Shown: positions 1 to 64,000 of the stretch, piece after piece | Layout: each line of letters opens with the position of its first letter | How positions within the stretch are numbered: the stretch's first letter is position 1 | Source of the DNA: Paludisphaera soli | GTDB taxonomy: Bacteria; Planctomycetota; Planctomycetia; Isosphaerales; Isosphaeraceae | Assembly (NCBI RefSeq): GCF_011064595.1 | Contig: NZ_JAALJI010000013.1 | Coordinates: 62,001 to 126,000 of the forward strand | Length of the DNA: 64,000 bases | Direction of reading: 5' to 3' | The notes under the pieces: generated by a model | Database searches by the model: none | What the model was told of the DNA's origin: nothing | What the model saw: the letters and a program-made list of their open reading frames with translations, nothing else | Made by a program: the position numbers and the translations under genes

Positions 1-926
1 CCGAGGATGTCGATCGTGCCGTCGTCCCGGACGGGGAGGGCGGCGGCCCGCGGGCGGACCTCCTTCTCGCGGTCCTTCTCGATCGACTGGATCAGCTTGC
101 GCACGAGCAGGGCGTTGGTGTGGTGCCCCGAGCGATGGGCGACGACGAAGCCGTGCAGGTCCATGCCCAGGAGCGCGAGGTCGCCCACCATGTCGAGGAC
201 CTTGTGGCGGGCGCACTCGTCGGCGAACCGCAGCTCGTTGCCCACGACCCCGGCGGGGCCGAACATCAAGACGTCGGCCTCGGTGGCCCGCAGACCGATC
301 CCCGCGGCGCGGAGCGCCTTGGCCTCCTGCTCCAGCAGGAACGTCCGGCAGGGGGAGACGTCGCGGCGGAAGGACTCGGGCGAGAGGGCGACCAGCACGC
401 TCTGGTTGCCGATCGGCGACGCCTGGCCGTAGTCGAGGTGGTACGAGAGGGTCAGGCCCTCGGCCGAGTTGGGATGCGCCGCGAGCACGGCGTCCCCCTC
501 GCGGACGACGAACGACCGCTCCAGCGAGAGGGCCTGCCGGGGCCGGTCCTGCTCGACCACGCCGGCCTCGTCGATCATCGCGACGTAGCCCTTGCTCGAA
601 CCGTCGAGGCCCGGCAGCTCCGGGGCGTCGATCTCGATGGTGCAGTTGTCGACCTGCATGCCGGCCAGCGCGGCCATGACGTGCTCGATCATCTCGACCT
701 TGGCGGCGCCGTCCTGGACGGCCGTGCGTCGCTGGGAGGGGACGACCTGGCTGATGTGGGCGGCGACCCCGGGGCGGCCGGGGAGGTCCGTGCGGACGAA
801 CCGCACGCCCGAGTCGGGCTCGGCCGGGAGGAACCGCAGTTTGACGTCCGCGCCGTGGAAGAAGCCGACCCCTTGCAGGGCCGCCTCGCGGGCGAGGGTG
901 CGTTGGGGACGCTTGGAGATCTGCAT
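1..926 (-). CDS. lpxC: UDP-3-O-acyl-N-acetylglucosamine deacetylase (partial, 3' end outside window)
   Basis: Zinc-dependent deacetylase for the committed step of lipid A synthesis, cytoplasmic. The 308 codons present begin MQISKRPQRTLAREAALQGV. Family zinc-site motifs are visible: an HVMAALAGM segment, RHKVLDMVGD (His and Asp ligands) and SGHHTNALL near the C terminus (catalytic His region). Most LpxC proteins are about 300 residues, so the deacetylase domain is essentially complete where the window cuts it, yet the frame is still open at base 1 and reads DGTIDILG. It could end just outside or continue into a FabZ dehydratase domain, as in bifunctional LpxC/FabZ proteins; this window cannot decide. 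A Skp-like gene lies directly upstream on the same strand, which fits an envelope-biogenesis cluster. Confidence 0.93.
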   Translation of the reverse strand, partial: MQISKRPQRTLAREAALQGVGFFHGADVKLRFLPAEPDSGVRFVRTDLPGRPGVAAHISQVVPSQRRTAVQDGAAKVEMIEHVMAALAGMQVDNCTIEIDAPELPGLDGSSKGYVAMIDEAGVVEQDRPRQALSLERSFVVREGDAVLAAHPNSAEGLTLSYHLDYGQASPIGNQSVLVALSPESFRRDVSPCRTFLLEQEAKALRAAGIGLRATEADVLMFGPAGVVGNELRFADECARHKVLDMVGDLALLGMDLHGFVVAHRSGHHTNALLVRKLIQSIEKDREKEVRPRAAALPVRDDGTIDIL

Positions 927-1014
927 ACCTTCCCTGGTCCTTTCGCCCGGCGCGGAGTCTGCCTCGCGGCCGGCTTCCCTTCGAAGTCCCGATCGATCCG
1001 TGATCGAGACGGCT

Positions 1015-1046
1015 CCCCGGCGCGGGGCGACGGCGACGCGCCGGGG
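1015..1046 (-). terminator. GC-rich hairpin between the skp-like gene and lpxC
   Basis: A perfect 10-bp stem (1015-1024 pairing with 1037-1046) with a 12-base loop lies in the 180-base gap between the Skp-like stop and the lpxC start. No U-tract follows, so it may be a weak terminator or an attenuating hairpin. A separate 18-base perfect palindrome, GCGGGCCGATCGGCCCGC, sits at 1069-1086. Confidence 0.4.
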
Positions 1047-1106
1047 ATTGCGGACGGCGGCGTCGGGTGCGGGCCGATCGGCCCGCCCCGGCGACCGAGG
1101 ATCAGA

Positions 1107-1850
1107 TCAGCGGAGGCTCGCCTTGGGGGCGGCGGCGGAGGCCGGGGCGGCCGCGCCGGCGGGGGCGCCCGGGGCCCCGGCGGGGGGCGTCGCGGCCTTG
1201 GCGGTCGGGCCGCCGGCGGCCTTGTACACCGCGTTCAGGTTGTAGACCACGTCCTGGGTGATGTCGTTGGCCGGGTCGAAGTAGATCATCGGGTTCGACA
1301 TGGCGGCCATGACCGAGTTGGGGTTCGCCCCGCTCGGGGTCTGGTTCGTCACCTTCATCACGTAGGTCATCTTCCGGGCCTTGGCGATCTTCTTGGCGAC
1401 CTCGGTCACCTCGTTGTACAGGCTCGCCATCGCCTCGGCTTCCCGAGACTGGAACTCGCGCTCGGCCTGCTCGCGGCCGGCCTCGAGCTTCGCCTTCATC
1501 TCGGTCAGCTTGTTCTCCTGCTTCTTGAAGTCTTCCTGGCCCGGGGTGAAGCGCTGGAGCAGCTCGGCCTCCTGGACCATCTCCTGCTGGAGCTTCATCA
1601 GCTGGCCTTGCCGATCCTTCAGCGCGCCCTGGAACTCCTCGTTGGCGTACTTCACCTTCTCGTAGTTCTTGAAGACGCCGTCCAGGTCGATGGTGCCGAT
1701 GACCGGCGCGGTCCCTTCCTTGAACTGCGAGGCGCCGCCGTTCGTCTTCCGCACGGCCCCGTCCTGCTGGCCCTGGATCGGCGCGACCAGGAGGCCGGCC
1801 CCGACGACGCCCAGGCCCACCGCCACGATCAAACGAGATGAGAGAACCAT
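1107..1850 (-). CDS. OmpH/Skp-family periplasmic chaperone-like protein
   Basis: A 247-residue exported protein. It has a hydrophobic signal segment (about residues 5-24), a core with the OmpH/Skp opening IGTIDLDGVFKNYEKVKYA, then a long charged coiled-coil stretch rich in Lys, Glu and Gln (about 60-150), and an Ala/Pro-rich tail (about 215-247) that is atypical for Skp. Skp holds unfolded outer-membrane proteins in the periplasm. Its place just upstream of lpxC matches the frequent grouping of skp with lipid A genes. The lipid A link is from context; the family call rests on the coiled-coil layout and the conserved start of the core. Confidence 0.82.
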   Translation of the reverse strand: MVLSSRLIVAVGLGVVGAGLLVAPIQGQQDGAVRKTNGGASQFKEGTAPVIGTIDLDGVFKNYEKVKYANEEFQGALKDRQGQLMKLQQEMVQEAELLQRFTPGQEDFKKQENKLTEMKAKLEAGREQAEREFQSREAEAMASLYNEVTEVAKKIAKARKMTYVMKVTNQTPSGANPNSVMAAMSNPMIYFDPANDITQDVVYNLNAVYKAAGGPTAKAATPPAGAPGAPAGAAAPASAAAPKASLR

Positions 1851-2195
1851 CGGTCAAACTCCTTTTTACACCGCTGGTGGTGGTCGCGGGCCGTCGCCCA
1901 ACTCGCGCTCGACCGGGGAGTCCGTCGAACGGCGGGTCGTCCCTCGCGCATCCGGGCGAGGTTCGAGCGTCCGCCCGAGGGCGACCGACGGCCGGGAGAC
2001 GCCTCCTGGACCTCGATCGCGGGACCGGCAAGCCGACGGCGGCATTCTGCCCCGAAGGTCGGAAGGGGTCAAGGCGAACCGTCGCGCGGCCGGGGCGAAT
2101 CGCGGCGAGGCCGGGGCGGGGGAGAGGGCCGTCCATCTTCCCCGCGGGCCGGTCCCCGCCTCACGATCGAGGCGGTCGGCGCGGGGTAGGGGCCG
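1851..2195. other. Intergenic region between skp-like and arsR-like genes
   Basis: These 345 GC-rich bases contain no convincing gene; the open frames crossing them have arginine/proline-rich translations typical of shadow frames. At 2189-2204 a 6-bp hairpin with a 4-base loop spans the stop codon of the regulator gene and may help end its transcript. I see no good promoter for the skp-like gene. Confidence 0.5.
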
Positions 2196-2618
2196 TCAGG
2201 CCCCCGTGTAATTCAGGACGAAGTCGTGGAAGCGGTACTTCTTGTTCTTGGGCGTCTCGCCGGCGGCCGCGAACAGGCTCAGCAGCAGGTCGCCGAAGTG
2301 CTCGGTCCGCACGCTGTAGAAGTTGTGCTTCCCCTCGCGTCGCGACTCGATCAGGCTCGAGACCCGCAGCAGCGCCAGGTGGTGGCTGACCGCCGGCTGG
2401 CTCTGGCCCAGGCGGTTGCACAGCTCGGTGACGTGCAGCTCGCCGTCTTCCGAAAGCGCAAGGTAGAATAGGATCCGCAGTCGGGTCTCGTCGCTCAGGA
2501 GCTTGAAGACCTGGGCCAACTCGCGGATCGACTGGTCGGACACCTCCGGCGCCAGCACCTCCACCTTGTCGTGCCCGTTGCCGTTCCCGTTGCCGTTGGA
2601 GGCCGCTTTCTTCGCCAT
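2196..2618 (-). CDS. ArsR/SmtB-family winged-helix transcriptional regulator
   Basis: A 140-residue DNA-binding repressor-type protein. After a low-complexity N-terminal NGNGNGNGHD segment (about residues 8-17) comes a classical ArsR core: LAQVFKLLSDETRLRILFYL, then the recognition region LCNRLGQSQPAVSHHLALL and the wing SRREGKHNFYSV. Only one cysteine (ELCNRL) is present in the helix that carries the CxC metal site of ArsR/CadC, so arsenic or cadmium sensing by that site is unlikely and the signal is unknown. No transporter or enzyme gene is adjacent on the same strand to suggest a target. The start ATG has a GGAA-containing sequence just upstream. Confidence 0.9.
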   Translation of the reverse strand: MAKKAASNGNGNGNGHDKVEVLAPEVSDQSIRELAQVFKLLSDETRLRILFYLALSEDGELHVTELCNRLGQSQPAVSHHLALLRVSSLIESRREGKHNFYSVRTEHFGDLLLSLFAAAGETPKNKKYRFHDFVLNYTGA

Positions 2619-2958
2619 GGCGTATTCCCTTGCAAGGAGCTTTCGATGGGTCCGATCCCTCTCAGTACGTCGGAATCGGAGTGATCAATGAAAGAATTCG
2701 GAGCGGACGACGTGGAAACCGACCCCCCATGCCTGACCGCGCCGGTGACCGGGGGGAAGGCCGAGGGTGAAATTTCCGGGTTGTGATGAATTTGGTCGGG
2801 TCGGGCCTTCGAGAGAGGTCGAGGCCCGGAACTGCGAGGAGTGGGACGAGGCGACGGACGGTCGAGGCAACGGCAGTCGGATCGCTTACGGCTTAATGAT
2901 AATCCATTTCCAGGACGAGTGCAGGCGAAAGTCGGTCGGAGTCCAAGAAGATGAGGCG
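2619..2958. other. Intergenic region upstream of the ArsR-like gene
   Basis: These 340 bases hold no gene. They are less GC-rich than their surroundings and contain a Fur-box-like AT-rich site (separate entry). The promoter of the regulator gene should be here, but I found no convincing -35/-10 pair. Confidence 0.5.
2892..2910. promoter_or_regulatory. Fur/Zur-box-like AT-rich site
   Basis: The 10-base core AATGATAATC (2895-2904) matches the middle of the classical 19-bp Fur consensus exactly, and I count 14 of 19 matches over the full site. It stands out in this high-GC background. It lies about 275 bases upstream of the ArsR-like start and about 50 bases beyond the dapA stop. Planctomycete regulators may recognise different sites, so this is a weak call. 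Confidence 0.22.
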
Positions 2959-3852
2959 TCAAGCATCGAGAAGGCCGTAGCGGGCGAGGGCCCGCGACAG
3001 CCTGGCGGTCTCGGCGGCGTCGAGCGGGCAGAGCGGCAGGCGGATCTCGCCGTTGCCGCGGCCGAGCAGCGCCAGGGCGGCCTTGAGCGGCACCGGGTTC
3101 GGCGCCAGGCCCAGCAGGTCGCGGCAGAGCGGGAAGAGCCGGGCGTGGCGTTCCCGGGCGGCTCGGGCGTCGCCGGCGTTGAAGTCGTCGACCAGGCCCC
3201 GGACGTCGCGCGGGACGAGGTTGGCGGCCACGGAAACGACCCCCTCGGCACCGACGGCCATCATGGGGAGCGTCAGGCTGTCGTCGCCCGAGAGGACCGT
3301 GAGATTGGTCCGGGCGAGGATGTCGCTGACCTGATCCAGCGAGCCGGCGGCCTCCTTGATCGCCACGATCGTGTCGATCGCGGCCAGCCGCTCGATCGTC
3401 TCGGGCTCCATGTTCCGACCGGTCCGGCCGGGGATGTTGTACAGGACGATCGGCAGTTCCACCGCCTCCGCCACGGCCGCGAAGTGCCGGTACATGCCCT
3501 CCTGGCTTGGGCGGTTGTAATACGGGGCGACCATCAAGGCCGCGTCGGCGCCGGCGCGGGCGGCGAACTTGGTCAGGCGGATCGCCTCGGCGGTGGAGTT
3601 CGATCCGGTGCCCGGCACGACCTTGGCCCGCCCCGCGGCGGTCTCGACCACGATCGCGATGACCCGCTCGTGCTCCAGGTGCGAGAGGGTGGGGGCTTCG
3701 CCGGTCGTGCCGACCGGGCTCAGGATGGGCGTGCCCTGCTGGATCTGCCACTCCACCCAGTCCCGCAGGGCCGTCTCGTCGACCTCGCCGTCCCGAAATG
3801 GGGTCGCCAGGGCCACCGTACAGCCGGCGAACATCCGTCCCTTAGTCGCCAT
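2959..3852 (-). CDS. dapA: 4-hydroxy-tetrahydrodipicolinate synthase
   Basis: Condenses pyruvate with aspartate semialdehyde at the first dedicated step of lysine and diaminopimelate synthesis. The 297 residues from this ATG match the usual family length and carry the DHDPS signatures: [18 protein letters not shown] near residue 45, [11 protein letters not shown] near 135 and the Schiff-base lysine in [14 protein letters not shown] near 160. An upstream in-frame start would add 16 residues unlike the family, so the start at 3852 ([19 protein letters not shown]) is preferred. Related N-acetylneuraminate lyase-type enzymes share the fold, but the sequence fits DapA best. Confidence 0.92.
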
Positions 3853-4068
3853 TGAACAAGCACCCAACCTCGGAAGCCGTCGATTCAAACCCGAACACAT
3901 GAAGAAAGACGACGGCTTATTGAAGGATCATGACACCATGAGTAAGTATGCACCGACGCATGCCAGCGATAAGCATCTTAGGGACGGACACCGCGTTAGG
4001 GAAGGGGGCTGGCCGCCTCTCTTAACGAAATGAAACAGTCGCCGCGGCCGGAGCCCGGGCCGGGCCGC

Positions 4069-4824
4069 CTAGCGGGCGGCTTCGATCCGGCCTCTCATCT
4101 CGCGCACGGCCTTCTCCAGGCCGACGAAGACGGCCCGGCAGACGATCGCGTGGCCGATGTTCAGCTCGGCCATCCCGGCTATCCCGGCGATCCCCATGAC
4201 GTTGCGATAATTCAACCCGTGTCCCGCATGCAGCCCGATCCCGGCCGAGGCGATCCGCGCCGAGGCGGCCCGTAGGATCTCCAACTCGCGGTCCCTCTCC
4301 TGACCTTCGGGAGCGTCCGCGTACCGGCCGGTGTGAAGCTCGATGGCGTCGACGCCGATCTCGACGGAGGCGTCGATTTCCGACGGGTCCGGATCCAGGA
4401 AAGTGGCGACCCGGATGCCGGCTTCGCGGAGTCGCGCGACCGCCTCGCCCACCTTCTCGCGGCGGGGGGAGACGGCGAGGCCCCCCTCGGTCGTGACCTC
4501 CTCCCGGCGCTCGGGGACGAGCGTCACCTGGTCGGGGCGCACTTGCAGGGCGATCGTCAGCATGGTCGGCTCGACCGCGAGTTCCAGGTTCAGGCCGACC
4601 TGCACCGTCTCGCGGAGGATCCGGAGGTCGCGGTCCTGGATGTGCCGGCGGTCCTCGCGGAGGTGCACGGTGATCCCGTCGGCCCCCCCCAACTCGGCGG
4701 CCGCGGCGGCCCAGACCGGGTCGGGCTCGACGCCCCGGCGCGCCTGGCGCAGGGTGGCGACGTGGTCGATGTTCACGCCGAGTCGGGGCGGGGTCCAGGT
4801 GGTCGGGGTTGCGGGGGCGGTCAT
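4069..4824 (-). CDS. pdxJ: Pyridoxine 5'-phosphate synthase
   Basis: Closes the pyridine ring of vitamin B6 from 1-deoxyxylulose 5-phosphate and 3-amino-2-oxopropyl phosphate in the DXP-dependent pathway. The 251-residue TIM-barrel protein shows the signatures [35 protein letters not shown] and the C-terminal [14 protein letters not shown]. Length is normal for PdxJ, with a 12-residue N-terminal extension rich in Thr and Pro. It lies 31 bases downstream of the helicase gene on the same strand, so the two are probably co-transcribed. Confidence 0.95.
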
Positions 4825-4855
4825 GGCTTGCGTTCCCAGTTCTGCGGGCGGGGGC

Positions 4856-7159
4856 TCATCGCGGCCCCGCCCCGGTCTTGCCGACGACCTTCAGCGGCGA
4901 TTTCGCCAGGACGAAGGTGCGCTCACCCGCCAGGGTGAAGGCGATCCGCCCCTTGCGGTTCGGCCCCGCCCCCTCGATGGCGACCACCCGCCCCAAACCG
5001 TACTGCGGGTGCAGGACGGAGGCCCCCGGTCGGAAGGCGTCGAGATCCCCCGGGGGGGCCATCGGCCCTGCGGCGCCCCCGCCGCCGAGCTGCGCGGCGG
5101 TCGTCAGCCGGAAGCCCGACGGGCTCGGCGTGGGCGTCCGCGTGGGCTGCGACGGCGACGACGACGGCGGCCGACGAGGAGGCGACGCGGGCCGGCGGTC
5201 CCAGGAGCCCTGCGCCCATCGCGAGTCGCCGGCGGATACGCCCGAGCGATCGTCGTAGGACAGGAAGTCCTCGGGCAGCTCCATGAGGAACCGCGATTGC
5301 GCGGTGGCCTGCTGCTGGCCCCGGAAGGTGCGGATGCGGCATCGGCTGATGTACAACTCTTTGCGCGCCCGGGTGATCCCGACGAAGAAGAGCCGGCGTT
5401 CCTCCTCCAGCTCGTTGGGGTTCTCGAAGGCCCGGCTGTGCGGCAGGAGCCCTTCCTCCAGGCCGATGATGAAGACGACCGGGAACTCCAGCCCCTTTGC
5501 GGCGTGCAGGGTCATCAGGGTGACGGCGCCGGTCTGCTGGTCCCAGCGGTCGACCGGCGAGGCCAGGGTGATCTCGGCCAGGAAGTCCTGGATCGTCGCG
5601 CCGGGGTGCTCGTGGTCGAACTCGCGGGCGGCGGTGATCAGCTCTTCCAGGTTCGCCAGCCGGTCCTCCCCCTCGCCGCGCGACTCGTCCTTCAGGTGCT
5701 GGCGGTAGCCGGTCTTCTCCATCGTCTGGAGGATCACGGTCTCGGCCGGGTGGTCGCGCAGGCCGGCCAGCTCGTCGAATAGGGTCACGAAGTCGAGGAA
5801 CGACCGGATCGCCTTCTCCTTGAGGCCGGGGACCTCGCGGGCGCGTCGGGCCGCTTCGAGCAGGGGGAGGCCGTGCTCGCGGGAGAAGGCGATCAGGTGG
5901 TCGAACGAGGTCTTCCCCAGCCCCCGGGGGGGGACGTTGACAACCCGGCTGAGCGCCAGGTCGTCCTTGGGGTTGTTGATGAGGTTGAGGAACGAGACGA
6001 CGTCCTTCACCTCCTGACGCTCGTAGAACGACACCCCGCCGACGATCTGGTAGGGGATCCGGGCCGAGCGGAAGGCCTGCTCGAAGGTCCGGGTGAGGGC
6101 CGTGATCCGGCAGAAGACGGCCACGTCCGAGTAGTTGTAGGCCCCCTCTCGGACGAGGCTCGCGATCCGGCCGGCGACCCCTTCGGCCTCCTCGGTCTCG
6201 CGGGCGTAGACGGTGACCTGGACCGGCTCGCCGCTGGGGTTCTCGGTGATGAGGTCCTTCGGCTTGCGGTTGACGTTGTACTGGATCAGGTGGTCGGCCA
6301 CCGCGAGGATCGTCTTGGTGCTGCGGTAGTTGTGCTCCAGCTTGACCACCTTGACGCCGTCGTAGTCCTTCTCGAATTCGAGGATGTTCGAGAGGTTCGC
6401 CCCGCGCCAGCCGTAGATGGACTGGTCGGGGTCGCCGGTGACGCAGAGGTTTGGGTGGTCGACCGACAGGGCCCGGACGATGGCGTACTGGGCCATGTTG
6501 GTATCCTGGTACTCGTCGACCAGGACGTAGCGGTAGCGGGCGTCGAGGTCGGCCCGGACGTCCCTGTGCTCCTTGAGGATCTTGACGACGTGGACGAGCA
6601 GGTCGTCGAAGTCGACGGCCGAGGCCGCGCGGAGCTTCTCCTCGTAGCCGGCGTAGACCTTGGCGACCAGGCGGTCGCGGTCGTCGCGGGCGCGGTGGGC
6701 GAGCGACTTGGGGGTGGCCAGGTCGTTCTTGGCCCGGCTGATGGCCCCTTCGATCTTCTCCGGGGTGATCGGCGGCTCGTCCACCCCCATCGCGTCGAGC
6801 ACGTCGCGGACGGCCCGCAGGCGGTCGGCCTGGTCGTAGATGGTGAATGAAGAGTCCAGGCCGACGAGCGAGCCGTGGGCCCGCAACAGCCGGGCGCAGA
6901 AGCCATGGAACGTGCCCACCCAGACCTTGGCGCCGGGGATGAGGGCCTCGATACGCTCCCGCATCTCGCCGGCGGCCTTGTTGGTGAAGGTCAGGGCGAG
7001 GATGTTGTGTGGCGCCACGCCCTTGTGGAGCAGGTGGGCGACCCGCCGGGTGATAACCCGGGTCTTCCCGGAGCCCGCGCCCGCCAGGACGAGGAGGGGG
7101 CCGTTGACGTGGATCACGGCTTCGCGCTGAGGGGGCGTGAGGTCGGCGAGCAGGTCCAT
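4856..7159 (-). CDS. pcrA: ATP-dependent DNA helicase, UvrD/PcrA/Rep family
   Basis: A 3'-5' superfamily 1A helicase for DNA repair and replication-fork processing. Visible motifs: Walker [17 protein letters not shown] near residue 30, motif Ia [17 protein letters not shown], motif [16 protein letters not shown] near 220, motif [16 protein letters not shown] and motifs [21 protein letters not shown] and ITRARKEL. A Ser/Pro/Thr-rich linker (about 645-700) joins a small C-terminal domain, [18 protein letters not shown], like the PcrA RNA-polymerase-interacting Tudor-like module. The start at 7159 has a good AAGGAA ribosome site; an in-frame start at 7189 would add ten residues. The C-terminal domain favours the PcrA type over Rep. 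Confidence 0.93.
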
Positions 7160-7218
7160 CGCGTTCCTTGCTTCGACGTGAGCATCCATCCGGGTCCGGG
7201 TGAGTCCGTACCTTTGGA

Positions 7219-7224
7219 AGTATA
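7219..7224 (-). promoter_or_regulatory. Probable -10 element of the helicase-pdxJ operon
   Basis: On the minus strand this reads TATACT, five of six matches to the -10 consensus, about 60 bases upstream of the helicase start in the divergent gap with acpS. No strong -35 is visible at 16-18 bases, so the call rests on the -10 alone. Confidence 0.35.
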
Positions 7225-7366
7225 GCGGCGACGGCCCCCGCGGGCGATTCGATTTCGGGGCGGCCGGGGGCCGGCGGTCGTCGCAACCGGCGGCATCCTA
7301 CCGGCCCGCGAGGGCCTCCGTTAAGCTGGGAGGGTCGACGCAGCGAGGCGGAGGAGGGGAAGGCGG

Positions 7367-7792
7367 ATGGAGATCCTCGGGATCGGTACGGACATCGTCG
7401 AGTGCCCGCGCATCGGCGGCATGATCGAGCGGCACGGAGAGCTTTTCCTGCGTCGGATCTACACCGACCGCGAGATCCGCTCCTGCCAGGCCCGGCGGCG
7501 GTCGATCGAGCATTTCGCGGCCCTGTGGGCGGCCAAGGAGGCCGTTTTCAAGGCCCTGGGGACCGGCCCGGCCGAGGGGGTCGCCTGGACCGACGTGGAG
7601 ATCCGAGGGGGCCCGCGGGGGCCCCATCGGGTCATGGTCGCAGGCGCCGCCAAGGACGCGGCGCGGCGGAAGAACGTGGGGGACGTGCTGGTCACGATGG
7701 CCCACTGCCGGACCTACGCCACCGCCTACGCGACGGCGGTGGCCCGGCCGGGCCCCGGACCTGCGCCCCCGGCGGAGAACCCGGGGGCGTAG
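7367..7792 (+). CDS. acpS: Holo-[acyl-carrier-protein] synthase
   Basis: Transfers the 4'-phosphopantetheine arm of CoA to acyl carrier protein. The 141-residue protein has both AcpS signatures: GIGTDIVECPRI at residues 5-16 (Mg-binding Asp) and FAALWAAKEAVFKALGTG near 52-69, which holds the catalytic Glu and Lys. A strong GAGGAGGGG ribosome site precedes the ATG. It is transcribed divergently from the helicase gene and converges on topA with a 16-base gap. The C-terminal Pro/Gly-rich tail of about 15 residues is not conserved in the family. Confidence 0.94.
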   Translation: MEILGIGTDIVECPRIGGMIERHGELFLRRIYTDREIRSCQARRRSIEHFAALWAAKEAVFKALGTGPAEGVAWTDVEIRGGPRGPHRVMVAGAAKDAARRKNVGDVLVTMAHCRTYATAYATAVARPGPGPAPPAENPGA

Positions 7793-7808
7793 GTCGGTCG
7801 GGGACGGG

Positions 7809-10709
7809 TCAGTCGTCGGCCTCGACGTCCGCGGTCACGGCGTCCTCGGTCGCGGCGTCCTCGGCTTCCGCCGCGGCGGCGGCCGTGGCCGATTCGGACT
7901 GGACGACCAGGGCGTTGATCTTCTCAAGGGTCTCGGCGCTCGGCTCCTTGGTCCCCTTGCACTTGGGGTACTTGGCGCAGCCCAGGAAGTAGCCCCGGCG
8001 GCCCTTGCGGGGGGTCATCGGGCCGCCGCAGTCGTCGCAGACCTCGTCGAGCTCCAGCGACTTGAAGTCGGGCCCCTTGGCGGCGGCCGGCGGCGGGGCC
8101 ATCTTGGCGACCTCGTCCTTCAGCTCGTCCGGGACCGGCACCGCGTTGCGGCACTTGGGGTAGCCGGTGCAGCCCAGGAAGGCCCCCCGCTTGCCCTGGC
8201 GGACCGCGAACGGCTTGCCGCACTTCTCGCACTTGAGGTCGATCTTGAGGGTCGGCAGGGGCTTCCCCTCGGCGTCGACCGCCACGATGTTGCGGCACTT
8301 GGGGTAGCCGGTGCAGCCCAGGAAGGGGCCCCGACGGCCGTTCCGCAGGGCCATGGGGCTGCCGCACTTCTCGCACTTGTGCTCGGTCTCGGACAGCTTG
8401 GGGACGGGGTTCCCCTGCTCGTCGATGTCGAACGATTCCTTGCACTGGGGGTAGCCCGAGCAGGAGAGGAACTTCTCCCCCTTCTTGCTCTCGCGGATCA
8501 TCAGCGGCTTGGAGCACTTGGGGCAGGCGTGGCCGCTCTCGACGGCCTCGGCCCGGGGGGCGCCGCCGATCGGCCGGGTGGCCTTGCAGTCCGGGTACTT
8601 GGAGCAGCCCAGGAACTCGCCCGTGCGGCCGAACTTCATGACCATCGGCGCGCCGCAGACGTGGCAGACCTCGTCGGTCATGATCTGGACGCGTTCCATC
8701 CCCGTCTCGGCGGCCTTCAGGGCCTCCTGGAATGGGTGGTAGAACTCGTCCAGGACCTTGACCATGTCCTCCTTGGCCGTGGCGATGTCGTCCAGCTCGT
8801 CTTCCATCCGGCCTGTGAACTTGAGGTCCAGGATCTTGGGGAAGTGCTTGACCAGGACGTCGGTCACGACCATCCCCAGCTCGGTCGCGGAAAACCGCCG
8901 GTCCTTGTGGTCGACGTACTTGCGGTCCTGGATCGTCTGGATGATCGGGGCGTAGGTGGACGGCCGGCCGATGTTCTCCTTCTCCAGGGCCTTGATCAGC
9001 GTGGCCTCGCTGTAGCGCGGGGGGGGCTGGGTGAAGTGCTGGGTGGCGTTCAGGCCCTGGAGGTCCAGGGGCTGGCCGACGACGATCGGCGGCAGCAAGG
9101 CGTCCTCTTGCTTGCCGGCGGCGGCCCAGACCTTGCGATGGCCGTCGAACCGCAGGATCTTCCCCTGGGCCTTGAAGAGGCCGGGCCCCGCCGTGATGCC
9201 GACGTCGGTCACGGTGAAGACGGCCGGCGTCATCTGGCTGGCGACGAACCGGTTGTAGATCAGCTGGTAGAGGCGGTGCTGGTCGTGATTGAGGCGGTCG
9301 CGGACCCGCTCCGGGCTGAGCGCCAGGTCGGTCGGGCGGACGGCCTCGTGGGCCTCCTGGGCGTTCTTGCCGGCGGCGTAACGGTTGGGCTTGGCCGGGA
9401 GGTAGCGGTCGCCGTAGCGGTCCTTGATCAGGTCGCGGACGCTGGTCAGGGCCTCGTCCGACACCCGCAGGCTGTCGGTACGCATGTAGGTGATGAGGCC
9501 GGTCGGGCCCGAGCCGTCGACGTCGATGCCCTCGTACAGCTCCTGGGCGAGCTTCATCGTCTTCTTGCCCGAGTACCGCAGGCGGATCGCGGCCTGCTGC
9601 TGGAGCGTGCTCGTCTTGAACGGCGGGTCGGCCCGGTCGAGCTTCTCGGCCTCCTCGACCTTCGAGACGACGTAGGGCTCGGAGGCCAGGGCGTCGCGGA
9701 CCTTGTGGGCGTCGGCCTCGGTCGCGGCCTCGAACTTCTTGCCCTCGTACTCGGCCAGCGCGGCCTCGAACCGCTCGCCCTCCTCGGTCGAGCCGACGGG
9801 GGAGACGACGGCCGTGATCCGCCAGAACTCCTCCTGGACGAACGCCCGGATCTCCCGCTCGCGGTCGACGATCAGCCGTGTGGCGACCGACTGGACGCGC
9901 CCGGCGCTCAGGTTGCGGGCGACCTTCTTCCAGAGCAGGGGGCTGAGCTGGTAGCCCACGAACCGGTCGAGGAACCGCCGGGCCTGCTGGGCGTTCACCA
10001 TGTCCATGTTGATCGGGCCGACCTTGGTGAAGGCGTCCCGCACGGCCCGCTCGGTGATCTCGTGGAAGGTGACGCGGCGGACGCGGTCGTCGGGCAGCTC
10101 CAGGGCGTGCTGGAGGTGCCAGGCGATGGCCTCCCCCTCGCGGTCGGGGTCGGTCGCCAGGTAGACGACGTCGGCGCGGGCGGCGTCCTTGCGGAGGTCG
10201 CCGATGGTGTCCTTCTTGGTCGGCACCACCTCGTACGAGGGGGCGTAGCCGTTGGCCACGTCCAGCCCGAGCTTCCGCTTCGGGAGGTCGCGGACGTGGC
10301 CCATGCTCGCCTTGACGATGTACTTGGAGCCCAGGAACTTGTTGATCGACTTGGCCTTCTTGGGGCTCTCGACGATGACCAGCGAGGGGCCGGTGCCGGG
10401 CTCGCCATAGCTCGCCGCCGCCGACTTGGCCTTGGAGCCCTTGGCCGCCGTCGCCTTGGGGGCCTTGGTGGCCTTCGCCTTCGCCGCGGCCTTGGGGGCC
10501 TTCGCCGCGTCCGCCTTGGGGGCCTTGGGCGCCTTCGCCTTGGCGGCCTTCTTCACACCCGCTTTCGAAGCCTTGGCGGCCCCGGGCGCGGCCGGCTCGG
10601 CCCCCTCGGCCGGGTCCGACCAGGGGGGCGAGGCGGCGGGCTCGGCCGCCTTCGCGTCCGGGGAGTCGCCGTCGTCGGGAGTGGGCTTGGGGGAGGACTT
10701 TGGCGGCAC
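7809..10709 (-). CDS. topA: DNA topoisomerase I with five C-terminal zinc ribbons
   Basis: Type IA topoisomerase that relaxes negative supercoils. Residues 1-105 are a low-complexity tail with repeated Lys-Ala-Pro (KAPKA-type) units. The TOPRIM domain starts at LVIVESPKKAKSINKFLGSK; DPDREGEAIAWHL binds metal; the active-site tyrosine is about residue 408 in ITYMRTDSLRVS. From about residue 680 there are five four-cysteine ribbons with a CxxC...GCxxYPxC pattern, more than the three of E. coli TopA. At 966 residues it is long for the family, and the tails explain the excess. The start is GTG, with AGGA seven bases upstream. The Lys/Ala tail may bind DNA non-specifically. Confidence 0.96.
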   Translation of the reverse strand: MPPKSSPKPTPDDGDSPDAKAAEPAASPPWSDPAEGAEPAAPGAAKASKAGVKKAAKAKAPKAPKADAAKAPKAAAKAKATKAPKATAAKGSKAKSAAASYGEPGTGPSLVIVESPKKAKSINKFLGSKYIVKASMGHVRDLPKRKLGLDVANGYAPSYEVVPTKKDTIGDLRKDAARADVVYLATDPDREGEAIAWHLQHALELPDDRVRRVTFHEITERAVRDAFTKVGPINMDMVNAQQARRFLDRFVGYQLSPLLWKKVARNLSAGRVQSVATRLIVDREREIRAFVQEEFWRITAVVSPVGSTEEGERFEAALAEYEGKKFEAATEADAHKVRDALASEPYVVSKVEEAEKLDRADPPFKTSTLQQQAAIRLRYSGKKTMKLAQELYEGIDVDGSGPTGLITYMRTDSLRVSDEALTSVRDLIKDRYGDRYLPAKPNRYAAGKNAQEAHEAVRPTDLALSPERVRDRLNHDQHRLYQLIYNRFVASQMTPAVFTVTDVGITAGPGLFKAQGKILRFDGHRKVWAAAGKQEDALLPPIVVGQPLDLQGLNATQHFTQPPPRYSEATLIKALEKENIGRPSTYAPIIQTIQDRKYVDHKDRRFSATELGMVVTDVLVKHFPKILDLKFTGRMEDELDDIATAKEDMVKVLDEFYHPFQEALKAAETGMERVQIMTDEVCHVCGAPMVMKFGRTGEFLGCSKYPDCKATRPIGGAPRAEAVESGHACPKCSKPLMIRESKKGEKFLSCSGYPQCKESFDIDEQGNPVPKLSETEHKCEKCGSPMALRNGRRGPFLGCTGYPKCRNIVAVDAEGKPLPTLKIDLKCEKCGKPFAVRQGKRGAFLGCTGYPKCRNAVPVPDELKDEVAKMAPPPAAAKGPDFKSLELDEVCDDCGGPMTPRKGRRGYFLGCAKYPKCKGTKEPSAETLEKINALVVQSESATAAAAAEAEDAATEDAVTADVEADD

Positions 10710-10793
10710 GTTGATATCCTATGATCTTTGCTTGGAACGAGATCCGTCGATCCGACCGGTTCCGCCGGATTCCCGCCCGGGGGTCCTTTGAGG

Positions 10794-10821
10794 TTGCTCC
10801 GGGCGGCAGACATGCTACGAT
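10794..10821 (+). promoter_or_regulatory. Predicted promoter for the SurA/PpiD-like gene
   Basis: TTGCTC (10794-10799), a 16-base spacer and TACGAT (10816-10821), with an extended -10 TG two bases before the hexamer. It points toward the gene starting at 10958, leaving a leader of about 130 bases that includes a run of nine G. Confidence 0.42.
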
Positions 10822-10870
10822 GTGAGGTTCCTGGGCCGTCGATCACGACTCCGCATCCTTCACACTTAGC

Positions 10871-10899
10871 GGCATAGCTAGGGTAACGGGGTCTGTCAA
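10871..10899 (-). promoter_or_regulatory. Predicted topA promoter
   Basis: On the minus strand a perfect -35 TTGACA (10894-10899) is followed after 17 bases by a weak -10 TATGCC (10871-10876). It is about 160 bases upstream of the topA GTG. It is divergent from, and crosses over with, the promoter predicted for the neighbouring gene, so the two transcripts would overlap at their 5' ends. Confidence 0.45.
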
Positions 10900-10957
10900 G
10901 GGGGGGGGCGCCGAGGAGGCCCCTCCGAAGCCTCTCAGCCAAGCACCGAGGATCCCC

Positions 10958-12835
10958 ATGCCTTTCGAGGTCTTCCGTCGCCACCAGCGCAAGATGCTGG
11001 CCATGCTCGCCATCCTGGCGATGTTCTCCTTCGTCCTCGCGGACAGCCTCCCCCGCCTGTTCGGGACGAACTACGCCGGCCCCGACGTCGAGGTGGCCAA
11101 GCTTTTCGGCAAGACGGTCCGCCGCAGCGACCTCAACGAGATGGCCCGCCAGCGCAACCGCGCCAACCTGTTCATGGCCGCCCTGAATCCCTATAGCCGC
11201 GACGGCTTCTTCGGCGGCCTCAAGGAACGCGACCTGATCGACGCCCTGATCCTGGAGAAGGAGGCGGATCGCCTGGGGATGCCCGCCGACCCGATCACCG
11301 GCCGCGAGTGGCTCAAGGCCCGCACCGGCGGCCGGCTGAACCGCGAGATGTTCGAGATGCTCTACAGCCGGTTCAGCAGCGAGATCAGCCAGGAAGACCT
11401 GCTCGCCGACCTCGCCAACCAGGTCCGGATCGCCAAGGTCCGGTCCCTCCTCGGACGCGCCCCGATCACCCCCTTCGACGTCTACCAGGCCTATCGCGGC
11501 CAGAACGAGCGGGTGGCCGACAAGATCGTCGAGATCCCCGTCGAGAACTTCGCCGGCCAGGTCGGCGAGCCCTCCGCGGCCGAGGTGCAGGCCCTGTACG
11601 ACAAGTTCAAGGACGTCCTCCCCGACCCGGCCTCGCCGGACCCCGGCTTCAAGGTCCCCCGCCAGGTCCAGGTCGAGTTCGTCTCGATCGACGGCGGCTC
11701 CAAGGCCCGGAGCCTCCGCGATTCGCTGGCCGACGCCGAGCTGCGATCGTTCTACGAGAATCACAAGGCCGAGTTCAAGGTCCCCTCGGAACTTCCCGAC
11801 GACCTGTTCGCCGACGCCGCCGACCTGACCCCGGCCGTCATCCAGCCGTTCGACGAGGTCCGCGACCTCCTCGCCAGCCGGCTCGCCGACGAGAAGGCCC
11901 AGGAGGCGATCAACGACGTCTTCAACCGCATCCGCGACGAGGAGTTGATCCCCTTCGCGGACAAGTACCTGACGATGCTCGACGACCAGGCCGCCTCGCC
12001 CGCCGCCAAGGTCCAGGCCCCGGAGCCCGTGGACCTCAAGGCCCTGGCCGAGAAGGACGGCCTGACCTACGAAATCACCCCCCTCCTCGCCCGCGACAAG
12101 GCCGCCCGCTACGGCCTGATCTCCAACGCCCAGGTCGGCACCACCCGCCTCAGCGGCGGACGCCGGTTCGTCGACGAGTTCTTCGACCCCAAGGTCGGCC
12201 TCTATGAGCCCGTCGAGCTGACCGACATCCTGGGGACCCGCTACCTCGCCCGCAAGGTCAAGGACGAGGCCCCCCGCACCCCGACGCTCGACGAGGTGAA
12301 GCCCGAGGTCGTCCGCGCCTGGAAGCTGGAGAAGGCCCGGCCCCTCGCCGAGAAGGCCGCCCAGGAGCTGGCCGCCAGGATCAAGTCCGAGAAGCAGGGC
12401 AAGATCGAGGAAGACCAGATCGAGGGCTACAACGTCCTGGCGGTCCCGCCGATCACCCGCATGCAGGTCGGCGGCCTCGGCGCCGGCCCGTTCGATTACG
12501 TCCCGCAGGCCGAGACCCCGATCCCCGAAATCGAGTACGCCGGCGACTCGTTCCGCGACGCCTACTTCGGCGTCAAGGCCGGCGAGACCGCCGTCGCCGC
12601 CGACGAGCCGAAGGCCCACTACTACGTCATCGCCCTCGACCGCCGCGAGCCGGTCGCCTTCACCCAGCTGTACGCCCCCAACGGCGAGGAGATGCGGTTC
12701 AACATGCTCGCCGGCGACGAGGCCTCCATCCGCCAGGACGAGGTCTGGATGAACCGACTCCGCCGCCAGGCCGGGCTCGCCGCCGACTGGACCCCCCCCG
12801 ACGAGGCCGCCAGGGACGACGACTCCCGGAGCTGA
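10958..12835 (+). CDS. SurA/PpiD-like membrane-anchored periplasmic folding factor
   Basis: A 625-residue protein with one N-terminal membrane anchor (about residues 13-30, MLAMLAILAMFSFVLADSL) following a basic RRHQRK, then a SurA_N-like helical region (about 45-180: a VAKLFGKTVRRSDLNEMARQ strand-helix start and a LIDALILEKEADRLGM helix). The FYENHKAEFKVPSE element near residue 265 is typical of PpiD/SurA-type proteins ahead of their isomerase domain. I cannot see a convincing parvulin active site, so it may be a chaperone without isomerase activity. GAGGA precedes the ATG and a strong terminator follows the stop, so it is probably monocistronic. Confidence 0.72.
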   Translation: MPFEVFRRHQRKMLAMLAILAMFSFVLADSLPRLFGTNYAGPDVEVAKLFGKTVRRSDLNEMARQRNRANLFMAALNPYSRDGFFGGLKERDLIDALILEKEADRLGMPADPITGREWLKARTGGRLNREMFEMLYSRFSSEISQEDLLADLANQVRIAKVRSLLGRAPITPFDVYQAYRGQNERVADKIVEIPVENFAGQVGEPSAAEVQALYDKFKDVLPDPASPDPGFKVPRQVQVEFVSIDGGSKARSLRDSLADAELRSFYENHKAEFKVPSELPDDLFADAADLTPAVIQPFDEVRDLLASRLADEKAQEAINDVFNRIRDEELIPFADKYLTMLDDQAASPAAKVQAPEPVDLKALAEKDGLTYEITPLLARDKAARYGLISNAQVGTTRLSGGRRFVDEFFDPKVGLYEPVELTDILGTRYLARKVKDEAPRTPTLDEVKPEVVRAWKLEKARPLAEKAAQELAARIKSEKQGKIEEDQIEGYNVLAVPPITRMQVGGLGAGPFDYVPQAETPIPEIEYAGDSFRDAYFGVKAGETAVAADEPKAHYYVIALDRREPVAFTQLYAPNGEEMRFNMLAGDEASIRQDEVWMNRLRRQAGLAADWTPPDEAARDDDSRS

Positions 12836-12863
12836 TCTGCGTCGAGCCCCGCTCGAAACCCCC

Positions 12864-12904
12864 GGCCCGGACGTCGGCCCCATCGCCCGACGTCCGGGCC
12901 TTCT
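12864..12904 (+). terminator. Rho-independent-type terminator
   Basis: A perfect 14-bp stem (12864-12877 with 12887-12900), a 9-base loop and then TTCTT, starting 29 bases after the SurA/PpiD-like stop codon. Confidence 0.8.
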
Positions 12905-12920
12905 TCGTGGACGTCCGGAG

Positions 12921-13021
12921 TTGGCTTCGTTTGCAGCGACCCCGAAACGAACCCATTTGACGTAAGGGATATCCTGGACTGATTTTAGGTTTGGAAATCC
13001 TGGCTCGGAATTGGCTTCGTT
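12921..13021. repeat. Direct repeat TTGGCTTCGTT, two copies 90 bases apart
   Basis: Identical 11-base copies at 12921-12931 and 13011-13021 give a period of exactly 90 bases. The first is preceded by AG and the second by AA, and the flanks are less GC-rich than neighbouring genes. The rest of the 90-base unit is not conserved between copies at a level I can see. It could be the edge of a dispersed intergenic repeat family. Confidence 0.45.
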
Positions 13022-13372
13022 CGGCGCGCTTCGAGCCCTTCTTCACGTCCGAAGCGCCGGGACGCCTCGTGTCCCCTCGGTTTCCCCGCCGCCACGCATT
13101 GAGAAAGAGCCGGTGCGGACGCGCCCGCCGGCGCGGAACGCCCCAGGGTGACCTTGCGACCGAAATCGCGAATGGGGAGGTGCGTCGCGAATATTCGCGG
13201 AGTCGCCGTTGGAATCCTTTCGACCCGCTCGATCGGCGTGGATGTTCGGGTTTGCGCGACGGCGGCATCCTCGCCAACTTCGCGGTTGTGATAGATTCCT
13301 CAAAGGGCGCGGGCAGGCCTCTCGCGACGCCGCGCCGGTGGGGAGAAGCAACATGAGGGGGGACGGCCGTCG

Positions 13373-14884
13373 ATGAGGATCGCCCTGCTGGGGTGGGACC
13401 TGGAGCGCGAGGCGATCGACGCGATCGGCCGGCTGGGGGCCGACGTCGTGGCCCTCACGCGCTGGTTCGCCGACGAGCCGGAGCGCGAGGCCCATGCGGG
13501 ATGGCTCGAAGTCCGCTGCCCTCACGAGATCGGCGGCGGCCCGAACGAGGAGGCGACCGCGTTCGGCGTGGGGGCGGTGCGGGCGGCCAGCAACTCCGGC
13601 CTGGGATTCGGCTTTGACGTCGTCCACGCGCTGGACTGGAAGACCCGACCCGCGGCCGGTGAGCTTGCCGCGCGCGGCGAGCCTCGCGCCGTCGTGATCG
13701 CCTCGGAACGGGCCGCCGAGGAAGACGTGGAGGGCGATCCTGGGTTCGGCCCTCGCGTCGGTCCCGACGCCTGGATTTGCGACCATCCCTGGGGGGCCGA
13801 GCGGCTCCGCGCCTGGCTGCCGATCGAGGACGATTCGCCGATCCTCACCATCCCGACCCCCGCCGGCCTCACCTTCTGGACCGACCGGCACGGCCCGCGC
13901 GATGGGCCGGCCGAGGGCCCGTGCATCGTCCTGACCTTCCACGCCGGCGACCGCTTCTCGACCCGAGCCATCCTCGGGGGGGTGGCGCAGGCGCGCGAGA
14001 AGGCCCCGGGGCTGGTCGCGGCCGTGTTCGGGACCGATCCGCGCTGCCTGCGGCTGCGTCGCCGGTTGAAGGCCGAGGGCCTCCTCTCGGCGCGTTGGGG
14101 CGAGACGTGCGTGCCGTCGAGCGGCCGATGGAACGCCGCCGCGTCCCAGGCGGCGGTCGTCGGCGTCGCCTCGGACGACCTGGTGGACGACCCATTCGCT
14201 CACGCGGCCTGGCTGGTCGGCGCCCCCGTCGTCCGCGTCCAGGGGGGCGACCCCGAGGCCCTGGCCCGCGACCTGCTCGACGCCGTGTTCGACCGCGAGC
14301 GCCGCGAGGCGGACGTACGGGTGGGATCGGCCCTGGTCGCCCGGCGGCTCGACCCGGACGCCGTCGCCGCCCGCTGGCTGGAGGTCTATCGGCGAATCCT
14401 GGACCGCAGGCGGGGCGTCGGGGCGAAGGCGGATCGGGCCGAGTCGGGGCCCGCCGCGACCGGCCCGTCGGTCCCGTTCCCGGAGATGCGGTCGCGGCTC
14501 TCGTTGATCCCGGTGTCCAGCCGGGAGGCGCTGGCCTCGTGGACGCTCCGGCCCGACGACTGGCGAGGGGCGTTGGAGTGGCTGGGGCCCGAGTCGGTGC
14601 GGGCGGTCCTCACGATCCGGCTGTTCGACGTGACCGACGTCGCGTTCGACGGCCTGAACGCCCACAGCACGTCGGACGTGGACCTCGGCCCCGGCGAGAA
14701 CCATCGGACGATCGCCCTACCTTTCGACGGCCGGTCCTTGGCCGCCTGCCTGGGCGTGCGTTCGCGCTGGGGGTATTTCCACCCGATCACCCATTCCCGG
14801 ATCTGCCACCTGCCGCGCGAGGGGTCGGCGCCGGAGTCGCCGCCGCGTCGGCTCCGCGTGATGCCGCGTCGCCCGGGCGTCTGA
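13373..14884 (+). CDS. Glycosyltransferase-like protein with C-terminal DUF4912 domain
   Basis: A 503-residue protein in two parts. The N-terminal ~330 residues look like a GT-B glycosyltransferase (opening MRIALLGWDLEREAIDAIG, a GFDVVHALDWKT segment typical of family 4/5 N-lobes, and VLTFHAGDRFSTRAI at the start of a second lobe), but I see no clear donor-site EX7E motif. The C-terminal part (about 375-490) matches DUF4912, with IRLFDVTDVAFDGLNAHS and SRWGYFHPITHSRICH. DUF4912 domains often accompany GH57 proteins, and a GH57-like gene follows after 46 bases, so the pair is probably one operon acting on an alpha-glucan or surface polysaccharide. The substrate is unknown. Confidence 0.72.
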   Translation: MRIALLGWDLEREAIDAIGRLGADVVALTRWFADEPEREAHAGWLEVRCPHEIGGGPNEEATAFGVGAVRAASNSGLGFGFDVVHALDWKTRPAAGELAARGEPRAVVIASERAAEEDVEGDPGFGPRVGPDAWICDHPWGAERLRAWLPIEDDSPILTIPTPAGLTFWTDRHGPRDGPAEGPCIVLTFHAGDRFSTRAILGGVAQAREKAPGLVAAVFGTDPRCLRLRRRLKAEGLLSARWGETCVPSSGRWNAAASQAAVVGVASDDLVDDPFAHAAWLVGAPVVRVQGGDPEALARDLLDAVFDRERREADVRVGSALVARRLDPDAVAARWLEVYRRILDRRRGVGAKADRAESGPAATGPSVPFPEMRSRLSLIPVSSREALASWTLRPDDWRGALEWLGPESVRAVLTIRLFDVTDVAFDGLNAHSTSDVDLGPGENHRTIALPFDGRSLAACLGVRSRWGYFHPITHSRICHLPREGSAPESPPRRLRVMPRRPGV

Positions 14885-14930
14885 CCGTCCGCCCGTTCCC
14901 GTCTACCGCCCGAGCAACGGAAGAGTCGCC

Positions 14931-16295
14931 ATGCCGTGTCTGGCCCTGGTCCTGGAACTCCACCACCCGCTCCCCGGCCCCGGCGAGGTCGCGGGCCCGG
15001 ACTGGGCGGCGTCGGGGATCGCCGTCGACTGGCCGTTGCTGAGGGCGCTCGACGCCTTCGCCGAGCGGCCCGGCGAGGCGTCGATCACGCTGGCGGTGAG
15101 CCCGAGCTGGACCGCCCTGGCCGCCGACCCCCGGGCGCGCGCCCTCCAGCGGCGCGAGCTGGAGCGTAAGGTCCAGGCCGGCGAGGCCGATCGCGGACTC
15201 CTGCGATTCTTCGCCACGGCGGGCGACGGCGACCCCCTGAGGCTGCTCCGCCGCTGGAACGCCTCGGGGGCCATCGACGTGATCCCGACGACCGCCACCC
15301 ACACCTGGCTCCCCAGCGTCGCGGCCGAGCCGATCCTCGCACGCGCCCAGGTCGGCCTGGCGGCGATGGACCATGCGCATCGCTTCGAAGTCCGGCCGAG
15401 CGGCGTATGGCTGCCGTTCCTGGGTTACGCGCCGGGCCTGGAGACGACGATGGCCGCCAACGGCCTGCGGTTCTTCGGAGTCGCCGCCGACGTCTTCCTG
15501 CGCGGCACGGTCCTGCCGCCGGCCCGCACCCTGGCTCCGATGGTCACGCCCGCCGGCGTGGCCGCCTTCGCCGTCCCCCCCCCGCCGGCGGCGGAGGCGG
15601 TGGACCTCGCCATGGGGTATGGACGCGATCGTCGATACGCCGACCCGAAGCAGGCCCCGATCGCCGCGGACGACCACGCGGAGCACTTCCTCGGGCGGTG
15701 GTCCGTTCGGGCGAGCGAAGCGCCCCCCGGGGGCGAAGTCCCGGACGAGCCCGTGTCGGTCGCCTCGTTCTCGGCCCACGAGCTGGCCCGCGCCTGGCCT
15801 TCGGGCGGGGCCGACGCCTGGCTGGGAAGCGTGCTGGACGGCCTGGCTTCGGGCGAGTCGGGGCGGGCCTCGTCGCTCGACCGATATCTCGCCCGCAATC
15901 CGATTGGGACGCTCGGGCGTCCCGGCGTGAGCGTCGGCGGGGTGCTCGCGGCCCGTCCCGGAGGATCCGACCTGTTCGACCGCTGTCGCGCCGCGTCCGA
16001 CCTGCTGACGTTCGCGGTCGAGAAACGCCGTGCCCTGGACGAGAGCGAGCGCGAGGCCGTCGCCGAGATGGCCCGCCGGCTGCTCCGCGCCCAGCAGGTC
16101 GACTGGTCTTACCCGGTCGCCGGCGGGATCGACCCCGAAACCGGCCTGCGGCGAGCCTCGCATCACCTCGCCCGGTTCCACGAACTGGCCGGCTCGCTCA
16201 TGGCCGGCCGCCTGGACCGGGGCCGGCTCGCCCGGATGCGCCGGGGCCCCTCGTTCCTGCCCGACCTCGACCTGGACGTACTCGCCGCCGGCTGA
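14931..16295 (+). CDS. GH57-like protein lacking the usual catalytic residues
   Basis: A 454-residue protein with the order of conserved regions of GH57 alpha-glucan branching enzymes: LVLELHHPLPGPG at the N terminus (HxHxP-like region 1), SGAIDVIPTTATHTWLPS (region 2), GVWLPFLGYAPGLE at 158-171 (region 3) and SAHELARAWPSGGADAWLG from 281 (region 4). In active GH57 enzymes region 3 reads WLPEC and its Glu is the nucleophile; here that place is Phe163. Region 4 also lacks the expected Asp before the Glu-Leu pair. It therefore looks like a binding or regulatory pseudoenzyme, or one with a shifted mechanism. GGAAGAG precedes the ATG. It is paired with the upstream DUF4912 protein. Confidence 0.7.
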   Translation: MPCLALVLELHHPLPGPGEVAGPDWAASGIAVDWPLLRALDAFAERPGEASITLAVSPSWTALAADPRARALQRRELERKVQAGEADRGLLRFFATAGDGDPLRLLRRWNASGAIDVIPTTATHTWLPSVAAEPILARAQVGLAAMDHAHRFEVRPSGVWLPFLGYAPGLETTMAANGLRFFGVAADVFLRGTVLPPARTLAPMVTPAGVAAFAVPPPPAAEAVDLAMGYGRDRRYADPKQAPIAADDHAEHFLGRWSVRASEAPPGGEVPDEPVSVASFSAHELARAWPSGGADAWLGSVLDGLASGESGRASSLDRYLARNPIGTLGRPGVSVGGVLAARPGGSDLFDRCRAASDLLTFAVEKRRALDESEREAVAEMARRLLRAQQVDWSYPVAGGIDPETGLRRASHHLARFHELAGSLMAGRLDRGRLARMRRGPSFLPDLDLDVLAAG

Positions 16296-16308
16296 CCGGC
16301 GGGACACA

Positions 16309-16809
16309 TCAGCTCAGGACCATCAGCGCCAGCCCGGCCTGCAACGGCCAGGCGATCGCCAGCGCCAGCCCCACGCGATTCGGCCAGGGGCCCGAGGCGA
16401 CCTCCCGCGCCGCCTCGGGATTGGCCGTCACCCATTTCATCCAGACCGTCAGCATGGCGATCGTCGAGGCCGCGGCGAGCCCAATCGCCAGCACGGCCGA
16501 GTCCAGATCCCCCGCGCCGCCCGTCCGCGACGAGCCCGCCGAGCGGATCGCCGCGCTCAGGAGCCAGGGGACTCCCAGCAGCCCCCAGAGCCGCTCGCCG
16601 ATCCCCGATCGCTCGGTAGGTCCAGTGAATCGGCGCGCGAGATACAGGAAAGGCCCGGAAGCCGTCGCGGCCAGCCAGGCGAAGGCGAGGCTCGCCAGGA
16701 TCAGGCCGGGCGCCGAGAATCCCTCGCGTCCGATGGGCCGGATGTGGATCGACGCCACCGCCGAGCCCATCACCAGCGCGACGACGTCGAGGACCGTGAG
16801 GCGTTCCAC
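16309..16809 (-). CDS. Hypothetical membrane protein
   Basis: I do not recognise this 166-residue protein. It has about four hydrophobic segments: around residues 5-20, 33-55, 75-95 (a WGLLGVPWLLSAAI stretch) and 105-125, with a last one at the C terminus (LALAIAWPLQAGLALMVLS). The GTG start at 16809 is chosen because GGGGAGAG lies at proper spacing and hydrophobicity begins there; longer upstream frames read through non-coding sequence. It lies downstream of another small membrane protein on the same strand with a 104-base gap and converges on the GH57-like gene. Confidence 0.6.
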   Translation of the reverse strand: MERLTVLDVVALVMGSAVASIHIRPIGREGFSAPGLILASLAFAWLAATASGPFLYLARRFTGPTERSGIGERLWGLLGVPWLLSAAIRSAGSSRTGGAGDLDSAVLAIGLAAASTIAMLTVWMKWVTANPEAAREVASGPWPNRVGLALAIAWPLQAGLALMVLS

Positions 16810-16913
16810 CGGATCTCTCCCCGGGATACCGTCAGTCGAGCACCGGTCGGGGCGTTCGCGGGCGGGGGCCCGAGAGGTGGACGAGTGCCGACTCGGCCGG
16901 CCGCGACGGCTGT

Positions 16914-17540
16914 CTACAACCCTACACGCTCGGCAGATGCCAGGCCCGACCCGGTGGCCGGCGACGCGTCGTCTTTGCGGTCTGCAGCCCGACCGCCTCC
17001 GGAACAGCCGTCTTTCCCCGAGGCGAATGCGAGGGCGGCCCAGCCCCCGAGGAACGCCCAGAACAAGGCCTCGACGGCGATCGCGATGCGGCCCATGTCC
17101 GCGCGGGCCGGCCGGACCGGCCCGACGGGTCCGAAGCCCCCCCCACCGGCGGTGGTCGCGGCGGCCACGGGCCCGACCGGGACGCTCTGAAATCCCCCGC
17201 CCCCGGCGGGGGTCGCGTTCGGGGCCGGGGCCTCGGCGTGGATCGCGTCGTAGAGGATGCGGGCGAGCTGCGGTGCGAGCAGGAACCTCCCGACCTTCAC
17301 GTCGATGCCGGGACCGTACATCAGAGCCATGTATGACCATCCCAGGGCGGCGAAGCCGGTGCAGTACGTCCTCCGATCGTGCCTCCCGAACACGACACCC
17401 AGGAGGGAGCAGGTCAGCGTGAAGAAGCTGGTCGAGAGCATCGCTCCCGCCCAGGGCGGGGAGCCGACGCTGACCGCCGCCATCACGATCGAAGCGATCA
17501 GCACGAAGGCCATGACGGTGCGGATGGAAATGCGTTGCAC
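16914..17540 (-). CDS. Hypothetical membrane protein with RTVMAFVLI-type N terminus
   Basis: A 208-residue protein of unknown function. It opens MQRISIRTVMAFVLIASIVM, a short basic stretch followed at once by a hydrophobic helix, a layout common among small planctomycete membrane proteins. Further hydrophobic segments lie at about 30-50, 60-75 and 155-180. A Gly/Pro-rich loop with two GGGGF units (about 110-135) separates them, and the tail is charged. The GTG at 17540 is preferred because AGGAGG lies four bases upstream, although that spacing is short; a TTG start at 17555 is the alternative. It is divergent from der. Confidence 0.6.
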   Translation of the reverse strand: MQRISIRTVMAFVLIASIVMAAVSVGSPPWAGAMLSTSFFTLTCSLLGVVFGRHDRRTYCTGFAALGWSYMALMYGPGIDVKVGRFLLAPQLARILYDAIHAEAPAPNATPAGGGGFQSVPVGPVAAATTAGGGGFGPVGPVRPARADMGRIAIAVEALFWAFLGGWAALAFASGKDGCSGGGRAADRKDDASPATGSGLASAERVGL

Positions 17541-17619
17541 ATGACCTCCTGGCAAGGATCACGGGGCGGCCTCGGGCGACCTGGAGGGGGAGGGCACCCT
17601 CCGTCAAGTCCGCAAGGAT

Positions 17620-17649
17620 TTGCGGCGGACGCGCCTTCCATCGTATAAT
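17620..17649 (+). promoter_or_regulatory. Predicted der promoter
   Basis: TTGCGG (17620-17625), an 18-base spacer and a perfect TATAAT (17644-17649). This is the best -10 hexamer in the window, lying about 165 bases upstream of the der ATG and implying a leader of roughly 155 bases. Confidence 0.55.
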
Positions 17650-17813
17650 AGCGGGTTGCACAATACAGGTTCGTGTCGCGGCAGAATCGGGTGAATCGGA
17701 CGGTGCGCGCATCCGGGGTCGATCTTCCAAGAGCCTCCGGTCTTCCTTCGTCAGCCTCCCCGCAACCACGCACTACGGCCGCATCCGTTTCGTCCTCGCG
17801 GGGAGATCGTTTC

Positions 17814-19346
17814 ATGGCTCTGCCCAAAGTCGTCATCGTGGGTCGGCCCAACGTCGGCAAATCGTCGCTTTTCAATTGGCTGGCCGGTCGCCGGATCGCG
17901 ATCGTCGACGACGTCGCGGGCGTGACCCGCGACCGGGTCGGCACCCTCGTGCAGCTCGGCGAGGACGACGAGGACCCCCGATTCTTCGAGCTGATGGACA
18001 CGGGGGGCGTCGGGATCGTCGACCGCGACGACCTGAGCCAGGACATCGAGCGCCAGATCGACACGGCCATGAACGAGGCCGACCTGATCCTGTTCGTCGT
18101 CGACATCCGCGAGGAGCTGATGCCGCTCGACGAGGAGGTCGGCCAGCGTCTGCGGTACCTGAAGACGCCGGTCATCCTGGTGATGAACAAGGCCGACGAC
18201 CCGATGTTCGACGACCGCGGCGGCGAGTTCTACAAGCTGGGACGGGGCAAGCCGATCGCCGTCTCGACGCATCAGAACCGCAACAAGAAGCAGCTCCTCA
18301 AGCTGATCGAGAAGCTCCTCCCCTGGGAAGAGACCAAGCGGCCGGCCGAGGCCGCGATGAAGATCGCCGTGGTGGGGCGGCCGAACACCGGCAAGTCCAC
18401 GTTCATCAACACGCTGGCCCAGGCCGAGCGGATGATCGTCTCGGAGCGCCCGGGGACGACGCGGGACTCGGTCGACGTCGCGTTCGAGCTGGACGGACTG
18501 CCGTTCACGGCGATCGACACGGCCGGCGTGAAGCGCAAGGCCAAGATCCGCGACGACCTGGACTTCTATTCGGTCCACCGCGCCGAGCGGTCGATCCGCC
18601 GGGCCGACGTGGTCTACCTGTTCCTCGACGCGACGCAGGGCATCAGCCGGCTGGACAAGCAGCTGGCCGACTACATCGCCAAGGAATACAAGCCCTGCAT
18701 CTTCGTGATCAACAAGTGGGACCTGATGCTCGCCGACGACGAGGCCCAGGCCGAGGGCAAGGCGGGCATGACCCGGTTCGCGCAGGCCGTCCAGCACTCG
18801 TTCCGGAACATGAGCTACATGCCGATGGCGTTCATCACCGCCAAGACCGGGAAGAACGTGAAGTCGCTGCTGAACCTCTCCCAGGCGTTGTTCAAGCAGG
18901 CGAACCGGCGGATCAGCACCGGGACGCTCAACCGCGTGCTCCGCGAGGCCGTCGCCGCGCACCCGCCCTCGATGAAGGAGAACCGCTCGCCGCGGATCTA
19001 CTACGCGACCCAGGTGGGCGAGGCTCCGCCGACCGTCGTCCTGTTCGTCAACAGTCCCCGGCTGTTCGACGCGACCTACCTCCGCTACCTGCTGAACATC
19101 TTCCGCGAGAAGCTGCCGTTCCGCGACGTGCCGATCAAGCTCTACATGCGCTCGCGCAAGCAGACCGAGCCCGGCGAGCGCAAGCCCCGCCCCGAGGACG
19201 CCATGGGCGAGGACTGGGTGGACGTGGATTATCACGCCCTGCCCGGCGAAGCTCCTCCGAACGAGGTGGAGGTGGAAGACGTCCGCTTCCTCAACCGGGA
19301 GGTCAACGAGCTGCTGTCCGACCTGGACGACTCGCCCGGTCGCTGA
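17814..19346 (+). CDS. der: Ribosome biogenesis GTPase Der (EngA)
   Basis: A tandem-GTPase factor for 50S subunit assembly. The 510 residues show two G domains: G1 GRPNVGKSS near residue 10, DTGG and NKAD in the first, then GRPNTGKST near residue 188, DTAG and INKWD in the second. A KH-like C-terminal domain includes RSRKQTEPGERKPRPED. The ATG at 17814 (MALPKVVIVGRPNVGKSSLF) is chosen over an upstream in-frame start because GGGGAG precedes it and the family begins here. The C-terminal ~50 residues are acidic and slightly longer than in E. coli Der. Confidence 0.96.
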   Translation: MALPKVVIVGRPNVGKSSLFNWLAGRRIAIVDDVAGVTRDRVGTLVQLGEDDEDPRFFELMDTGGVGIVDRDDLSQDIERQIDTAMNEADLILFVVDIREELMPLDEEVGQRLRYLKTPVILVMNKADDPMFDDRGGEFYKLGRGKPIAVSTHQNRNKKQLLKLIEKLLPWEETKRPAEAAMKIAVVGRPNTGKSTFINTLAQAERMIVSERPGTTRDSVDVAFELDGLPFTAIDTAGVKRKAKIRDDLDFYSVHRAERSIRRADVVYLFLDATQGISRLDKQLADYIAKEYKPCIFVINKWDLMLADDEAQAEGKAGMTRFAQAVQHSFRNMSYMPMAFITAKTGKNVKSLLNLSQALFKQANRRISTGTLNRVLREAVAAHPPSMKENRSPRIYYATQVGEAPPTVVLFVNSPRLFDATYLRYLLNIFREKLPFRDVPIKLYMRSRKQTEPGERKPRPEDAMGEDWVDVDYHALPGEAPPNEVEVEDVRFLNREVNELLSDLDDSPGR

Positions 19347-19484
19347 GGGCGCGGCGAGGGCCGCTGGGGCGTGGCGTCGCGCCGCGGGGGCCGTTACATT
19401 CGGTGGCATGAGGCCGGCGGGCGTGGGGAATTCCGCGCCCGCCACATCCCGCCACCTCGGTCGTCCCCCCAGGAGACCCCCGCC

Positions 19485-20390
19485 ATGCACGACCATCGAC
19501 GCGGATTCCTGCGCCGTTCCCTCCTCGCCGCGGCCGTCGCCCCGGCCGCTCTGGCCCCCACGGCGGCCCTGGCCATCCCGCCGATCCCGCACAAGCGGCC
19601 GAGCCGCCTGAAGCTGAGCATCGCCGCGTACTCGTATCGGCAGATGCTCACGGCCAAGCCCCCGACGATGGACATGTTCGGATTCGTCGACCTGGCCGCG
19701 CATCTCGGCTTCGACGCCGTCGAGCCGACCTCGTACTACTTCCCGGCCGACGCCGACGACGCCTACTTCGCCCGCTTCAAGCGGCACGCCTTCATGGAAG
19801 GCCTGGACGTCTCGGGCACCGCCATCGGCAACAACTTCTGCGTCCCCTCGGGCGAGAAGCGCGACGAGCAGCTCGCGCTCACGAGGAAGTGGATCGACCG
19901 CGCCGCGATGATCGGCGCCCCGGTGATCCGCGTCTTCGCCGGCAACGTCCCCAAGGACTCGACCGAGGAGGCCGCCTTCGGCTGGGTCGTCGCGTGCATG
20001 ACCGAGGCGCTCGCCTACGCCGAGGCGAAGGGGATCGTGCTGGCGCTGGAGAACCACGGCGGCATCACCGCCCGGCCCGAGCAGCTCCTCAAGTTCGTCC
20101 ACGCCATCGACCACCCGAACTTCGGCGTGAACCTGGACACCGCCAACTTCAAGGGCGAGGACCCCTACGCCGACATCGCCCAGCTGGCCCCCTACGCGGT
20201 CAACGTCCAGGTGAAGACCGAGATCCACCGGGCCGGCGGCAAGACCGAGGAGGCCGACTTCCGCAAGATCGTCGACATCCTCGTCGGGGCCCTCTATTCC
20301 GGCTACGTCGTGATCGAGTACGAGGCGAAGGAAGACCCGATCACCGCCATCCCGCGCTACGCGGCCCGGATGCGGAGCCTCATCGGCTGA
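19485..20390 (+). CDS. Tat-exported sugar phosphate isomerase/epimerase family protein
   Basis: A 301-residue TIM-barrel protein (AP endonuclease 2 superfamily). The N terminus carries a twin-arginine type signal, MHDHRRGFLRRSLLAAAVAP, ending in an Ala-rich region, so it probably acts in the periplasm. Barrel elements include FVDLAAHLGFDAVEPTSYYF, IVLALENHGG with a metal-binding Glu, FGVNLDTANF and VVIEYEAKEDP. Substrate cannot be inferred; planctomycetes carry many such xylose isomerase-like barrels for sugar and inositol catabolism. The start has CAGGAGA upstream. The next gene follows after 46 bases on the same strand. Confidence 0.85.
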   Translation: MHDHRRGFLRRSLLAAAVAPAALAPTAALAIPPIPHKRPSRLKLSIAAYSYRQMLTAKPPTMDMFGFVDLAAHLGFDAVEPTSYYFPADADDAYFARFKRHAFMEGLDVSGTAIGNNFCVPSGEKRDEQLALTRKWIDRAAMIGAPVIRVFAGNVPKDSTEEAAFGWVVACMTEALAYAEAKGIVLALENHGGITARPEQLLKFVHAIDHPNFGVNLDTANFKGEDPYADIAQLAPYAVNVQVKTEIHRAGGKTEEADFRKIVDILVGALYSGYVVIEYEAKEDPITAIPRYAARMRSLIG

Positions 20391-20436
20391 CGTCGACGAC
20401 ATGCCTCGAAGACGGGCCTCGCCCGGAGAGCCGACC

Positions 20437-22173
20437 ATGATGCGACTCGCGTGGGGCCTGTCGTTCGCGATCCTGCTCGCGCCGGCGCTCGCCGCGGAGG
20501 AGGCCGCCGGGCCGATCCGCAGGGGCGTCGGCGAGTCCGCCGCGCCGGTGGCCTACTGGGTGGAATCGTCGCTCAAGCGGGTCTATCCCGCGACGCCGCC
20601 GGGAGCCTCGGCGCATCGCCTGGCCGTCCCCCGGAACGCGAGGGCCTCGTTCCAGGTCTGCGTCCGAAACGAGAGCGCGGCCTACATCGGGTTCGATTGC
20701 TCGGTGGCCGGCGCCGACGGCCTCGCGCCCCGCGTCCGACTCGTCGGCCTGGTGCCGATGCCCCACTTCACCGCGAACACCGACGCCTCGGAGCTGGAAG
20801 GGGTCGAGCACGGCCCGGGCCTGGTCCCGGACCCGCTCCTGCCCGTGACGGGCGTCGCGCTGGGACCGTTCGAGACACGCTCGTTCTGGGTCTCGCTCAG
20901 GGTGCCCGCCGACGCGAAGCCGGGCCGCCGCACGCTGACCGCGCGGATCCTCCCGTGGGGCGGGAAGGAGTCGGACGTCGCGGCGATGCCGGTCGACGTC
21001 GACGTGGCCGAACTGGTCGTCCCGCCCCGCCGCGACTTCCCGGTGATCCACTGGTGGCGCGGCGAGGCCACCTGGGACTACTACCAGACCGGCCGGTTCG
21101 ACGAACGCTGGTGGGAGCTGACTCGGGCCCAGCTCGCGAACATGCTCGATCACGGCTCGGACGTCGTCTCCGTCCCGCTGCTCGTCGCGCGTCGGGAGCC
21201 GTTCGAGCGGCCCTGCCAGCTCCTGGACGTGGACGAGCCCGAGCCCGGCAAGTACCGCTTCGACTGGGAGCGGACGCGGAGGTTCGTGGCCCTGTGCCGC
21301 GAGATCGGCTTCAAGAAATTCGAATGGTCGCACCTGTGGATCTACTGGGGCGCCGAGAACCCGGTGCGGGTCTATGCGAAGGACGGCGACGGCTTTCGCA
21401 TGCTCTGGCCGCCGGAGATCAGCGGATTCTCCGACACCTTCCTCGGCTTCCTCGACCAGTTCCTGCCCGAGTTCCACGCCTTCCTCACGGCCGAGGACCT
21501 GCTGGACGACTCGTACTTCCACCTTTCCGACGAGCCCGGCGAGGGGACTCACCTGGCGAACTACAAGCGGGCCCGTCAGATCCTCCGCGAGAAGGCGCCC
21601 TGGATGAAGGTGATGGACGCCCTCAGCAACATCGAATACGGCCGACAAGGGCTGACCGACATCCCGATACCGATGGTGAACGCGGCCCAGGCCTACATCG
21701 ACGCCGGCATCCCCCACTGGGTCTACTACTGCTGCGCCCCGACGGGGCCCTGGCTGAACCGCTTCCTCGACACGCCGCTCGCCAAGATCCGCATGTCGGG
21801 GATGCTCTTCCACCGCCTGGGCGCGAAGGGGTTCCTGCACTGGGGCTTCAACTACTGGCACCTGATGGAGCAGGAGAAGATCGGCGACCCGTTCCACGAC
21901 TCCTCGAACGGCTCGTGGCCGGGGATCCCCTATGGCGATCCGTTCATGATCTATCCGGGTAAGGACGGCCCGCTCGACTCGATCCGATGGGAGGTGTTCG
22001 CGGAGTCGCTCCAGGACTTCGCCGTCCTGCAGGGGGCCGGCGTGAGTCGCGACGACCCCCGGTTCGCCGACCTGAAATCGTACGCCGACTTCCCCAAGGA
22101 CGAGGCCTGGATCCGTCGGACGCTCGACGCCGTGCTCAAGACCGCGCCCGAGCCCGAGCCGGCGCGGCCTTGA
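20437..22173 (+). CDS. Secreted DUF4091 domain protein (glycoside hydrolase-like)
   Basis: A 578-residue exported protein starting MMRLAWGLSFAILLAPALA, a standard signal peptide with an Ala-rich cleavage region. An N-terminal beta-sandwich (about 30-190) is followed by a TIM-barrel-like body with VIHWWRGEATWDYYQTGRF, FKKFEWSHLWIYWGAEN and DSYFHLSDEPGEGTHL, then the DUF4091 C-terminal region ending SIRWEVFAESLQDFAVLQGA. DUF4091 proteins are thought to be glycan-acting barrels, but substrates are undefined. The Glu in HLSDEPGEG is a catalytic candidate. The ATG at 20437 has GGAGAG upstream; an earlier start at 20401 would spoil the signal peptide. Likely in an operon with the isomerase. Confidence 0.83.
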   Translation: MMRLAWGLSFAILLAPALAAEEAAGPIRRGVGESAAPVAYWVESSLKRVYPATPPGASAHRLAVPRNARASFQVCVRNESAAYIGFDCSVAGADGLAPRVRLVGLVPMPHFTANTDASELEGVEHGPGLVPDPLLPVTGVALGPFETRSFWVSLRVPADAKPGRRTLTARILPWGGKESDVAAMPVDVDVAELVVPPRRDFPVIHWWRGEATWDYYQTGRFDERWWELTRAQLANMLDHGSDVVSVPLLVARREPFERPCQLLDVDEPEPGKYRFDWERTRRFVALCREIGFKKFEWSHLWIYWGAENPVRVYAKDGDGFRMLWPPEISGFSDTFLGFLDQFLPEFHAFLTAEDLLDDSYFHLSDEPGEGTHLANYKRARQILREKAPWMKVMDALSNIEYGRQGLTDIPIPMVNAAQAYIDAGIPHWVYYCCAPTGPWLNRFLDTPLAKIRMSGMLFHRLGAKGFLHWGFNYWHLMEQEKIGDPFHDSSNGSWPGIPYGDPFMIYPGKDGPLDSIRWEVFAESLQDFAVLQGAGVSRDDPRFADLKSYADFPKDEAWIRRTLDAVLKTAPEPEPARP

Positions 22174-22189
22174 GGCGAGCCGTCCAGGC

Positions 22190-23347
22190 TCAGGGGTTGG
22201 ACTTCGCCATGGAGTCCAACTCGGCGAGCTTGAGGCGGACGGAGACGATGTAGGGCCTTTCGCGCTCGGTCCAGTGGCCGTAGGTGGTCGCGACGATCGT
22301 CCCGTCCGGCAGCACTTCCACGCCCGGATAGGCGCAGTCCCACTTGTGGTGGTTGTCCATCAGCCGGACCTTGTACTGACCATCGCGGCCGGCGACCACG
22401 TCGTCGTAGGTGCCGACCCAGGCGACCCAGTCGCCCTGGGTGGGGCTGTCCCTGGCGGTGTCGCGGAACGAGAGGAAGAGGCGGCCGTCGGGCGCGTACT
22501 TGCCGACGTGGCGGTCGCCGGTGAGCGCGAGGGGAAGCTCGCGCGGCTTCGTCCACGTCTCGCCCTCGTCCTCCGAGGTGATCACGTGTGAGTTTTTCTT
22601 GCGGGAGTTCTCGCGGAGCAGGACGGCGATCTGCTTGCCGTCGGGCGAGCGGATCAGGCCGGGTTCGCAGAGGTGGAGCCTGGGATCCTCGGCGATGACG
22701 ATCGGGTCGCCCCACGTCAGGCCGCCGTCCTTCGAGAGGGTCTTGAAGACGCGGAAGACGTTGGGGTTGGGCCGATCGTCCCGGGCGTTCTTGCCGTCGC
22801 CGTGAAAGAGGGCCATGTAGGTGCCGTCCTTCAGCCGCTCGACGCTGGCCATGGCGACCACGCCGCCGTAGTCGCCGATCTTCGCCAGCGGGGACCAGGT
22901 CGCGCCGTCGTCCTCGCTGACCGCCATGCGGATCGGGGTCAACCCGGAAAACATGATGAGACGCTTCTTGCCCTGGGCGTCGACCACGCGGTGGATCGTG
23001 GGGGTTTCCTCCGAGGTCGTCCAGTTTTCCGGGGTCGGAAGCCGGTCGGACCAGGTCAGGCCGCCGTCCTCGCTGCGCTTCATCAGCACGGCCCCCTTGC
23101 CGTGGCCTTTGGGGTAGACGATCAACATCGTCTTTCCGTCTTCGAGGAGGACGGTCGTCGGATGGCCCAGATAATGGCCCGGCTCGCGGTCGACGATCAC
23201 CCGGCGGTCGGGCTGGTCGGCCAGGTCGAGAAACCGAATCGCCGTGGAGGGGCGGGCTGATTCGGCGGCCTCCTGGGCCGCGGAAGTGACGGGCATCAGG
23301 CACGCGAGGAGGCCGAAGAGCTTGAACGCCGCTTTCTCGAAGGGCAT
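22190..23347 (-). CDS. Exported sialidase/neuraminidase-fold protein
   Basis: A 385-residue beta-propeller protein with an N-terminal signal (MPFEKAAFKLFGLLACLM...SAAQ). Several Asp-box type repeats are visible: RSEDGGLTWSD, SEDDGATWSP, SKDGGLTWGD and SEDEGETWTK. These mark sialidase-superfamily propellers. Candidate substrate-site arginines occur in TPIRMAV and LIRSPDG. Whether it cleaves sialic acid or another glycan is unknown; exo-alpha-sialidase-type annotations are common for such proteins. It converges on the DUF4091 gene with a 16-base gap and is divergent from the MFS gene with only 23 bases between starts. Confidence 0.84.
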   Translation of the reverse strand: MPFEKAAFKLFGLLACLMPVTSAAQEAAESARPSTAIRFLDLADQPDRRVIVDREPGHYLGHPTTVLLEDGKTMLIVYPKGHGKGAVLMKRSEDGGLTWSDRLPTPENWTTSEETPTIHRVVDAQGKKRLIMFSGLTPIRMAVSEDDGATWSPLAKIGDYGGVVAMASVERLKDGTYMALFHGDGKNARDDRPNPNVFRVFKTLSKDGGLTWGDPIVIAEDPRLHLCEPGLIRSPDGKQIAVLLRENSRKKNSHVITSEDEGETWTKPRELPLALTGDRHVGKYAPDGRLFLSFRDTARDSPTQGDWVAWVGTYDDVVAGRDGQYKVRLMDNHHKWDCAYPGVEVLPDGTIVATTYGHWTERERPYIVSVRLKLAELDSMAKSNP

Positions 23348-23370
23348 CGAGTCGACTCCAGGAGGATTGG

Positions 23371-24696
23371 TTGACAGGGGCCTTACAATCGGGGGGAGAG
23401 CCTCGCGGCCCGAGCGGCGTCGACCCCGGCGTCTCCCGCCCGCTTCCCTCCACGGCGGGATTCGTCCCGGGACCATTGATCGCACGCCGGACCGTCTGGG
23501 TCATGGCGATCGGCAGCGGGCTGTCGGTCGCCAACCTCTACTATAGCCAACCCCTGCTCGAACGCATGGCCGACGACTTCTCGGCCTCCGCCTCGCGCAT
23601 GGGGGTCGTCGCCACGGCCACCCAGGTCGGGTACGCGCTCGGGATGATGCTCCTCGCCCCGCTGGGCGACCTGCTGGAGCGTCGCCGGCTGATCGTGATC
23701 CTGCTCGGGGCGACCGCGCTGACGCTGGCGGCCGTGGCGTCGTCGCCGACGTTCGGCTGGCTGGCGGTCGCGAGCCTGGCGATGGGGGCGGCCACGGTGA
23801 CGCCCCAGATCATCGTCCCGTTCGCGGCGGCGATCGCCGAGCCCCACGAGCGCGGGAGGGTCGTGGGCACGGTCATGAGCGGGCTCCTGATCGGCATCCT
23901 GCTGGCGAGGACGGCCAGTGGATTCCTCGGCTCCCACCTGGGCTGGCGGGCCGTCTTCTGGCTGGCGGCCGGTCTCATGGTCGGCCTGATGTTCCTCATG
24001 GCGAAGGAGCTGCCGAAGTCGACGCCGACGCTCGTCGGGACGAGCTACGCCGCGCTCCTGAGGTCGCTGGGCGGCCTGGTGCGCGACCTGCCGGAGCTGC
24101 GGACCTCGGCCCTGTTCGGGGGCCTGGCGTTCGCGTCGTTCAGCGTCTTCTGGACGGTCCTGGCGTTCCACCTGGCCGGACCTCCGTTCGGCTACGGCAG
24201 CGACGTGGTGGGCTTGTTCGGCCTGGTCGGCGCCGCCGGGGCAATGGCCGCGCCGCTGGTGGGGACGTTCGCCGACCGTCGGGGGCCGAGATGGTCGATC
24301 GGACTCGGCCTGACGACGATGCTCGCGTCGTTCGTCGTGCTGGCGGCGTTCGGGTCGAGCCTACCGGGCCTGGTGGTCGGAGTCCTGCTGCTGGACGTCG
24401 GCGCTCAGTGCAACCACATCTCGAACCAGACGCGAATCTACGGCCTGGCTCCGGAGGCCCGGAGCCGGCTGAACACCGTTTACATGGTGTCGTTCTTCCT
24501 CGGCGGGGCGCTCGGCTCGGCGACCGGGGCTGCGGCCTGGCCGCGGTTCGGCTGGCCCGGTGCGTGCGCCGTGGGCTCGGCTTTCCTGGTCGCCGCGCTG
24601 GTCGTCTTCGCGACGACGAACTGGGACCGTCCGCGGATCGGCGCCGGGGACGCGGGAGGCTCGGCCGTCAGCCCAGGGGCCGAGCCTTCGGCCTGA
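23371..24696 (+). CDS. Major facilitator superfamily transporter
   Basis: A 441-residue inner-membrane transporter with about 12 hydrophobic helices. The first begins VWVMAIGSGLSVANLYYSQP; the MFS loop 2-3 motif appears as LAPLGDLLERRRLI, and the half-site repeat as TFADRRGPRW near residue 300. It resembles drug or sugar efflux (DHA1-like) transporters, substrate unknown. The start is TTG at 23371, chosen because AGGAGG lies five bases upstream; an ATG at 23503 inside the first helix is less likely. The last 29 bases overlap the 3' end of the convergent ABC permease gene. Confidence 0.85.
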   Translation: MTGALQSGGEPRGPSGVDPGVSRPLPSTAGFVPGPLIARRTVWVMAIGSGLSVANLYYSQPLLERMADDFSASASRMGVVATATQVGYALGMMLLAPLGDLLERRRLIVILLGATALTLAAVASSPTFGWLAVASLAMGAATVTPQIIVPFAAAIAEPHERGRVVGTVMSGLLIGILLARTASGFLGSHLGWRAVFWLAAGLMVGLMFLMAKELPKSTPTLVGTSYAALLRSLGGLVRDLPELRTSALFGGLAFASFSVFWTVLAFHLAGPPFGYGSDVVGLFGLVGAAGAMAAPLVGTFADRRGPRWSIGLGLTTMLASFVVLAAFGSSLPGLVVGVLLLDVGAQCNHISNQTRIYGLAPEARSRLNTVYMVSFFLGGALGSATGAAAWPRFGWPGACAVGSAFLVAALVVFATTNWDRPRIGAGDAGGSAVSPGAEPSA

Positions 24697-25720
24697 GGCG
24701 GGCCGCCGCTCGCCCTACCGAGGCCCCCCAGCTGCGGCGATGGACGTCGGCCACGACCGCCAGCACGATGACCGCGCCGCTGATCAGCCGCTTCGACGGC
24801 TCGCTCGCGCCGACGTGATCCAGGCCCGTCTGCAGCACGGCGATGATGAGCACGCCGAGGAAGCTCCGCAGCACCGACCCGCGCCCGCCCATCAGGCTCG
24901 TCCCGCCGATGACCACCGCGGCGATCGCCCCCAGCTCCATCCCCACGCCGCCGTTGGGGTCGGCGGAGGAGACCCTCGCGACCTGGAACACCGCCGCGAT
25001 CGCCGCGCACAGGCCGGAGAGGACGAACGTCAGGAGCTTCGTCGGCTTCGGGTCCACGCCCGACAGCCGCACCGCCTCCTCGTTCGTGCCGATCGCCACC
25101 ATGTATCGGCCCAGCACCGTCCGCGTCAGCAGGACGTGGCCGGCGGCCACAAGGGCGAGCGCGATCAAGAAGCTCGTGGACGCGCCGAGGCCCGGCAGCG
25201 GACGGGCCAGCCACTCGATCCGCGGGCCGACGTACTTGGTCTCGGACCTCGTCAGCAGGTACGTCGCGCCCCGGGCCGATTCGAGCATGCCGAGCGTGAC
25301 GATGAACGACGGGATCGACCAGTGCACGGAGATGAATCCGTTGACCAGGCCGCAGGCCGCCCCCGCCGCCAGGCAGGCCGCCAGCGCGATCGGGAACGAG
25401 ACCTCCCAGTCCACGATCGCGATCCCGAGCACGGCCCCGCACAGGGCCATCACCGAGCCGACCGAGAGGTCGATGCCGCCGATCACCAGGACGAGCGTCA
25501 TGCCGACGGCCAGCACGGTCAGGTCGGCGAACTGATTCACGATCGTCTTGACCGTCTGGGCCGACCAGAAGTGGTTGCTCCTCGTCCCGAACAGCACGAC
25601 GAGCGCCGCCAGGACGACCAGCATGCCGACCACGTCGCCCACGCCCCGCCATCGGGCCAGGCCCGAGGGCTCGGCCCATTTCTCGGAATCGGTCTCGGTC
25701 CGGGTCGCCGCGTCGCTCAT
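24668..25720 (-). CDS. Ribose-type ABC transporter permease (RbsC family)
   Basis: A 350-residue inner-membrane permease with about 9-10 helices. Family signatures include LAVGMTLVLVIGGIDLSVGS near residue 75, VNGFISVHWSIPSFIVTLGM near 130 and VVIGGTSLMGGRGSVLRSFL near 270. BPL-type permeases of this family import ribose, other pentoses, autoinducer-2 or nucleosides. The ATG is one base from the end of the ATPase gene upstream. It is the last gene of the nucleoside hydrolase-ABC operon. The stop lies inside the 3' end of the opposite-strand MFS gene (29-base tail overlap). Confidence 0.93.
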   Translation of the reverse strand: MSDAATRTETDSEKWAEPSGLARWRGVGDVVGMLVVLAALVVLFGTRSNHFWSAQTVKTIVNQFADLTVLAVGMTLVLVIGGIDLSVGSVMALCGAVLGIAIVDWEVSFPIALAACLAAGAACGLVNGFISVHWSIPSFIVTLGMLESARGATYLLTRSETKYVGPRIEWLARPLPGLGASTSFLIALALVAAGHVLLTRTVLGRYMVAIGTNEEAVRLSGVDPKPTKLLTFVLSGLCAAIAAVFQVARVSSADPNGGVGMELGAIAAVVIGGTSLMGGRGSVLRSFLGVLIIAVLQTGLDHVGASEPSKRLISGAVIVLAVVADVHRRSWGASVGRAAARLRPKARPLG

Positions 25721-25721
25721 G

Positions 25722-27254
25722 TCAGACTTCCGCCCCCGCTCGATTCGTGTAGCCCTGGAACGCCGCGGCGAGCAGCTTCTCCTCGGTCCACTCGCCCCGC
25801 GCGAAGGTCGCGACGAGCCGCCCGGCCGAGATCACCGCGATCCGGTCGCAGATCAGGAGCAGCTCCTCGACCTCGCTCGACACGACGACGACCCCCGCGC
25901 CCCGGGCGGCGGTCTCGTCGATCAGGCGGTAGATCTCGAATTTGGCCGCCACGTCGACCCCGCGCGTCGGCTCGTCGAACATCATGACGCGGGGCTCGCG
26001 CAGGAGCCATCGGCCGACGACGACCTTCTGCTGATTCCCGCCGCTGAGCTGCTCCGCCGGCTGCTCCAGCGAATGGCAAGCGAGCTGGACCCTCCGGGCC
26101 GTGGAGGCCGCGTCCTCGCGCTCCCGACGCGCCTTGAGGAACCCTAGGGGGCCGCGATAGGCCTTCCGCCGGCCGAGCGTCAGGTTCATGCGGATCGACC
26201 TCGGCAGCAAGAGACCCTCGGTCTTGCGGTCCTCCGGGACGAGCCCCAGCCCCGCCGCGACCGCCTGCCGAGGCTGCCGGAACCGGGTCGGCGTCGCACC
26301 GGCGACGGACACGGTCCCCGAGTCGGCGGGGTCGGCCCCGAAGATCGCCCGCAGCAGCTCGGTCCGGCCCGATCCGACGAGGCCCGAGATCCCGAGCACC
26401 TCGCCGGCGTGCACGTCGAAGCTCACGTCGCGCACGCGGTCGCCGCGCGAGAGGCTTCGGACGCGCAGGACGACTTCGCCCGTCGCTCGCGCGTGGCGAA
26501 GTTCCTCGCGCGAGGGGTTCGAGCCGACCATCAAGCGGACGGCCTCGTTCAGGTCGAGTTCGGCCGCCGGCCGGGTGGCGACGAGCTTTCCGTCGCGGAG
26601 CACGCTGATGCGGTCGGCGATCCGGCGGACCTCGTCGAGGCGGTGGCTGATATAAACGATCGCCGCGCCTTGCTGCTTCAGCCGGGCGATGTTGGCGAAC
26701 AGGCGGTCGACCTGAGGGGCGGTCAGAGCGGCGGTCGGCTCGTCGAGGATCAGGACCCGGCAGGGGCGTTCGAGGCTGCGGGCGATCTCGACGAGCTGCT
26801 GCTCGCCGACGCCCAGCCGCGAGGTCGGCGTCTCCGGGTCGAGACCGTCCAGGCCCACCCGCGACAGGGCCCGGGCCGCGTCGCGGCGGAGGGCGCCGAA
26901 GCGGACGACGCCGAACCGGGTCGGTAAGCGGTCGAGGAACAGGTTCTCGGCCACGGTCAGCGTCGGGAGCAGCGTCAGCTCCTGCTGGACGATCTGCACG
27001 CCGGCGGCCTCGGCCTGGTGCTTGGCGGCGGGCCGGTAGGTGGCGGCTTGCAGGGTCATTTCGCCCGAGTCGGGCGGGCCGAGTCCGGCGAGGATCCGCG
27101 CAAGGGTGCTCTTGCCGGCCCCGTTCGCCCCCATGAGCGCGTGGACCTCCCCCGGGAAGAGGTCGAGGTCCACGGCGCGGAGCACGGGCGCGGCGTAGCT
27201 CTTGCAGAGCCCGCGGACGGCGAGCAGCGGGGCGTTCGCGTCGGGTTGCGTCAC
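25722..27254 (-). CDS. Ribose-type ABC transporter ATP-binding protein (tandem ATPase, RbsA family)
   Basis: A 510-residue protein with two ABC domains. The first has Walker A GANGAGKST near residue 45, signature LGVGEQQLVEIARSL near 142 and Walker B RVLILDEPTAALT. The second has the degenerate P-loop GLVGSGRTE typical of RbsA-type second halves, signature LSGGNQQKVVVGRWLL near 403 and MMFDEPTRGVDV. It powers uptake through the adjacent permease. The start is GTG, leaving one base after the TAA of the binding-protein gene. Such spacing implies translational coupling. Confidence 0.95.
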   Translation of the reverse strand: MTQPDANAPLLAVRGLCKSYAAPVLRAVDLDLFPGEVHALMGANGAGKSTLARILAGLGPPDSGEMTLQAATYRPAAKHQAEAAGVQIVQQELTLLPTLTVAENLFLDRLPTRFGVVRFGALRRDAARALSRVGLDGLDPETPTSRLGVGEQQLVEIARSLERPCRVLILDEPTAALTAPQVDRLFANIARLKQQGAAIVYISHRLDEVRRIADRISVLRDGKLVATRPAAELDLNEAVRLMVGSNPSREELRHARATGEVVLRVRSLSRGDRVRDVSFDVHAGEVLGISGLVGSGRTELLRAIFGADPADSGTVSVAGATPTRFRQPRQAVAAGLGLVPEDRKTEGLLLPRSIRMNLTLGRRKAYRGPLGFLKARREREDAASTARRVQLACHSLEQPAEQLSGGNQQKVVVGRWLLREPRVMMFDEPTRGVDVAAKFEIYRLIDETAARGAGVVVVSSEVEELLLICDRIAVISAGRLVATFARGEWTEEKLLAAAFQGYTNRAGAEV

Positions 27255-27255
27255 G

Positions 27256-28239
27256 TTACTTCTTGACCACGAGGTCCACGGGGGTCGTGCGGTCGGCCGG
27301 GGTCTCCTTCTTGGCGATGACGTCGAGCGCGCACTGGAGACCGAAGACGGCGAGCTGGTCGGCGTGCTGGTCGATCGTGGCGAGGATCGCGCCCTCGTCG
27401 ATGGCGGTGCGCACGGCGGCGATGCCGTCGTAGCCGATGATCTCCACCTGCCCCGAGCGGCCGGCCGCCTTGACCGCCGCGAGGGCGCCCAGGGCCATGC
27501 TGTCGTTGCAGCACATCAGGGCCTTGATCTCGGGATGCTCGCTGAGCATGGCCGAGGCCACGCGGTTCGCCTGCGCGATCTCCCACTGGGCGCTCTGCGA
27601 GTCGACGATCTTGAGGTCGGCGGCCTTCGCGGAGTCCTGGAAGCCCAGCAGTCGCTGCTGGCCGTTGAACGCCGTCTTGAGCCCCTCGACGATCGCCACG
27701 GGGTCGCCGGGCTTGAGCTTCGCGGCCAGGTAGTCCCCGGCGAGCTTCGCCCCGGCGCGGTTGTTCGGCCCCACGAACGGGACCTTGATCCCCTGTTCCG
27801 CGAGCACGGCGTCGTCCAGCTTGTTGTCGATGTTGACGACGACGATCCCGGCCTCCTGCGCGTGACGGCAGGCCGAGACGAGGGCCTTGGAGTCCGCCGG
27901 GGCGATGACGATGGCGGCGACGTTCTGGCCGACCATCTCCTCCACCAGCGACACCTGGCGTTGGATGTCGCGCTCGTCCTTGATGCCGTTGACGATCAGG
28001 TCGAACTGGTCGGCGTGCTCCTTCTGATAGGCCTTCGCGCCCTCGGCCATGACCGCGAAGAACTCGTTCGCCAGCGACTTCATGATGAGCGCGATGCGCG
28101 GCTTGCCGGGCGACGCCGGCGCGGTCGAGCCGGCGGGGCCGCCGGGAGCGTCGGCGGGCTGGCCGCAGCCGCCGAGGGCGACGAGGAAGGCCGCGGCCAG
28201 CCCGAGGATCGGGAGCGAGGAGGTTCGGGAGGTCCTCAA
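27256..28239 (-). CDS. Ribose-type ABC transporter substrate-binding lipoprotein
   Basis: A 327-residue periplasmic binding protein of the type I sugar-binding family. A TTG start is chosen: AAGGAG lies seven bases upstream and its TTGA overlaps the TGA stop of the nucleoside hydrolase gene. This start gives a normal lipoprotein signal with lipobox LGGC and lipidated Cys25. Binding-fold motifs include RIALIMKSLANEFFAVMAEG, AAIVIAPADSKALVSAC, VVNIDNKLDD and EIIGYDGIAAVRTAID. Ligand is probably ribose or a nucleoside, judged from its operon partner. Confidence 0.93.
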   Translation of the reverse strand: MRTSRTSSLPILGLAAAFLVALGGCGQPADAPGGPAGSTAPASPGKPRIALIMKSLANEFFAVMAEGAKAYQKEHADQFDLIVNGIKDERDIQRQVSLVEEMVGQNVAAIVIAPADSKALVSACRHAQEAGIVVVNIDNKLDDAVLAEQGIKVPFVGPNNRAGAKLAGDYLAAKLKPGDPVAIVEGLKTAFNGQQRLLGFQDSAKAADLKIVDSQSAQWEIAQANRVASAMLSEHPEIKALMCCNDSMALGALAAVKAAGRSGQVEIIGYDGIAAVRTAIDEGAILATIDQHADQLAVFGLQCALDVIAKKETPADRTTPVDLVVKK

Positions 28240-29279
28240 GGCCGGGCTCCTTCGCGATGGTCGGGGGGCTGACTGGAGAGCTGGACGAGCGCCTCGACGA
28301 CGCGGGCCTTCTGCGAGTCGTCGCGGAGGATCAGGTAGCGGCTGCGGCCATTCGGATCCTCGACGAACTTCGAGTGGCCGTCCTTCTCGATCGTCACCGC
28401 AACCGGGCCGGAGACGTCGAAGTAGCCCCGGTCGGGCTGGACGGCGTAGAGGACGCTGGTCAGGTCCCAGGTGGGTCGGTTGTGCGGCGGCGGGTTGTAC
28501 AGGATGTAGGCCTCGGCCAGAGGGTGATGCTCGACGTATCCGTAATCGCGCTCGATGCTCGTGGCGGGGTAGGGGACGGCGATGCCGATCTCGAAGCCGC
28601 TCCAGATCATCTCGGTCGGCCACTTCTCGGCCAGCTTCGCGCAGCTCGGGATGTCCTTCACCACGTTGTATTCGATGTAGTGGGCGTTGCCGTCGATGGG
28701 CTGGAACGAGCCGGCCATGAGCGACAGGAACTTGACCTTGGCCCGGACCAGCTCGACGCCGGTCAGCGGCGAGAACTCGTCGCCGGGGGTGTCGAGCAGC
28801 CGGGCGAGGTTGGTGGAGAAGCCCACCTGCGCTATGACGACCGACTGGTCGGGCCGGGCGGCGAGGGCCTTGCGGATCACGGCGGTCGCGGGCGGGGCGT
28901 CGACCAGGTCGTGGGGATAGCGGGGCTTGCCGTCGTCCTTCTGATCGACCATCGGCAGGTACTTGCCGTCCTCCTTCGCGCCGCCTCCCTCGCCGACGAC
29001 GCCGACGGGGACCCGGCCCCGGCCGTAGAAGGTGTTGACCAGGTCGACGAAGAGGGCGGCCTTGGGGTTGTCGACGCTGACAGTGACGGCGAGCAGCTTG
29101 CACGCCCCGCGCGACTCCAGGGAGTGGATCATCCCCAGGGCGAGGACGTCGTCGACGTCGCCGCAGATGTCGGTGTCGAAGATCACGCCGACGGGCTCCG
29201 GCTCGGCGGCCCGCGACGTGGGGGGCGCGGCGGCGATCAACGACGCCCCCGCGATCAGGAAGCTCCAGACGCCTCGCAT
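28236..29279 (-). CDS. Exported nucleoside hydrolase
   Basis: A 347-residue protein of the inosine-uridine nucleoside hydrolase family, which splits ribonucleosides into base and ribose. The Ca-binding signature VIFDTDICGDVDDVLALGM (about 32-50) has the expected aspartates, and a later GFEIGIAVPYPAT carries family residues. An N-terminal signal peptide (MRGVWSFLIAGASLIAAAPP...SRA) sends it to the periplasm, unusual because many family members are cytosolic. It is the first gene of the ABC operon, so ribose or base released outside the membrane could be captured by the binding protein. The TGA overlaps the next gene's TTG start. Confidence 0.93.
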   Translation of the reverse strand: MRGVWSFLIAGASLIAAAPPTSRAAEPEPVGVIFDTDICGDVDDVLALGMIHSLESRGACKLLAVTVSVDNPKAALFVDLVNTFYGRGRVPVGVVGEGGGAKEDGKYLPMVDQKDDGKPRYPHDLVDAPPATAVIRKALAARPDQSVVIAQVGFSTNLARLLDTPGDEFSPLTGVELVRAKVKFLSLMAGSFQPIDGNAHYIEYNVVKDIPSCAKLAEKWPTEMIWSGFEIGIAVPYPATSIERDYGYVEHHPLAEAYILYNPPPHNRPTWDLTSVLYAVQPDRGYFDVSGPVAVTIEKDGHSKFVEDPNGRSRYLILRDDSQKARVVEALVQLSSQPPDHREGARP

Positions 29280-29341
29280 CGATTCAACCTCATGAGTTCG
29301 GCCCGACCCAGGCCGTTCGGGAAGGTGGAGGGACGGGGGCT

Positions 29342-29370
29342 ACTCTAAGTCAGGCCCGGGGGCCGGGCAA
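29342..29370 (-). promoter_or_regulatory. Predicted promoter of the nucleoside hydrolase-ABC operon
   Basis: On the minus strand: TTGCCC (29365-29370), a 17-base spacer and TAGAGT (29342-29347), about 65 bases upstream of the nucleoside hydrolase ATG. Confidence 0.45.
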
Positions 29371-29507
29371 GGCCCCGGCGGGGGGTTCCGGCCGGTCCGC
29401 GGGGGTCGCGCCTCGCATTGCGATCGGCGCTGCCGTATGGTGTCGGGGATCGGCCGACCGCGTCGGATTCACCGCCGCGGGCCGATACGCGGAAGGACCC
29501 TCCCGCC

Positions 29508-30440
29508 ATGAATCGAGAACCCAGCCCCCGCGACGCGAGACCGGACGGGACCAGTCGTCGCGACCTCCTGAAGGCCGCCGGCGCGGTCGCCGCGGGCCTC
29601 GGGGGCGCGACCCGAATTGCGAAGGCGAGGACCATGCCCCTCATCAAGAACGGCCGGATCAAGCAGTCGCTCGTCCACTGGTGCTACGAGCCCTACTGGA
29701 AGGATTACGACGCGTTCATCCAGGTCGCCAAGGACCTGGGCTGCACCAGCGTCGAGCTGGCGCCGCCGGCGATGTACCCCAAGCTCAAGGCCGCCGGCCT
29801 CGACAACGCCATCGCCCAGATCGACATGAGCCCGGACCCGCCGTTCCTCCGCGGGTTCAACAATCCCAAGGACTGGGACAAGGTCATCGCCGCCACGAAG
29901 ACCGCGATCGACGCCTGCGCCGAGTACGGCTTCAAGCGGGTCATCGGCTTCACCGGCTACTCCGAAGGGCTCACGCCCGAGCAGGGGGCCGACAACTGCG
30001 TCGAGGGCTTCAAGAAGGTGGTCGGCTACGCCGAGCAGAAGGGCGTGACGATCTGCCTGGAGATGCTCAACACGCGGGCCGCCGACCACCCCATGAAGGG
30101 CCACCCCGGCTACCAGGGGGACCACACCGACTACTGCGTCGACATCATCAAGCGGGTCGGCTCGCCCAACCTGAAGCTCCTGTTCGACTTCTACCACGTC
30201 CAGATCATGGACGGCGACCTCATCCGCCGCCTCCACGAGCTGAAGGAGCTGGTCGGCCACATCCACACGGCCGGCAACCCGGGCCGCGCCGAGCTGGACG
30301 AGAAGCAGGAGATCTACTTCCCGCCCCTGATGCACGCGCTGCTGGACATCGGCTACGACGGCTACGTCGGCCACGAGTTCATCCCCACCCGCGACCCGCT
30401 CGAAGGGCTGAAGCAGGCCGTGACCCTCTGCGACGTCTGA
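29508..30440 (+). CDS. Tat-exported hydroxypyruvate isomerase-like TIM-barrel protein
   Basis: A 310-residue protein with a twin-arginine signal (TSRRDLLKAAGAVAAGLGG, about residues 16-34), preceded by a polar N-terminal segment. The barrel matches the hydroxypyruvate isomerase branch of the sugar isomerase family: VTICLEMLNTR (metal-binding Glu), KLLFDFYHVQIMDGDLIRR, VGHIHTAGNPGRAELDE with the characteristic HxHxAG-PGR element, and GYDGYVGHEFIPT. It may interconvert hydroxypyruvate and tartronate semialdehyde or a related ketose. It is divergent from the nucleoside hydrolase operon, with 228 bases between. A GC hairpin after the stop may terminate it. Confidence 0.85.
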   Translation: MNREPSPRDARPDGTSRRDLLKAAGAVAAGLGGATRIAKARTMPLIKNGRIKQSLVHWCYEPYWKDYDAFIQVAKDLGCTSVELAPPAMYPKLKAAGLDNAIAQIDMSPDPPFLRGFNNPKDWDKVIAATKTAIDACAEYGFKRVIGFTGYSEGLTPEQGADNCVEGFKKVVGYAEQKGVTICLEMLNTRAADHPMKGHPGYQGDHTDYCVDIIKRVGSPNLKLLFDFYHVQIMDGDLIRRLHELKELVGHIHTAGNPGRAELDEKQEIYFPPLMHALLDIGYDGYVGHEFIPTRDPLEGLKQAVTLCDV

Positions 30441-30458
30441 CGCCCGACCGACCCGCTT

Positions 30459-30488
30459 CCCCCGGCCGGCGCCGGCGCCCGCCGGGGG
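30459..30488 (+). terminator. Possible GC-hairpin terminator
   Basis: An 8-bp perfect stem (30459-30466 with 30481-30488) and a 14-base GC-rich loop, 18 bases after the isomerase stop. There is no clear U-tract, so the call is tentative. Confidence 0.42.
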
Positions 30489-30617
30489 CGGGATTGGTTC
30501 ACGCCACGACCGCGTCCGTCGGCCCGCCGGCCAACCGCGGCCACGGAGTAGATTCCATGCAAGAGTGGGAGGGATGAGCCAAGGAAGAGGCCTCTGCCAA
30601 GGACGTTGGGAATCGTT

Positions 30618-31724
30618 ATGAACGGACGGGTCGCCGACATCCTCGTCTACCACGCGACCAGGTCGTTCGGGTCCAGGGAGAACCTCGTCCGGCAGGGGGA
30701 GAGGGTCGCCCACCTCTACCGGTCCCTTGAGCCGGAAGAGGCGGCGGCCCTCGCCCGCCTTGCTGTCGAAGGCACGGAACCCACGGCGATGGCCGAGTCC
30801 GACATGATTCTCCGCTGCCTCGGCTGCCTGCGCCCCGGCTCGCTCACCGGGCATCACGAGGCGTTGATCCACCGTGGCCTGTTCTATCCGCCCGTGATCT
30901 ACCACCGAGCGGGTCCGGACATCGCCAGGCGATTGCTCGATCGGCTGCCCGGCGAGCCCATGAACCACGTTCTCTGCGCCCTAGCGTGGGTCGGCGGTGA
31001 GGACTTCGAGGCTGCGCTCCGCTCCTGGCGGGAACAGCCCCCAGCGTGGGCGAAGGAACTCGACCTCCCTCCCGAGCGATATGCTCATCAGGCGGGCTGG
31101 GAATTGGATCGGGAGGGGCATCGTCGTGACTTGACGACGCCGACATGTCGCCCGCTCGTGCCGCCGCACGAAGTCCCCGGCGAAGTGACGGGCGTCCGGT
31201 TCCTGGAGGGTCACGAGGGCGCGTGCGGGTGGTGCGGGCGACCCCTGACCACCCTCCTCGATATCGACCTCGAAACCTACCCGATGGTCCACGTCACGCC
31301 ATTCCAGGGCCGTCTGCGGATCGCCGCTTGCGAGGTCTGCTCGTGTTACGGCACGGTGTTCACAAAGGTCGACATGAAGGGGTCGTTCGCGTGGCATGGA
31401 TCGAACGAGAGGCCGGACGACCTGCCCGAACCGGACGAGGAATGGGAGACGCTGCCTCGGCACGGCCTCGCGCCAGGACCGCGACCTCGCGATCCGGTCG
31501 AGTCGGCCGACTGGCTGGTGCCCGGCGTGAGTTTCTCGCAACTCGGGGGGCATCCGACCTGGATCCAGGACGCCGAGTATCCCGAGTGTCCGGACTGTCA
31601 CCAAACGATGCCCTTCGTCGGACAGATCTCCAACGAAGACTGCCAGGAATTCGGCGAGGGGATCTACTACCTCTTCGCCTGCGGGCGTTGCGGCGTGACG
31701 GCGACGGGGTATCAGCAGTCGTGA
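30618..31724 (+). CDS. Hypothetical protein with paired CxxC motifs
   Basis: A 368-residue protein I cannot assign. The N-terminal 180 residues are helical and charged, with a cluster of hydrophobic/acidic segments (LYRSLEPEEAAALARLAVEG). The C-terminal half holds four two-cysteine knuckles: CGWCG near residue 202, CEVC near 239, CPDC near 332 and CGRC near 354. They fall into two pairs (about 200-240 and 330-355), suggesting two zinc ribbons. The YPECPDCHQTMPFVGQI and GIYYLFACGRCG elements recall DUF1963-like proteins, but I would not assign that family. The ATG at 30618 is preferred over a TTG 12 bases upstream. GC3 is lower than in neighbours, which may hint at transfer. Confidence 0.68.
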   Translation: MNGRVADILVYHATRSFGSRENLVRQGERVAHLYRSLEPEEAAALARLAVEGTEPTAMAESDMILRCLGCLRPGSLTGHHEALIHRGLFYPPVIYHRAGPDIARRLLDRLPGEPMNHVLCALAWVGGEDFEAALRSWREQPPAWAKELDLPPERYAHQAGWELDREGHRRDLTTPTCRPLVPPHEVPGEVTGVRFLEGHEGACGWCGRPLTTLLDIDLETYPMVHVTPFQGRLRIAACEVCSCYGTVFTKVDMKGSFAWHGSNERPDDLPEPDEEWETLPRHGLAPGPRPRDPVESADWLVPGVSFSQLGGHPTWIQDAEYPECPDCHQTMPFVGQISNEDCQEFGEGIYYLFACGRCGVTATGYQQS

Positions 31725-32231
31725 AGACCCTCCCGTTCGATAGGCTGGGACGTCAGTAGGCGTTGACAGCCTCTCAGACCGTGCTGGAGCCTTCTCTGAT
31801 CGCGGCTGGCCGCGGTCGCGGAACCTATACTGACCTGATGGGCCGGCCGTCGCCGGGAGAGGCGACGTCGAGTCGCGACTTCCGGGCGGTGATCGACCGT
31901 GGCGACGACGGCTTGACGATCGGCGACGCGATGCCGAGGCATACCGGCACCCTGATCGACGCCTGGTCGAGGACGAGGCGGCCCTGGGCCCATTCTGCTC
32001 CATCGAGACGGCCTCGCCCGCCAAGTCGACGTCCTACCCGCTCTGGTCGCCGTCGACGGCTTCCCCGGCGGACCGTCGCCAAGAGCGACTTTCCGCCGGA
32101 CGTCCAGGATCGGAAGCAGCCCCCGCATCGGCGCACCCACGTTCGTTATGGACGAGGGATTGAGAATTTGTTACCCTATTGGCTTGTTTCGAAGGCGGCG
32201 GGCGGGCGAGGGAAAGGGTGAGGTTCCGCGG
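31725..32231. other. Intergenic region, no recognisable gene
   Basis: These 507 bases lie between the CxxC protein and the RNA helicase. A 152-codon plus-strand frame (31763-32221) and two minus-strand frames are open, but their translations are Arg/Pro-rich and match nothing I know. A TTGACA occurs at 31764-31769 without a matching -10. The last 70 bases are relatively AT-rich and probably carry the helicase promoter. Confidence 0.5.
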
Positions 32232-34019
32232 ATGGCTGAGAAGGCTGAGAAGGCTGAAAAGGTAGAAAAACCGGAGAAGTTGGAGAAGGCGTCGAAGAAG
32301 GCGGTCGAGCCAGGGTTCACCACCTTGGGGCTGGATCCGCGACTAGTGGACGCCCTGACGGTGCTCGGCTATGAGGAGCCGTCCCCGATTCAGCGTGCGG
32401 CGATCCCCGTGTTGCTCACGGGGAAGGATCTGGTCGGACAGGCGGCGACCGGTACGGGCAAGACGGCGGCCTTCGCCCTCCCGATGCTGCATCGGCTGTC
32501 CGAGGCGGACAAGAAGCACGCCCGGCCGTTCGCGCTGGTGCTGGTGCCGACTCGCGAGCTTGCGATGCAGGTCGCCGAGGCCGTCCACAAATATGGAAGG
32601 CCGCTGGGTGCCTCGGTACTGCCGGTGTACGGCGGACAGGCCTACGGGCCCCAGATCCGCGCGCTGGAGCGCGGGACCGACATCGTCATCGCCACGCCCG
32701 GCCGCGCGCTCGACCTCATCAAGCGGAAGACCCTCCGCCTGGACGGCGTCCGCATCGTCGTGCTCGACGAGGCCGACGAGATGCTGGACATGGGTTTCGC
32801 CGAGGACATCGAGTCGATCCTGTCGGACACGCCCAAGGAGCGGCAGACGGTGCTCTTCTCGGCGACGCTCCCCCCCCGGATCGCGTCGATCGCCAAGAAG
32901 CACCTGACCGATCCTCAGAAGATCCAGATCCAGGCCGAGCCGTCGGCCGCCGGCACGGTCCCCCTGGTCAAGCAGACCGCGTACATCGTCCCCCGGGGCC
33001 ACAAGCTGGCGACCCTCGGCCGGGTGCTCGACATCGAGAATCCGACCTCGGCGATCGTCTTCTGCCGCCGCCGCAACGAGGTCGACGACCTGGTGGAGAC
33101 GCTGAGCGCCCGCGGCTGCCGCGTCGAGGGGCTGCACGGCGGCATGACCCAGGAGCAGCGCAATCGGGTCATGAAGAAGTTCCGGAGCGAGACGGCCGAG
33201 CTGCTGATCGCCACCGACGTCGCCGCCCGCGGCCTGGACATCCAGCAGCTTTCGCACGTCATCAACTTCGACGTGCCGGTCGAGGCCGAGTCGTACGTCC
33301 ACCGGATCGGCCGCGTCGGCCGCGCCGGGCGTGAGGGCGTGGCGATCACCCTGGCCGAGCCCCGCGAGCACCGACAACTCCGGATGATCGAGCACGCGAC
33401 GGGCCAGAAGATCACCATCGAGAAGATCCCGACGGTGGCCGACCTCCGGGCCCGCCGACTCGAGCTGACGCGTGCGTCGATCCGCGAGGCCGTGGTCGGC
33501 GGCGAGCTCGAGCGTTACCGCGTGATCGTCGAATCGCTGGCCGGCGAATTCGACATGATGGACGTGGCGATGGCCGCCGCCAAGCTCCTGCACCTGTCGA
33601 TCGGGGCCGACTCCCAGCAGGAGGAGGAGGACATCCCCGACGTCGAGATGCAGCGCGATCGGCCGTTCCGCGACGCCCGCGGCGCGGGAGGGCGGGGGCC
33701 CGTTCGGAATTCTCGAGACGGCCGCGACCCGCGCGGCGACCGCCGTCGTCCGGACGGCGACAGCAGCCGTGGCGCGAACATGACCCGCCTTTTCGTCGGC
33801 GCCGGCCGCGCCGCGGGGGTGCGGCCGCAGGATCTCGTCGGCGCCATCACGGGCGAGGCCGGCTTGACCGGCCGCCAGGTGGGCGACATCGACATCGCCG
33901 ACCGCTTCTCGCTCGTCGAGGTCCCCTCCGAGCTGGCCGACTCCGTCATCGACGCGCTCCGCGGCAGCCGCATCAAGGGCCGCAGCGTCATCGTCCGCCG
34001 CGAACGAAGCGAGGAGTGA
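32232..34019 (+). CDS. DEAD-box ATP-dependent RNA helicase (DeaD/CsdA-like)
   Basis: A 595-residue RNA helicase. The N terminus (residues 2-26) is a repetitive Ala/Glu/Lys stretch (KAEKAEKVEKPEKLEK). The core has the Q motif YEEPSPIQRAAIP, motif I ATGTGKTAAF, PTRELA, DEAD box VLDEADEMLDMGF, SAT, ATDVAARGLDI and HRIGRVGRAGREG. After an Arg/Asp-rich linker (about 490-530), the C-terminal region MTRLFVGAGRAAGVRPQDLV resembles the DbpA RNA-binding domain of DeaD proteins. Roles are probably ribosome assembly and RNA turnover. The start at 32232 has GAGGT upstream; in-frame codons before it read non-conserved sequence. Confidence 0.95.
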   Translation: MAEKAEKAEKVEKPEKLEKASKKAVEPGFTTLGLDPRLVDALTVLGYEEPSPIQRAAIPVLLTGKDLVGQAATGTGKTAAFALPMLHRLSEADKKHARPFALVLVPTRELAMQVAEAVHKYGRPLGASVLPVYGGQAYGPQIRALERGTDIVIATPGRALDLIKRKTLRLDGVRIVVLDEADEMLDMGFAEDIESILSDTPKERQTVLFSATLPPRIASIAKKHLTDPQKIQIQAEPSAAGTVPLVKQTAYIVPRGHKLATLGRVLDIENPTSAIVFCRRRNEVDDLVETLSARGCRVEGLHGGMTQEQRNRVMKKFRSETAELLIATDVAARGLDIQQLSHVINFDVPVEAESYVHRIGRVGRAGREGVAITLAEPREHRQLRMIEHATGQKITIEKIPTVADLRARRLELTRASIREAVVGGELERYRVIVESLAGEFDMMDVAMAAAKLLHLSIGADSQQEEEDIPDVEMQRDRPFRDARGAGGRGPVRNSRDGRDPRGDRRRPDGDSSRGANMTRLFVGAGRAAGVRPQDLVGAITGEAGLTGRQVGDIDIADRFSLVEVPSELADSVIDALRGSRIKGRSVIVRRERSEE

Positions 34020-34167
34020 CGCGCCCTCCGCCCGCGATCGGCCGCCGCGCGACCACGATGCGCCGCGGCGGCCGGAGAGCCGGCGTCGGGGCGGTCGGAG
34101 GCTTCTCGGCCCTGGCCCCCTCGTACCGACCGCTCCCCGCTCTGCGATCGAGCCGGCCCGGGGCCGA

Positions 34168-34604
34168 TCAGCCCCGTCGCGGGATCCCCGGCGAGACGCC
34201 TTGCAACCGCCGGAACCATCGGACGGATCGGCCCCACCGGCCGATGGGGCGGATTAGGACTCGCTCCCCCTTCAGGAACCGATCCAGGTCGTCGGCCAAC
34301 TCGCCGGCTGTGGCATAGCGATCCGCGGGATCCCTTCGGAATCCAGCAGGATGTGATCGAGCTTCAGGTCGTGGTGGAGCGCGTGACGAGAGTGAAGCTC
34401 GCTGATCGCGACGGCGACGACTTTCATCAGGGCCGCAGCCTCACGCGGAGTCGGCGGGGCCGTCGCCCACTGCTCGTTGAGCGTCCCTCCATCCAGGAAT
34501 TCCAGGACGACATAGCCCCAGTCCCCGGTCGTGCCGACATCGTACATCGCGACGAAGTTCGGGTGTTGGAATCGGGCTACCGCCTGGAAGTCGAAATCGC
34601 TTTC
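34168..34604 (-). pseudogene. Serine/threonine protein kinase relic with internal deletion
   Basis: Reading from 34604 after an in-frame TAA, the sequence encodes the kinase N-lobe end and catalytic loop: FQAVARFQHPNFVAMYDVG, YVVLEFLDGGTLNEQW, and HHDLKLDHILLDSEGI (HRDLKxxN-like, with His for Arg and for Asn). At about 34330 the homology shifts frame and jumps to the extreme C terminus of planctomycete kinases, RDPADRYATAGELADDL, which ends at a TGA at 34168. The ATP-binding loop and lysine, the DFG region and most of the C-lobe are missing. This is a decayed kinase with a large internal deletion. The 233 bases upstream (34608-34840) hold nothing recognisable. Confidence 0.8.
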
Positions 34605-34840
34605 TTACGGACGCCCTGCGAAACCGGGGCATCGATTCAGCCCTCGCTTGTGAGGATCCGACGCTTGCTTGATCGGAGCGGCGTCCGTCGACCGGGGGAT
34701 GTCTCGCGATTGGAGCAGGGCCGAGAGGACGCGTCGAGCGAGGGGCGATCGAATCGAGATCACCTTGCGCGTTAGGGCCGGTCCTGGAGCGGCCGCTCCT
34801 TCCCCGGCGTCGCGTGGAGTGACCGCGAGGGTGCAGGCGA

Positions 34841-35602
34841 TCAGCGTGCGGCTTCCGGCCGGCCTTCGAAGGTCAGGACGCCGTAGTCCTCGTAGCGGTG
34901 GAAGCTGGCCTTCGTGAGCGGAGCCGAACTCATGAGGGCGGGCTTCGTCCCCTCCGGGCCGTGGTCGTACCGGCAGAGGGCGAAGCGCCAGGCGTCTCCG
35001 GGCTTCGGCTTGCCGCCGGTGGCGGCGAACGCCGACCAGGGGATGCGGCCTTCGACCGTCCAGCCCTCGTCGGCGTCGCCGGGCCGGTCGAGCGTGCCGC
35101 GCAGGGCGACCGCCGCCTCGTGGCCGAGCGGGGGCTCGTCGCGGAAGGCGCGGCCCAGCGGACCACGCTTCGGGAAGGCGACTTCGAAGACCGTCGCCAG
35201 CGGGTTGACCTGGAACTCGTAGTACTCGGGCCGGTCCTCGCCGGGCTTGAAGAACATCTCGAAGACGTCTCCCTCCCAGAGGTGGTCGTTCCGCTCGCGG
35301 CCGAACGCCCGCAGCTCGGCGTCGTCCATCTCGGCCGCGTAGTAGAGGTAGCGGTCGTCCCAGGCGAGCATGGCTCGTGTGCCGGGGCGCGACTCGCCGA
35401 GCCAGAGGGCGGCGAAATCGGTGATCGGCCGCGCCCGTTTCCAGCAGGCGTCGTCGAGCCGGCCGTCGAGCTTCGGCGCCTCGACCGCCCAGACGCAGGC
35501 GGCCTTGCGCGTGACCGGCGGCTCCGCGCGGGCGTCGTCCCGGGATGGTGCGAGGCTCGCGACGAGGGCCATCAGGACGACCTGCGACGATCGCGACCGC
35601 AT
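34841..35602 (-). CDS. Exported CBM9-like carbohydrate-binding protein
   Basis: A 253-residue protein with a signal peptide (MRSRSSQVVLMALVASLAP) and a beta-sandwich of the carbohydrate-binding family 9-like type. Visible elements: PKLDGRLDDACWKRARPI near residue 43, AMLAWDDRYLYYAAEMDD near 77, LWEGDVFEMFFKPGED near 108, YYEFQVNPLATVFEVAF near 127 and a WTVEGRIPWSAF strand near 182. CBM9 modules bind sugar ends; as a stand-alone protein it is often annotated only as carbohydrate-binding family 9-like. It follows the DUF1501 gene by 42 bases on the same strand and is probably in the same operon. Confidence 0.85.
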   Translation of the reverse strand: MRSRSSQVVLMALVASLAPSRDDARAEPPVTRKAACVWAVEAPKLDGRLDDACWKRARPITDFAALWLGESRPGTRAMLAWDDRYLYYAAEMDDAELRAFGRERNDHLWEGDVFEMFFKPGEDRPEYYEFQVNPLATVFEVAFPKRGPLGRAFRDEPPLGHEAAVALRGTLDRPGDADEGWTVEGRIPWSAFAATGGKPKPGDAWRFALCRYDHGPEGTKPALMSSAPLTKASFHRYEDYGVLTFEGRPEAAR

Positions 35603-35644
35603 GGCGAAGGCTCCTGGCGAGACCGCATCGCGATCCCAACGGGT

Positions 35645-37135
35645 TCAGATCAGCTGATGAATCGGCTCGGCACCCTCGACGCCGACGAGCTTCTGGTCGA
35701 GCCCGCCGTAGAAGTAGGCGAGGGCGTTGGGGTCGAAGCCGAGGCGGTCGAGGATCGTGGCGTGGAGGTTCTTGACGTGGAAGCGGTCGTCGACCGCGGC
35801 GGCGCCCAGCTCGTCGGTCGTTCCGACGCTCACGCCCCCCTTGACGCCGCCGCCGGCCATCCAGACGGTGAAGCCGTAGGAGTTGTGGTCGCGGCCGGTC
35901 CCCTCGGCGAACTCGGCGGTCGGCTGGCGGCCGAACTCGCCGCCCCAGACGATCAGGGTCTCGTCGAGCAGGCCGCGTCGCTTGAGGTCCTGGATCAGGC
36001 CGGCGATGGGCCTGTCGGTCCGCCCGGCGTGCTTCGTGTGGTTGGAGACGATGTCGCCGTGGGCGTCCCAGTTGTCGTCGTTGTGGGCCCCGCCGGAGTA
36101 GACCTGGATGAACCGCACCCCGCGCTCGACCAGGCGGCGGGCGAGCAGGCACTTGCGGCCGAAGTCGGCGGTCTCGGGCCGGTCGATGCCGTAGAGGGCC
36201 TGGGTCTCCTCGCTCTCCTGGCCGTAGTCGACGGCCTCGGGGGCGTGCTGCTGCATCTGGAAGGCCAGCTCGTAGCTGGCGATCCGCGCGGCCAGTTCGG
36301 AGTTGTCGGCGCGGGGGGCGCGGTGGTCCTCGTTCTTCTCGCGGAGGCGGTCCAGCAGCCGGCGCTGGAGGGCGCGGTCGGTGCCGGCGGGGGCGGCCAA
36401 GTCGTGGATCGGCACGCCGTCGGCGCGGATGACGGTCCCCTGGTAGACGGCCGGCATGTAGCCGCTCGACCAGTTCTTGGGGCCGCTGATCGGCCCGCCG
36501 GTCTTGTCGAGCATCACGACGAAGCCCGGCAGGTTCTGGTTCTCGCTCCCCAGGCCGTAGGTCACCCAGGAGCCTAGGCAGGGGTTGCCGCTGAGGATCC
36601 GGCCCGAGTTCATCATCAGCATGGCCGAGCCGTGGATCGGCGACTCGGCGTACATCGAGTGGACGAACGCCATGTCGTCGACGCACGTCCCGAGGTGCGG
36701 GAACAGGTCGGAGACCATCTTGCCGCACTCGCCGTAGGGGCGGAACGCCCACTTGGGGCCGACGACGCGGCCCTCGTTGCGCTTGCCGCCGCGGCCGAAC
36801 GTCTTGACCTCGATCGTCTTGCCGTCCAGCGGGTAGAGCCGGGGCTTGTGGTCGAATGTGTCGACGTGGCTCGGGCCGCCGTACATGAACAGGAAGATGA
36901 CGCTCTTGGCCTTGCCAGGCTTCGGCGGCGTCTTGGGCGCGAGCGGGTTGACGAACGGGGTGAGGCCGTCGGCCGCGCGGGCCTGTTTGGCGAGGAATCC
37001 GTCCTGCGAGAGGAGCCCGGCGAGGGCCGCCGCGGTGAAGCCGCCGCCGGCCTCCCACAAAAACTCCCGGCGCGTGCGGCCGCAGAACTGGCCGTGGGGC
37101 GTGCCGGGGGTGCGAGGGTCGGCGTCGGGGTGCAT
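35645..37135 (-). CDS. DUF1501 (sulfatase-fold-like) Tat-exported protein
   Basis: A 496-residue protein typical of planctomycetes. A twin-arginine signal (CGRTRREFLWEAGGGFTAAA) at the N terminus is followed by the DUF1501 body: KSVIFLFMYGGPSHVDTFDHKP, DDMAFVHSMYAESPIHGSAM, FIQVYSGGAHNDDNWDAH, TLIVWGGEFGRQPTAEF and GRDHNSYGFTVWMAGGGVKG. The fold is related to alkaline phosphatase/sulfatase enzymes, and the His and Asp residues in HVDTFDHKP and HNDDNWDAHGD are metal-ligand candidates. The function is unknown. It is almost always paired with a PSD1 cytochrome protein, which here ends 17 bases upstream. GAGAGG precedes the ATG. Confidence 0.93.
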   Translation of the reverse strand: MHPDADPRTPGTPHGQFCGRTRREFLWEAGGGFTAAALAGLLSQDGFLAKQARAADGLTPFVNPLAPKTPPKPGKAKSVIFLFMYGGPSHVDTFDHKPRLYPLDGKTIEVKTFGRGGKRNEGRVVGPKWAFRPYGECGKMVSDLFPHLGTCVDDMAFVHSMYAESPIHGSAMLMMNSGRILSGNPCLGSWVTYGLGSENQNLPGFVVMLDKTGGPISGPKNWSSGYMPAVYQGTVIRADGVPIHDLAAPAGTDRALQRRLLDRLREKNEDHRAPRADNSELAARIASYELAFQMQQHAPEAVDYGQESEETQALYGIDRPETADFGRKCLLARRLVERGVRFIQVYSGGAHNDDNWDAHGDIVSNHTKHAGRTDRPIAGLIQDLKRRGLLDETLIVWGGEFGRQPTAEFAEGTGRDHNSYGFTVWMAGGGVKGGVSVGTTDELGAAAVDDRFHVKNLHATILDRLGFDPNALAYFYGGLDQKLVGVEGAEPIHQLI

Positions 37136-37152
37136 GGGATCCTCTCCCTCGG

Positions 37153-39360
37153 TCAGTCCAGATAAAGGAAAGCGTTGGCGTTGATCGCGAGCAGGGCGTA
37201 CTGGACGAGGGCCGCGCGCTCCGAGAGCCCGGCCTCCTCGCGTAGGGAGCGGAGGAAGGCCACGTCGCGGGCGGACTCGTCGGCGGTCGGCTCCCTGCCG
37301 GTCGTCAGCCGGACGGCCTCGCGGACCTGGGCGGCGTCGTCCCCCTCGCGGCCGGCCGCCAGGCGGTCGGCGAGCTTCTCGGCGAGCTCGTTGGCGAAGG
37401 CCCCGTTGAGCATCCCGAGCGCCTGGGTGGGGACCGTCGTCGTGTAGCGGACCGGGCAGCTCGTGTCGGTGTCGGCGGCGTCGTGGGTCGCCAGGATCGG
37501 GACGGCCAGCGACCGCTTGACGTGGACGTAGAGGCTGCGTCGCGCCGCATCTTCGGGCGACGAGACGCTCCAGCCCTGGCCCGGGACCGACTGGCCGGCG
37601 AGCACCTCGTCCGGGATCGGCGGGCAGACCCAGGGCCCTTTGGCCTTCGGGTTGAGGACGCCGGCGACGTTCAGGATGGCGTCGCGGACCTCCTCGGCCG
37701 TGAGCCGTCGCATCGGGAACCGTTGGAATTTCCGGTTCGCCGGGTCGCGGGCGAGCGCCTGCTCGGACGGCCGCGAGGACATGCGATAGGCGGAGGACAG
37801 CATGAGGAGACGGTGCATCCGCTTGACCTTCCAGCCGCCGTCCATCAGCTCGACGGCCAGCCAGTCGAGCAGCTCGGGGTGGGTCGCCGGCTCGCCCAGG
37901 GTGCCGAAGTCGTTGGGCGAGGGGACCAGGCCGCGGCCGAAGTGGTACTGCCAGAGTCGGTTGGCGAAGACCCGGGCCGTCATCGGGTTGCGGCGGTCGG
38001 CCAGCCACTCCGCCAGGGCTCGACGCTTCCCCACCCCGGGGCCGAAGGTCGCCTGGCCGGGATCCAGCACCGCGGGCACGCCCGGCTCGACCTTGGGGCC
38101 CTCAAGATTCGGGTTGCCCCGCAGCAGGACGTGCGGCTCGGCGCGGCCCCGCTCGGCGGCCGCCATGACCTCGACGCGGTCCGGGCCGACCTTGCGGGTT
38201 TGCAGGCCGGTCTGGCCCCCCATGTCGATGAAGAAGGCCATCAGCCGATAGTAGTCGGTCTGGGGGATGGGGTCCTTCTTGTGGTCGTGGCAGCGGGCGC
38301 AGTTGATCGTCATGCCCAGGAAGACCTGGCCGACGGTGGAGACGATGCCGTCGAGCATGTCGTAGCGGGCGAGCGGCTTGTCGGCCGGCTCGTCGTCCCA
38401 GACGCCCAGTCGGTAGAAGCCGGTGGCCACCTGCGCCTCGACCGAGTCGGGGGCGACCTCGTCGCCCGCGAGCTGTTCGGTCAGGAAGCGGTCGAACGGC
38501 TTGTCGGCGTTGAAGGCGTCCACGACGTAGTCGCGATAGCGCCAGATAAAGGGCTTGGCGGCGTCGCGCTCGTAGCCGTTGGTCTCGGCGTAGCGGACGA
38601 GGTCGAGCCAGTGGCGGCCCCAGGCCTCCCCGTACTGGGGCGAGGCGAGCAGGCGGTCGACCAGCCGCTCGAAGGCGTCGGGCGCGGGGTCGGCCTCGAA
38701 CTCCTCGACGTCCGCGGGGGTCGGCGGCAGGCCGGTAAGGTCGTAGGTCGCGCGCCGGATCAGGGTCCGGCGATCGGCTTCCGGCGCCGGTGCGAGGTCG
38801 TCGGCCTCCATCCCGGCGAGCAGGAAGGTGTCGACCGGGTTGCGGGCCCAGGACGGGTCGCGGACGGCCGGCACGGCGGGGCGTGCGACCTCGCGGTAGG
38901 GCCACGAACCGGCCGCCGGCGCGGTCGACTCCTCGGGCCCGGCCGGGGCCGGCTTCGAGGAGTCGCCGTCTTTCCAGGGGGCGCCGGCCGCGAGCCAATC
39001 GGTGATCGCCTTGACCTCGTCCTCCGGGATGCGTCCCGAGGGGGGCATCTCCAGCCCTTCCTCGTAGCGTACCGCCTTGAGGAGCAGGCTCTCGCCCGGC
39101 TCGTCCAGGTCGACGGCCGGCCCCAGGTCTCCCCCCTTCAAGAGGGCCGCCCGGTCGTCCACGCGAAGGCCCCCGCGCGTCTTCTCGCCGCCGTGGCACT
39201 TGAGGCAGCGGGCGGTGAGCAGGGGCTCGATTCGGGTCGTGAACAGCTCGGCCTTGGCGGGGTCGGCGGGCGCGGGAGGCTCCTCGGCCCTCGCGTCCGG
39301 GCGAGTCGAGGCGATCGCGAGGACGAGGGCGGGGAGCCAGGCGAGGGAGCGAACCATCAT
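37153..39360 (-). CDS. PSD1-type cytochrome c protein (PSCyt1-DUF1549-DUF1553)
   Basis: A 735-residue exported protein of a planctomycete-specific family. After a signal peptide (MMVRSLAWLPALVLAIASTRP) comes a haem-binding CLKCHGG (about residue 50) in a cytochrome c-like domain, then DUF1549 (PSWARNPVDTFLLAGMEADDL, YDLTGLPPTPADVEEFE, WGRHWLDLVRYAETNGYERD) with a second CxxCH, CARCHDHKKDP, near residue 345, and finally DUF1553 (RVFANRLWQYHFGRGLV, SSAYRMSS). It is on the short side because no extra domain separates DUF1549 and DUF1553. The role is unknown, possibly complex polysaccharide breakdown. The start is the first of two adjacent ATGs (39360/39357). Confidence 0.93.
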   Translation of the reverse strand: MMVRSLAWLPALVLAIASTRPDARAEEPPAPADPAKAELFTTRIEPLLTARCLKCHGGEKTRGGLRVDDRAALLKGGDLGPAVDLDEPGESLLLKAVRYEEGLEMPPSGRIPEDEVKAITDWLAAGAPWKDGDSSKPAPAGPEESTAPAAGSWPYREVARPAVPAVRDPSWARNPVDTFLLAGMEADDLAPAPEADRRTLIRRATYDLTGLPPTPADVEEFEADPAPDAFERLVDRLLASPQYGEAWGRHWLDLVRYAETNGYERDAAKPFIWRYRDYVVDAFNADKPFDRFLTEQLAGDEVAPDSVEAQVATGFYRLGVWDDEPADKPLARYDMLDGIVSTVGQVFLGMTINCARCHDHKKDPIPQTDYYRLMAFFIDMGGQTGLQTRKVGPDRVEVMAAAERGRAEPHVLLRGNPNLEGPKVEPGVPAVLDPGQATFGPGVGKRRALAEWLADRRNPMTARVFANRLWQYHFGRGLVPSPNDFGTLGEPATHPELLDWLAVELMDGGWKVKRMHRLLMLSSAYRMSSRPSEQALARDPANRKFQRFPMRRLTAEEVRDAILNVAGVLNPKAKGPWVCPPIPDEVLAGQSVPGQGWSVSSPEDAARRSLYVHVKRSLAVPILATHDAADTDTSCPVRYTTTVPTQALGMLNGAFANELAEKLADRLAAGREGDDAAQVREAVRLTTGREPTADESARDVAFLRSLREEAGLSERAALVQYALLAINANAFLYLD

Positions 39361-39444
39361 GCTTTTCGCCCCGGGGGTCAGCGGGCCGCTGGATTTTCGG
39401 ATATCGGTCGCTGAACCCAGGTTAAACAATTCGTTTCCGAGGGG

Positions 39445-39849
39445 TCAAGGCTGGCTCCTCAGGGCGGCGACGGCGGCCTTCACGTCCTCGGTCTCCACGG
39501 CCTGCCCGGCGAGGGCCTTCATGGCGACGCCCAGGGCCTGGCCTTCCTTGGCCGCGGCGCGGATCGGATCGGCCGCCGGCGCGAGGAGTTCCAGGATCCG
39601 CTCGGGCGTGAGGCTGGCGGGGACCCATTCGCGGAGGAGTTCCAGCTCCTCGGCCGTGAAGGTGGTGACGCCGGACTTCGCTTCCTTGAGGACGCTCCGC
39701 ATCTTCTTCACGGCCTCGGCGTCGGCCATCTCGGCCCCCGTGCCCAGCGTGAGCTGGGCGATCCAGTATCGCAAGAAGGCCGTCTTGGCCGCGTCGCGGG
39801 CCTTCATGGCCGGGGCGAGCTGGCTCCGCATCTTCTGGACGATCGTCAT
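39445..39849 (-). CDS. GatB/YqeY domain protein
   Basis: A 134-residue cytoplasmic protein of the YqeY family, related to the tail of the GatB amidotransferase subunit that contacts tRNA. Features include SQLAPAMKARDAAKTAFLRY at the N terminus, EELELLREWVPASLTPERI in the middle and a final VKAAVAALRSQ helix. The molecular role of stand-alone YqeY is not settled. The usual family lengths are near 150, so this one is slightly short. AGGAG lies ten bases before the ATG. It is divergent from the following small gene. Confidence 0.86.
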   Translation of the reverse strand: MTIVQKMRSQLAPAMKARDAAKTAFLRYWIAQLTLGTGAEMADAEAVKKMRSVLKEAKSGVTTFTAEELELLREWVPASLTPERILELLAPAADPIRAAAKEGQALGVAMKALAGQAVETEDVKAAVAALRSQP

Positions 39850-40015
39850 GACCTGGCTACTCCTGACAAATTGCGCGACCGCGCGGGGTCGCCTCGTCGT
39901 ATCGACGTCCCCCGATCATCGTCGGAGGACGCCCCGGGTTTCAAGCCGGGCGGTCTCCGGGGCCGATGGGAAGGGGGACGCCTGGCAATCGAATTCCACG
40001 GAGGGAGGACGAACC

Positions 40016-40309
40016 ATGAGCTCCGCCGACGAAACGCTGACCATCGAGATGATCCGCTGGACCTTCGCCGTCGACCCCGCCCATCGCGGCGAGATCGAGA
40101 CCTATCTCCTGGACCAGGGGCTCGAAGTCCTGGTTCGGGGCGAGGAGACGATGGTCGCCACCTGGGACGAGCCCGAAGGGTCGATCGAAGAGGTCATCGA
40201 GGGGATGTGGGCCATCGCCGGCTCCCCGTTCGAGGTGACGCACGAGGAGTTCCATCGCGCGAACCTCCTCCTCTACGACGCCGATGAGGAAACCAAGGCC
40301 GTGGCCTGA
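40016..40309 (+). CDS. Small conserved-looking protein of unknown function
   Basis: A 97-residue acidic cytoplasmic protein that I do not recognise. GGAGGGAGGAC precedes the ATG, and third codon positions are strongly G/C, so it is a real gene. The sequence, with MIRWTFAVDPAHRGEIETYL, GLEVLVRGEETMVATWDEPE and FEVTHEEFHRANLLLYD, looks like a compact alpha/beta fold with no cysteines. It is followed after about 40 bases by a strong hairpin terminator, so it is probably monocistronic. Confidence 0.75.
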   Translation: MSSADETLTIEMIRWTFAVDPAHRGEIETYLLDQGLEVLVRGEETMVATWDEPEGSIEEVIEGMWAIAGSPFEVTHEEFHRANLLLYDADEETKAVA

Positions 40310-40348
40310 CCCGGCGCCGGCTTCTGCGACGATTTTCGATGCGATCCC

Positions 40349-40384
40349 ATCGCCCGTCCGGCGCCTCGGCGTCGGACGGGCGAT
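40349..40384 (+). terminator. Strong hairpin after the 97-residue gene
   Basis: A perfect 12-bp stem (40349-40360 with 40373-40384) and a 12-base loop, 39 bases past the stop codon. There is no U-run, but the stem resembles the other terminators here. Confidence 0.62.
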
Positions 40385-40465
40385 CTCGCGCGCGGGCCTC
40401 ACCCGGGGGATTGGGAATCTCGCGCTTTATTGAAAATTCCTGAAAGCAAGCTGCCGCTTCGGCCG

Positions 40466-40471
40466 TATAGT
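40466..40471 (+). promoter_or_regulatory. Possible -10 element upstream of the di-haem cytochrome gene
   Basis: TATAGT, five of six matches to the -10 consensus, in an AT-richer patch about 230 bases upstream of the cytochrome ATG. No good -35 is at 16-18 bases. Confidence 0.3.
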
Positions 40472-40701
40472 ATGGTCGGAAATCGGCTCACTTCGACTTG
40501 TTTGGTTGGTATTAGTCCGCTTCGTCGGGCCCTCGTCAGTCCCGGTTCGCCGTCCCAATCGCGTCATCGAACCTGTCCCGGTCCTTCCGGCCTGACCACG
40601 CAAAAGGATGGCCGGGTCGAGGTGCTCGATCGCGGTACGCGCCGCGCCGGGGGAGTCTTCTCGCGCCTCATCTTCGACGATCACCCCTGGGAATCCTCGC
40701 C

Positions 40702-43700
40702 ATGATGCTCGAAAGCAAGCCGACGGCGGTCGCGGCGACGGCCGGGGCGCCGATCCCGATCGAGGGTGGGCCGGGACGCCTGAGGATTCGACGTCACGGC
40801 ATCGCCTGGTTCCTTCTCGCGGGGACGGCGATCGGCCTGGGGTGTTCGTCGTCCGGCGGCGTCCCGCCGGACGACGAGGCGATGGTGCGGGCCCGGCTCG
40901 CGGGGCGGACGCCCGAGGAGGCGGCCCGAGACTACGCCCCGCCGAAGGTCGACTACTTCCCCGACATGGACGTGGTCGGCCGTCCCGCCGAGGGGGCCAA
41001 GGAGTGGCCCGATCAGCTCCTGGACCTCGATCCGGAGTCGGGGAAGAAGCCCGAGGGAGAGTCCTGTGCGGGGATCGAGCGGCGCCCGGAACGCAAGGTT
41101 GGAACTCTCGAACTGACCACCTCGGAGGCGATCGGCCGGAATACCTGGATGGCCTGGTGCGCCGGCAACGAGGGCTTCTGGGACTGGCTGGCGAACAACA
41201 GCTTCGGCGGCAGCGACCTGCTGAAGATCCTGGACGGCCGCAACCGCTCGACCCTCTTTCGCGACGCGGGACTCATCAATGAGCCCGAGATGACCGACCC
41301 GGGCACGCCCCAGGCGACCGATTTCGGCGTCCGGCTCAGCGTCCCCTCGGACCCCCGCCGGCGCGCGGCGCGGGAGGCTTTCCTGAAGCGGGCTTTCGCG
41401 ACCGACCGTCCGGGAGGATACCCAAAACCGGGCTACGCGGCGAAAGCCTACGAGGAGGACAAGGCCGAGGGCTACGGCGACGGCTACAAGGAACTCCCGC
41501 CGGAGATCTACGGCCTCTCCAGCGGCGTCATCGGCCTGCGACTCTTCCCGAACCCCAACTTCGACGCGAAGGCCCGAGCCTACTGGGACCCCGAGAAGTT
41601 CTATAACGACCCGGACTATTACAGCAATCCGGAGCTGGTCCGCCCGTTCCGCGTGGGGATGAGCTGCGCCTTCTGCCACACCTCGTTCAGCCCCCTGAAC
41701 CCGCCGAAGGACATCGCCGACCCGAGCTGGGCGAACCTGTCGGGCAACACCGGAGCGCAATACCTGCGGATCCGCGGCGTGTTCGGCAACCTGCTGACCC
41801 CGGAGAGCTTCGTCTACCACCTGCTGGACAGCCAACCGCCGGGGACGATCGACACCTCGCTGCTCCCGACCGACAGCATCAACAACACGAACACGATGAA
41901 CTCGATCTTCGGGCTCAAGCAGCGCGTCGCTCTCTCGCTGCGGAACCCGAAGGAGCAGCTCGCGCCGACCTCCGCCTCGTTCCCCTCGCTTTGGGCCGAC
42001 TCGGAGATCGGCAAGTCGGAGACCTACAACGCCGTCGCGGATTACCTGAAGCATCCCACGCCCGCGGACCCGAACCGGGAGCGCGACCTGCCCGAGCTGG
42101 AGAAGTCGAACGACGACCCGCGACGCGTCCCGCGCATCCTGCTGGACGGCTCCGACTCGATCGGCGGCTACGGCGCGCTGGCGCGGGTCTATCTGAATAT
42201 CGGCTCGTACTGGGAGCAGTGGATCAGGATCAACCGCCTGATCGTGGGCTTCCAGCCGCAGGAGCCGTTCCGGATCGACGATTGCGAGGCCCATTCGGTC
42301 TACTGGCTCGCCACCCAGGCGCGGGTCGCGCCGATGCGCGACTACTTCCTGCGCATCACCCCGCCGATGCGACTCCTCGACGTGCTCGGCGACCGCGACC
42401 GAAACCGCGCCGCGCCGATCGACGAGGCGGCCCTCGGCGCCAAGGCCGAGCGGGACAAGCTCGACCTCTCGAAGCTCGTCGCCGAGGCGCGAGCCAAGCA
42501 CATCGACCCGAGCAAGCTGGGCCGGGGCCGGAAGGTCTTCGCGCGGAATTGCATCGTCTGCCATTCGAGCATCCAGCCCGAGGAGCGGCACGCCGAGATG
42601 GCGGAGTTCGCCGAGCGCGGCGAGTTCTGGGACCACGATCCCGGCCGCTGGCTGGCCGATCCAAAGTATCGGGAGTGGGCGGAGAAGGTCGTGGAGAAGC
42701 CGTCGTTCTGGCTCGACAACTTCCTCTCCACCGATTACCGGATCCCCGTCGACTACGTCGGCACCAACTCGGCGCGGGCGATGGCGACCAACGCCATGAC
42801 CGGGCGGATGTGGCAGGACTTCAGCTCGGAAGACTACCGGGCGCTCCCCTCGGTCGGGGCGATCTCGTACTTCAACCCCTATAAGGGGACGGCCGGGGAG
42901 CTGGATTTCTACACCCCCCGCCACCAGGCGCCGGCGGGCGCCCCGGACGGGGGCGGCGGGCCGGGCTTCTACCGGGTGCCGACCCTGATCTCGATCTGGG
43001 CCGGGGCGCCCCTCCTGCACAACAACAGCCTGGGCCTGTTCAACAACGACCCCTCCGTCGACGGCCGGCTGCTGGCGTTCGACGACGCGATCCGCAAGCT
43101 GCTCTGGCCCGAGAGGCGGCTGGAAAGCTCCAGCTACAACGAGGCGACGCCCCAGCGATTGAAGAAGGACCGGGGGCTCATCTGGCGGACGCCGGTCGAG
43201 TCGTATCTGTCCGTGCCCGCAAGGCACGTCCCGTATCTCGCGGTGACGAATCTGGACGTCTTGATGAAAACTCTCGACCGTCACCCCTGGCTGCGGAGCT
43301 GGAAGGCGTTGCTGATCCCGGCCGGGCTGGCCCTGATCGCGCTGGTCGCGCTCCTGAAGGTGAAGACGCTGAGGGGCCGGGTCCTGCTGGGCTACGTCCC
43401 GATGATCCTGGCGTTCGCGCTGGCGATCGTCTCGTCGTTCCTGCTGGGGCGGGTGGGCGAGGTCCGTATCGGCCCGATCCCGGCGGGCACGCCGGTCAGC
43501 CTGCTGGCGAACATCAACCCCGAGGCCGAGCCCAAGAAGCTGGCGAAGACGCTGGCGGAGGTCGGCAAGGCGCTCGGCGACCTCGAAGCCAGGGGCTTGG
43601 AGGGTGAGGCGGCCCAGGAGGAACTGCGGCGAGAGGTCGCCCCCGCCTTGCTCGAAGTGAGCAAGTGCCCCGATTTCGTGATGGACCGGGGGCACGACTT

Positions 43701-43767
43701 CCCCTGGTTCAAGACGATGTCCGACGACGACAAGGACGCCCTGATCGAGCTGCTGAAGACGTTCTGA
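40702..43767 (+). CDS. Large di-haem c-type cytochrome (RoxA/MauG-like superfamily candidate)
   Basis: A 1021-residue exported protein with an N-terminal lipoprotein-like signal (GIAWFLLAGTAIGLGCSSSG, candidate lipidated Cys48). Two haem-attachment motifs are present: CAFCH at about 322-326 and CIVCH at about 616-620. The region YRVPTLISIWAGAPLLHNNS near 755-775 resembles the distal part of large di-haem cytochromes such as RoxA-like oxygenases, where YxxxxLxxIWxxAPxLHN is typical. Two membrane helices follow (about 872-890 and 896-918), before a soluble C-terminal tail. It is probably periplasmic, anchored at both ends. The GMC-patatin fusion starts 58 bases downstream, so it may be that enzyme's electron acceptor or a partner oxygenase. 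Confidence 0.78.
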   Translation: MMLESKPTAVAATAGAPIPIEGGPGRLRIRRHGIAWFLLAGTAIGLGCSSSGGVPPDDEAMVRARLAGRTPEEAARDYAPPKVDYFPDMDVVGRPAEGAKEWPDQLLDLDPESGKKPEGESCAGIERRPERKVGTLELTTSEAIGRNTWMAWCAGNEGFWDWLANNSFGGSDLLKILDGRNRSTLFRDAGLINEPEMTDPGTPQATDFGVRLSVPSDPRRRAAREAFLKRAFATDRPGGYPKPGYAAKAYEEDKAEGYGDGYKELPPEIYGLSSGVIGLRLFPNPNFDAKARAYWDPEKFYNDPDYYSNPELVRPFRVGMSCAFCHTSFSPLNPPKDIADPSWANLSGNTGAQYLRIRGVFGNLLTPESFVYHLLDSQPPGTIDTSLLPTDSINNTNTMNSIFGLKQRVALSLRNPKEQLAPTSASFPSLWADSEIGKSETYNAVADYLKHPTPADPNRERDLPELEKSNDDPRRVPRILLDGSDSIGGYGALARVYLNIGSYWEQWIRINRLIVGFQPQEPFRIDDCEAHSVYWLATQARVAPMRDYFLRITPPMRLLDVLGDRDRNRAAPIDEAALGAKAERDKLDLSKLVAEARAKHIDPSKLGRGRKVFARNCIVCHSSIQPEERHAEMAEFAERGEFWDHDPGRWLADPKYREWAEKVVEKPSFWLDNFLSTDYRIPVDYVGTNSARAMATNAMTGRMWQDFSSEDYRALPSVGAISYFNPYKGTAGELDFYTPRHQAPAGAPDGGGGPGFYRVPTLISIWAGAPLLHNNSLGLFNNDPSVDGRLLAFDDAIRKLLWPERRLESSSYNEATPQRLKKDRGLIWRTPVESYLSVPARHVPYLAVTNLDVLMKTLDRHPWLRSWKALLIPAGLALIALVALLKVKTLRGRVLLGYVPMILAFALAIVSSFLLGRVGEVRIGPIPAGTPVSLLANINPEAEPKKLAKTLAEVGKALGDLEARGLEGEAAQEELRREVAPALLEVSKCPDFVMDRGHDFPWFKTMSDDDKDALIELLKTF

Positions 43768-43825
43768 GCGGCCGCCGCGACCGAGCGGCGTCCCGGCCCG
43801 AGAGGCGCGAACACCGAGGCGACAC

Positions 43826-46800
43826 ATGACGACGGCCGAGACGAACGTCCCGCGGCACGAGGGCTTCGACTACATCCTCGTCGGTTCCGGGGCCGGGGGC
43901 GGGCCCCTGGCGGCCCGGCTGGCCCTGGCGGGCTACCGCGTCCTCGTGCTGGAGGCGGGAGGGCACGGCGATCCCGGGAGTTCGCCCGAGGTCAGCCTCG
44001 TCCCCGGCCTGCACGCGGCGTCGACCGAGGACCCGGAGCTGAGCTGGCGGTTCTTCGTGAAGCATTACGACGATCCCCCCGCCGGCCCGGACCCGAAGTG
44101 GCACGAACCGGACGCGACGAAGGGCGAGGACGCGACCCACGCCGGCATCTTCTACCCGAGGGCCGCGGCGCTGGGGGGGTGCACCGTCCACAACGCCATG
44201 ATCACCATCGCCGGCCCGGACTCGGACTGGGACGAGATGGCGGTCTACCTGGACGACGACTCGTGGCGCTCGACCGCCATGCGGACCTACTTCCAGAAGC
44301 TGGAGCGCAACGAGTATCTCCCCAAGCCCACGCCGATCCCGACAGGGGCTTTCGGCCGGATCCGAGACGGCGTCCGATGGCTGTTCGGAAAGGAAGTAGA
44401 CCATACCGGGGGCCGGCACGGCTTCCACGGCTGGCTGCGCACCAGCGTCCTCGACCTGAAGCTCGGCCTCGGCGATCGTCAGCTCATCGGGATGATCAAG
44501 GCGGCGCTCAAGCAGGCCAAGGCCGCGGGGCTCGACCGAGCCTGGACCCTGGCCCGGACGATCCTCCTGGGCCGGGCGTCGGAGGCCCTGGACCCCAACC
44601 ACGCGATCACGCAGGCCAAGAGCCCGGAGGGCGTGGTCCTCATCCCGCTGGCCGTCTGCGGGGAGGGGACCTCGATCGAAGAGGACGACTCGGTGCCCAA
44701 CGTCCGGCGCGGCCGAAGGTCGGGCCCCCGCGAGCTGCTCCTGGAGGTCCGCCAGGCCCACCCAGACAGGCTCCACATCTGGACCGACTGCCTGGCGACC
44801 CGCGTGCTCTTTGATCGCTCGGCCTTGCGGCGAGCCGTGGGCGTGGAGTTCCGCCGGGGGGCGAAGCTCTACTGGGCCCACGTCACGCCGAGCGGCGAGG
44901 ATGGCGTCCTGGAACGGGCGTTCGTCAAAGCGACGGGCGAGGTCATCCTGTGCGGCGGCTCGTTCAACACGCCCCAGCTTCTGATGCTCTCGGGGATCGG
45001 CGAGTCGGTTCGGCTCGCGGAAGTCGCCCGGGCGGCCGGCGACGAGACGCTCTGCGCCCTCCGCGACGAGCACGGCCAGCTGATCCGCGACGCCAACGAG
45101 CAGCCCGATCGGGTCCACCTCCCCGGCGTGGGCCGGAATCTCCAGGACCGGTACGAGGTCTCGCTCATCAGCCAGATGAACGCCGACTTTCGGCTCCTCG
45201 CCGGCGCGGCCGTGAAGCCCGACCCGGCCGATCCGTCGGCCGATCCGAACCTCCAGGAATGGCGGAAGGAGGGTACCGGCCTGTACGCGTCCAACGGCGC
45301 CGTGATGGGCCTCTTCAAGCGGTCGTCGCCCAACTTGACGCAGCCCGACCTGTTCATCTTCGGCGCCCCCTTGCCGTTCAAGGGATACGAGGTCGGCTAC
45401 TCGAACGTCGGCCACATTCACGACATGTTCTCGTGGGTGATCCTCAAGGGGAAGACGAGGAACAACGGGGGCACGGTCTGCCTCCGCTCGACCGACCCCC
45501 GCGACACGCCCGAGATCAACTTCCACTACTTCAACGAAGCCGATCGCCCGGGCCGGGCGCTGAGCGACCCCGACCTGGACGCCCTCGTCCACGGCGTCCG
45601 GTTCGTGCGGGGGATCTCGCAGTTCGCGGGCCTTCACGTCAAGCGCGAGAGCCACCCCGGAGCGGCCGCGGTGCCGACCGATGATGACGCGCGGATCAAG
45701 GAATGGATCCTGCGCGAGGCGTGGGGCCACCACGCCTGCGGGACCTGCCGGATGGGCCCCGACGGCGACCCCTCCGCGGTGCTCGACTCGCGGTTCGGCG
45801 TCCGGGGCGTCGACGGGCTTCGCGTGGTCGACGCCTCGATCTTCCCCCAGATCCCCGGCTACTTCCTGGTCACGAACATCTACATGGCGAGCGAGAAGGC
45901 CGCCGACGTCCTGATCGAGGACGCCCAGCAAGGGGTCGCCGACTCGCCGGAATATCCCTCGGAGCTTCGCGATCGGGAAGCCGCCGCCCTGCGGACGAGG
46001 CGCGACCGGGTGAATGACGACGGCGGCAAGGCCGACATGCCGCTCGACCCGATCGACGGCGGGGTCTCCGCCTGGCCCGACGACGTGACCGGCCTGGCCC
46101 TCTCCGGCGGCGGGGTCCGCAGCGCGACGTTCAATCTGGGCGTGCTCCAGGCGCTGGCGCGGGCGAAGCGGCTGCGTCGGGTGGACTTCCTCTCGACCGT
46201 CTCCGGCGGCGGCTACATCGGCTCGTTCCTCGGGCGCTGCTTCGATCGGCTCCGCGAGGCCCCGGTCCTGGGGGTCGGAGGACGTTCGTTCCCGCCCGGC
46301 CCCAGCCACGTCGAGGGCGAGCTGATCGACCCGGGCTCGCACGCGATCGCCTGGCTGCGGCGGCAGAGCAATTACCTGGCGCCCGGCGGGTCGGGCGACG
46401 GCCGCGTCAACGCCGCCAACTACTTCCGGAACCTGCTCAGCGTCCATCTGGTCGTGGGGGTGATGTTCTTCGCTGTCTTCGGGATCATGGAGTTGTTGCG
46501 ATACGCGCTCTTCGTGCCCAGCCTCGCGCTGCTCAACCTGATCATGGCGGGGGGGGGCGGCACGCCCGTCGGCGACCTGATCCACGGCCTACTCGGCCCC
46601 TTCTACAGCCCCTGGCTCCTGGTGGCCGAGGGCCTCTTGCTGTTCCTGGTGATCCCGCTGGGGATCGGCTTCTGGCTGGTCTGCCAGCATCGTCAGGAGC
46701 GATTCCACGGGCTGATGCTGGCGATCCTGATCTTCGTGGCCTCGGGGCTCGTGGTGCTCGGCCTCTACTACGGACTGCGAATCGAGGCGCTGCTGGCGGC

Positions 46801-48595
46801 GGTCTCGGTGCTGCTGTCGTTCTTCCACGTCGAGATGGCCTGGCGACGGGGGCGGATCCGCGAGGCGGCCGTGGGGGCGGGCGACACGCGAACGCAGAGG
46901 CTGCGCACGAAGAACATCCTGACCTACGACCTGGGCTTCGCCCTGGTGCTCACGGCCGGCGCCCTCCTGCTGGCGGTCGTGGACTCGATCGGGTTCGCGC
47001 TCCAGCAGTACGTGGCCAGGAACGACCTGTACGTCGGGGCCTTCGCGAGCTTCTTCGTGACGATCGCCGGCCTGATCCCGGTGGGCCGGGCCCTCGCCGG
47101 GGCCTTCGTGCACAAGGGGGACGCCGGGACGGGCTCCGAATCCTCGTCGGCCCGCGACCTCCGCGCCCAGGTCGGTGCGGGGCTGCTGGCCGTCGTCCTC
47201 TTCGCCGTCCCGCTGATCCTCTACTCGTTCGCGGCCCACGCGGCGTATGACGGCGGAGCCGCCCCCTTGAGGGGGATGATCGCCACGGCCTGCGCGATCC
47301 TGTACTCGCTGGCGCTCGCGCATCCGTCGGCCCTCACGTTCGTGAACCGCTCGTCGTTCTCCGAGATGTACGCGGCGAGGCTGGCGAGGGCCTATCTCGG
47401 GGCCTCGAACCCCGAACGGCGGAGGCCCGGGTCGGCCGACGTCACCGAGGTGATCCCCGGCGACGACGTAGGCACGCTGAAGGACTATCGGCCCCACGAG
47501 ATGGGGGGGCCGATCCACCTCATCAACCTCACGGTCAACCAGACGATCGACTTCTCCTCCCTCCGGGGCAATCGCGACCGCAAGGGGGAGAGCCTGGCCG
47601 TGAGCCCGGTGGGGATGACCGTGGGGACGCGCTGGCACGCCGCCTGGGGCGACGACGCGGGCACGCCGTCCGACCGCGAGGCGAGGGTGCGGCTGGTCCC
47701 CCTGGGAGTCCCCCCCGGCTCGGACCACCCGGCGCTCGACGTCCTGGGCCGGCCGACGGGGAGGGTGGAGATGCTCTCGCTTCGGGAGTGGGTGGCCCTA
47801 TCCGGCGCGGCGCTGGGGCCGGGGCGCGGGCAGTCGACGAAGCTGGGCACGGCGCTCCTGTTCGGCCTGGCGAACATCCGCACGGGCCGCTGGTGGGACA
47901 GCGGCATCTCCCTGGCGGACCGACTGGGCTTCCCCGACATGAGCGCCCTGCGACGGTTCTCCTACATCGCGCCTCGGACCTTCCTGACCCACACGCTGTT
48001 GCTCTCGGAGTGGCTGGCGCTCTACCCGGGACCGTGGGGGAAGTACTGGCACGTCTCCGACGGCGGCTTCTTCGAGAACCTGGGCGGGTACGAGCTGATC
48101 CGCCGCCGCGTCCCCCGCATCATCGTCTGCGACGCGAGCGCCGACCCCGATTTCACGATGGAAGGCCTGGGCGACCTGATCCGCAAGGTCCGCATCGACT
48201 TCGACGCCCATGTCGAGCCGTTCACTGCCGCCGAACTCGACGAGCTTGCCGCTCGGAACGAGATCACGCCGGAGGTCCGAGGCCGGCTCGGGACGCTCGA
48301 CGAACTGCGGCCCGCCGCCGGATCGCCCTCGCGCAAGCACGCGGCGCTCTACCGGGTGCGCCACGGGATGGACGCCCCCGCGACCTCGCTGTTGCTCTAC
48401 GTGAAAGCCTCGATCACCGGGGACGAGAGCGTGGACGTCCTGCAGTATCGCTCGCTCCACGGCGACTTCCCGCACGAGAGCACCAGCGACCAGTTCTTCG
48501 ACGAGGCCCAATGGGAGAGCTATCGGAGACTCGGCGATCACGCCGTCTCCGGGCTGTTCGCCGATCCCGATTGGTTCTGGAGGGTGGACCCATGA
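43826..48595 (+). CDS. Fusion of a GMC oxidoreductase and a polytopic patatin-like phospholipase
   Basis: One uninterrupted 1589-residue frame. Residues 1-697 are a GMC flavoenzyme: FAD site DYILVGSGAGGGPLAARLAL, ALGGCTVHNAMITIAGP, CGGSFNTPQLLMLSGIG and the C-terminal GHHACGTCRMG, with a catalytic His candidate, and VVDASIFPQIPG. From about 757 there is a patatin lipase: oxyanion loop ALSGGGVRSATFNLG, nucleophile Ser793 in TVSGGGYIGS and Asp1412 in VSDGGFFENLGGYEL, completing the Ser-Asp dyad. About eight membrane helices lie between Ser793 and Asp1412; an even number puts both residues on one side. No signal peptide is present, so the enzymatic parts are probably cytosolic. GMC substrates are alcohols such as sterols; patatins cleave lipid acyl esters. 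Confidence 0.9.
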   Translation: MTTAETNVPRHEGFDYILVGSGAGGGPLAARLALAGYRVLVLEAGGHGDPGSSPEVSLVPGLHAASTEDPELSWRFFVKHYDDPPAGPDPKWHEPDATKGEDATHAGIFYPRAAALGGCTVHNAMITIAGPDSDWDEMAVYLDDDSWRSTAMRTYFQKLERNEYLPKPTPIPTGAFGRIRDGVRWLFGKEVDHTGGRHGFHGWLRTSVLDLKLGLGDRQLIGMIKAALKQAKAAGLDRAWTLARTILLGRASEALDPNHAITQAKSPEGVVLIPLAVCGEGTSIEEDDSVPNVRRGRRSGPRELLLEVRQAHPDRLHIWTDCLATRVLFDRSALRRAVGVEFRRGAKLYWAHVTPSGEDGVLERAFVKATGEVILCGGSFNTPQLLMLSGIGESVRLAEVARAAGDETLCALRDEHGQLIRDANEQPDRVHLPGVGRNLQDRYEVSLISQMNADFRLLAGAAVKPDPADPSADPNLQEWRKEGTGLYASNGAVMGLFKRSSPNLTQPDLFIFGAPLPFKGYEVGYSNVGHIHDMFSWVILKGKTRNNGGTVCLRSTDPRDTPEINFHYFNEADRPGRALSDPDLDALVHGVRFVRGISQFAGLHVKRESHPGAAAVPTDDDARIKEWILREAWGHHACGTCRMGPDGDPSAVLDSRFGVRGVDGLRVVDASIFPQIPGYFLVTNIYMASEKAADVLIEDAQQGVADSPEYPSELRDREAAALRTRRDRVNDDGGKADMPLDPIDGGVSAWPDDVTGLALSGGGVRSATFNLGVLQALARAKRLRRVDFLSTVSGGGYIGSFLGRCFDRLREAPVLGVGGRSFPPGPSHVEGELIDPGSHAIAWLRRQSNYLAPGGSGDGRVNAANYFRNLLSVHLVVGVMFFAVFGIMELLRYALFVPSLALLNLIMAGGGGTPVGDLIHGLLGPFYSPWLLVAEGLLLFLVIPLGIGFWLVCQHRQERFHGLMLAILIFVASGLVVLGLYYGLRIEALLAAVSVLLSFFHVEMAWRRGRIREAAVGAGDTRTQRLRTKNILTYDLGFALVLTAGALLLAVVDSIGFALQQYVARNDLYVGAFASFFVTIAGLIPVGRALAGAFVHKGDAGTGSESSSARDLRAQVGAGLLAVVLFAVPLILYSFAAHAAYDGGAAPLRGMIATACAILYSLALAHPSALTFVNRSSFSEMYAARLARAYLGASNPERRRPGSADVTEVIPGDDVGTLKDYRPHEMGGPIHLINLTVNQTIDFSSLRGNRDRKGESLAVSPVGMTVGTRWHAAWGDDAGTPSDREARVRLVPLGVPPGSDHPALDVLGRPTGRVEMLSLREWVALSGAALGPGRGQSTKLGTALLFGLANIRTGRWWDSGISLADRLGFPDMSALRRFSYIAPRTFLTHTLLLSEWLALYPGPWGKYWHVSDGGFFENLGGYELIRRRVPRIIVCDASADPDFTMEGLGDLIRKVRIDFDAHVEPFTAAELDELAARNEITPEVRGRLGTLDELRPAAGSPSRKHAALYRVRHGMDAPATSLLLYVKASITGDESVDVLQYRSLHGDFPHESTSDQFFDEAQWESYRRLGDHAVSGLFADPDWFWRVDP

Positions 48596-50070
48596 CCCCC
48601 CCGCTCACCGCATTCCCACGGCACCCTGTCGTCCCCGAGGTAGCCATGATCCCCGACGCGACTCGACGCCCATCCGGACGACGGCCCATCCTCGCGCTCG
48701 CACTCGCGCTCGCCGGGACGGTCGGCCTCGCTCCGACCGCGACGGCCTCCGATCACGCCGACCCGATCGACCCGTTCAACAAGGAGCGGCTCGAAGGAGG
48801 GATCACCGACCTTTTCGTCTTCCCCGTGCTGGCCGACGGCTCGCCGGCCTTCCCGTTCGAACGAACCGACGGCGTTTCCCTGGCGAGTCCCGATGTCAAG
48901 CCGCGACGGCCGCTGAGCGAGGACGAACGCTCGAAGATCAAGAACCTGATCGTCGTCCTGTGCGTCCGGCGGGCGTTGACCGAGTCGGGCACGCTCCGAT
49001 TGGAGCCTTACTCCTATCGCGTGCACATGGACACGCACACGACCGTCGACTTCGACGACACGCCCGGCGACGCGTCCGCCCCGGCCCCCGCGGGCGAGGG
49101 TTACATGTTCTCGGATACGAACCCGCAGGCGAAGGTGAAGCGGCCGACCGGCGCCGAGTCGCGCGTGCGCTACGGCGGGAGGATCCCCGTGCCGAGCACC
49201 ATCGAGGACGACGTGCTGATCGAGTTCAAGCTGAAGAACGACGCCTCGCTCCGCGAACTCGTCGTGGCGAGGGGCCTCGCGAGGTCCGGGGCCGAGGACG
49301 TCCGCATCGTCGAGGACCTCAAGGACCTGCGAGTCGATCCGGAACGGATCACCGCCTGGGCCGGGGTCCGCGACGACCCGTTCATCTTCCCCGCGTTCTT
49401 CCAGACCAACGTCGTCGCCATGGTGATGAGCATCCCGGTCTCCGCCTTTCAGGAAGGGACGAGGGACTGGTTGATCTGGGGGACCTCCCACCTGGGCTCG
49501 CGGCAGATCGATCACGTCGGCCGGTCGCTCCGCACCCAGAACCCGCGATTCGAGTTCCTGAACACGCTGCCTCCGCGTGAGCACGCCGAGGCCGTCCACG
49601 AGGAACACGAGCACCCCGGCCTGCTGAGGGATCTGGCGCTGCGATTCAACTTCCAATCAATGTTCGCTTATCGCCGCTGGGATCAGGTCCCCGACGTGAT
49701 GGTCTTCACGACGCGGTTCCCGGTCGGCTTCCCGAACGGGCGGCTGCTGACCGACGACGTGGCGGCGTTGCTGGCGCAACACGGCGACACCCTCTTGCTG
49801 GAGCTGTCGCACCACGTCGGCGGCTGGCCGCGAGCCACCTCGAACGACAAGCCGTTCCTGCCGACCTTCCCCTATCTCGCCGAGCCCTGGGAAGACCGTG
49901 AAGTCCCGGCGCCTCCGGGCCTGAACCCCTGGAACAAGGCCAAGCTCGTCGGGATCGTCGCCGGCCTGATCGCGTTTCTCGTCCTGGAGAACTGGCTCGT
50001 GGCGGTGCTCTACCACCGACGCAAGCTGCGGCGGCGGTACGTCCTCCGACGGCCCCCGCAGGAGGCCTGA
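48592..50070 (+). CDS. DUF4331-like exported protein with C-terminal membrane anchor
   Basis: A 492-residue protein from the ATG whose ATGA overlaps the TGA of the GMC-patatin gene, with GGAGGG just upstream; an ATG at 48646 (GAGG upstream) would give a cleaner signal peptide and is an alternative. After the signal, ATASDHADPIDPFNKERLEG and GITDLFVFPVL match the N-terminal region of DUF4331 (related to SHREAP-type proteins), and AWAGVRDDPFIFPAFFQTN matches the second half. A single C-terminal helix (LVGIVAGLIAFLVLENWLVAVLY) is followed by a strongly basic tail, so most of the protein sits in the periplasm. Function is unknown; the overlap makes it a likely partner of the fusion enzyme. Confidence 0.8.
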   Translation: MTPPLTAFPRHPVVPEVAMIPDATRRPSGRRPILALALALAGTVGLAPTATASDHADPIDPFNKERLEGGITDLFVFPVLADGSPAFPFERTDGVSLASPDVKPRRPLSEDERSKIKNLIVVLCVRRALTESGTLRLEPYSYRVHMDTHTTVDFDDTPGDASAPAPAGEGYMFSDTNPQAKVKRPTGAESRVRYGGRIPVPSTIEDDVLIEFKLKNDASLRELVVARGLARSGAEDVRIVEDLKDLRVDPERITAWAGVRDDPFIFPAFFQTNVVAMVMSIPVSAFQEGTRDWLIWGTSHLGSRQIDHVGRSLRTQNPRFEFLNTLPPREHAEAVHEEHEHPGLLRDLALRFNFQSMFAYRRWDQVPDVMVFTTRFPVGFPNGRLLTDDVAALLAQHGDTLLLELSHHVGGWPRATSNDKPFLPTFPYLAEPWEDREVPAPPGLNPWNKAKLVGIVAGLIAFLVLENWLVAVLYHRRKLRRRYVLRRPPQEA

Positions 50071-50184
50071 CCGCCGTCGGCGGCCGGCCCCGGCGCGTTG
50101 CGAGGGCCCCTGGGATCGGATACCCTCGGTCTCGATGGGACGATCCGCGACGCGCCAGCCGCGACTTCAGGGAGAATTTTACAT

Positions 50185-51240
50185 ATGAGCAACAATCAAA
50201 CCGCGTTCGCCGGGATGTTCCGGGCGTGGGCCGCGATCCTGGTCGGATCGGCCGCGCTGGGCGGTCCGGCGGCCGTACGGTCGGACGAGCCGGCGACCTT
50301 GGGGACGATCGAACGCCTCGATCCGGCCTTCGACCGCCTCGTCCCGCCCGAGGCCCGGGTGGAGCGGGTGGCCGAGGGCTTCAACTGGTCGGAGGGGACC
50401 ATCTGGGACCTCGCGGGCGATCGGCTCCTGTTCTCCGACGTGCCGGAGAACGTCGTCTTCCAGTGGACCAAGGCGGGGGGGACGAGCGTCTCCCTCAAGC
50501 CCAGCGGCTACACCGGGGCGACAGCTCGCGGCGGCGAGCCTGGGTCGAACGGGCTGACCTTCGACGAGCAGGGCCGGCTCGTGCTGTGCCAGCACGGGGA
50601 CCGCCGCATCGCGCGGCTGGAGGCCGACGGCAAGTTCGTCACGCTTGCCGACCGTTACGAGGGCAAGCGGCTGAACAGCCCGAACGACGGCGTGTACAAA
50701 TCCAACGGCGACTTCTATTTCACCGACCCGCCCTACGGCCTGCTCGGCGAGGGTCGCGACCAGGGCAAGGAACTGGCCTTCAACGGGGTGTATCGATTGA
50801 AGCCGGACGGGACCCTCACGCTGCTGACGCGGGAGCTGACGTTCCCCAACGGCCTGGCGTTCTCGCCCGATGAGAAGACCCTCTACGTGGCCGTCTCGGA
50901 CCCCAAGCATGCCGTCTGGATGGCCTACGATGTTGAGGAGGACGGCACGCTCGGGAAGGGGAGGATCTTCGCGGACGTGACGGCGTCGGTGCCGGGCCGC
51001 AAGGGCCTGCCTGACGGCCTGAAGGTCGACTTGGCCGGGAACGTCTTCGCGACCGGCCCGGGGGGCGTGCTGGTCTTCGCCCCGGACGGCAAGCACCTGG
51101 GGACGCTCGCCACGGGCGAGGCCTGCGGCAACTGCGCCTGGGGCGAGGACGGCACCGTCCTGTACATCGCCTCGGATATGTACCTCGGTCGCATCCAGAC
51201 CGCGACCAGGGGCGCGATGCCGGGCGTGGCCCGGCCCTGA
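50185..51240 (+). CDS. SMP-30/gluconolactonase-family exported protein
   Basis: A 351-residue beta-propeller lactonase candidate. A signal segment (about residues 10-30, MFRAWAAILVGSAALGGPAA) is followed by the SMP-30 core: EGFNWSEGTIWDLAGDRLLFSD with the metal-site Glu, NGLTFDEQGRLVLCQHGDRR, LNSPNDGVYKSNGDFYFTDP, FPNGLAFSPDEKTLYVAVSD and KGLPDGLKVDLAGNVFATGP. These carry the family's Asn and Asp metal ligands. It likely hydrolyses a sugar lactone or similar ester. The start at 50185 has GGGAG upstream. It lies 114 bases after the DUF4331-like gene, so it may or may not be in that operon; it converges on mtdB with a 25-base gap. Confidence 0.88.
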   Translation: MSNNQTAFAGMFRAWAAILVGSAALGGPAAVRSDEPATLGTIERLDPAFDRLVPPEARVERVAEGFNWSEGTIWDLAGDRLLFSDVPENVVFQWTKAGGTSVSLKPSGYTGATARGGEPGSNGLTFDEQGRLVLCQHGDRRIARLEADGKFVTLADRYEGKRLNSPNDGVYKSNGDFYFTDPPYGLLGEGRDQGKELAFNGVYRLKPDGTLTLLTRELTFPNGLAFSPDEKTLYVAVSDPKHAVWMAYDVEEDGTLGKGRIFADVTASVPGRKGLPDGLKVDLAGNVFATGPGGVLVFAPDGKHLGTLATGEACGNCAWGEDGTVLYIASDMYLGRIQTATRGAMPGVARP

Positions 51241-51265
51241 CCGCGCGAGGAGGGGGGCGCGGCCG

Positions 51266-52141
51266 TCAGGCCAGGTCGCGCCCCAGCTCCAGGACTTCCT
51301 CGGCGTCGAGGATCTTGTCGTTGGACCGGAAGAGTTCCTGGATCGCCCGCCTGTGGATCTTCATCTTCAGGCCGCCAACCCCGAGGGCGCCCCAGGCTCG
51401 GACGCCGCCGCGGTCCTTGTCCTTGTCGTTCGGCTCGACCCCCTCGACGCCCGCGGGGGGCACGGCGTTGAGGTCGACCACGACGCGGAGCCCGCTCCGG
51501 CCCTGCCACTGGTGGGCGGCGAGGAGCTGGGCCCCTTCGGGCCCGGCGCTGACGATCACGGAGGCCGATTCGAGCGTGCGGGCCAGGTCGTCGGCGTCGG
51601 CGTTGCTGAAGGCGTCGTAGGGGGCGCCCGTCTTCTCGGCGAGGCGTTCGGCGAGCTTGCCCGCCCGGCCCGCGTCGCGCGAGCCGACGGCCACCGAAGC
51701 GCCACGTCGGCCGAGCAGTCGGGCGACCCGCTGGCCCACCGGCCCGGTCGCGGCGAGGACCACGGCGCGGGCGCCTTCGATCGACCCGCCCAGGCTGGAG
51801 GCGGCGGCGAGCACGGCGGCGGCGGCGGTCGTATTGGAGCCGTTGGCGTCGAAGAGGACCGAGACGCGGAACGGGCCGAAGAACGTCTTCTTGATCTTCT
51901 CGAGCACGGCCTCGGCCTTCGCCACGTCGGAGCCGCCGACGAAGAGCGCGGTGCGGTGGAGGTCGGCCGGTCCTCGGGTGAAGAGGGCCCCGTAGACGAG
52001 GTCCTGGACGTTCTCGGGCGTCGCGTCGCCGTGGCGGAAGAGGTGGTCCACCTTGGCGTCGACGGCGACCACGGCGTCGAACACGCTGGGCTGAGGGTCG
52101 ACGTCGAGCTGGATGAGGATCGAGGCTTTGTCGTCAGGCAT
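51266..52141 (-). CDS. mtdB: Methylenetetrahydromethanopterin dehydrogenase
   Basis: Oxidises methylene-H4MPT with NAD(P) in the C1 pathway. The 291-residue protein opens MPDDKASILIQLDVDPQPSV and has the family's VFDAVVAVDAKVDHLFRHGD, VQDLVYGALFTRGPADLHRT, a Rossmann segment VVLAATGPVGQRVARLLGRR near residue 124, and KMKIHRRAIQELFRSNDKIL near the C terminus. Length and sequence fit MtdB. It lies downstream of fae on the same strand with a 92-base gap, the expected next step after formaldehyde capture. Confidence 0.93.
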   Translation of the reverse strand: MPDDKASILIQLDVDPQPSVFDAVVAVDAKVDHLFRHGDATPENVQDLVYGALFTRGPADLHRTALFVGGSDVAKAEAVLEKIKKTFFGPFRVSVLFDANGSNTTAAAAVLAAASSLGGSIEGARAVVLAATGPVGQRVARLLGRRGASVAVGSRDAGRAGKLAERLAEKTGAPYDAFSNADADDLARTLESASVIVSAGPEGAQLLAAHQWQGRSGLRVVVDLNAVPPAGVEGVEPNDKDKDRGGVRAWGALGVGGLKMKIHRRAIQELFRSNDKILDAEEVLELGRDLA

Positions 52142-52233
52142 GGCGGCCCCGGCGCGTGGGCGGAAGGAGGGGACGGAGTGAGGACGAGGCGACGCCGGCG
52201 CGGTTGTCGCGGCCGGCGTCGCGTCTCGTTTCG

Positions 52234-52740
52234 TCACTTGGCGAAGGGGTGCTCGACCGAGTCCTTCTTGGCGGTGATCTCGGAGATCGAGGGCGAGTTC
52301 TTCATCGCGGAGGCGATGGCGAGCTTGGTGGCCTCGTAGTTGAACTTGAGGATCTTGGCGTTGTCCTCGGCCTCCGGGTGGATGAACACACCGCAGACGA
52401 TGACCAGGTCGTCGGCCGCCGCGGCGGGGATCACGCCCTCGGCGACGCTGTCGGCCACGGCCTTGGCGACGGCCGACTGGGCCGGGCCGAACATCTGCAC
52501 GGCCTGCTTCATGCCCTTGATCGTCACCTTGGTGATCATGACGGTCGCCGGCTTGGCGATCAGGTTCGGCGTGAGCACGGCCAGCAGGTTGGTGTGACCG
52601 GCCGACTGGTTCGCGAGCGCGTTGGCGAAGGCGACGCCGACCGGGCCGTCCTTCTTGCCGATCAGCAGGTCGATGTGGGCGATCTCGTTGCCTTCGCCCA
52701 CGAGGGCTTCGCCGATGTTCATGAGGATTTCGCCGGCCAT
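52234..52740 (-). CDS. fae: Formaldehyde-activating enzyme
   Basis: Condenses formaldehyde with tetrahydromethanopterin. The 168-residue protein is normal Fae length and contains NIGEALVGEGNEIAHIDLLI (with the catalytic His), GPVGVAFANALANQSAGHTN, TVMITKVTIKGMKQAVQMFG and VFIHPEAEDNAKILKFNYEA. Together with mtdB downstream it gives two consecutive steps of H4MPT-dependent formaldehyde oxidation, known in methylotrophs and in planctomycetes. GGGAG lies nine bases before the ATG, and a promoter is predicted about 110 bases upstream. Confidence 0.96.
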   Translation of the reverse strand: MAGEILMNIGEALVGEGNEIAHIDLLIGKKDGPVGVAFANALANQSAGHTNLLAVLTPNLIAKPATVMITKVTIKGMKQAVQMFGPAQSAVAKAVADSVAEGVIPAAAADDLVIVCGVFIHPEAEDNAKILKFNYEATKLAIASAMKNSPSISEITAKKDSVEHPFAK

Positions 52741-52848
52741 CTCGTTCGCACTCCCTGGAAAATTGCCGCGCGGGGATACTGTGGAGAGGCCGCCGCGCGC
52801 GTCCGGACTTCGCGGGCCTCTGACATGGGGCGCGCGAGTGAGACACGC

Positions 52849-52877
52849 ATGATAGACGGCGGCCCACCGCCCGGCAA
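52849..52877 (-). promoter_or_regulatory. Predicted fae-mtdB promoter
   Basis: On the minus strand: TTGCCG (52872-52877), a 17-base spacer and TATCAT (52849-52854), five of six for the -10. The 300-base divergent gap 52741-53040 holds no gene; a weaker plus-strand candidate for the small secreted gene is TTGTTT at 52914-52919 with GAATAC after 19 bases. Confidence 0.48.
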
Positions 52878-53040
52878 CCCCCCCCGACGTCGGCCGGAAA
52901 CCACGGATCGCGGTTGTTTCCGATCGCGTAAGGTGGTTGAATACTTGTCGAGCAGTCGCGTTCGGTCCCCATCGAGGGTTCGTTCCTCGAAGTCCATTGC
53001 GCGGCTGGTCCGGTCGATACTTCAACGACGGAGAAGAACG

Positions 53041-53388
53041 ATGCGCAAGCTTCTGATGCTGGCGGTCTGCGGGATGCTGACGATGGGCCTGGGCGCCGCC
53101 CTGGCCGACGACGGCAAGAAGATCACCATCGAAGGCGACGGCCTCTGCGGCAAGTGCGCCCTCGGTGAGACCAAGGAGTGCCAGAACGTCGTCCTCGTCG
53201 AGAAGGACGGCAAGAAGACCTCCTACTATCTCGAGAAGAACGAGTACTTCAAGGACGCGCACACGGGCCTGGGCCTCTGCACGGCCAAGAAGGACAAGCC
53301 GGTCAAGGTGAAGGTGACCGGCACCTGCGTGGAGAAGGACGGCAAGCACGTCCTGACCCCGACCGAGAAGATCAGCAAGGCCGGCTGA
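53041..53388 (+). CDS. Small secreted cysteine-containing protein
   Basis: A 115-residue protein with a clear signal peptide (MRKLLMLAVCGMLTMGLGAALA), giving a mature product of about 93 residues that is Lys-rich. Conserved-looking cysteines occur in GDGLCGKCALGETKECQN, LGLCTAKKDK and VTGTCVEKDG. The CxxC pair plus three further cysteines suggest disulfides or a small metal site. I recall similar planctomycete proteins being placed in a DUF family (possibly DUF6370) but cannot confirm this. It is divergent from fae. GGAGAAG precedes the ATG and a strong terminator follows. Confidence 0.78.
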   Translation: MRKLLMLAVCGMLTMGLGAALADDGKKITIEGDGLCGKCALGETKECQNVVLVEKDGKKTSYYLEKNEYFKDAHTGLGLCTAKKDKPVKVKVTGTCVEKDGKHVLTPTEKISKAG

Positions 53389-53427
53389 TCGACGATCGGC
53401 CCGATCGCGAGCCAATCAGGAGCCTCG

Positions 53428-53455
53428 CCCCGGCTTGACCGGGGTGGGGTTTTTT
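53428..53455 (+). terminator. Rho-independent terminator after the small secreted gene
   Basis: A 6-bp stem CCCCGG/CCGGGG with a 5-base loop (53428-53444), then TGGGG and six T (53450-53455). The next gene's ATG at 53457 begins two bases after the T-run. Confidence 0.85.
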
Positions 53456-53456
53456 C

Positions 53457-54581
53457 ATGTCTGGAATCGAGCGAATCCTGATCGTCGGCGCCAGCACCCG
53501 CGCCGCCGCCTTCTCCGCTCGGCGGGGGGGACTCCGCCCCATCTGCCTGGACCAGTTCGCCGACGCCGACCTGGCCCTCGTCGGCGACGCCTCCCGCTTC
53601 GAGGCCGATGAGGACGTCGAGACTCTCGCGTCCTCGGCCCTCCAGGATTGCGACGCGTGGCTCTACACCGGCTCGATCGAGGCTCGGCCCAGCCTCGTCG
53701 ATCGCCTCACGCGAGTCGCTCCCCTGCTGGGGAACGGCCCGCAAGTCCTCCGCCGGGTCCGCGACCCGTGGGCGGTATCTCAAGCCCTCGTCGATGCGGG
53801 ACTGCCGGCCCTGTCCCTCAGGAAGCCTACGGAGGCCGGGGGGCCTCTCGTCGGCTGGCTCCGGAAATCCCGATCGACGGCCGGAGGGACGGGCGTTTCC
53901 TGGGCGGGGGAATCGAGCTTCGACCCTCACGACGACGCCGATCTCCAGCGGTACATCGAGGGACCCACGTTCTCCGCACTCTTCCTCGCGGCGGGGGGAC
54001 GGTCCCGACTCGTCGGCCTCGCCCGACAGTTCCACGGCATCGCGGGCGCTCCGTTCCTCTACAAGGGAGGCATCGCGCCGATAACCCTCGGTCCGCGCAC
54101 CGAGGGCCTCGTGCGGCGGATCGGTGAGGTCCTGGCGGCCGAGTTCCGATTGGTGGGTCTCTTCGGGGCCGATTTCGTCTTGAACGACGACCGGCCGTGG
54201 CTGCTGGAGGTCAATCCGCGGTACACCGCCTCGGTGGAGCTGTTCGAGCTTGCGGCGCGGCAGTCCCTCCTTCGGGACCACCTCTGTGCCTGCGTGGCGG
54301 GCGAGATCGACCACGAGACCACCCCGATCGGCCCCGGGCCGTTTGTGGGCAAGCGCGTCGTCTATGCCAGGTGCCGGCTGGAGTTTCCGGCGGTTGAGAT
54401 CCCCCGGTGGTCGGATCTCCAACCCTTCGTCGTCCCGGCCATCGCCGACGTTCCGCACCCGGGCACGGTGATCGAGGCCGGGGAGCCGATCCTGACGGTG
54501 CTGGCGTCGGCCGATTCTCCGGACGAATGTCTCGCCCGCCTCGATGGGGCGGAACGCGATTGGATGCGCCGGCTTGCCTGA
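53457..54581 (+). CDS. ATP-grasp domain protein, possibly linked to tetrahydromethanopterin C1 metabolism
   Basis: A 374-residue cytoplasmic ligase-type protein. The opening IERILIVGASTRAAAFSARR is a Rossmann-like preATP-grasp element; WLRKSRSTAGGTGVSWAG carries an ATP-binding lysine candidate, and FGADFVLNDDRPWLLEVNPR is the metal-binding ATP-grasp segment. Such enzymes join an acid to an amine or thiol. ATP-grasp proteins of unknown role are found in H4MPT gene clusters of methylotrophs, and fae/mtdB are nearby, so cofactor synthesis is a reasonable guess. The ATG lies two bases after a terminator T-run and has no ribosome site, so the true start may be later, or translation may be leaderless. 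Confidence 0.75.
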   Translation: MSGIERILIVGASTRAAAFSARRGGLRPICLDQFADADLALVGDASRFEADEDVETLASSALQDCDAWLYTGSIEARPSLVDRLTRVAPLLGNGPQVLRRVRDPWAVSQALVDAGLPALSLRKPTEAGGPLVGWLRKSRSTAGGTGVSWAGESSFDPHDDADLQRYIEGPTFSALFLAAGGRSRLVGLARQFHGIAGAPFLYKGGIAPITLGPRTEGLVRRIGEVLAAEFRLVGLFGADFVLNDDRPWLLEVNPRYTASVELFELAARQSLLRDHLCACVAGEIDHETTPIGPGPFVGKRVVYARCRLEFPAVEIPRWSDLQPFVVPAIADVPHPGTVIEAGEPILTVLASADSPDECLARLDGAERDWMRRLA

Positions 54582-54601
54582 CGGGAAGATTCCGGGACCG
54601 G

Positions 54602-55405
54602 TCAGGACGGCTCGATCGCGCCCCGCGACGGGGCGGCGAGCGAGGGCGACCAGGTCTCCTTGATCGCGACGCCGCTGACCTGCTCGGCGAGCATCCGGCG
54701 CGACAGGTCGACGATCCGAGCGACAGCCTGATCGGTCGGGACCCCTCGGGTGTGGATGTTGGAGATGAGATTCCGGCGCGAGTCGTCGTGGCCCGATCTC
54801 GGTCGGAAGGCCAGGTAAGCCGAGAGGCTCTCGGCCGTGGCGAGGCCCGGACGCTCGCCGATCAGCAGGACGACGACGGCCGGATCGAGGAGCTCGCCGA
54901 CGTCGTTCATCACGCCGACGCGGCAGTGCCGGATGAAGAAGGGGGTGCCCACGCGGAGGCCTGCGGAGGCCAGCGCGTCGTCGAGCCCGGGCAGCAGTCT
55001 CGGGACCTGGGCGAGGAGCGCCGCTGCGGACAGGCCGTCGCCCAGGACGAGCTGGACGTCGGCGCCGGCGGGCCGACGTGCCACGATCTCGGCTCGCGCC
55101 TCGGGATTCAGGAGCCGCCCGAGGTCCGGTCGGAGCAGGTACTCGTCCTTCGATGCGGCCCGGGTGGCCACTTCGAAGAGGTCCCAGCGGTCGAGGAAGG
55201 TGCGCCCGAGGTCGCGTTCCACATCGACTTCGGTCCTCACGGCGTCACGGGCCGCCGCGTGGTCGCCCCGGAGTGTGAGCCAGTCGGCCGTCGTGTACGA
55301 GCCGCCTGCCCGGCCGGTCAAGATCCGCGCCGGGGTCTGACGACGCACGCGGGCGAGCTGATCGCGGGCTTCGGGCCGGTGGCGATCCGGGAGTTCATCG
55401 CTCAT
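54602..55405 (-). CDS. eutC: Ethanolamine ammonia-lyase small subunit
   Basis: Light chain of the adenosylcobalamin-dependent enzyme that converts ethanolamine to acetaldehyde and ammonia. The 267 residues include RVRRQTPARILTGRAGGSYT near the N terminus, DEYLLRPDLGRLLNPEARAE, ADVQLVLGDGLSAAALLAQV, FIRHCRVGVMNDVGELLDP, LLIGERPGLATAESLSAYLA and DSRRNLISNIHTRG, all EutC-like. The start ATG overlaps the permease TGA by 4 bases (ATGA). It is the last gene of the eutB-permease-eutC operon and converges on the ATP-grasp gene with a 20-base gap. Confidence 0.95.
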   Translation of the reverse strand: MSDELPDRHRPEARDQLARVRRQTPARILTGRAGGSYTTADWLTLRGDHAAARDAVRTEVDVERDLGRTFLDRWDLFEVATRAASKDEYLLRPDLGRLLNPEARAEIVARRPAGADVQLVLGDGLSAAALLAQVPRLLPGLDDALASAGLRVGTPFFIRHCRVGVMNDVGELLDPAVVVLLIGERPGLATAESLSAYLAFRPRSGHDDSRRNLISNIHTRGVPTDQAVARIVDLSRRMLAEQVSGVAIKETWSPSLAAPSRGAIEPS

Positions 55406-56919
55406 CGAGGGGCCGCCTCGTGGTGAACGGCGTGGCGGTGGACCTCTCGGAGGACGGGAGGTCCGGGGAATCGCTTCCGCTCGCCGGCGAACCAGGCGAT
55501 CGCCAGCACGACGGTCATCGCCCCGATCGCCCAGATGGAACGCTCGTTCGGCGGTTGCATTCCGATCGCGATCAGGCCGATGCAGCCGAGGGCGCTCAGG
55601 CAGGCCAGCGGGCGGAAACCTCGTCCCAGATTCCACGGCCCCATGATCGTCCACGTCTTCCCGTAAGCCCGCACGCCCAGGAGGCTGGGCAGGACGTACG
55701 AGATGTAGAGCAGGATGGTGCAGACCGCGGTGATCGTCGAGTAGACGGGCGTGTAGAGCGTGAAGGCGACCGCGGCGATCGAGGTCGTCCAGATCGCGAC
55801 GGCCGGCGAGCGACGTTTGGGGCAGACCCAACGGATCGCGTGGGAGAACGGCAGGCCGCCGTCGCGGGCGAACGCGAAGGCCATCCGCGACGCCGAGGTG
55901 ACCGTCGCCAGCCCGCAAAGATACTGGGCCGTCACGATGGCCGCCGCGAACGCCGACGCCATCCAGATCGGGAACGCGCCCCGGAGGATCCAGGGGAACG
56001 CGCCTTCGCCCTGCGCGGCGGCCTCCGACACGCTCGGCGCGGCGAGCACCACGGCGGACAGCAGGGCCCAGCCGGCGAGCCCCGAGATCAGCACCGATCG
56101 CACGATCCCGCGCGGTACCGAGGCGCTCGCGTCGAGGGTCTCCTCGGAGGCGTGGGCCGAGGCGTCGAAGCCGGTGATCGTGTAGGCGGGAAGCAACCCC
56201 CCCAGGGCGAACAGCAGGGCCAGGCTCGCGGTCGCCGGCCAGACGCCGCCGCCGGCCTGTCCGCTGTAGTTCTGGAACGTCACCAGGCGGCCGAAGTCCC
56301 AACTCGGCGCGAAGGCGAGCAGGCAGCCGGCGAGCAGCGCCGAGACCGCCAGGATCCAGTAGCCGCTGAAGTCGGTGAGCTTGGCCGTCACGCCGATGCC
56401 CAGGTGGTTGATCGCCGCCTGGGAGGCGGTGATCGCGACGACCACGAGGACCTGCGTCAGGTGATCGCCCCAGGACTCCAGCCCGCCGCCGCCGTATCCC
56501 AGGGCGGTGGCGGCCGTGCGATACGTCCCGACGTTGATCGCGGCGAGGACCGTGATCAGGCCGGCGAGGTTGAACCAGGCCGTGGCCCACCCCCAACCTC
56601 GCCCGCCCAGGATGGCGGCCCAGTGGTAGAGCCCGCCGGCTGTCGGGAAGGCCGAGGCGAGCTGCCCCATCGTCGCGGCCACCGCCAGCGAGAAGAGCGC
56701 GACGAGCGGCCAGCCCAGCCCGATCGAAGCCCCGCCGACGCTGCTGAGGCCCAGGTGGAACGAGCTGACCCCGCCGGCCAGGATGCAGATGATCGAGAAC
56801 GAGATCGCGAAATTCGAGAAGCCGCTCAGGCGACGTGCCAGCTCCTGCTTGTAGCCGAGCCCTCGCAGGCGTCGGGCGTCCTCGTCCTCGACGATCGGGG
56901 GCGCTTCGGGCTCGCTCAT
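55402..56919 (-). CDS. APC-family amino acid/ethanolamine permease
   Basis: A 505-residue inner-membrane transporter with about 12 helices. The N terminus GFSNFAISFSIICILAGGVS is the usual first-helix signature of APC permeases close to GABA and ethanolamine permeases; later ones include YTITGFDASAHASEETLDAS, the family's glycine/acidic loop, and SRMAFAFARDGGLPFSHAIR. Because it sits between eutB and eutC with 4-base overlaps on both sides, ethanolamine is the likely substrate. The basic, His-rich C-terminal tail (VHRHAVHHEAAPR) is unusual. Confidence 0.9.
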   Translation of the reverse strand: MSEPEAPPIVEDEDARRLRGLGYKQELARRLSGFSNFAISFSIICILAGGVSSFHLGLSSVGGASIGLGWPLVALFSLAVAATMGQLASAFPTAGGLYHWAAILGGRGWGWATAWFNLAGLITVLAAINVGTYRTAATALGYGGGGLESWGDHLTQVLVVVAITASQAAINHLGIGVTAKLTDFSGYWILAVSALLAGCLLAFAPSWDFGRLVTFQNYSGQAGGGVWPATASLALLFALGGLLPAYTITGFDASAHASEETLDASASVPRGIVRSVLISGLAGWALLSAVVLAAPSVSEAAAQGEGAFPWILRGAFPIWMASAFAAAIVTAQYLCGLATVTSASRMAFAFARDGGLPFSHAIRWVCPKRRSPAVAIWTTSIAAVAFTLYTPVYSTITAVCTILLYISYVLPSLLGVRAYGKTWTIMGPWNLGRGFRPLACLSALGCIGLIAIGMQPPNERSIWAIGAMTVVLAIAWFAGERKRFPGPPVLREVHRHAVHHEAAPR

Positions 56920-58346
56920 GGGCTGCTGTTTCCGGATTGCGTGAGGACGGCTTCGAGCCCCCGCAACGCCCGGCCCTTCGCCTGCTCCCGCTCGATCGCC
57001 GTGGCGCCCCGCCCCAGGCCGCGCCCGGCGAGCCAGGCTTCGAACTCGGGGGCGGGGCGGAGGCCGAGGAGGTCGCGGACGGCCAGGGCGTCGTGGTAGC
57101 TGGTGGACTGGTAATTGAGCATCACGTCGTCGGAGCAGGGGACGCCCATGAAGAAGTTGCAGCCCGCCGCGGCGAGCAGCAGCATCAGGTTGTCGGCCGA
57201 GTTCTGGTCGGCCTCCGCGTGATTCGTGTAGCAGACGTCGACCCCCATCGGCAAGCCCAGCAGCTTGCCGACGAAATGGTCCTCCAGCCCCGCGCGGATG
57301 ATCTGGCGTTCGTCGAACAGGTATTCCGGCCCGATGAAGCCGACGACGCTGTTGACCAGGAACGGGTCGAATGCGCGGGCCACGCCGTGCGCGCGGGCCT
57401 CCAGCGTGAGCTGGTCGACGCCGTGGTGCGCGCCGGCGGACAGGGCGCTCCCCTGGCCGGTCTCGAAGTACATCGCCTGCTCGCCGGCCCAGCGGACGTC
57501 GCGGCGGGCGTGGCTTTCCAGCACGCGCTCGCGGCCTTCGCGGAGCATCGCCAGGTCGACGCCGAAGCTCCGGTTGGCGGCCTCGGTCCCGGCGACCGAT
57601 TGGAACAGCAGGTCGACGGGCGCGCCGCGGTCGAGGCAGGCGAGCTGAGTGGTGACGTGCGCCAGGCAGCAGGCCTGGGTGGGGATGCCGAAGGCTTCGA
57701 TGAGGCGGTCGAGGCCGCGAAGGATGGTCTCGACCGCGTCGACCGAGTCGGTGGCGGGGTTGACGCCGATCACGGCGTCGCCGCAGCCGTAGGTCAGGCC
57801 GTCGACCGCGGAGAGGAGGATGCCGGCGAGGTCGTCGCTCGGGTGGTTGGGCTGGACCCGGATCCCGAGGACGCCACGCTCGCCGAGCGTGTTCCGGCAC
57901 CGCGAGACGTTGCGGATCTTCGCCGCTGCGACGGCCAGGTCCTTGTTGCTCATCAGCTTGGCGACGGCCGCGGCGACCTCGGGCGTGATCGCGTCACGCG
58001 TGGCGGCGAGCGTCTCGCCGGTGGTCGCTTCGTCGAGGATCCACTCGCGGAAGCCGCCGAGCGTCAGGCCCCGGAGCGGGGCGAAGGCCTCGGCGTCGAG
58101 CCGGTCGAGGATTAGGCGGCTGACCTCGTCCTCGTCGGGGTCGATCACGGGATGGTCGACCACTTCGCCGAGGGTGAGGCCGGCGAGGACGATCTTGGCG
58201 GCGACCCGCTCGCGCTCGGTCCGCGCGGCGAGGCCGGCGAGCTGGTCGCCCGACTTCTCCTCGTTCGCCTTCGCCAGCGCCTCGGCGAGGCTTCCGAATG
58301 CGAAGCGCTCGCCGCGGAGCGTCGTGGTCAGGTTCAAGGGGCCCAC
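56916..58346 (-). CDS. eutB: Ethanolamine ammonia-lyase large subunit
   Basis: Catalytic subunit of the B12-dependent ammonia-lyase. Family segments are very clear: LTTTLRGERFAFGSLAEALA, GDAVIGVNPATDSVDAVETI, FGIPTQACCLAHVTTQL, YFETGQGSALSAGAHHGVDQ, NSVVGFIGPEYLFDERQIIR, CYTNHAEADQNSADNLM and DDVMLNYQSTSYHDAL. The GTG at 58346 gives 476 residues and aligns with the E. coli EutB start; a TTG at 58415 would add 23 residues of lower GC3, and neither has a good ribosome site. The TGA overlaps the permease ATG by 4 bases. No eutA reactivase or microcompartment shell gene is in the window. Confidence 0.95.
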   Translation of the reverse strand: MGPLNLTTTLRGERFAFGSLAEALAKANEEKSGDQLAGLAARTERERVAAKIVLAGLTLGEVVDHPVIDPDEDEVSRLILDRLDAEAFAPLRGLTLGGFREWILDEATTGETLAATRDAITPEVAAAVAKLMSNKDLAVAAAKIRNVSRCRNTLGERGVLGIRVQPNHPSDDLAGILLSAVDGLTYGCGDAVIGVNPATDSVDAVETILRGLDRLIEAFGIPTQACCLAHVTTQLACLDRGAPVDLLFQSVAGTEAANRSFGVDLAMLREGRERVLESHARRDVRWAGEQAMYFETGQGSALSAGAHHGVDQLTLEARAHGVARAFDPFLVNSVVGFIGPEYLFDERQIIRAGLEDHFVGKLLGLPMGVDVCYTNHAEADQNSADNLMLLLAAAGCNFFMGVPCSDDVMLNYQSTSYHDALAVRDLLGLRPAPEFEAWLAGRGLGRGATAIEREQAKGRALRGLEAVLTQSGNSSP

Positions 58347-58436
58347 CCCGGGATCGCGGCCTGCTTGCTCGTCGTCGAGAGAGGTGGGCTTATTGTGCGG
58401 CGTCGGACCCGGCAAAGCAACCGCGCACCGCCGGGA

Positions 58437-60269
58437 TCAGAGGCTCTTGAGGTACGCGATCAGGTCCGAAAGCTCCTGCTCGCTGAGGGCCTCGCCGCCG
58501 ACCGCCTCCGGGCTGTGCGGGCCGGTGAGGGCGTCGCGCAGGGTCGGGGAGCGGGCGTCGTGCAGGTACGGGTCCTTGTCGTACACGCCGCGGAGCGAGG
58601 GGGGGTTGTAGCCCTCGTAGGCGTCGTCCGGCTCTTCCAGGCCGACGACGTGGACCTTGCCGTCGGTGAACTCGGGGCCGCGGTGGCAGGTGTTGCACGA
58701 GGCCCGGGCCGACGCGAACACGGCCTTGCCGCGCTCGGCCTCGGGGGTCAGGGAGCCGTCGGGGCGGGTGTAAGGGTTGCGGGGGAATTCTAGGCTTTCG
58801 AGATAGGCGACCACCGCGCGGGCTTCCTCGTCGGTCGGCTTCGTCCCCTGCATGCTCTTGGTGAACGATTCGATCGTGGCTTCTTCGAGGCTGGTCTGCC
58901 AGCCGTGCCAGGTCCAGGGGGCTGTATGGGCCACCCGGCGCAGGGTGGGGACCTTCTTGCGGCTGCGTTCGTGGGTGTTGCGGAGGTCCTGCCGGCCGTC
59001 GTTGAGCGTGTCGAAGTGGAGACCATTGGTGTGGCCGTCGCTGTGGCAGGTGTTGCAGCTGTACCACTGGTTGAACGATCGCGTCGCGTCGTGGAAGAGG
59101 ATCTCCCCCTGGCGAGCCAGAGAGACGGTCGACGGCGAGCCCAGCGGGATCTCGGCGACGAGCTTCGCGGCCTCGGCGTCGACGACCTGGACGGAGTCCG
59201 ACAGGTAGTTGGCGACGTAGAGGGTCTTGCCGTCCGGCGCGAACGCCAGTTCGGTCGGCCGGCCGCCGAGGGCGACCCGGCGGAAGCGGTCCCCCTCGGA
59301 GTTCTGCAATTCGGCCTGGATCAGGTCGCGCGAGCCGTCGACGCGCCAGGGGAGGCGTTTGGGGGCCGCCCGGAAGATCATGATCTCGTGGGTCCCGCCC
59401 AGGCCGACGACGATCAGGGAGCCGTCGGCGTTGATCGCGACGCCGTGGGCGTCGGCGGCGGCCAGTCCGCGCACGTCCAATGAGATCGTCGCGTAGGGCT
59501 CGGGCTCTTTCAGGTCGATGCGGGTCAGGCGCTGACCGACGACCCAGCCCTGGTCGATGTTGTTCCGGGTCGTGGCGAACTGGCGGTCCTTCATGTTGGC
59601 GAGATACGCGTAGCGGCCGTCGGCCGCGACCGTCAACTGCCGGAGGTTCTCCCCGGAGACGTCGACGGTCTTGGCCACCTTGAAGGACTCGAGGTCGACG
59701 ACGGCGACGCTGCGGGACCGGGTGTTGCCGACCACCAGCGTCTTGCCGTCCGGGGCGAGGGCCAGCCCCCTGGGTTCGCGGCCGACGGCGAGCCGGCCGG
59801 TGACTTCCAGGGCGTCCAGGTCCACCCGCGCGACCTCGTCGGTGACCCCGACGGCGACGTAGGCGGTCTTGCCGTCGGCGGCGATCACGACGCCCCGGGG
59901 CTCGGGGCCGACCTCGACCCGGCCGGCGACGCGGACCTGGTCGCCCTCGATCGCCAGGACAGCCAGCTCGTAGCCGTACCAGTTGGCGACCGCCGCGCGA
60001 CGGCCGTCGGGCGCGAAGGCCACGCCGGCGGGCTTCTCGCCCACGGCGGCCTCGGCCAGCACCTTCCGCGAGGACGTGTCGAGGAGGCTGACCGTACCGG
60101 CGGTCTGGTTGGCCGTCAGCAGCCGGGTCCCGTCCGCGGACAGGGCGAGCGCGACGGGCGAGCGGTGCGGGACGGCTTCCGCGTCGTCTCCGAGGGTCGG
60201 GTGTCCGGCGGACGTCGCCAGGAAGGCGGCGAGCAGGGTTGCGAGCGTCTTGCGGCCGATCGAGCTCAT
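58437..60269 (-). CDS. YVTN beta-propeller and di-haem cytochrome c fusion
   Basis: A 610-residue exported protein. After the signal peptide (MSSIGRKTLATLLAAFLATS) about 350 residues form a YVTN-type propeller, with repeats such as GRRAAVANWYGYELAVL, GKTAYVAVGVTDEVARV and GKTLYVANYLSDSVQVVD. The C-terminal part is a cytochrome domain with CNTCHSDGHTNGLHFDT near residue 410 and CNTCHRGPEF near 529, resembling MauG or cytochrome c peroxidase proteins. It ends 21 bases before the earliest possible eutB start (or 90 before the preferred one), so it may be the operon's first gene. Its link to ethanolamine is unclear. Confidence 0.88.
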   Translation of the reverse strand: MSSIGRKTLATLLAAFLATSAGHPTLGDDAEAVPHRSPVALALSADGTRLLTANQTAGTVSLLDTSSRKVLAEAAVGEKPAGVAFAPDGRRAAVANWYGYELAVLAIEGDQVRVAGRVEVGPEPRGVVIAADGKTAYVAVGVTDEVARVDLDALEVTGRLAVGREPRGLALAPDGKTLVVGNTRSRSVAVVDLESFKVAKTVDVSGENLRQLTVAADGRYAYLANMKDRQFATTRNNIDQGWVVGQRLTRIDLKEPEPYATISLDVRGLAAADAHGVAINADGSLIVVGLGGTHEIMIFRAAPKRLPWRVDGSRDLIQAELQNSEGDRFRRVALGGRPTELAFAPDGKTLYVANYLSDSVQVVDAEAAKLVAEIPLGSPSTVSLARQGEILFHDATRSFNQWYSCNTCHSDGHTNGLHFDTLNDGRQDLRNTHERSRKKVPTLRRVAHTAPWTWHGWQTSLEEATIESFTKSMQGTKPTDEEARAVVAYLESLEFPRNPYTRPDGSLTPEAERGKAVFASARASCNTCHRGPEFTDGKVHVVGLEEPDDAYEGYNPPSLRGVYDKDPYLHDARSPTLRDALTGPHSPEAVGGEALSEQELSDLIAYLKSL

Positions 60270-60306
60270 GAGTCGGGACTCCGTCGCGCGGGGCGCAGGG
60301 CGGGGT

Positions 60307-62025
60307 TCACATCTGGTCGACGACGTCGATTCCGAGCAGGCCCAGGCCGAACTTCAGCGTCTGGGCCGTCAGGTCGCAGAGGGCCAGGCGGCTGTCCCGT
60401 CGCTCGGCCGACTCGGCCTTCAGGACGGGGCAGTCCTCGAAGAACGTGCTGTACGCGCTCGCCAGATCGAAGAGGTAATCGGTCAGGATGTTGGGCTTCA
60501 GCTCCAGGGCGGCCAGCTCCAGGACCTCGGGGAGGCGGAGCAGGCGGACCCCCAGCCCGCGCTCGGCGGGGTGGGTCAGGATCAACGGAGGTCGTCGTTC
60601 GCGGACCTGCTCCGGGCGGATCTCGCCGCGCCGGAAGATGCTCTGGATCCGGGCGTAGGCGTACTGGAGGTAGGTCGCGGTGTTGCCGTTCATGGCGAGC
60701 ATCTTCGACCAGTCGAAGACGTAGTCGCTCAGCCGGTTCTGCGAGAGGTCGGCGTACTTGATGGCGCCCAGGCCGACGATCTCGGCGATCCGCCCGCGAG
60801 TCTCGGGGTCGATGCCCGGGCTGTTGGCGTCGACGATCTTGCGGGCCTCGGCCACCGCCTCGTCGAGCAGCGATTCCAGGCCCACGACGTCGCCGTCGCG
60901 GGTCTTGAAAGGCTTGCGATCGGCGCCCAGGATCGTGCCGAAGGCGACGTGCTCCAGCGCCGCGCCGTCGTATCCCCAGCGTCGCGCGACGTCGAAGAGC
61001 TGCTTGAAGTGGTCGCCCTGGCGGCTGTCCACGACGTAGAGCACCTGATCGGGGTCCCAGGTCTGCCCGCGGTAGCGGATCGTCGCCAGGTCGGTCGTCC
61101 CGTAATTGTAGGCGCCGTCGCGCTTGCGGATGATGAACGGGGCCTTCATGCCGGCGACGAAGGCGACCGTGGCCCCCTCGCTCTCCTCCGCGAGCCCTTT
61201 CGCCTCCAGATCGGCGACGACCTCGGCGAGCATGGGATCGTAAAAGCTCTCGCCCAGCTCGACGTCGAACCGGACGCCGAGCCGGTCGTAGATCGTCTGG
61301 AGGGCCTTGAGGCAGAACGGCATGAACCGCGTCCACAGCTCGCGGTTCTCGGCGTCGCCGGCGTGGAGCTTGGCGGTCTCGGCTCGGGCGGCCTCCTCGA
61401 CCTCTTTCTCGCCGGCCTTGATGCGGGCCTGGGCCAGTCGGTAGAGGCGGGACAGCTCGGCGACCGGGTCGGTCGCGTAGGCGTCGTCGTCGCGATGGTT
61501 CTTCCAGCCCCAGAGGATCATGCCGAACTGGGAGCCCCAGTCGCCCAGGTGGTTGTCGCGGACGACCTTGTGGCCCAAGGCCTCGAAGATCCGGGCCAGG
61601 CTGTCGCCGATGACGGTCGACCGGATGTGGCCGACGTGCATGGGCTTGGCCACGTTGGGCGAGGAGAAGTCGATGACGACCGTGCGGGGCGACTCGGGCG
61701 GCGTGAGTCCGTGCGCCGGGTCGTTCAGCAGGACGGACAGCTGCTCGGCGACCCACTCGTCGTGCAGGCGGACGTTGAGGAAGCCGGGGCCGGCGATCTC
61801 GGGCTTGCCGGCCGTCGGCTCCAGGTCCACGGCCTCGCGCACGGCCGAGGCCAACTCGCGCGGGTTCTGCTGAAGGGCTTTCGCCAGGGCCATGCAGCCG
61901 TTGGCCTGATAGTCGCCGAACTTGGGGTCGGCCGTCGCGCGGACGGCGGCCCGGAAGACCTGCGGATCCCCCCCCTCGGGCGTCACGGCGCCGAAGGCGG
62001 CCCGCAGTCGATTGAGAACGTTCAT
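60307..62025 (-). CDS. argS: Arginyl-tRNA synthetase
   Basis: Class I aminoacyl-tRNA synthetase that charges tRNA-Arg. The 572-residue protein has an N-terminal tRNA D-loop-binding domain (MNVLNRLRAAFGAVTPEGGD start), the HIGH-like motif KPMHVGHIRSTVIGDSLARI near residue 130 after SSPNVA, GDWGSQFGMIL, and a helical anticodon-binding C terminus typical of ArgS. The second KMSK motif is degenerate, as is common in ArgS. The ATG at 62025 is chosen because the family starts there; an upstream frame adds 38 residues of unrelated sequence. It follows rsfS by 55 bases. Confidence 0.96.
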   Translation of the reverse strand: MNVLNRLRAAFGAVTPEGGDPQVFRAAVRATADPKFGDYQANGCMALAKALQQNPRELASAVREAVDLEPTAGKPEIAGPGFLNVRLHDEWVAEQLSVLLNDPAHGLTPPESPRTVVIDFSSPNVAKPMHVGHIRSTVIGDSLARIFEALGHKVVRDNHLGDWGSQFGMILWGWKNHRDDDAYATDPVAELSRLYRLAQARIKAGEKEVEEAARAETAKLHAGDAENRELWTRFMPFCLKALQTIYDRLGVRFDVELGESFYDPMLAEVVADLEAKGLAEESEGATVAFVAGMKAPFIIRKRDGAYNYGTTDLATIRYRGQTWDPDQVLYVVDSRQGDHFKQLFDVARRWGYDGAALEHVAFGTILGADRKPFKTRDGDVVGLESLLDEAVAEARKIVDANSPGIDPETRGRIAEIVGLGAIKYADLSQNRLSDYVFDWSKMLAMNGNTATYLQYAYARIQSIFRRGEIRPEQVRERRPPLILTHPAERGLGVRLLRLPEVLELAALELKPNILTDYLFDLASAYSTFFEDCPVLKAESAERRDSRLALCDLTAQTLKFGLGLLGIDVVDQM

Positions 62026-62080
62026 GAAGCGTGGTCCGCGAGGAATACCAGTGCCATCAGCGAGTCGTGGGGCCGGCGGG

Positions 62081-62692
62081 TCAGGCCGACGGTTCGTCGG
62101 CCTCGGGCTCGTCGACTTCCTCCTCCTCATCAGCGTCATCGGGCGCGTGGTCGGCCGGCGTCGGCGAGGGGTCGGGGAGGCTCTCGATCGGTGCGGGGGG
62201 GGCGTCGTCGCGCCAGGGGACCTGCGGCGCGTCGCCCCAGATCTCCTCGAGCGCGTAGTAGGTCCGGCCGTCGCCCGAGAACAGGTGGACGACGAAATCG
62301 CCGTAGTCGATGAGGATCCAGCGGCCTTCCTCGGAGCCCTCCATGCCGAGCTTCAGCTCGCCAAGCTTCTTCATCTCGGCGTCGATCTCGATGGCGATGG
62401 AGTTCGCCTGGCGGCGCGAGGTCGCCGTGGCGATCACGAAGTAGTCGAGCAGGGGGGTCGCCTTGCGGAGGTCCAGGATCTGGATGTCCTTGGCCCGGTT
62501 GTCGTCGGCGATTCGCGCGGCGAGCCTGGCGTGGGCGAGGGCGCGGGCCAGCCGGTCCGGGTTCCGGCGCTCGACCGCCTCGGGGACGGTCGCGTCCTGG
62601 GCCTCGCGGATGGAGCGCGTCTTGATCGCGCGGGTGCGGGCCGTCGGCGCCGAGGGCTCCGGGGTTTCCGACGCGGGGAGATTCTCAGACAT
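62081..62692 (-). CDS. rsfS: Ribosome silencing factor RsfS with acidic tail
   Basis: A homologue of RsfS/YbeB, which binds uL14 and blocks subunit joining in slow growth. The conserved core is about residues 55-165: HARLAARIADDNRAKDIQIL, PLLDYFVIATATSRRQANSI, EGRWILIDYGDFVVHLF and RTYYALEEIWGDAPQVPW. Both ends are extended: about 50 polar residues at the N terminus and an acidic tail (DDADEEEEVDEPEADEPS). The ATG at 62692 is preferred because AGGAAG lies six bases upstream; a frame start at 62794 is less likely. It is upstream of argS on the same strand. Confidence 0.92.
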   Translation of the reverse strand: MSENLPASETPEPSAPTARTRAIKTRSIREAQDATVPEAVERRNPDRLARALAHARLAARIADDNRAKDIQILDLRKATPLLDYFVIATATSRRQANSIAIEIDAEMKKLGELKLGMEGSEEGRWILIDYGDFVVHLFSGDGRTYYALEEIWGDAPQVPWRDDAPPAPIESLPDPSPTPADHAPDDADEEEEVDEPEADEPSA

Positions 62693-62881
62693 TCCGGCTT
62701 CCTGAAGAGGTGCGGTCCGGGCCTCTCTCGGCGAACCGCTGGTTTCGTCGAACGCGCCGCTCGCGGCGGGGCCGCGGACCTGGTCGCTGGTCATGCGAGG
62801 GCGAGGCCCGAGGCCGCGATCCTCGCGGGGCCGTCCATCCAGCTTAATCGAAGGGGACCCCGCCTGACCACCGGGACCGTC

Positions 62882-64000
62882 TCAACTTGCAGGTGACGGG
62901 CCGTCTTGCAGGCGGTCGCTGCACTGCTGGAGGATCTGTCGGGCGACCTGGTTCGGGTTGTATCCCCCCGGCAGTCGGAGCAGCGGCTTGGCGTAGTCGT
63001 CGCAGAAGGTCTTCACCTCGCCGAAGGAGTGGCTGGACCAGCGGATCGCCAGGATCACCAGGGCCACGTCGGGACGGGCGACCGAGGGCTCGAATCGCTC
63101 GATCGACTCGTGCTCGCGGGTCTCGATCCAGATCAGGTCGGAGAGGCCCAGTGCGGACTTGAGCGCGGCGTGGGCCTCGGGCCTCCGAGCCCCGCCGATG
63201 ATCACCACGGCCTTGCCGGCGAGCAGTCGGGCCGCCTCGGCGACCTCGGCGGTCGGGGCCTCGGGCACCTCGGGAGCCGAGTCCGGCCGGCGGGCCGCCA
63301 GGTAGCGGTCGACCTCGCGAAGGACCATCCCCAGGCTTTTCGGCGGCTCGCCGAGATCGGGCATGCGGTCGAGGATCGGCAGCAGGGTCTCGCGGATCTC
63401 CACGCTGCTGGGAGGCTCGCCCGCGTCGATCAGGTCGACGATCGTCGCCAGGATCTTATTCCAGTCGTGGGCGTCGCCCTGGTCCGCGTCGATCCTCCGC
63501 GCGTGGTAACGAAGCCGGCTGATCAACGACTTGCGCTTCTTCCCCTGCCGGAGCACGTCTTGCATGCCGGCGTCCAGCTCCTCGATTCGGACCTGGACGC
63601 GAGGATGGGAGGACGGCGAGGCCGGGTCGTCGAGCCTCATGTAGCGACGGATGTAGATCTGCTCCCGCGCCGCCACTCCGCGGAGCCAGTCGTAGGCCGC
63701 GAACTGGTCGGGATCCTTGCGGCCGTCGATCCGCTCGATCGCGACACGGAGCGCGGACTGAGCCTCGGCCAGCAGGTCGAGCGCCGGCTCGAAAAACCTT
63801 CGGTTCGCTTCCACGTCGGGCAGCATCCCGCGCACCAGGGAGACCCCGTCCGCGACCGCGTCGAAGCAGCCGGCGGCGTCCTCGTGCAGCGTGGGGATGC
63901 GTGGGACGCTGAAGTCGGGCGTGTTCATCCAAAGAAAGCAATCGATGCCCCGGGCCCGGTCGAGGATCTCCCGGTCCCTGGGGGCGATCTCGAAGGTGAA
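62882..64000 (-). CDS. DUF2325-like protein (5' end outside window)
   Basis: The coding frame is open to base 64000 on the minus strand. The first ATG inside the window is at 63928, but it has no ribosome site and the 24 codons upstream keep strong G/C third positions, so the gene probably starts outside. The N-terminal and middle parts are helical (a VRIEELDAGMQDVLRQGKKR coiled segment). The C-terminal ~100 residues match DUF2325: AVVIIGGARRPEAHAALKSA, PDVALVILAIRWSSHSFGEV and YAKPLLRLPGGYNPNQVARQ. Function is unknown. It is upstream of rsfS on the same strand, with a 189-base gap. Confidence 0.72.
   Translation of the reverse strand, partial: FTFEIAPRDREILDRARGIDCFLWMNTPDFSVPRIPTLHEDAAGCFDAVADGVSLVRGMLPDVEANRRFFEPALDLLAEAQSALRVAIERIDGRKDPDQFAAYDWLRGVAAREQIYIRRYMRLDDPASPSSHPRVQVRIEELDAGMQDVLRQGKKRKSLISRLRYHARRIDADQGDAHDWNKILATIVDLIDAGEPPSSVEIRETLLPILDRMPDLGEPPKSLGMVLREVDRYLAARRPDSAPEVPEAPTAEVAEAARLLAGKAVVIIGGARRPEAHAALKSALGLSDLIWIETREHESIERFEPSVARPDVALVILAIRWSSHSFGEVKTFCDDYAKPLLRLPGGYNPNQVARQILQQCSDRLQDGPSPAS

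Follow-up and report, generated by a model that had tools for sequence, protein, structure and literature searches.

A recurring di-haem cytochrome, GMC-patatin fusion and DUF4331 gene set in Paludisphaera soli and distant bacteria: a candidate lipid-oxidation module

Introduction

In Pseudomonas aeruginosa, PA2077 and PA2078 encode the 10S-dioxygenase and 7,10-diol synthase, di-haem cytochrome c peroxidases that act on fatty acids (PMC4496055, PMC6377657). As described in the available parts of these reports, both enzymes are periplasmic relatives of RoxA of 624-634 aa, with two CxxCH sites and a MauG-type element containing HNG, and their operon comprises the two enzymes and the regulator gene PA2076, with neither a lipase nor a GMC enzyme named there. 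The rubber oxygenases RoxA and RoxB (structure 4B2N), which combine two haem sites with a MauG-type element and a C-terminal axial His (PMC6311187, available in part), are described as extracellular in the accessible text of PMC10837239.

Patatin-like phospholipases with a membrane insert occur as a family in Proteobacteria, Acidobacteriota, Verrucomicrobiota and other groups. Patatin-like phospholipases are marked by the motifs GGGxR, GxSxG and DG[GA], and GMC oxidoreductases, among them alcohol oxidase, choline oxidase and fatty acid photodecarboxylase, use a catalytic pair of His plus His or Asn. We analysed a 64,000-nucleotide stretch of Paludisphaera soli contig NZ_JAALJI010000013.1 (the window, whose numbering is used throughout), in which genes related to these families stand side by side. 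No published description of this gene set was found in a literature search.

Results

The three open reading frames of the locus were confirmed on the plus strand, and a further gene lies downstream:

40702..43767, plus strand: cytA, di-haem RoxA-like cytochrome, 1021 aa (ORF call; NF040606 match below cut-off)
43826..48595, plus strand: gene B, GMC-patatin fusion, 1589 aa (ORF call, Pfam, comparison of loci)
48592..50070, plus strand: gene C, DUF4331 protein (Pfam PF14224; signal peptide judged by eye)
50098..51240, plus strand: SMP-30/gluconolactonase-like gene (PF08450, 157.9 bits; start codon uncertain)

The initial annotation had described three adjacent plus-strand genes with a 4-base overlap between B and C, and both were seen in the window, the shared bases being ATGA. 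The fixed product ratio that it drew from this overlap is a weak claim, since in the three relatives compared (L002, L094 and L155) the genes stand apart, with no such overlap. A later in-frame ATG for C lies at 48646. An SMP-30/gluconolactonase-like homologue adjoins the cluster in the four loci of the genus that carry the fusion.

The following features were read in cytA, in addition to a lipobox (GLGC, aa 45-48):

41665..41679, plus strand: first haem site CAFCH, aa 322-326 (motif reading)
42550..42564, plus strand: second haem site CIVCH, aa 617-621 (motif reading)
42994..43035, plus strand: MauG-type element IWAGAPLLHNNSLG, aa 765-778 (motif reading)
43306..43437, plus strand: predicted membrane hairpin, aa 869-912 (hydropathy)
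43666..43695, plus strand: C-terminal CPDFVMDRGH at aa 989, candidate axial His of the second haem, like H641 of RoxA (motif order; RoxA ligands from the available part of PMC6311187)

Both haem sites were kept in the relatives read, except in the G014 copy with its broken frame, and the C-terminal GH was kept at the matching end, its equivalence to H641 being by motif order. The two haem sites, the MauG-type element and the C-terminal His follow one another as in RoxA and RoxB (PMC6311187, in the part available), the last two as candidate counterparts. The RoxA-type MauG motif reads P[YF][FLM]HNGSVP and that of the window cytA APLLHNNSLG, and relatives from sphingomonads and R. johnstonii have Leu or Val in place of the motif His. 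Whereas rubber oxygenases are extracellular, cytA is predicted to be membrane-bound. Its likeness to PA2077 and PA2078 is one of description (periplasmic location, predicted for cytA, two CxxCH sites, MauG-type element, kinship to RoxA), but it is much longer and has HNN in place of HNG.

In profile searches, the best NCBIfam model for cytA was NF040606 (di-heme-cytochrome C peroxidase), at 41.9 bits (E 7.5e-11) against a cut-off of 150; on this score, cytA is a relative of that family and not a member. No score came near the rubber oxygenase models: RoxC gave 15.1 bits (cut-off 900), and neither RoxA nor RoxB was listed in the NCBIfam search (E up to 1). A RoxA-like profile scored 24 bits in the window cytA, and the cytA profile aligned with two RoxA-like proteins over 21 columns, at the second haem site only. 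A PDB search with the single protein returned one chance-level match, and the matches of the cytA profile were weak and almost all fell on cytochrome haem motifs; the predicted structure (6 rows) had a mean pLDDT of 38.6. As judged from sequence, cytA is a distant relative of RoxA. Of the double-haem cytochrome with a RoxA-like element that had been annotated, the two haem sites were borne out, and the element is present but scores weakly in the window cytA (PF21419, 16.3 bits; cut-off 26.7).

The fusion protein B was resolved into the following parts:

43826..45970, plus strand: GMC flavin oxidoreductase domain, FAD motif GSGAGGG at aa 20-26 (Pfam, alignment; boundary approximate)
45851..45871, plus strand: IPGYFLV, with Phe at the second GMC catalytic position (alignment of GMC sequences)
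45971..48592, plus strand: patatin domain split by a membrane region, with GGGVRSAT at aa 761, STVSGGGY at aa 790 and SDGGFFEN at aa 1411 (alignment)
46433..47344, plus strand: membrane region between the patatin halves, aa 870-1173; 8 helices more probable than the 9 called (hydropathy, alignment)

GMC_oxred_N and GMC_oxred_C both exceeded their Pfam cut-offs, the FAD motif is present and the first catalytic His is kept, as in other GMC oxidoreductases; by these signatures, superfamily membership is firm. B differs from those enzymes in its fused membrane patatin and in the Phe at the second catalytic position, a residue shared by 25 of 26 GMC sequences from cytA-type loci (the 26th being a fragment). 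Because of this Phe, ordinary alcohol oxidation is in doubt. The window B gave no Pfam patatin match (E up to 1, then up to 10), and the Mesorhizobium fusion (L149) reached 26.6 bits with PF01734, just under the 27.7 cut-off. The motifs GGGxR, SGG and DGG were invariant in all 11 aligned family members and are shared with the patatin-like phospholipases that carry a membrane insert, among which the fused ones make up a single clade. L132, L147 and L150 carry patatins of another type, which exceed the PF01734 cut-off. GMC and patatin lie in one open frame in 8 loci from three phyla (the L003 contig holds the GMC end only), which excludes a frameshifted assembly of two genes, a possibility raised with the initial annotation. 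B is an unbroken GMC-patatin fusion.

The third protein, annotated as DUF4331-like with a membrane tail, kept that description: C scored 32.2 bits with PF14224 (cut-off 27) and has a likely signal peptide, an SDHADP motif and a predicted C-terminal membrane helix with a basic tail. The GFPNGRxLxDDV end is DUF4331-like and the SDHADP start presumably resembles that of other members, whereas the score falls in the C-terminal part alone and the membrane tail is an addition of C. The predicted structure (2 rows) had a mean pLDDT of 38.3. In other loci C is accompanied by a fourth protein, which had no match in PDB, Pfam or NCBIfam and was not found in the window's own genome. A catalase-like pattern in this protein gained no support from profile comparison (hhalign probability 0.45% against catalase-family proteins) and was set aside as a lead only.

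Crude hydropathy, in which helix counts differ between relatives, predicts cytoplasmic GMC and patatin domains and a periplasmic location for cytA and C.

The gene set recurs outside Paludisphaera. A cytA search led to a Verrucomicrobiota genome (G964) in which cytA, the fusion and C keep this order, and Mesorhizobium plasmid pOM4 carries cytA, the fusion, C 2.2 kb further on, and the fourth protein adjoining C. A scan of 72,556 plasmids returned a single record, pOM4, both for C (at E up to 1e-5) and for the fourth protein (at E up to 0.01). In 45 genomes of the family, strong C matches were confined to the profile's own source rows (G000, G002 and G004), and the other 42 gave no strong match and two weak ones; G001 has the fusion and lacks C. 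In 337 Verrucomicrobiota genomes, strong matches to the fourth protein fell in the same two genomes as cytA: G964, itself a row of the profile, and G440, an independent match lying 140 kb away. The independent matches are hence pOM4, G964 for C, and G440. The distribution is very patchy, the window's own genome being the only one among 392 sampled Planctomycetota. A search with the fusion retrieved 80 loci, and cytA lay in the stretch examined in 5 of them. With the order in G964, all families on pOM4 and the fused patatins in one clade, the co-occurrence that the initial annotation had left to be checked was found; the linkage is strong, and the three families belong together. Transfer of the set between phyla is probable.

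On chromosomes, cytA has a GMC gene after it in 17 of 21 loci (12/16 among loci found without a GMC query), and on plasmids the two adjoin in 21/21; 4 chromosomal loci lack GMC and 9 of the 21 lack a nearby lipase, gene calls in unannotated loci being rough, from a home-made composition score. What comes after the cytA-GMC pair is often a lipase, of one of several types (fused patatin, PF01734 patatin, LCAT-like, separate patatin), or else a catalase-family protein. On pRL11 of Rhizobium johnstonii 3841, the cytA, GMC and patatin genes are RL_RS32250, RL_RS32245 and RL_RS32240. The catalase-family protein follows GMC in three closely related sphingomonads; its assignment in L134, where the single sequence had no Pfam or PDB match, comes from annotated plasmid relatives (about 30% identity) and a joint profile, and this profile, built with 5 plasmid relatives, extends to coral allene oxide synthase. 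A Calothrix plasmid has an animal-type haem peroxidase upstream of GMC-patatin; it was not among the 21 cytA records of a search that covered plasmids. Around the patatin family at large (80 loci), neighbours were uninformative beyond cytA, GMC and a RoxA-like gene.

Extra RoxA-like di-haem proteins occur in some of the same gene rows (L006, L010, L147, L148 and L156), and the MauG-type His of cytA was read as Leu or Val among these for L006, L010 and L147 only. Compensation of the missing His by the extra gene was considered and dropped, as it fails in L133-L137 and L132 has both.

Discussion

The recurrence of cytA, the fusion and C is observed; the chemistry proposed here is inference. We tentatively favour, at somewhat less than even confidence, the reading that a rare lipid-oxidation module of oxylipin type, sited in the inner membrane and probably moved between phyla, has the three genes at its core. 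The patatin part, on the cytoplasmic face, would free acyl chains from membrane lipids, and the free acids would then cross the membrane. Periplasmic cytA might oxygenate them, by analogy with RoxA and the P. aeruginosa 10S-dioxygenase and diol synthase on their own substrates. The GMC part may act on the oxygenated product, for example from hydroxy to oxo, with the quinone pool, not cytA directly, as electron acceptor, and C could serve as a periplasmic, membrane-tethered accessory.

We counted for this oxylipin-type reading the G964 order, the pOM4 set, the restricted occurrence of C and of the fourth protein, the cytA-GMC linkage, the changing lipase partners, the extra RoxA-like proteins, the catalase-family partner and the precedent of PA2077/PA2078 (PMC4496055, PMC6377657, as available in part). 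Counted against it were the distance of cytA from RoxA, the missing MauG-type His in sphingomonad and R. johnstonii cytA, the placing of lipase and cytochrome on opposite membrane sides by crude hydropathy, the cytA loci without GMC or lipase, G001 without C, the distant fourth protein of G440 and its absence from the window genome.

Defence against lipid hydroperoxides is rather unlikely and ranks next. Here cytA would be a large di-haem peroxidase reducing lipid peroxides, the patatin would clip damaged acyl chains, GMC would clear or recycle the products, and a catalase-like partner would help. The sub-threshold NF040606 match, the sphingomonad catalase-family gene and the MauG-type His kept in the window cytA agree with this, but the extra RoxA-like proteins and the Calothrix haem peroxidase point to oxygenation, and so patchy a distribution (1/392 sampled Planctomycetota genomes) sits oddly with a role in general defence.

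Breakdown of an isoprenoid or polymer from the environment (rubber-like, carotenoid or terpene), with RoxA-like cleavage preceding product uptake, appears improbable. In L132 and L147 the extra di-haem proteins do draw matches from the RoxA, RoxB and RoxC profiles, at scores far under the cut-offs, and cytA paralogues adjoin an aldehyde dehydrogenase and a TPP enzyme; cytA itself, however, scored low with RoxC and was unlisted for RoxA or RoxB, and polyisoprene would need no membrane lipase.

The flow first annotated, in which GMC oxidises the alcohol that the patatin releases from an ester and the electrons pass straight to the cytochrome, is likewise improbable: cytA-GMC is the most conserved pair and the fusion suggests a shared substrate, but the two are predicted on opposite membrane sides, the second GMC catalytic residue is Phe, and the Calothrix GMC-patatin plasmid stands outside the cytA plasmid records. 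Its direct electron transfer is not supported; lipid as the substrate class agrees with the recurring lipase partners.

A bolder form of the oxylipin-type reading is doubtful: a cassette able to move between genomes, made up of a RoxA-like di-haem oxygenase, the GMC-patatin fusion, a DUF4331 anchor and the fourth protein and spread across Planctomycetota, Verrucomicrobiota and rhizobia, that would draw acyl chains from the membrane of its own cell and convert them to oxidised lipids with a part in signalling or defence, as a previously undescribed oxylipin machine. If the oxylipin-type reading is right, bacteria would have a dedicated route from membranes to oxidised lipids, and we know of no such route in bacteria of these groups. 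DUF4331 would gain a testable genomic setting, and a GMC enzyme that lacks the usual second catalytic residue would be paired with a lipase on one polypeptide. Versions of cytA-GMC-patatin occur on rhizobial plasmids, which makes the function testable in tractable soil bacteria.

The three genes of the window

The di-haem cytochrome, GMC-patatin fusion and DUF4331 genes described in the initial annotation were all recovered:

40702-43767, plus strand: cytA, a RoxA-like di-haem cytochrome (1021 aa) with a lipobox, two haem-binding CxxCH motifs, a membrane hairpin late in the chain and a GH motif at its C-terminal end
43826-48595, plus strand: gene B (1589 aa), one frame with N-terminal GMC (flavin oxidoreductase) domains followed by a patatin domain interrupted by a membrane region
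48592-50070, plus strand: gene C, a DUF4331 protein (PF14224) that probably starts with a signal peptide and ends in a membrane tail

The gap between cytA and B is 58 bases, and B and C overlap by 4 bases.

A GMC gene usually accompanies cytA on chromosomes and plasmids

To quantify this linkage, we counted 21 chromosomal cytA loci: 11 in 10/45 genomes of the window's family, 6 in 6/298 Sphingomonadaceae genomes, 2 in 2/337 Verrucomicrobiota genomes, and the added loci L004 and L010; a piecemeal locus in genome G047 was excluded. The results showed a same-strand GMC gene after cytA in 17 of the 21 loci (in G028 the two are roughly half a kilobase apart), and in 12 of 16 once five loci that are the window itself or were first found by the fusion query (G000, the window's own genome; G440; G441; L004; L010) were removed. 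A lipase lay in or near the cluster at 12 of the 21 loci, or 7 of the 16. GMC was missing beside cytA at four loci: G011, with an adjacent patatin; G014, with a broken frame; G031; and the second G001 copy. At the last three, aldehyde dehydrogenase-like and TPP enzyme-like genes flank cytA (Pfam-shown for G001 only). Paralogues of cytA lie between genes of these two kinds at L129, L130 and L131, the last being the G014 copy, in pieces.

Among 72,556 plasmids, cytA was detected on 21, mostly close relatives (E up to 1e-10), and a same-strand GMC gene adjoined it on all 21; nine more carried a similar GMC gene without cytA (E up to 1e-40). On 17 of the 21, the gene after GMC encodes an unfused patatin that belongs to a different type; in S. 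fredii CCBAU 45436 its annotation is split into two pieces. Patatin was fused to GMC on two (L149, from Mesorhizobium, and L152), CP032685 may carry a third fusion, its spacing being that of these two, and Sinorhizobium B11 carried cytA and GMC without patatin.

The GMC-patatin fusion is sparsely distributed

GMC and patatin shared a single frame at eight loci: the window, L002, L003 (at a contig edge, with only the GMC end present), L094, L095, L149, L152 and L155. Genomes L002 and G004 are most likely one. The eight fused patatins, from Planctomycetota, the Verrucomicrobiota genome G964 and rhizobial plasmids, formed one fork in an 88-patatin tree (SH-like support 99; FastTree, which readily joins long branches). 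In a 26-row cytA tree, the window clade adjoined the L155, L149 and L152 clade with support below full (91/84). Within the window's family, where 37 of 45 genomes were searched, the fusion is known in four (G000, G001, G002 and G004). The fusion unit has thus either been transferred between phyla or is ancient with many losses; its sparse distribution would make transfer the likelier of the two. In G047 (L099, 4500-8800), fragments of cytA, GMC and patatin lie in the usual order with C intact, pointing to decay or rearrangement of this copy, or to an error in the assembly.

Gene C and a fourth protein

Gene C lies directly 3' of the fusion in G964. Used as a single query, it matched one plasmid, Mesorhizobium pOM4, 2.2 kb beyond the fusion end on the opposite strand. 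A C profile searched against 45 family genomes gave strong matches only in G000, G002 and G004, which are rows of that profile or their kin, and weak ones in G029 (1.2e-11) and G003 (1e-5); in this search C was not found in G001, where the fusion is present. DUF4331 proteins occur near HupE/UreJ membrane proteins at L138, L097 and L149.

A fourth protein of about 360 residues, with no Pfam, NCBIfam or PDB match, was located 3' of C in G002 and L002, after the fusion in L003, in G964 as a fused C-terminal extension of C, and adjoining C on pOM4, the sole plasmid matched. Among 337 Verrucomicrobiota genomes, its strong matches fell in the two cytA genomes, G964 (a row of the query) and G440 (an independent match, 140 kb from cytA); two further matches (E ~1e-3) look like chance. 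A search of the window's own genome did not find it; there it is therefore dispensable or replaced.

Lipases and haem enzymes vary around GMC

R. johnstonii pRL11 (L147, 3996-16348) carries a seven-gene row: flavin oxidoreductase, RoxA-like di-haem protein, small membrane protein, second RoxA-like di-haem protein, cytA, GMC and patatin. The order was cytA, GMC, PF01734 patatin and RoxA-like protein in G744, and cytA, GMC, LCAT-like lipase, DUF4331, HupE/UreJ protein and patatin in G003. A catalase-family protein lay 3' of GMC in three closely related sphingomonads (L133, L134, L137) and about 3 kb away in L136; a profile of the sphingomonad protein with five plasmid relatives reached catalases of solved structure and the allene oxide synthase of a coral. 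On Calothrix pCAL6303.01 (L150, 4633-12557), an animal-type haem peroxidase gene lies upstream of GMC and patatin, with a transposase gene between. This swapping of lipases and haem enzymes around a constant GMC hints at lipid oxidation, and is the strongest pointer to it. The GMC and patatin genes of the Calothrix plasmid share 4 bases.

Predicted topology and function

Simple hydropathy called 9 helices in the window protein, 7 each in L005 and L004, and 10 in L006 (two in the C-terminal domain). An even number is required because the two patatin halves must meet, and a count of 9 would put the ends on opposite sides. In L005, L006 and L004 the segment aligned with the weak window helix 894-912 is not hydrophobic, so that 8 helices remain, as in L006. 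With 8 helices, GMC and both patatin halves are predicted to be cytoplasmic; under this model L006 has 14 K/R in inner loops versus 5 in outer loops. From their N-termini, cytA and C are predicted to be periplasmic. With GMC and cytA predicted on opposite sides, electrons are unlikely to pass directly from one to the other.

The first catalytic His of GMC is kept, and the position aligned with the catalytic Asn510 of choline oxidase is Phe in 25 of 26 GMC sequences including the window's, the 26th being a fragment. RoxA is not known to need a reductant partner. In RoxA, O2 is held at the first haem (PMC6311187), and in P. aeruginosa oleic acid is oxygenated by di-haem enzymes of the periplasm (PMC4496055; PMC6377657). 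Given this O2 binding, this oxygenation and the unlikely direct electron transfer, oxylipin formation would fit the cluster best, with modest confidence; peroxide defence is a serious rival to it.

Literature searches on the cytA, fusion and C set and on DUF4331, in a collection with few subscription journals, turned up no paper describing the set. The parts belong to known kinds; to the extent of these searches, no description exists of their combination, of the fusion or of the fourth protein.

Other neighbouring genes

Near cytA, one planctomycete and two sphingomonads share a conserved protein of roughly 146 aa (L128, 11454-11891, with no Pfam match for this copy; L135, 5861-6373; L136, 14793-15221). 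On Methylobacterium and Paracoccus plasmids (L167, L170), catalase-family genes adjoin peroxidase-family genes, perhaps another oxylipin pair. At L036 (2995-10724), a stretch without cytA, an unfused patatin has a RoxA-like di-haem gene 3.2 kb upstream.
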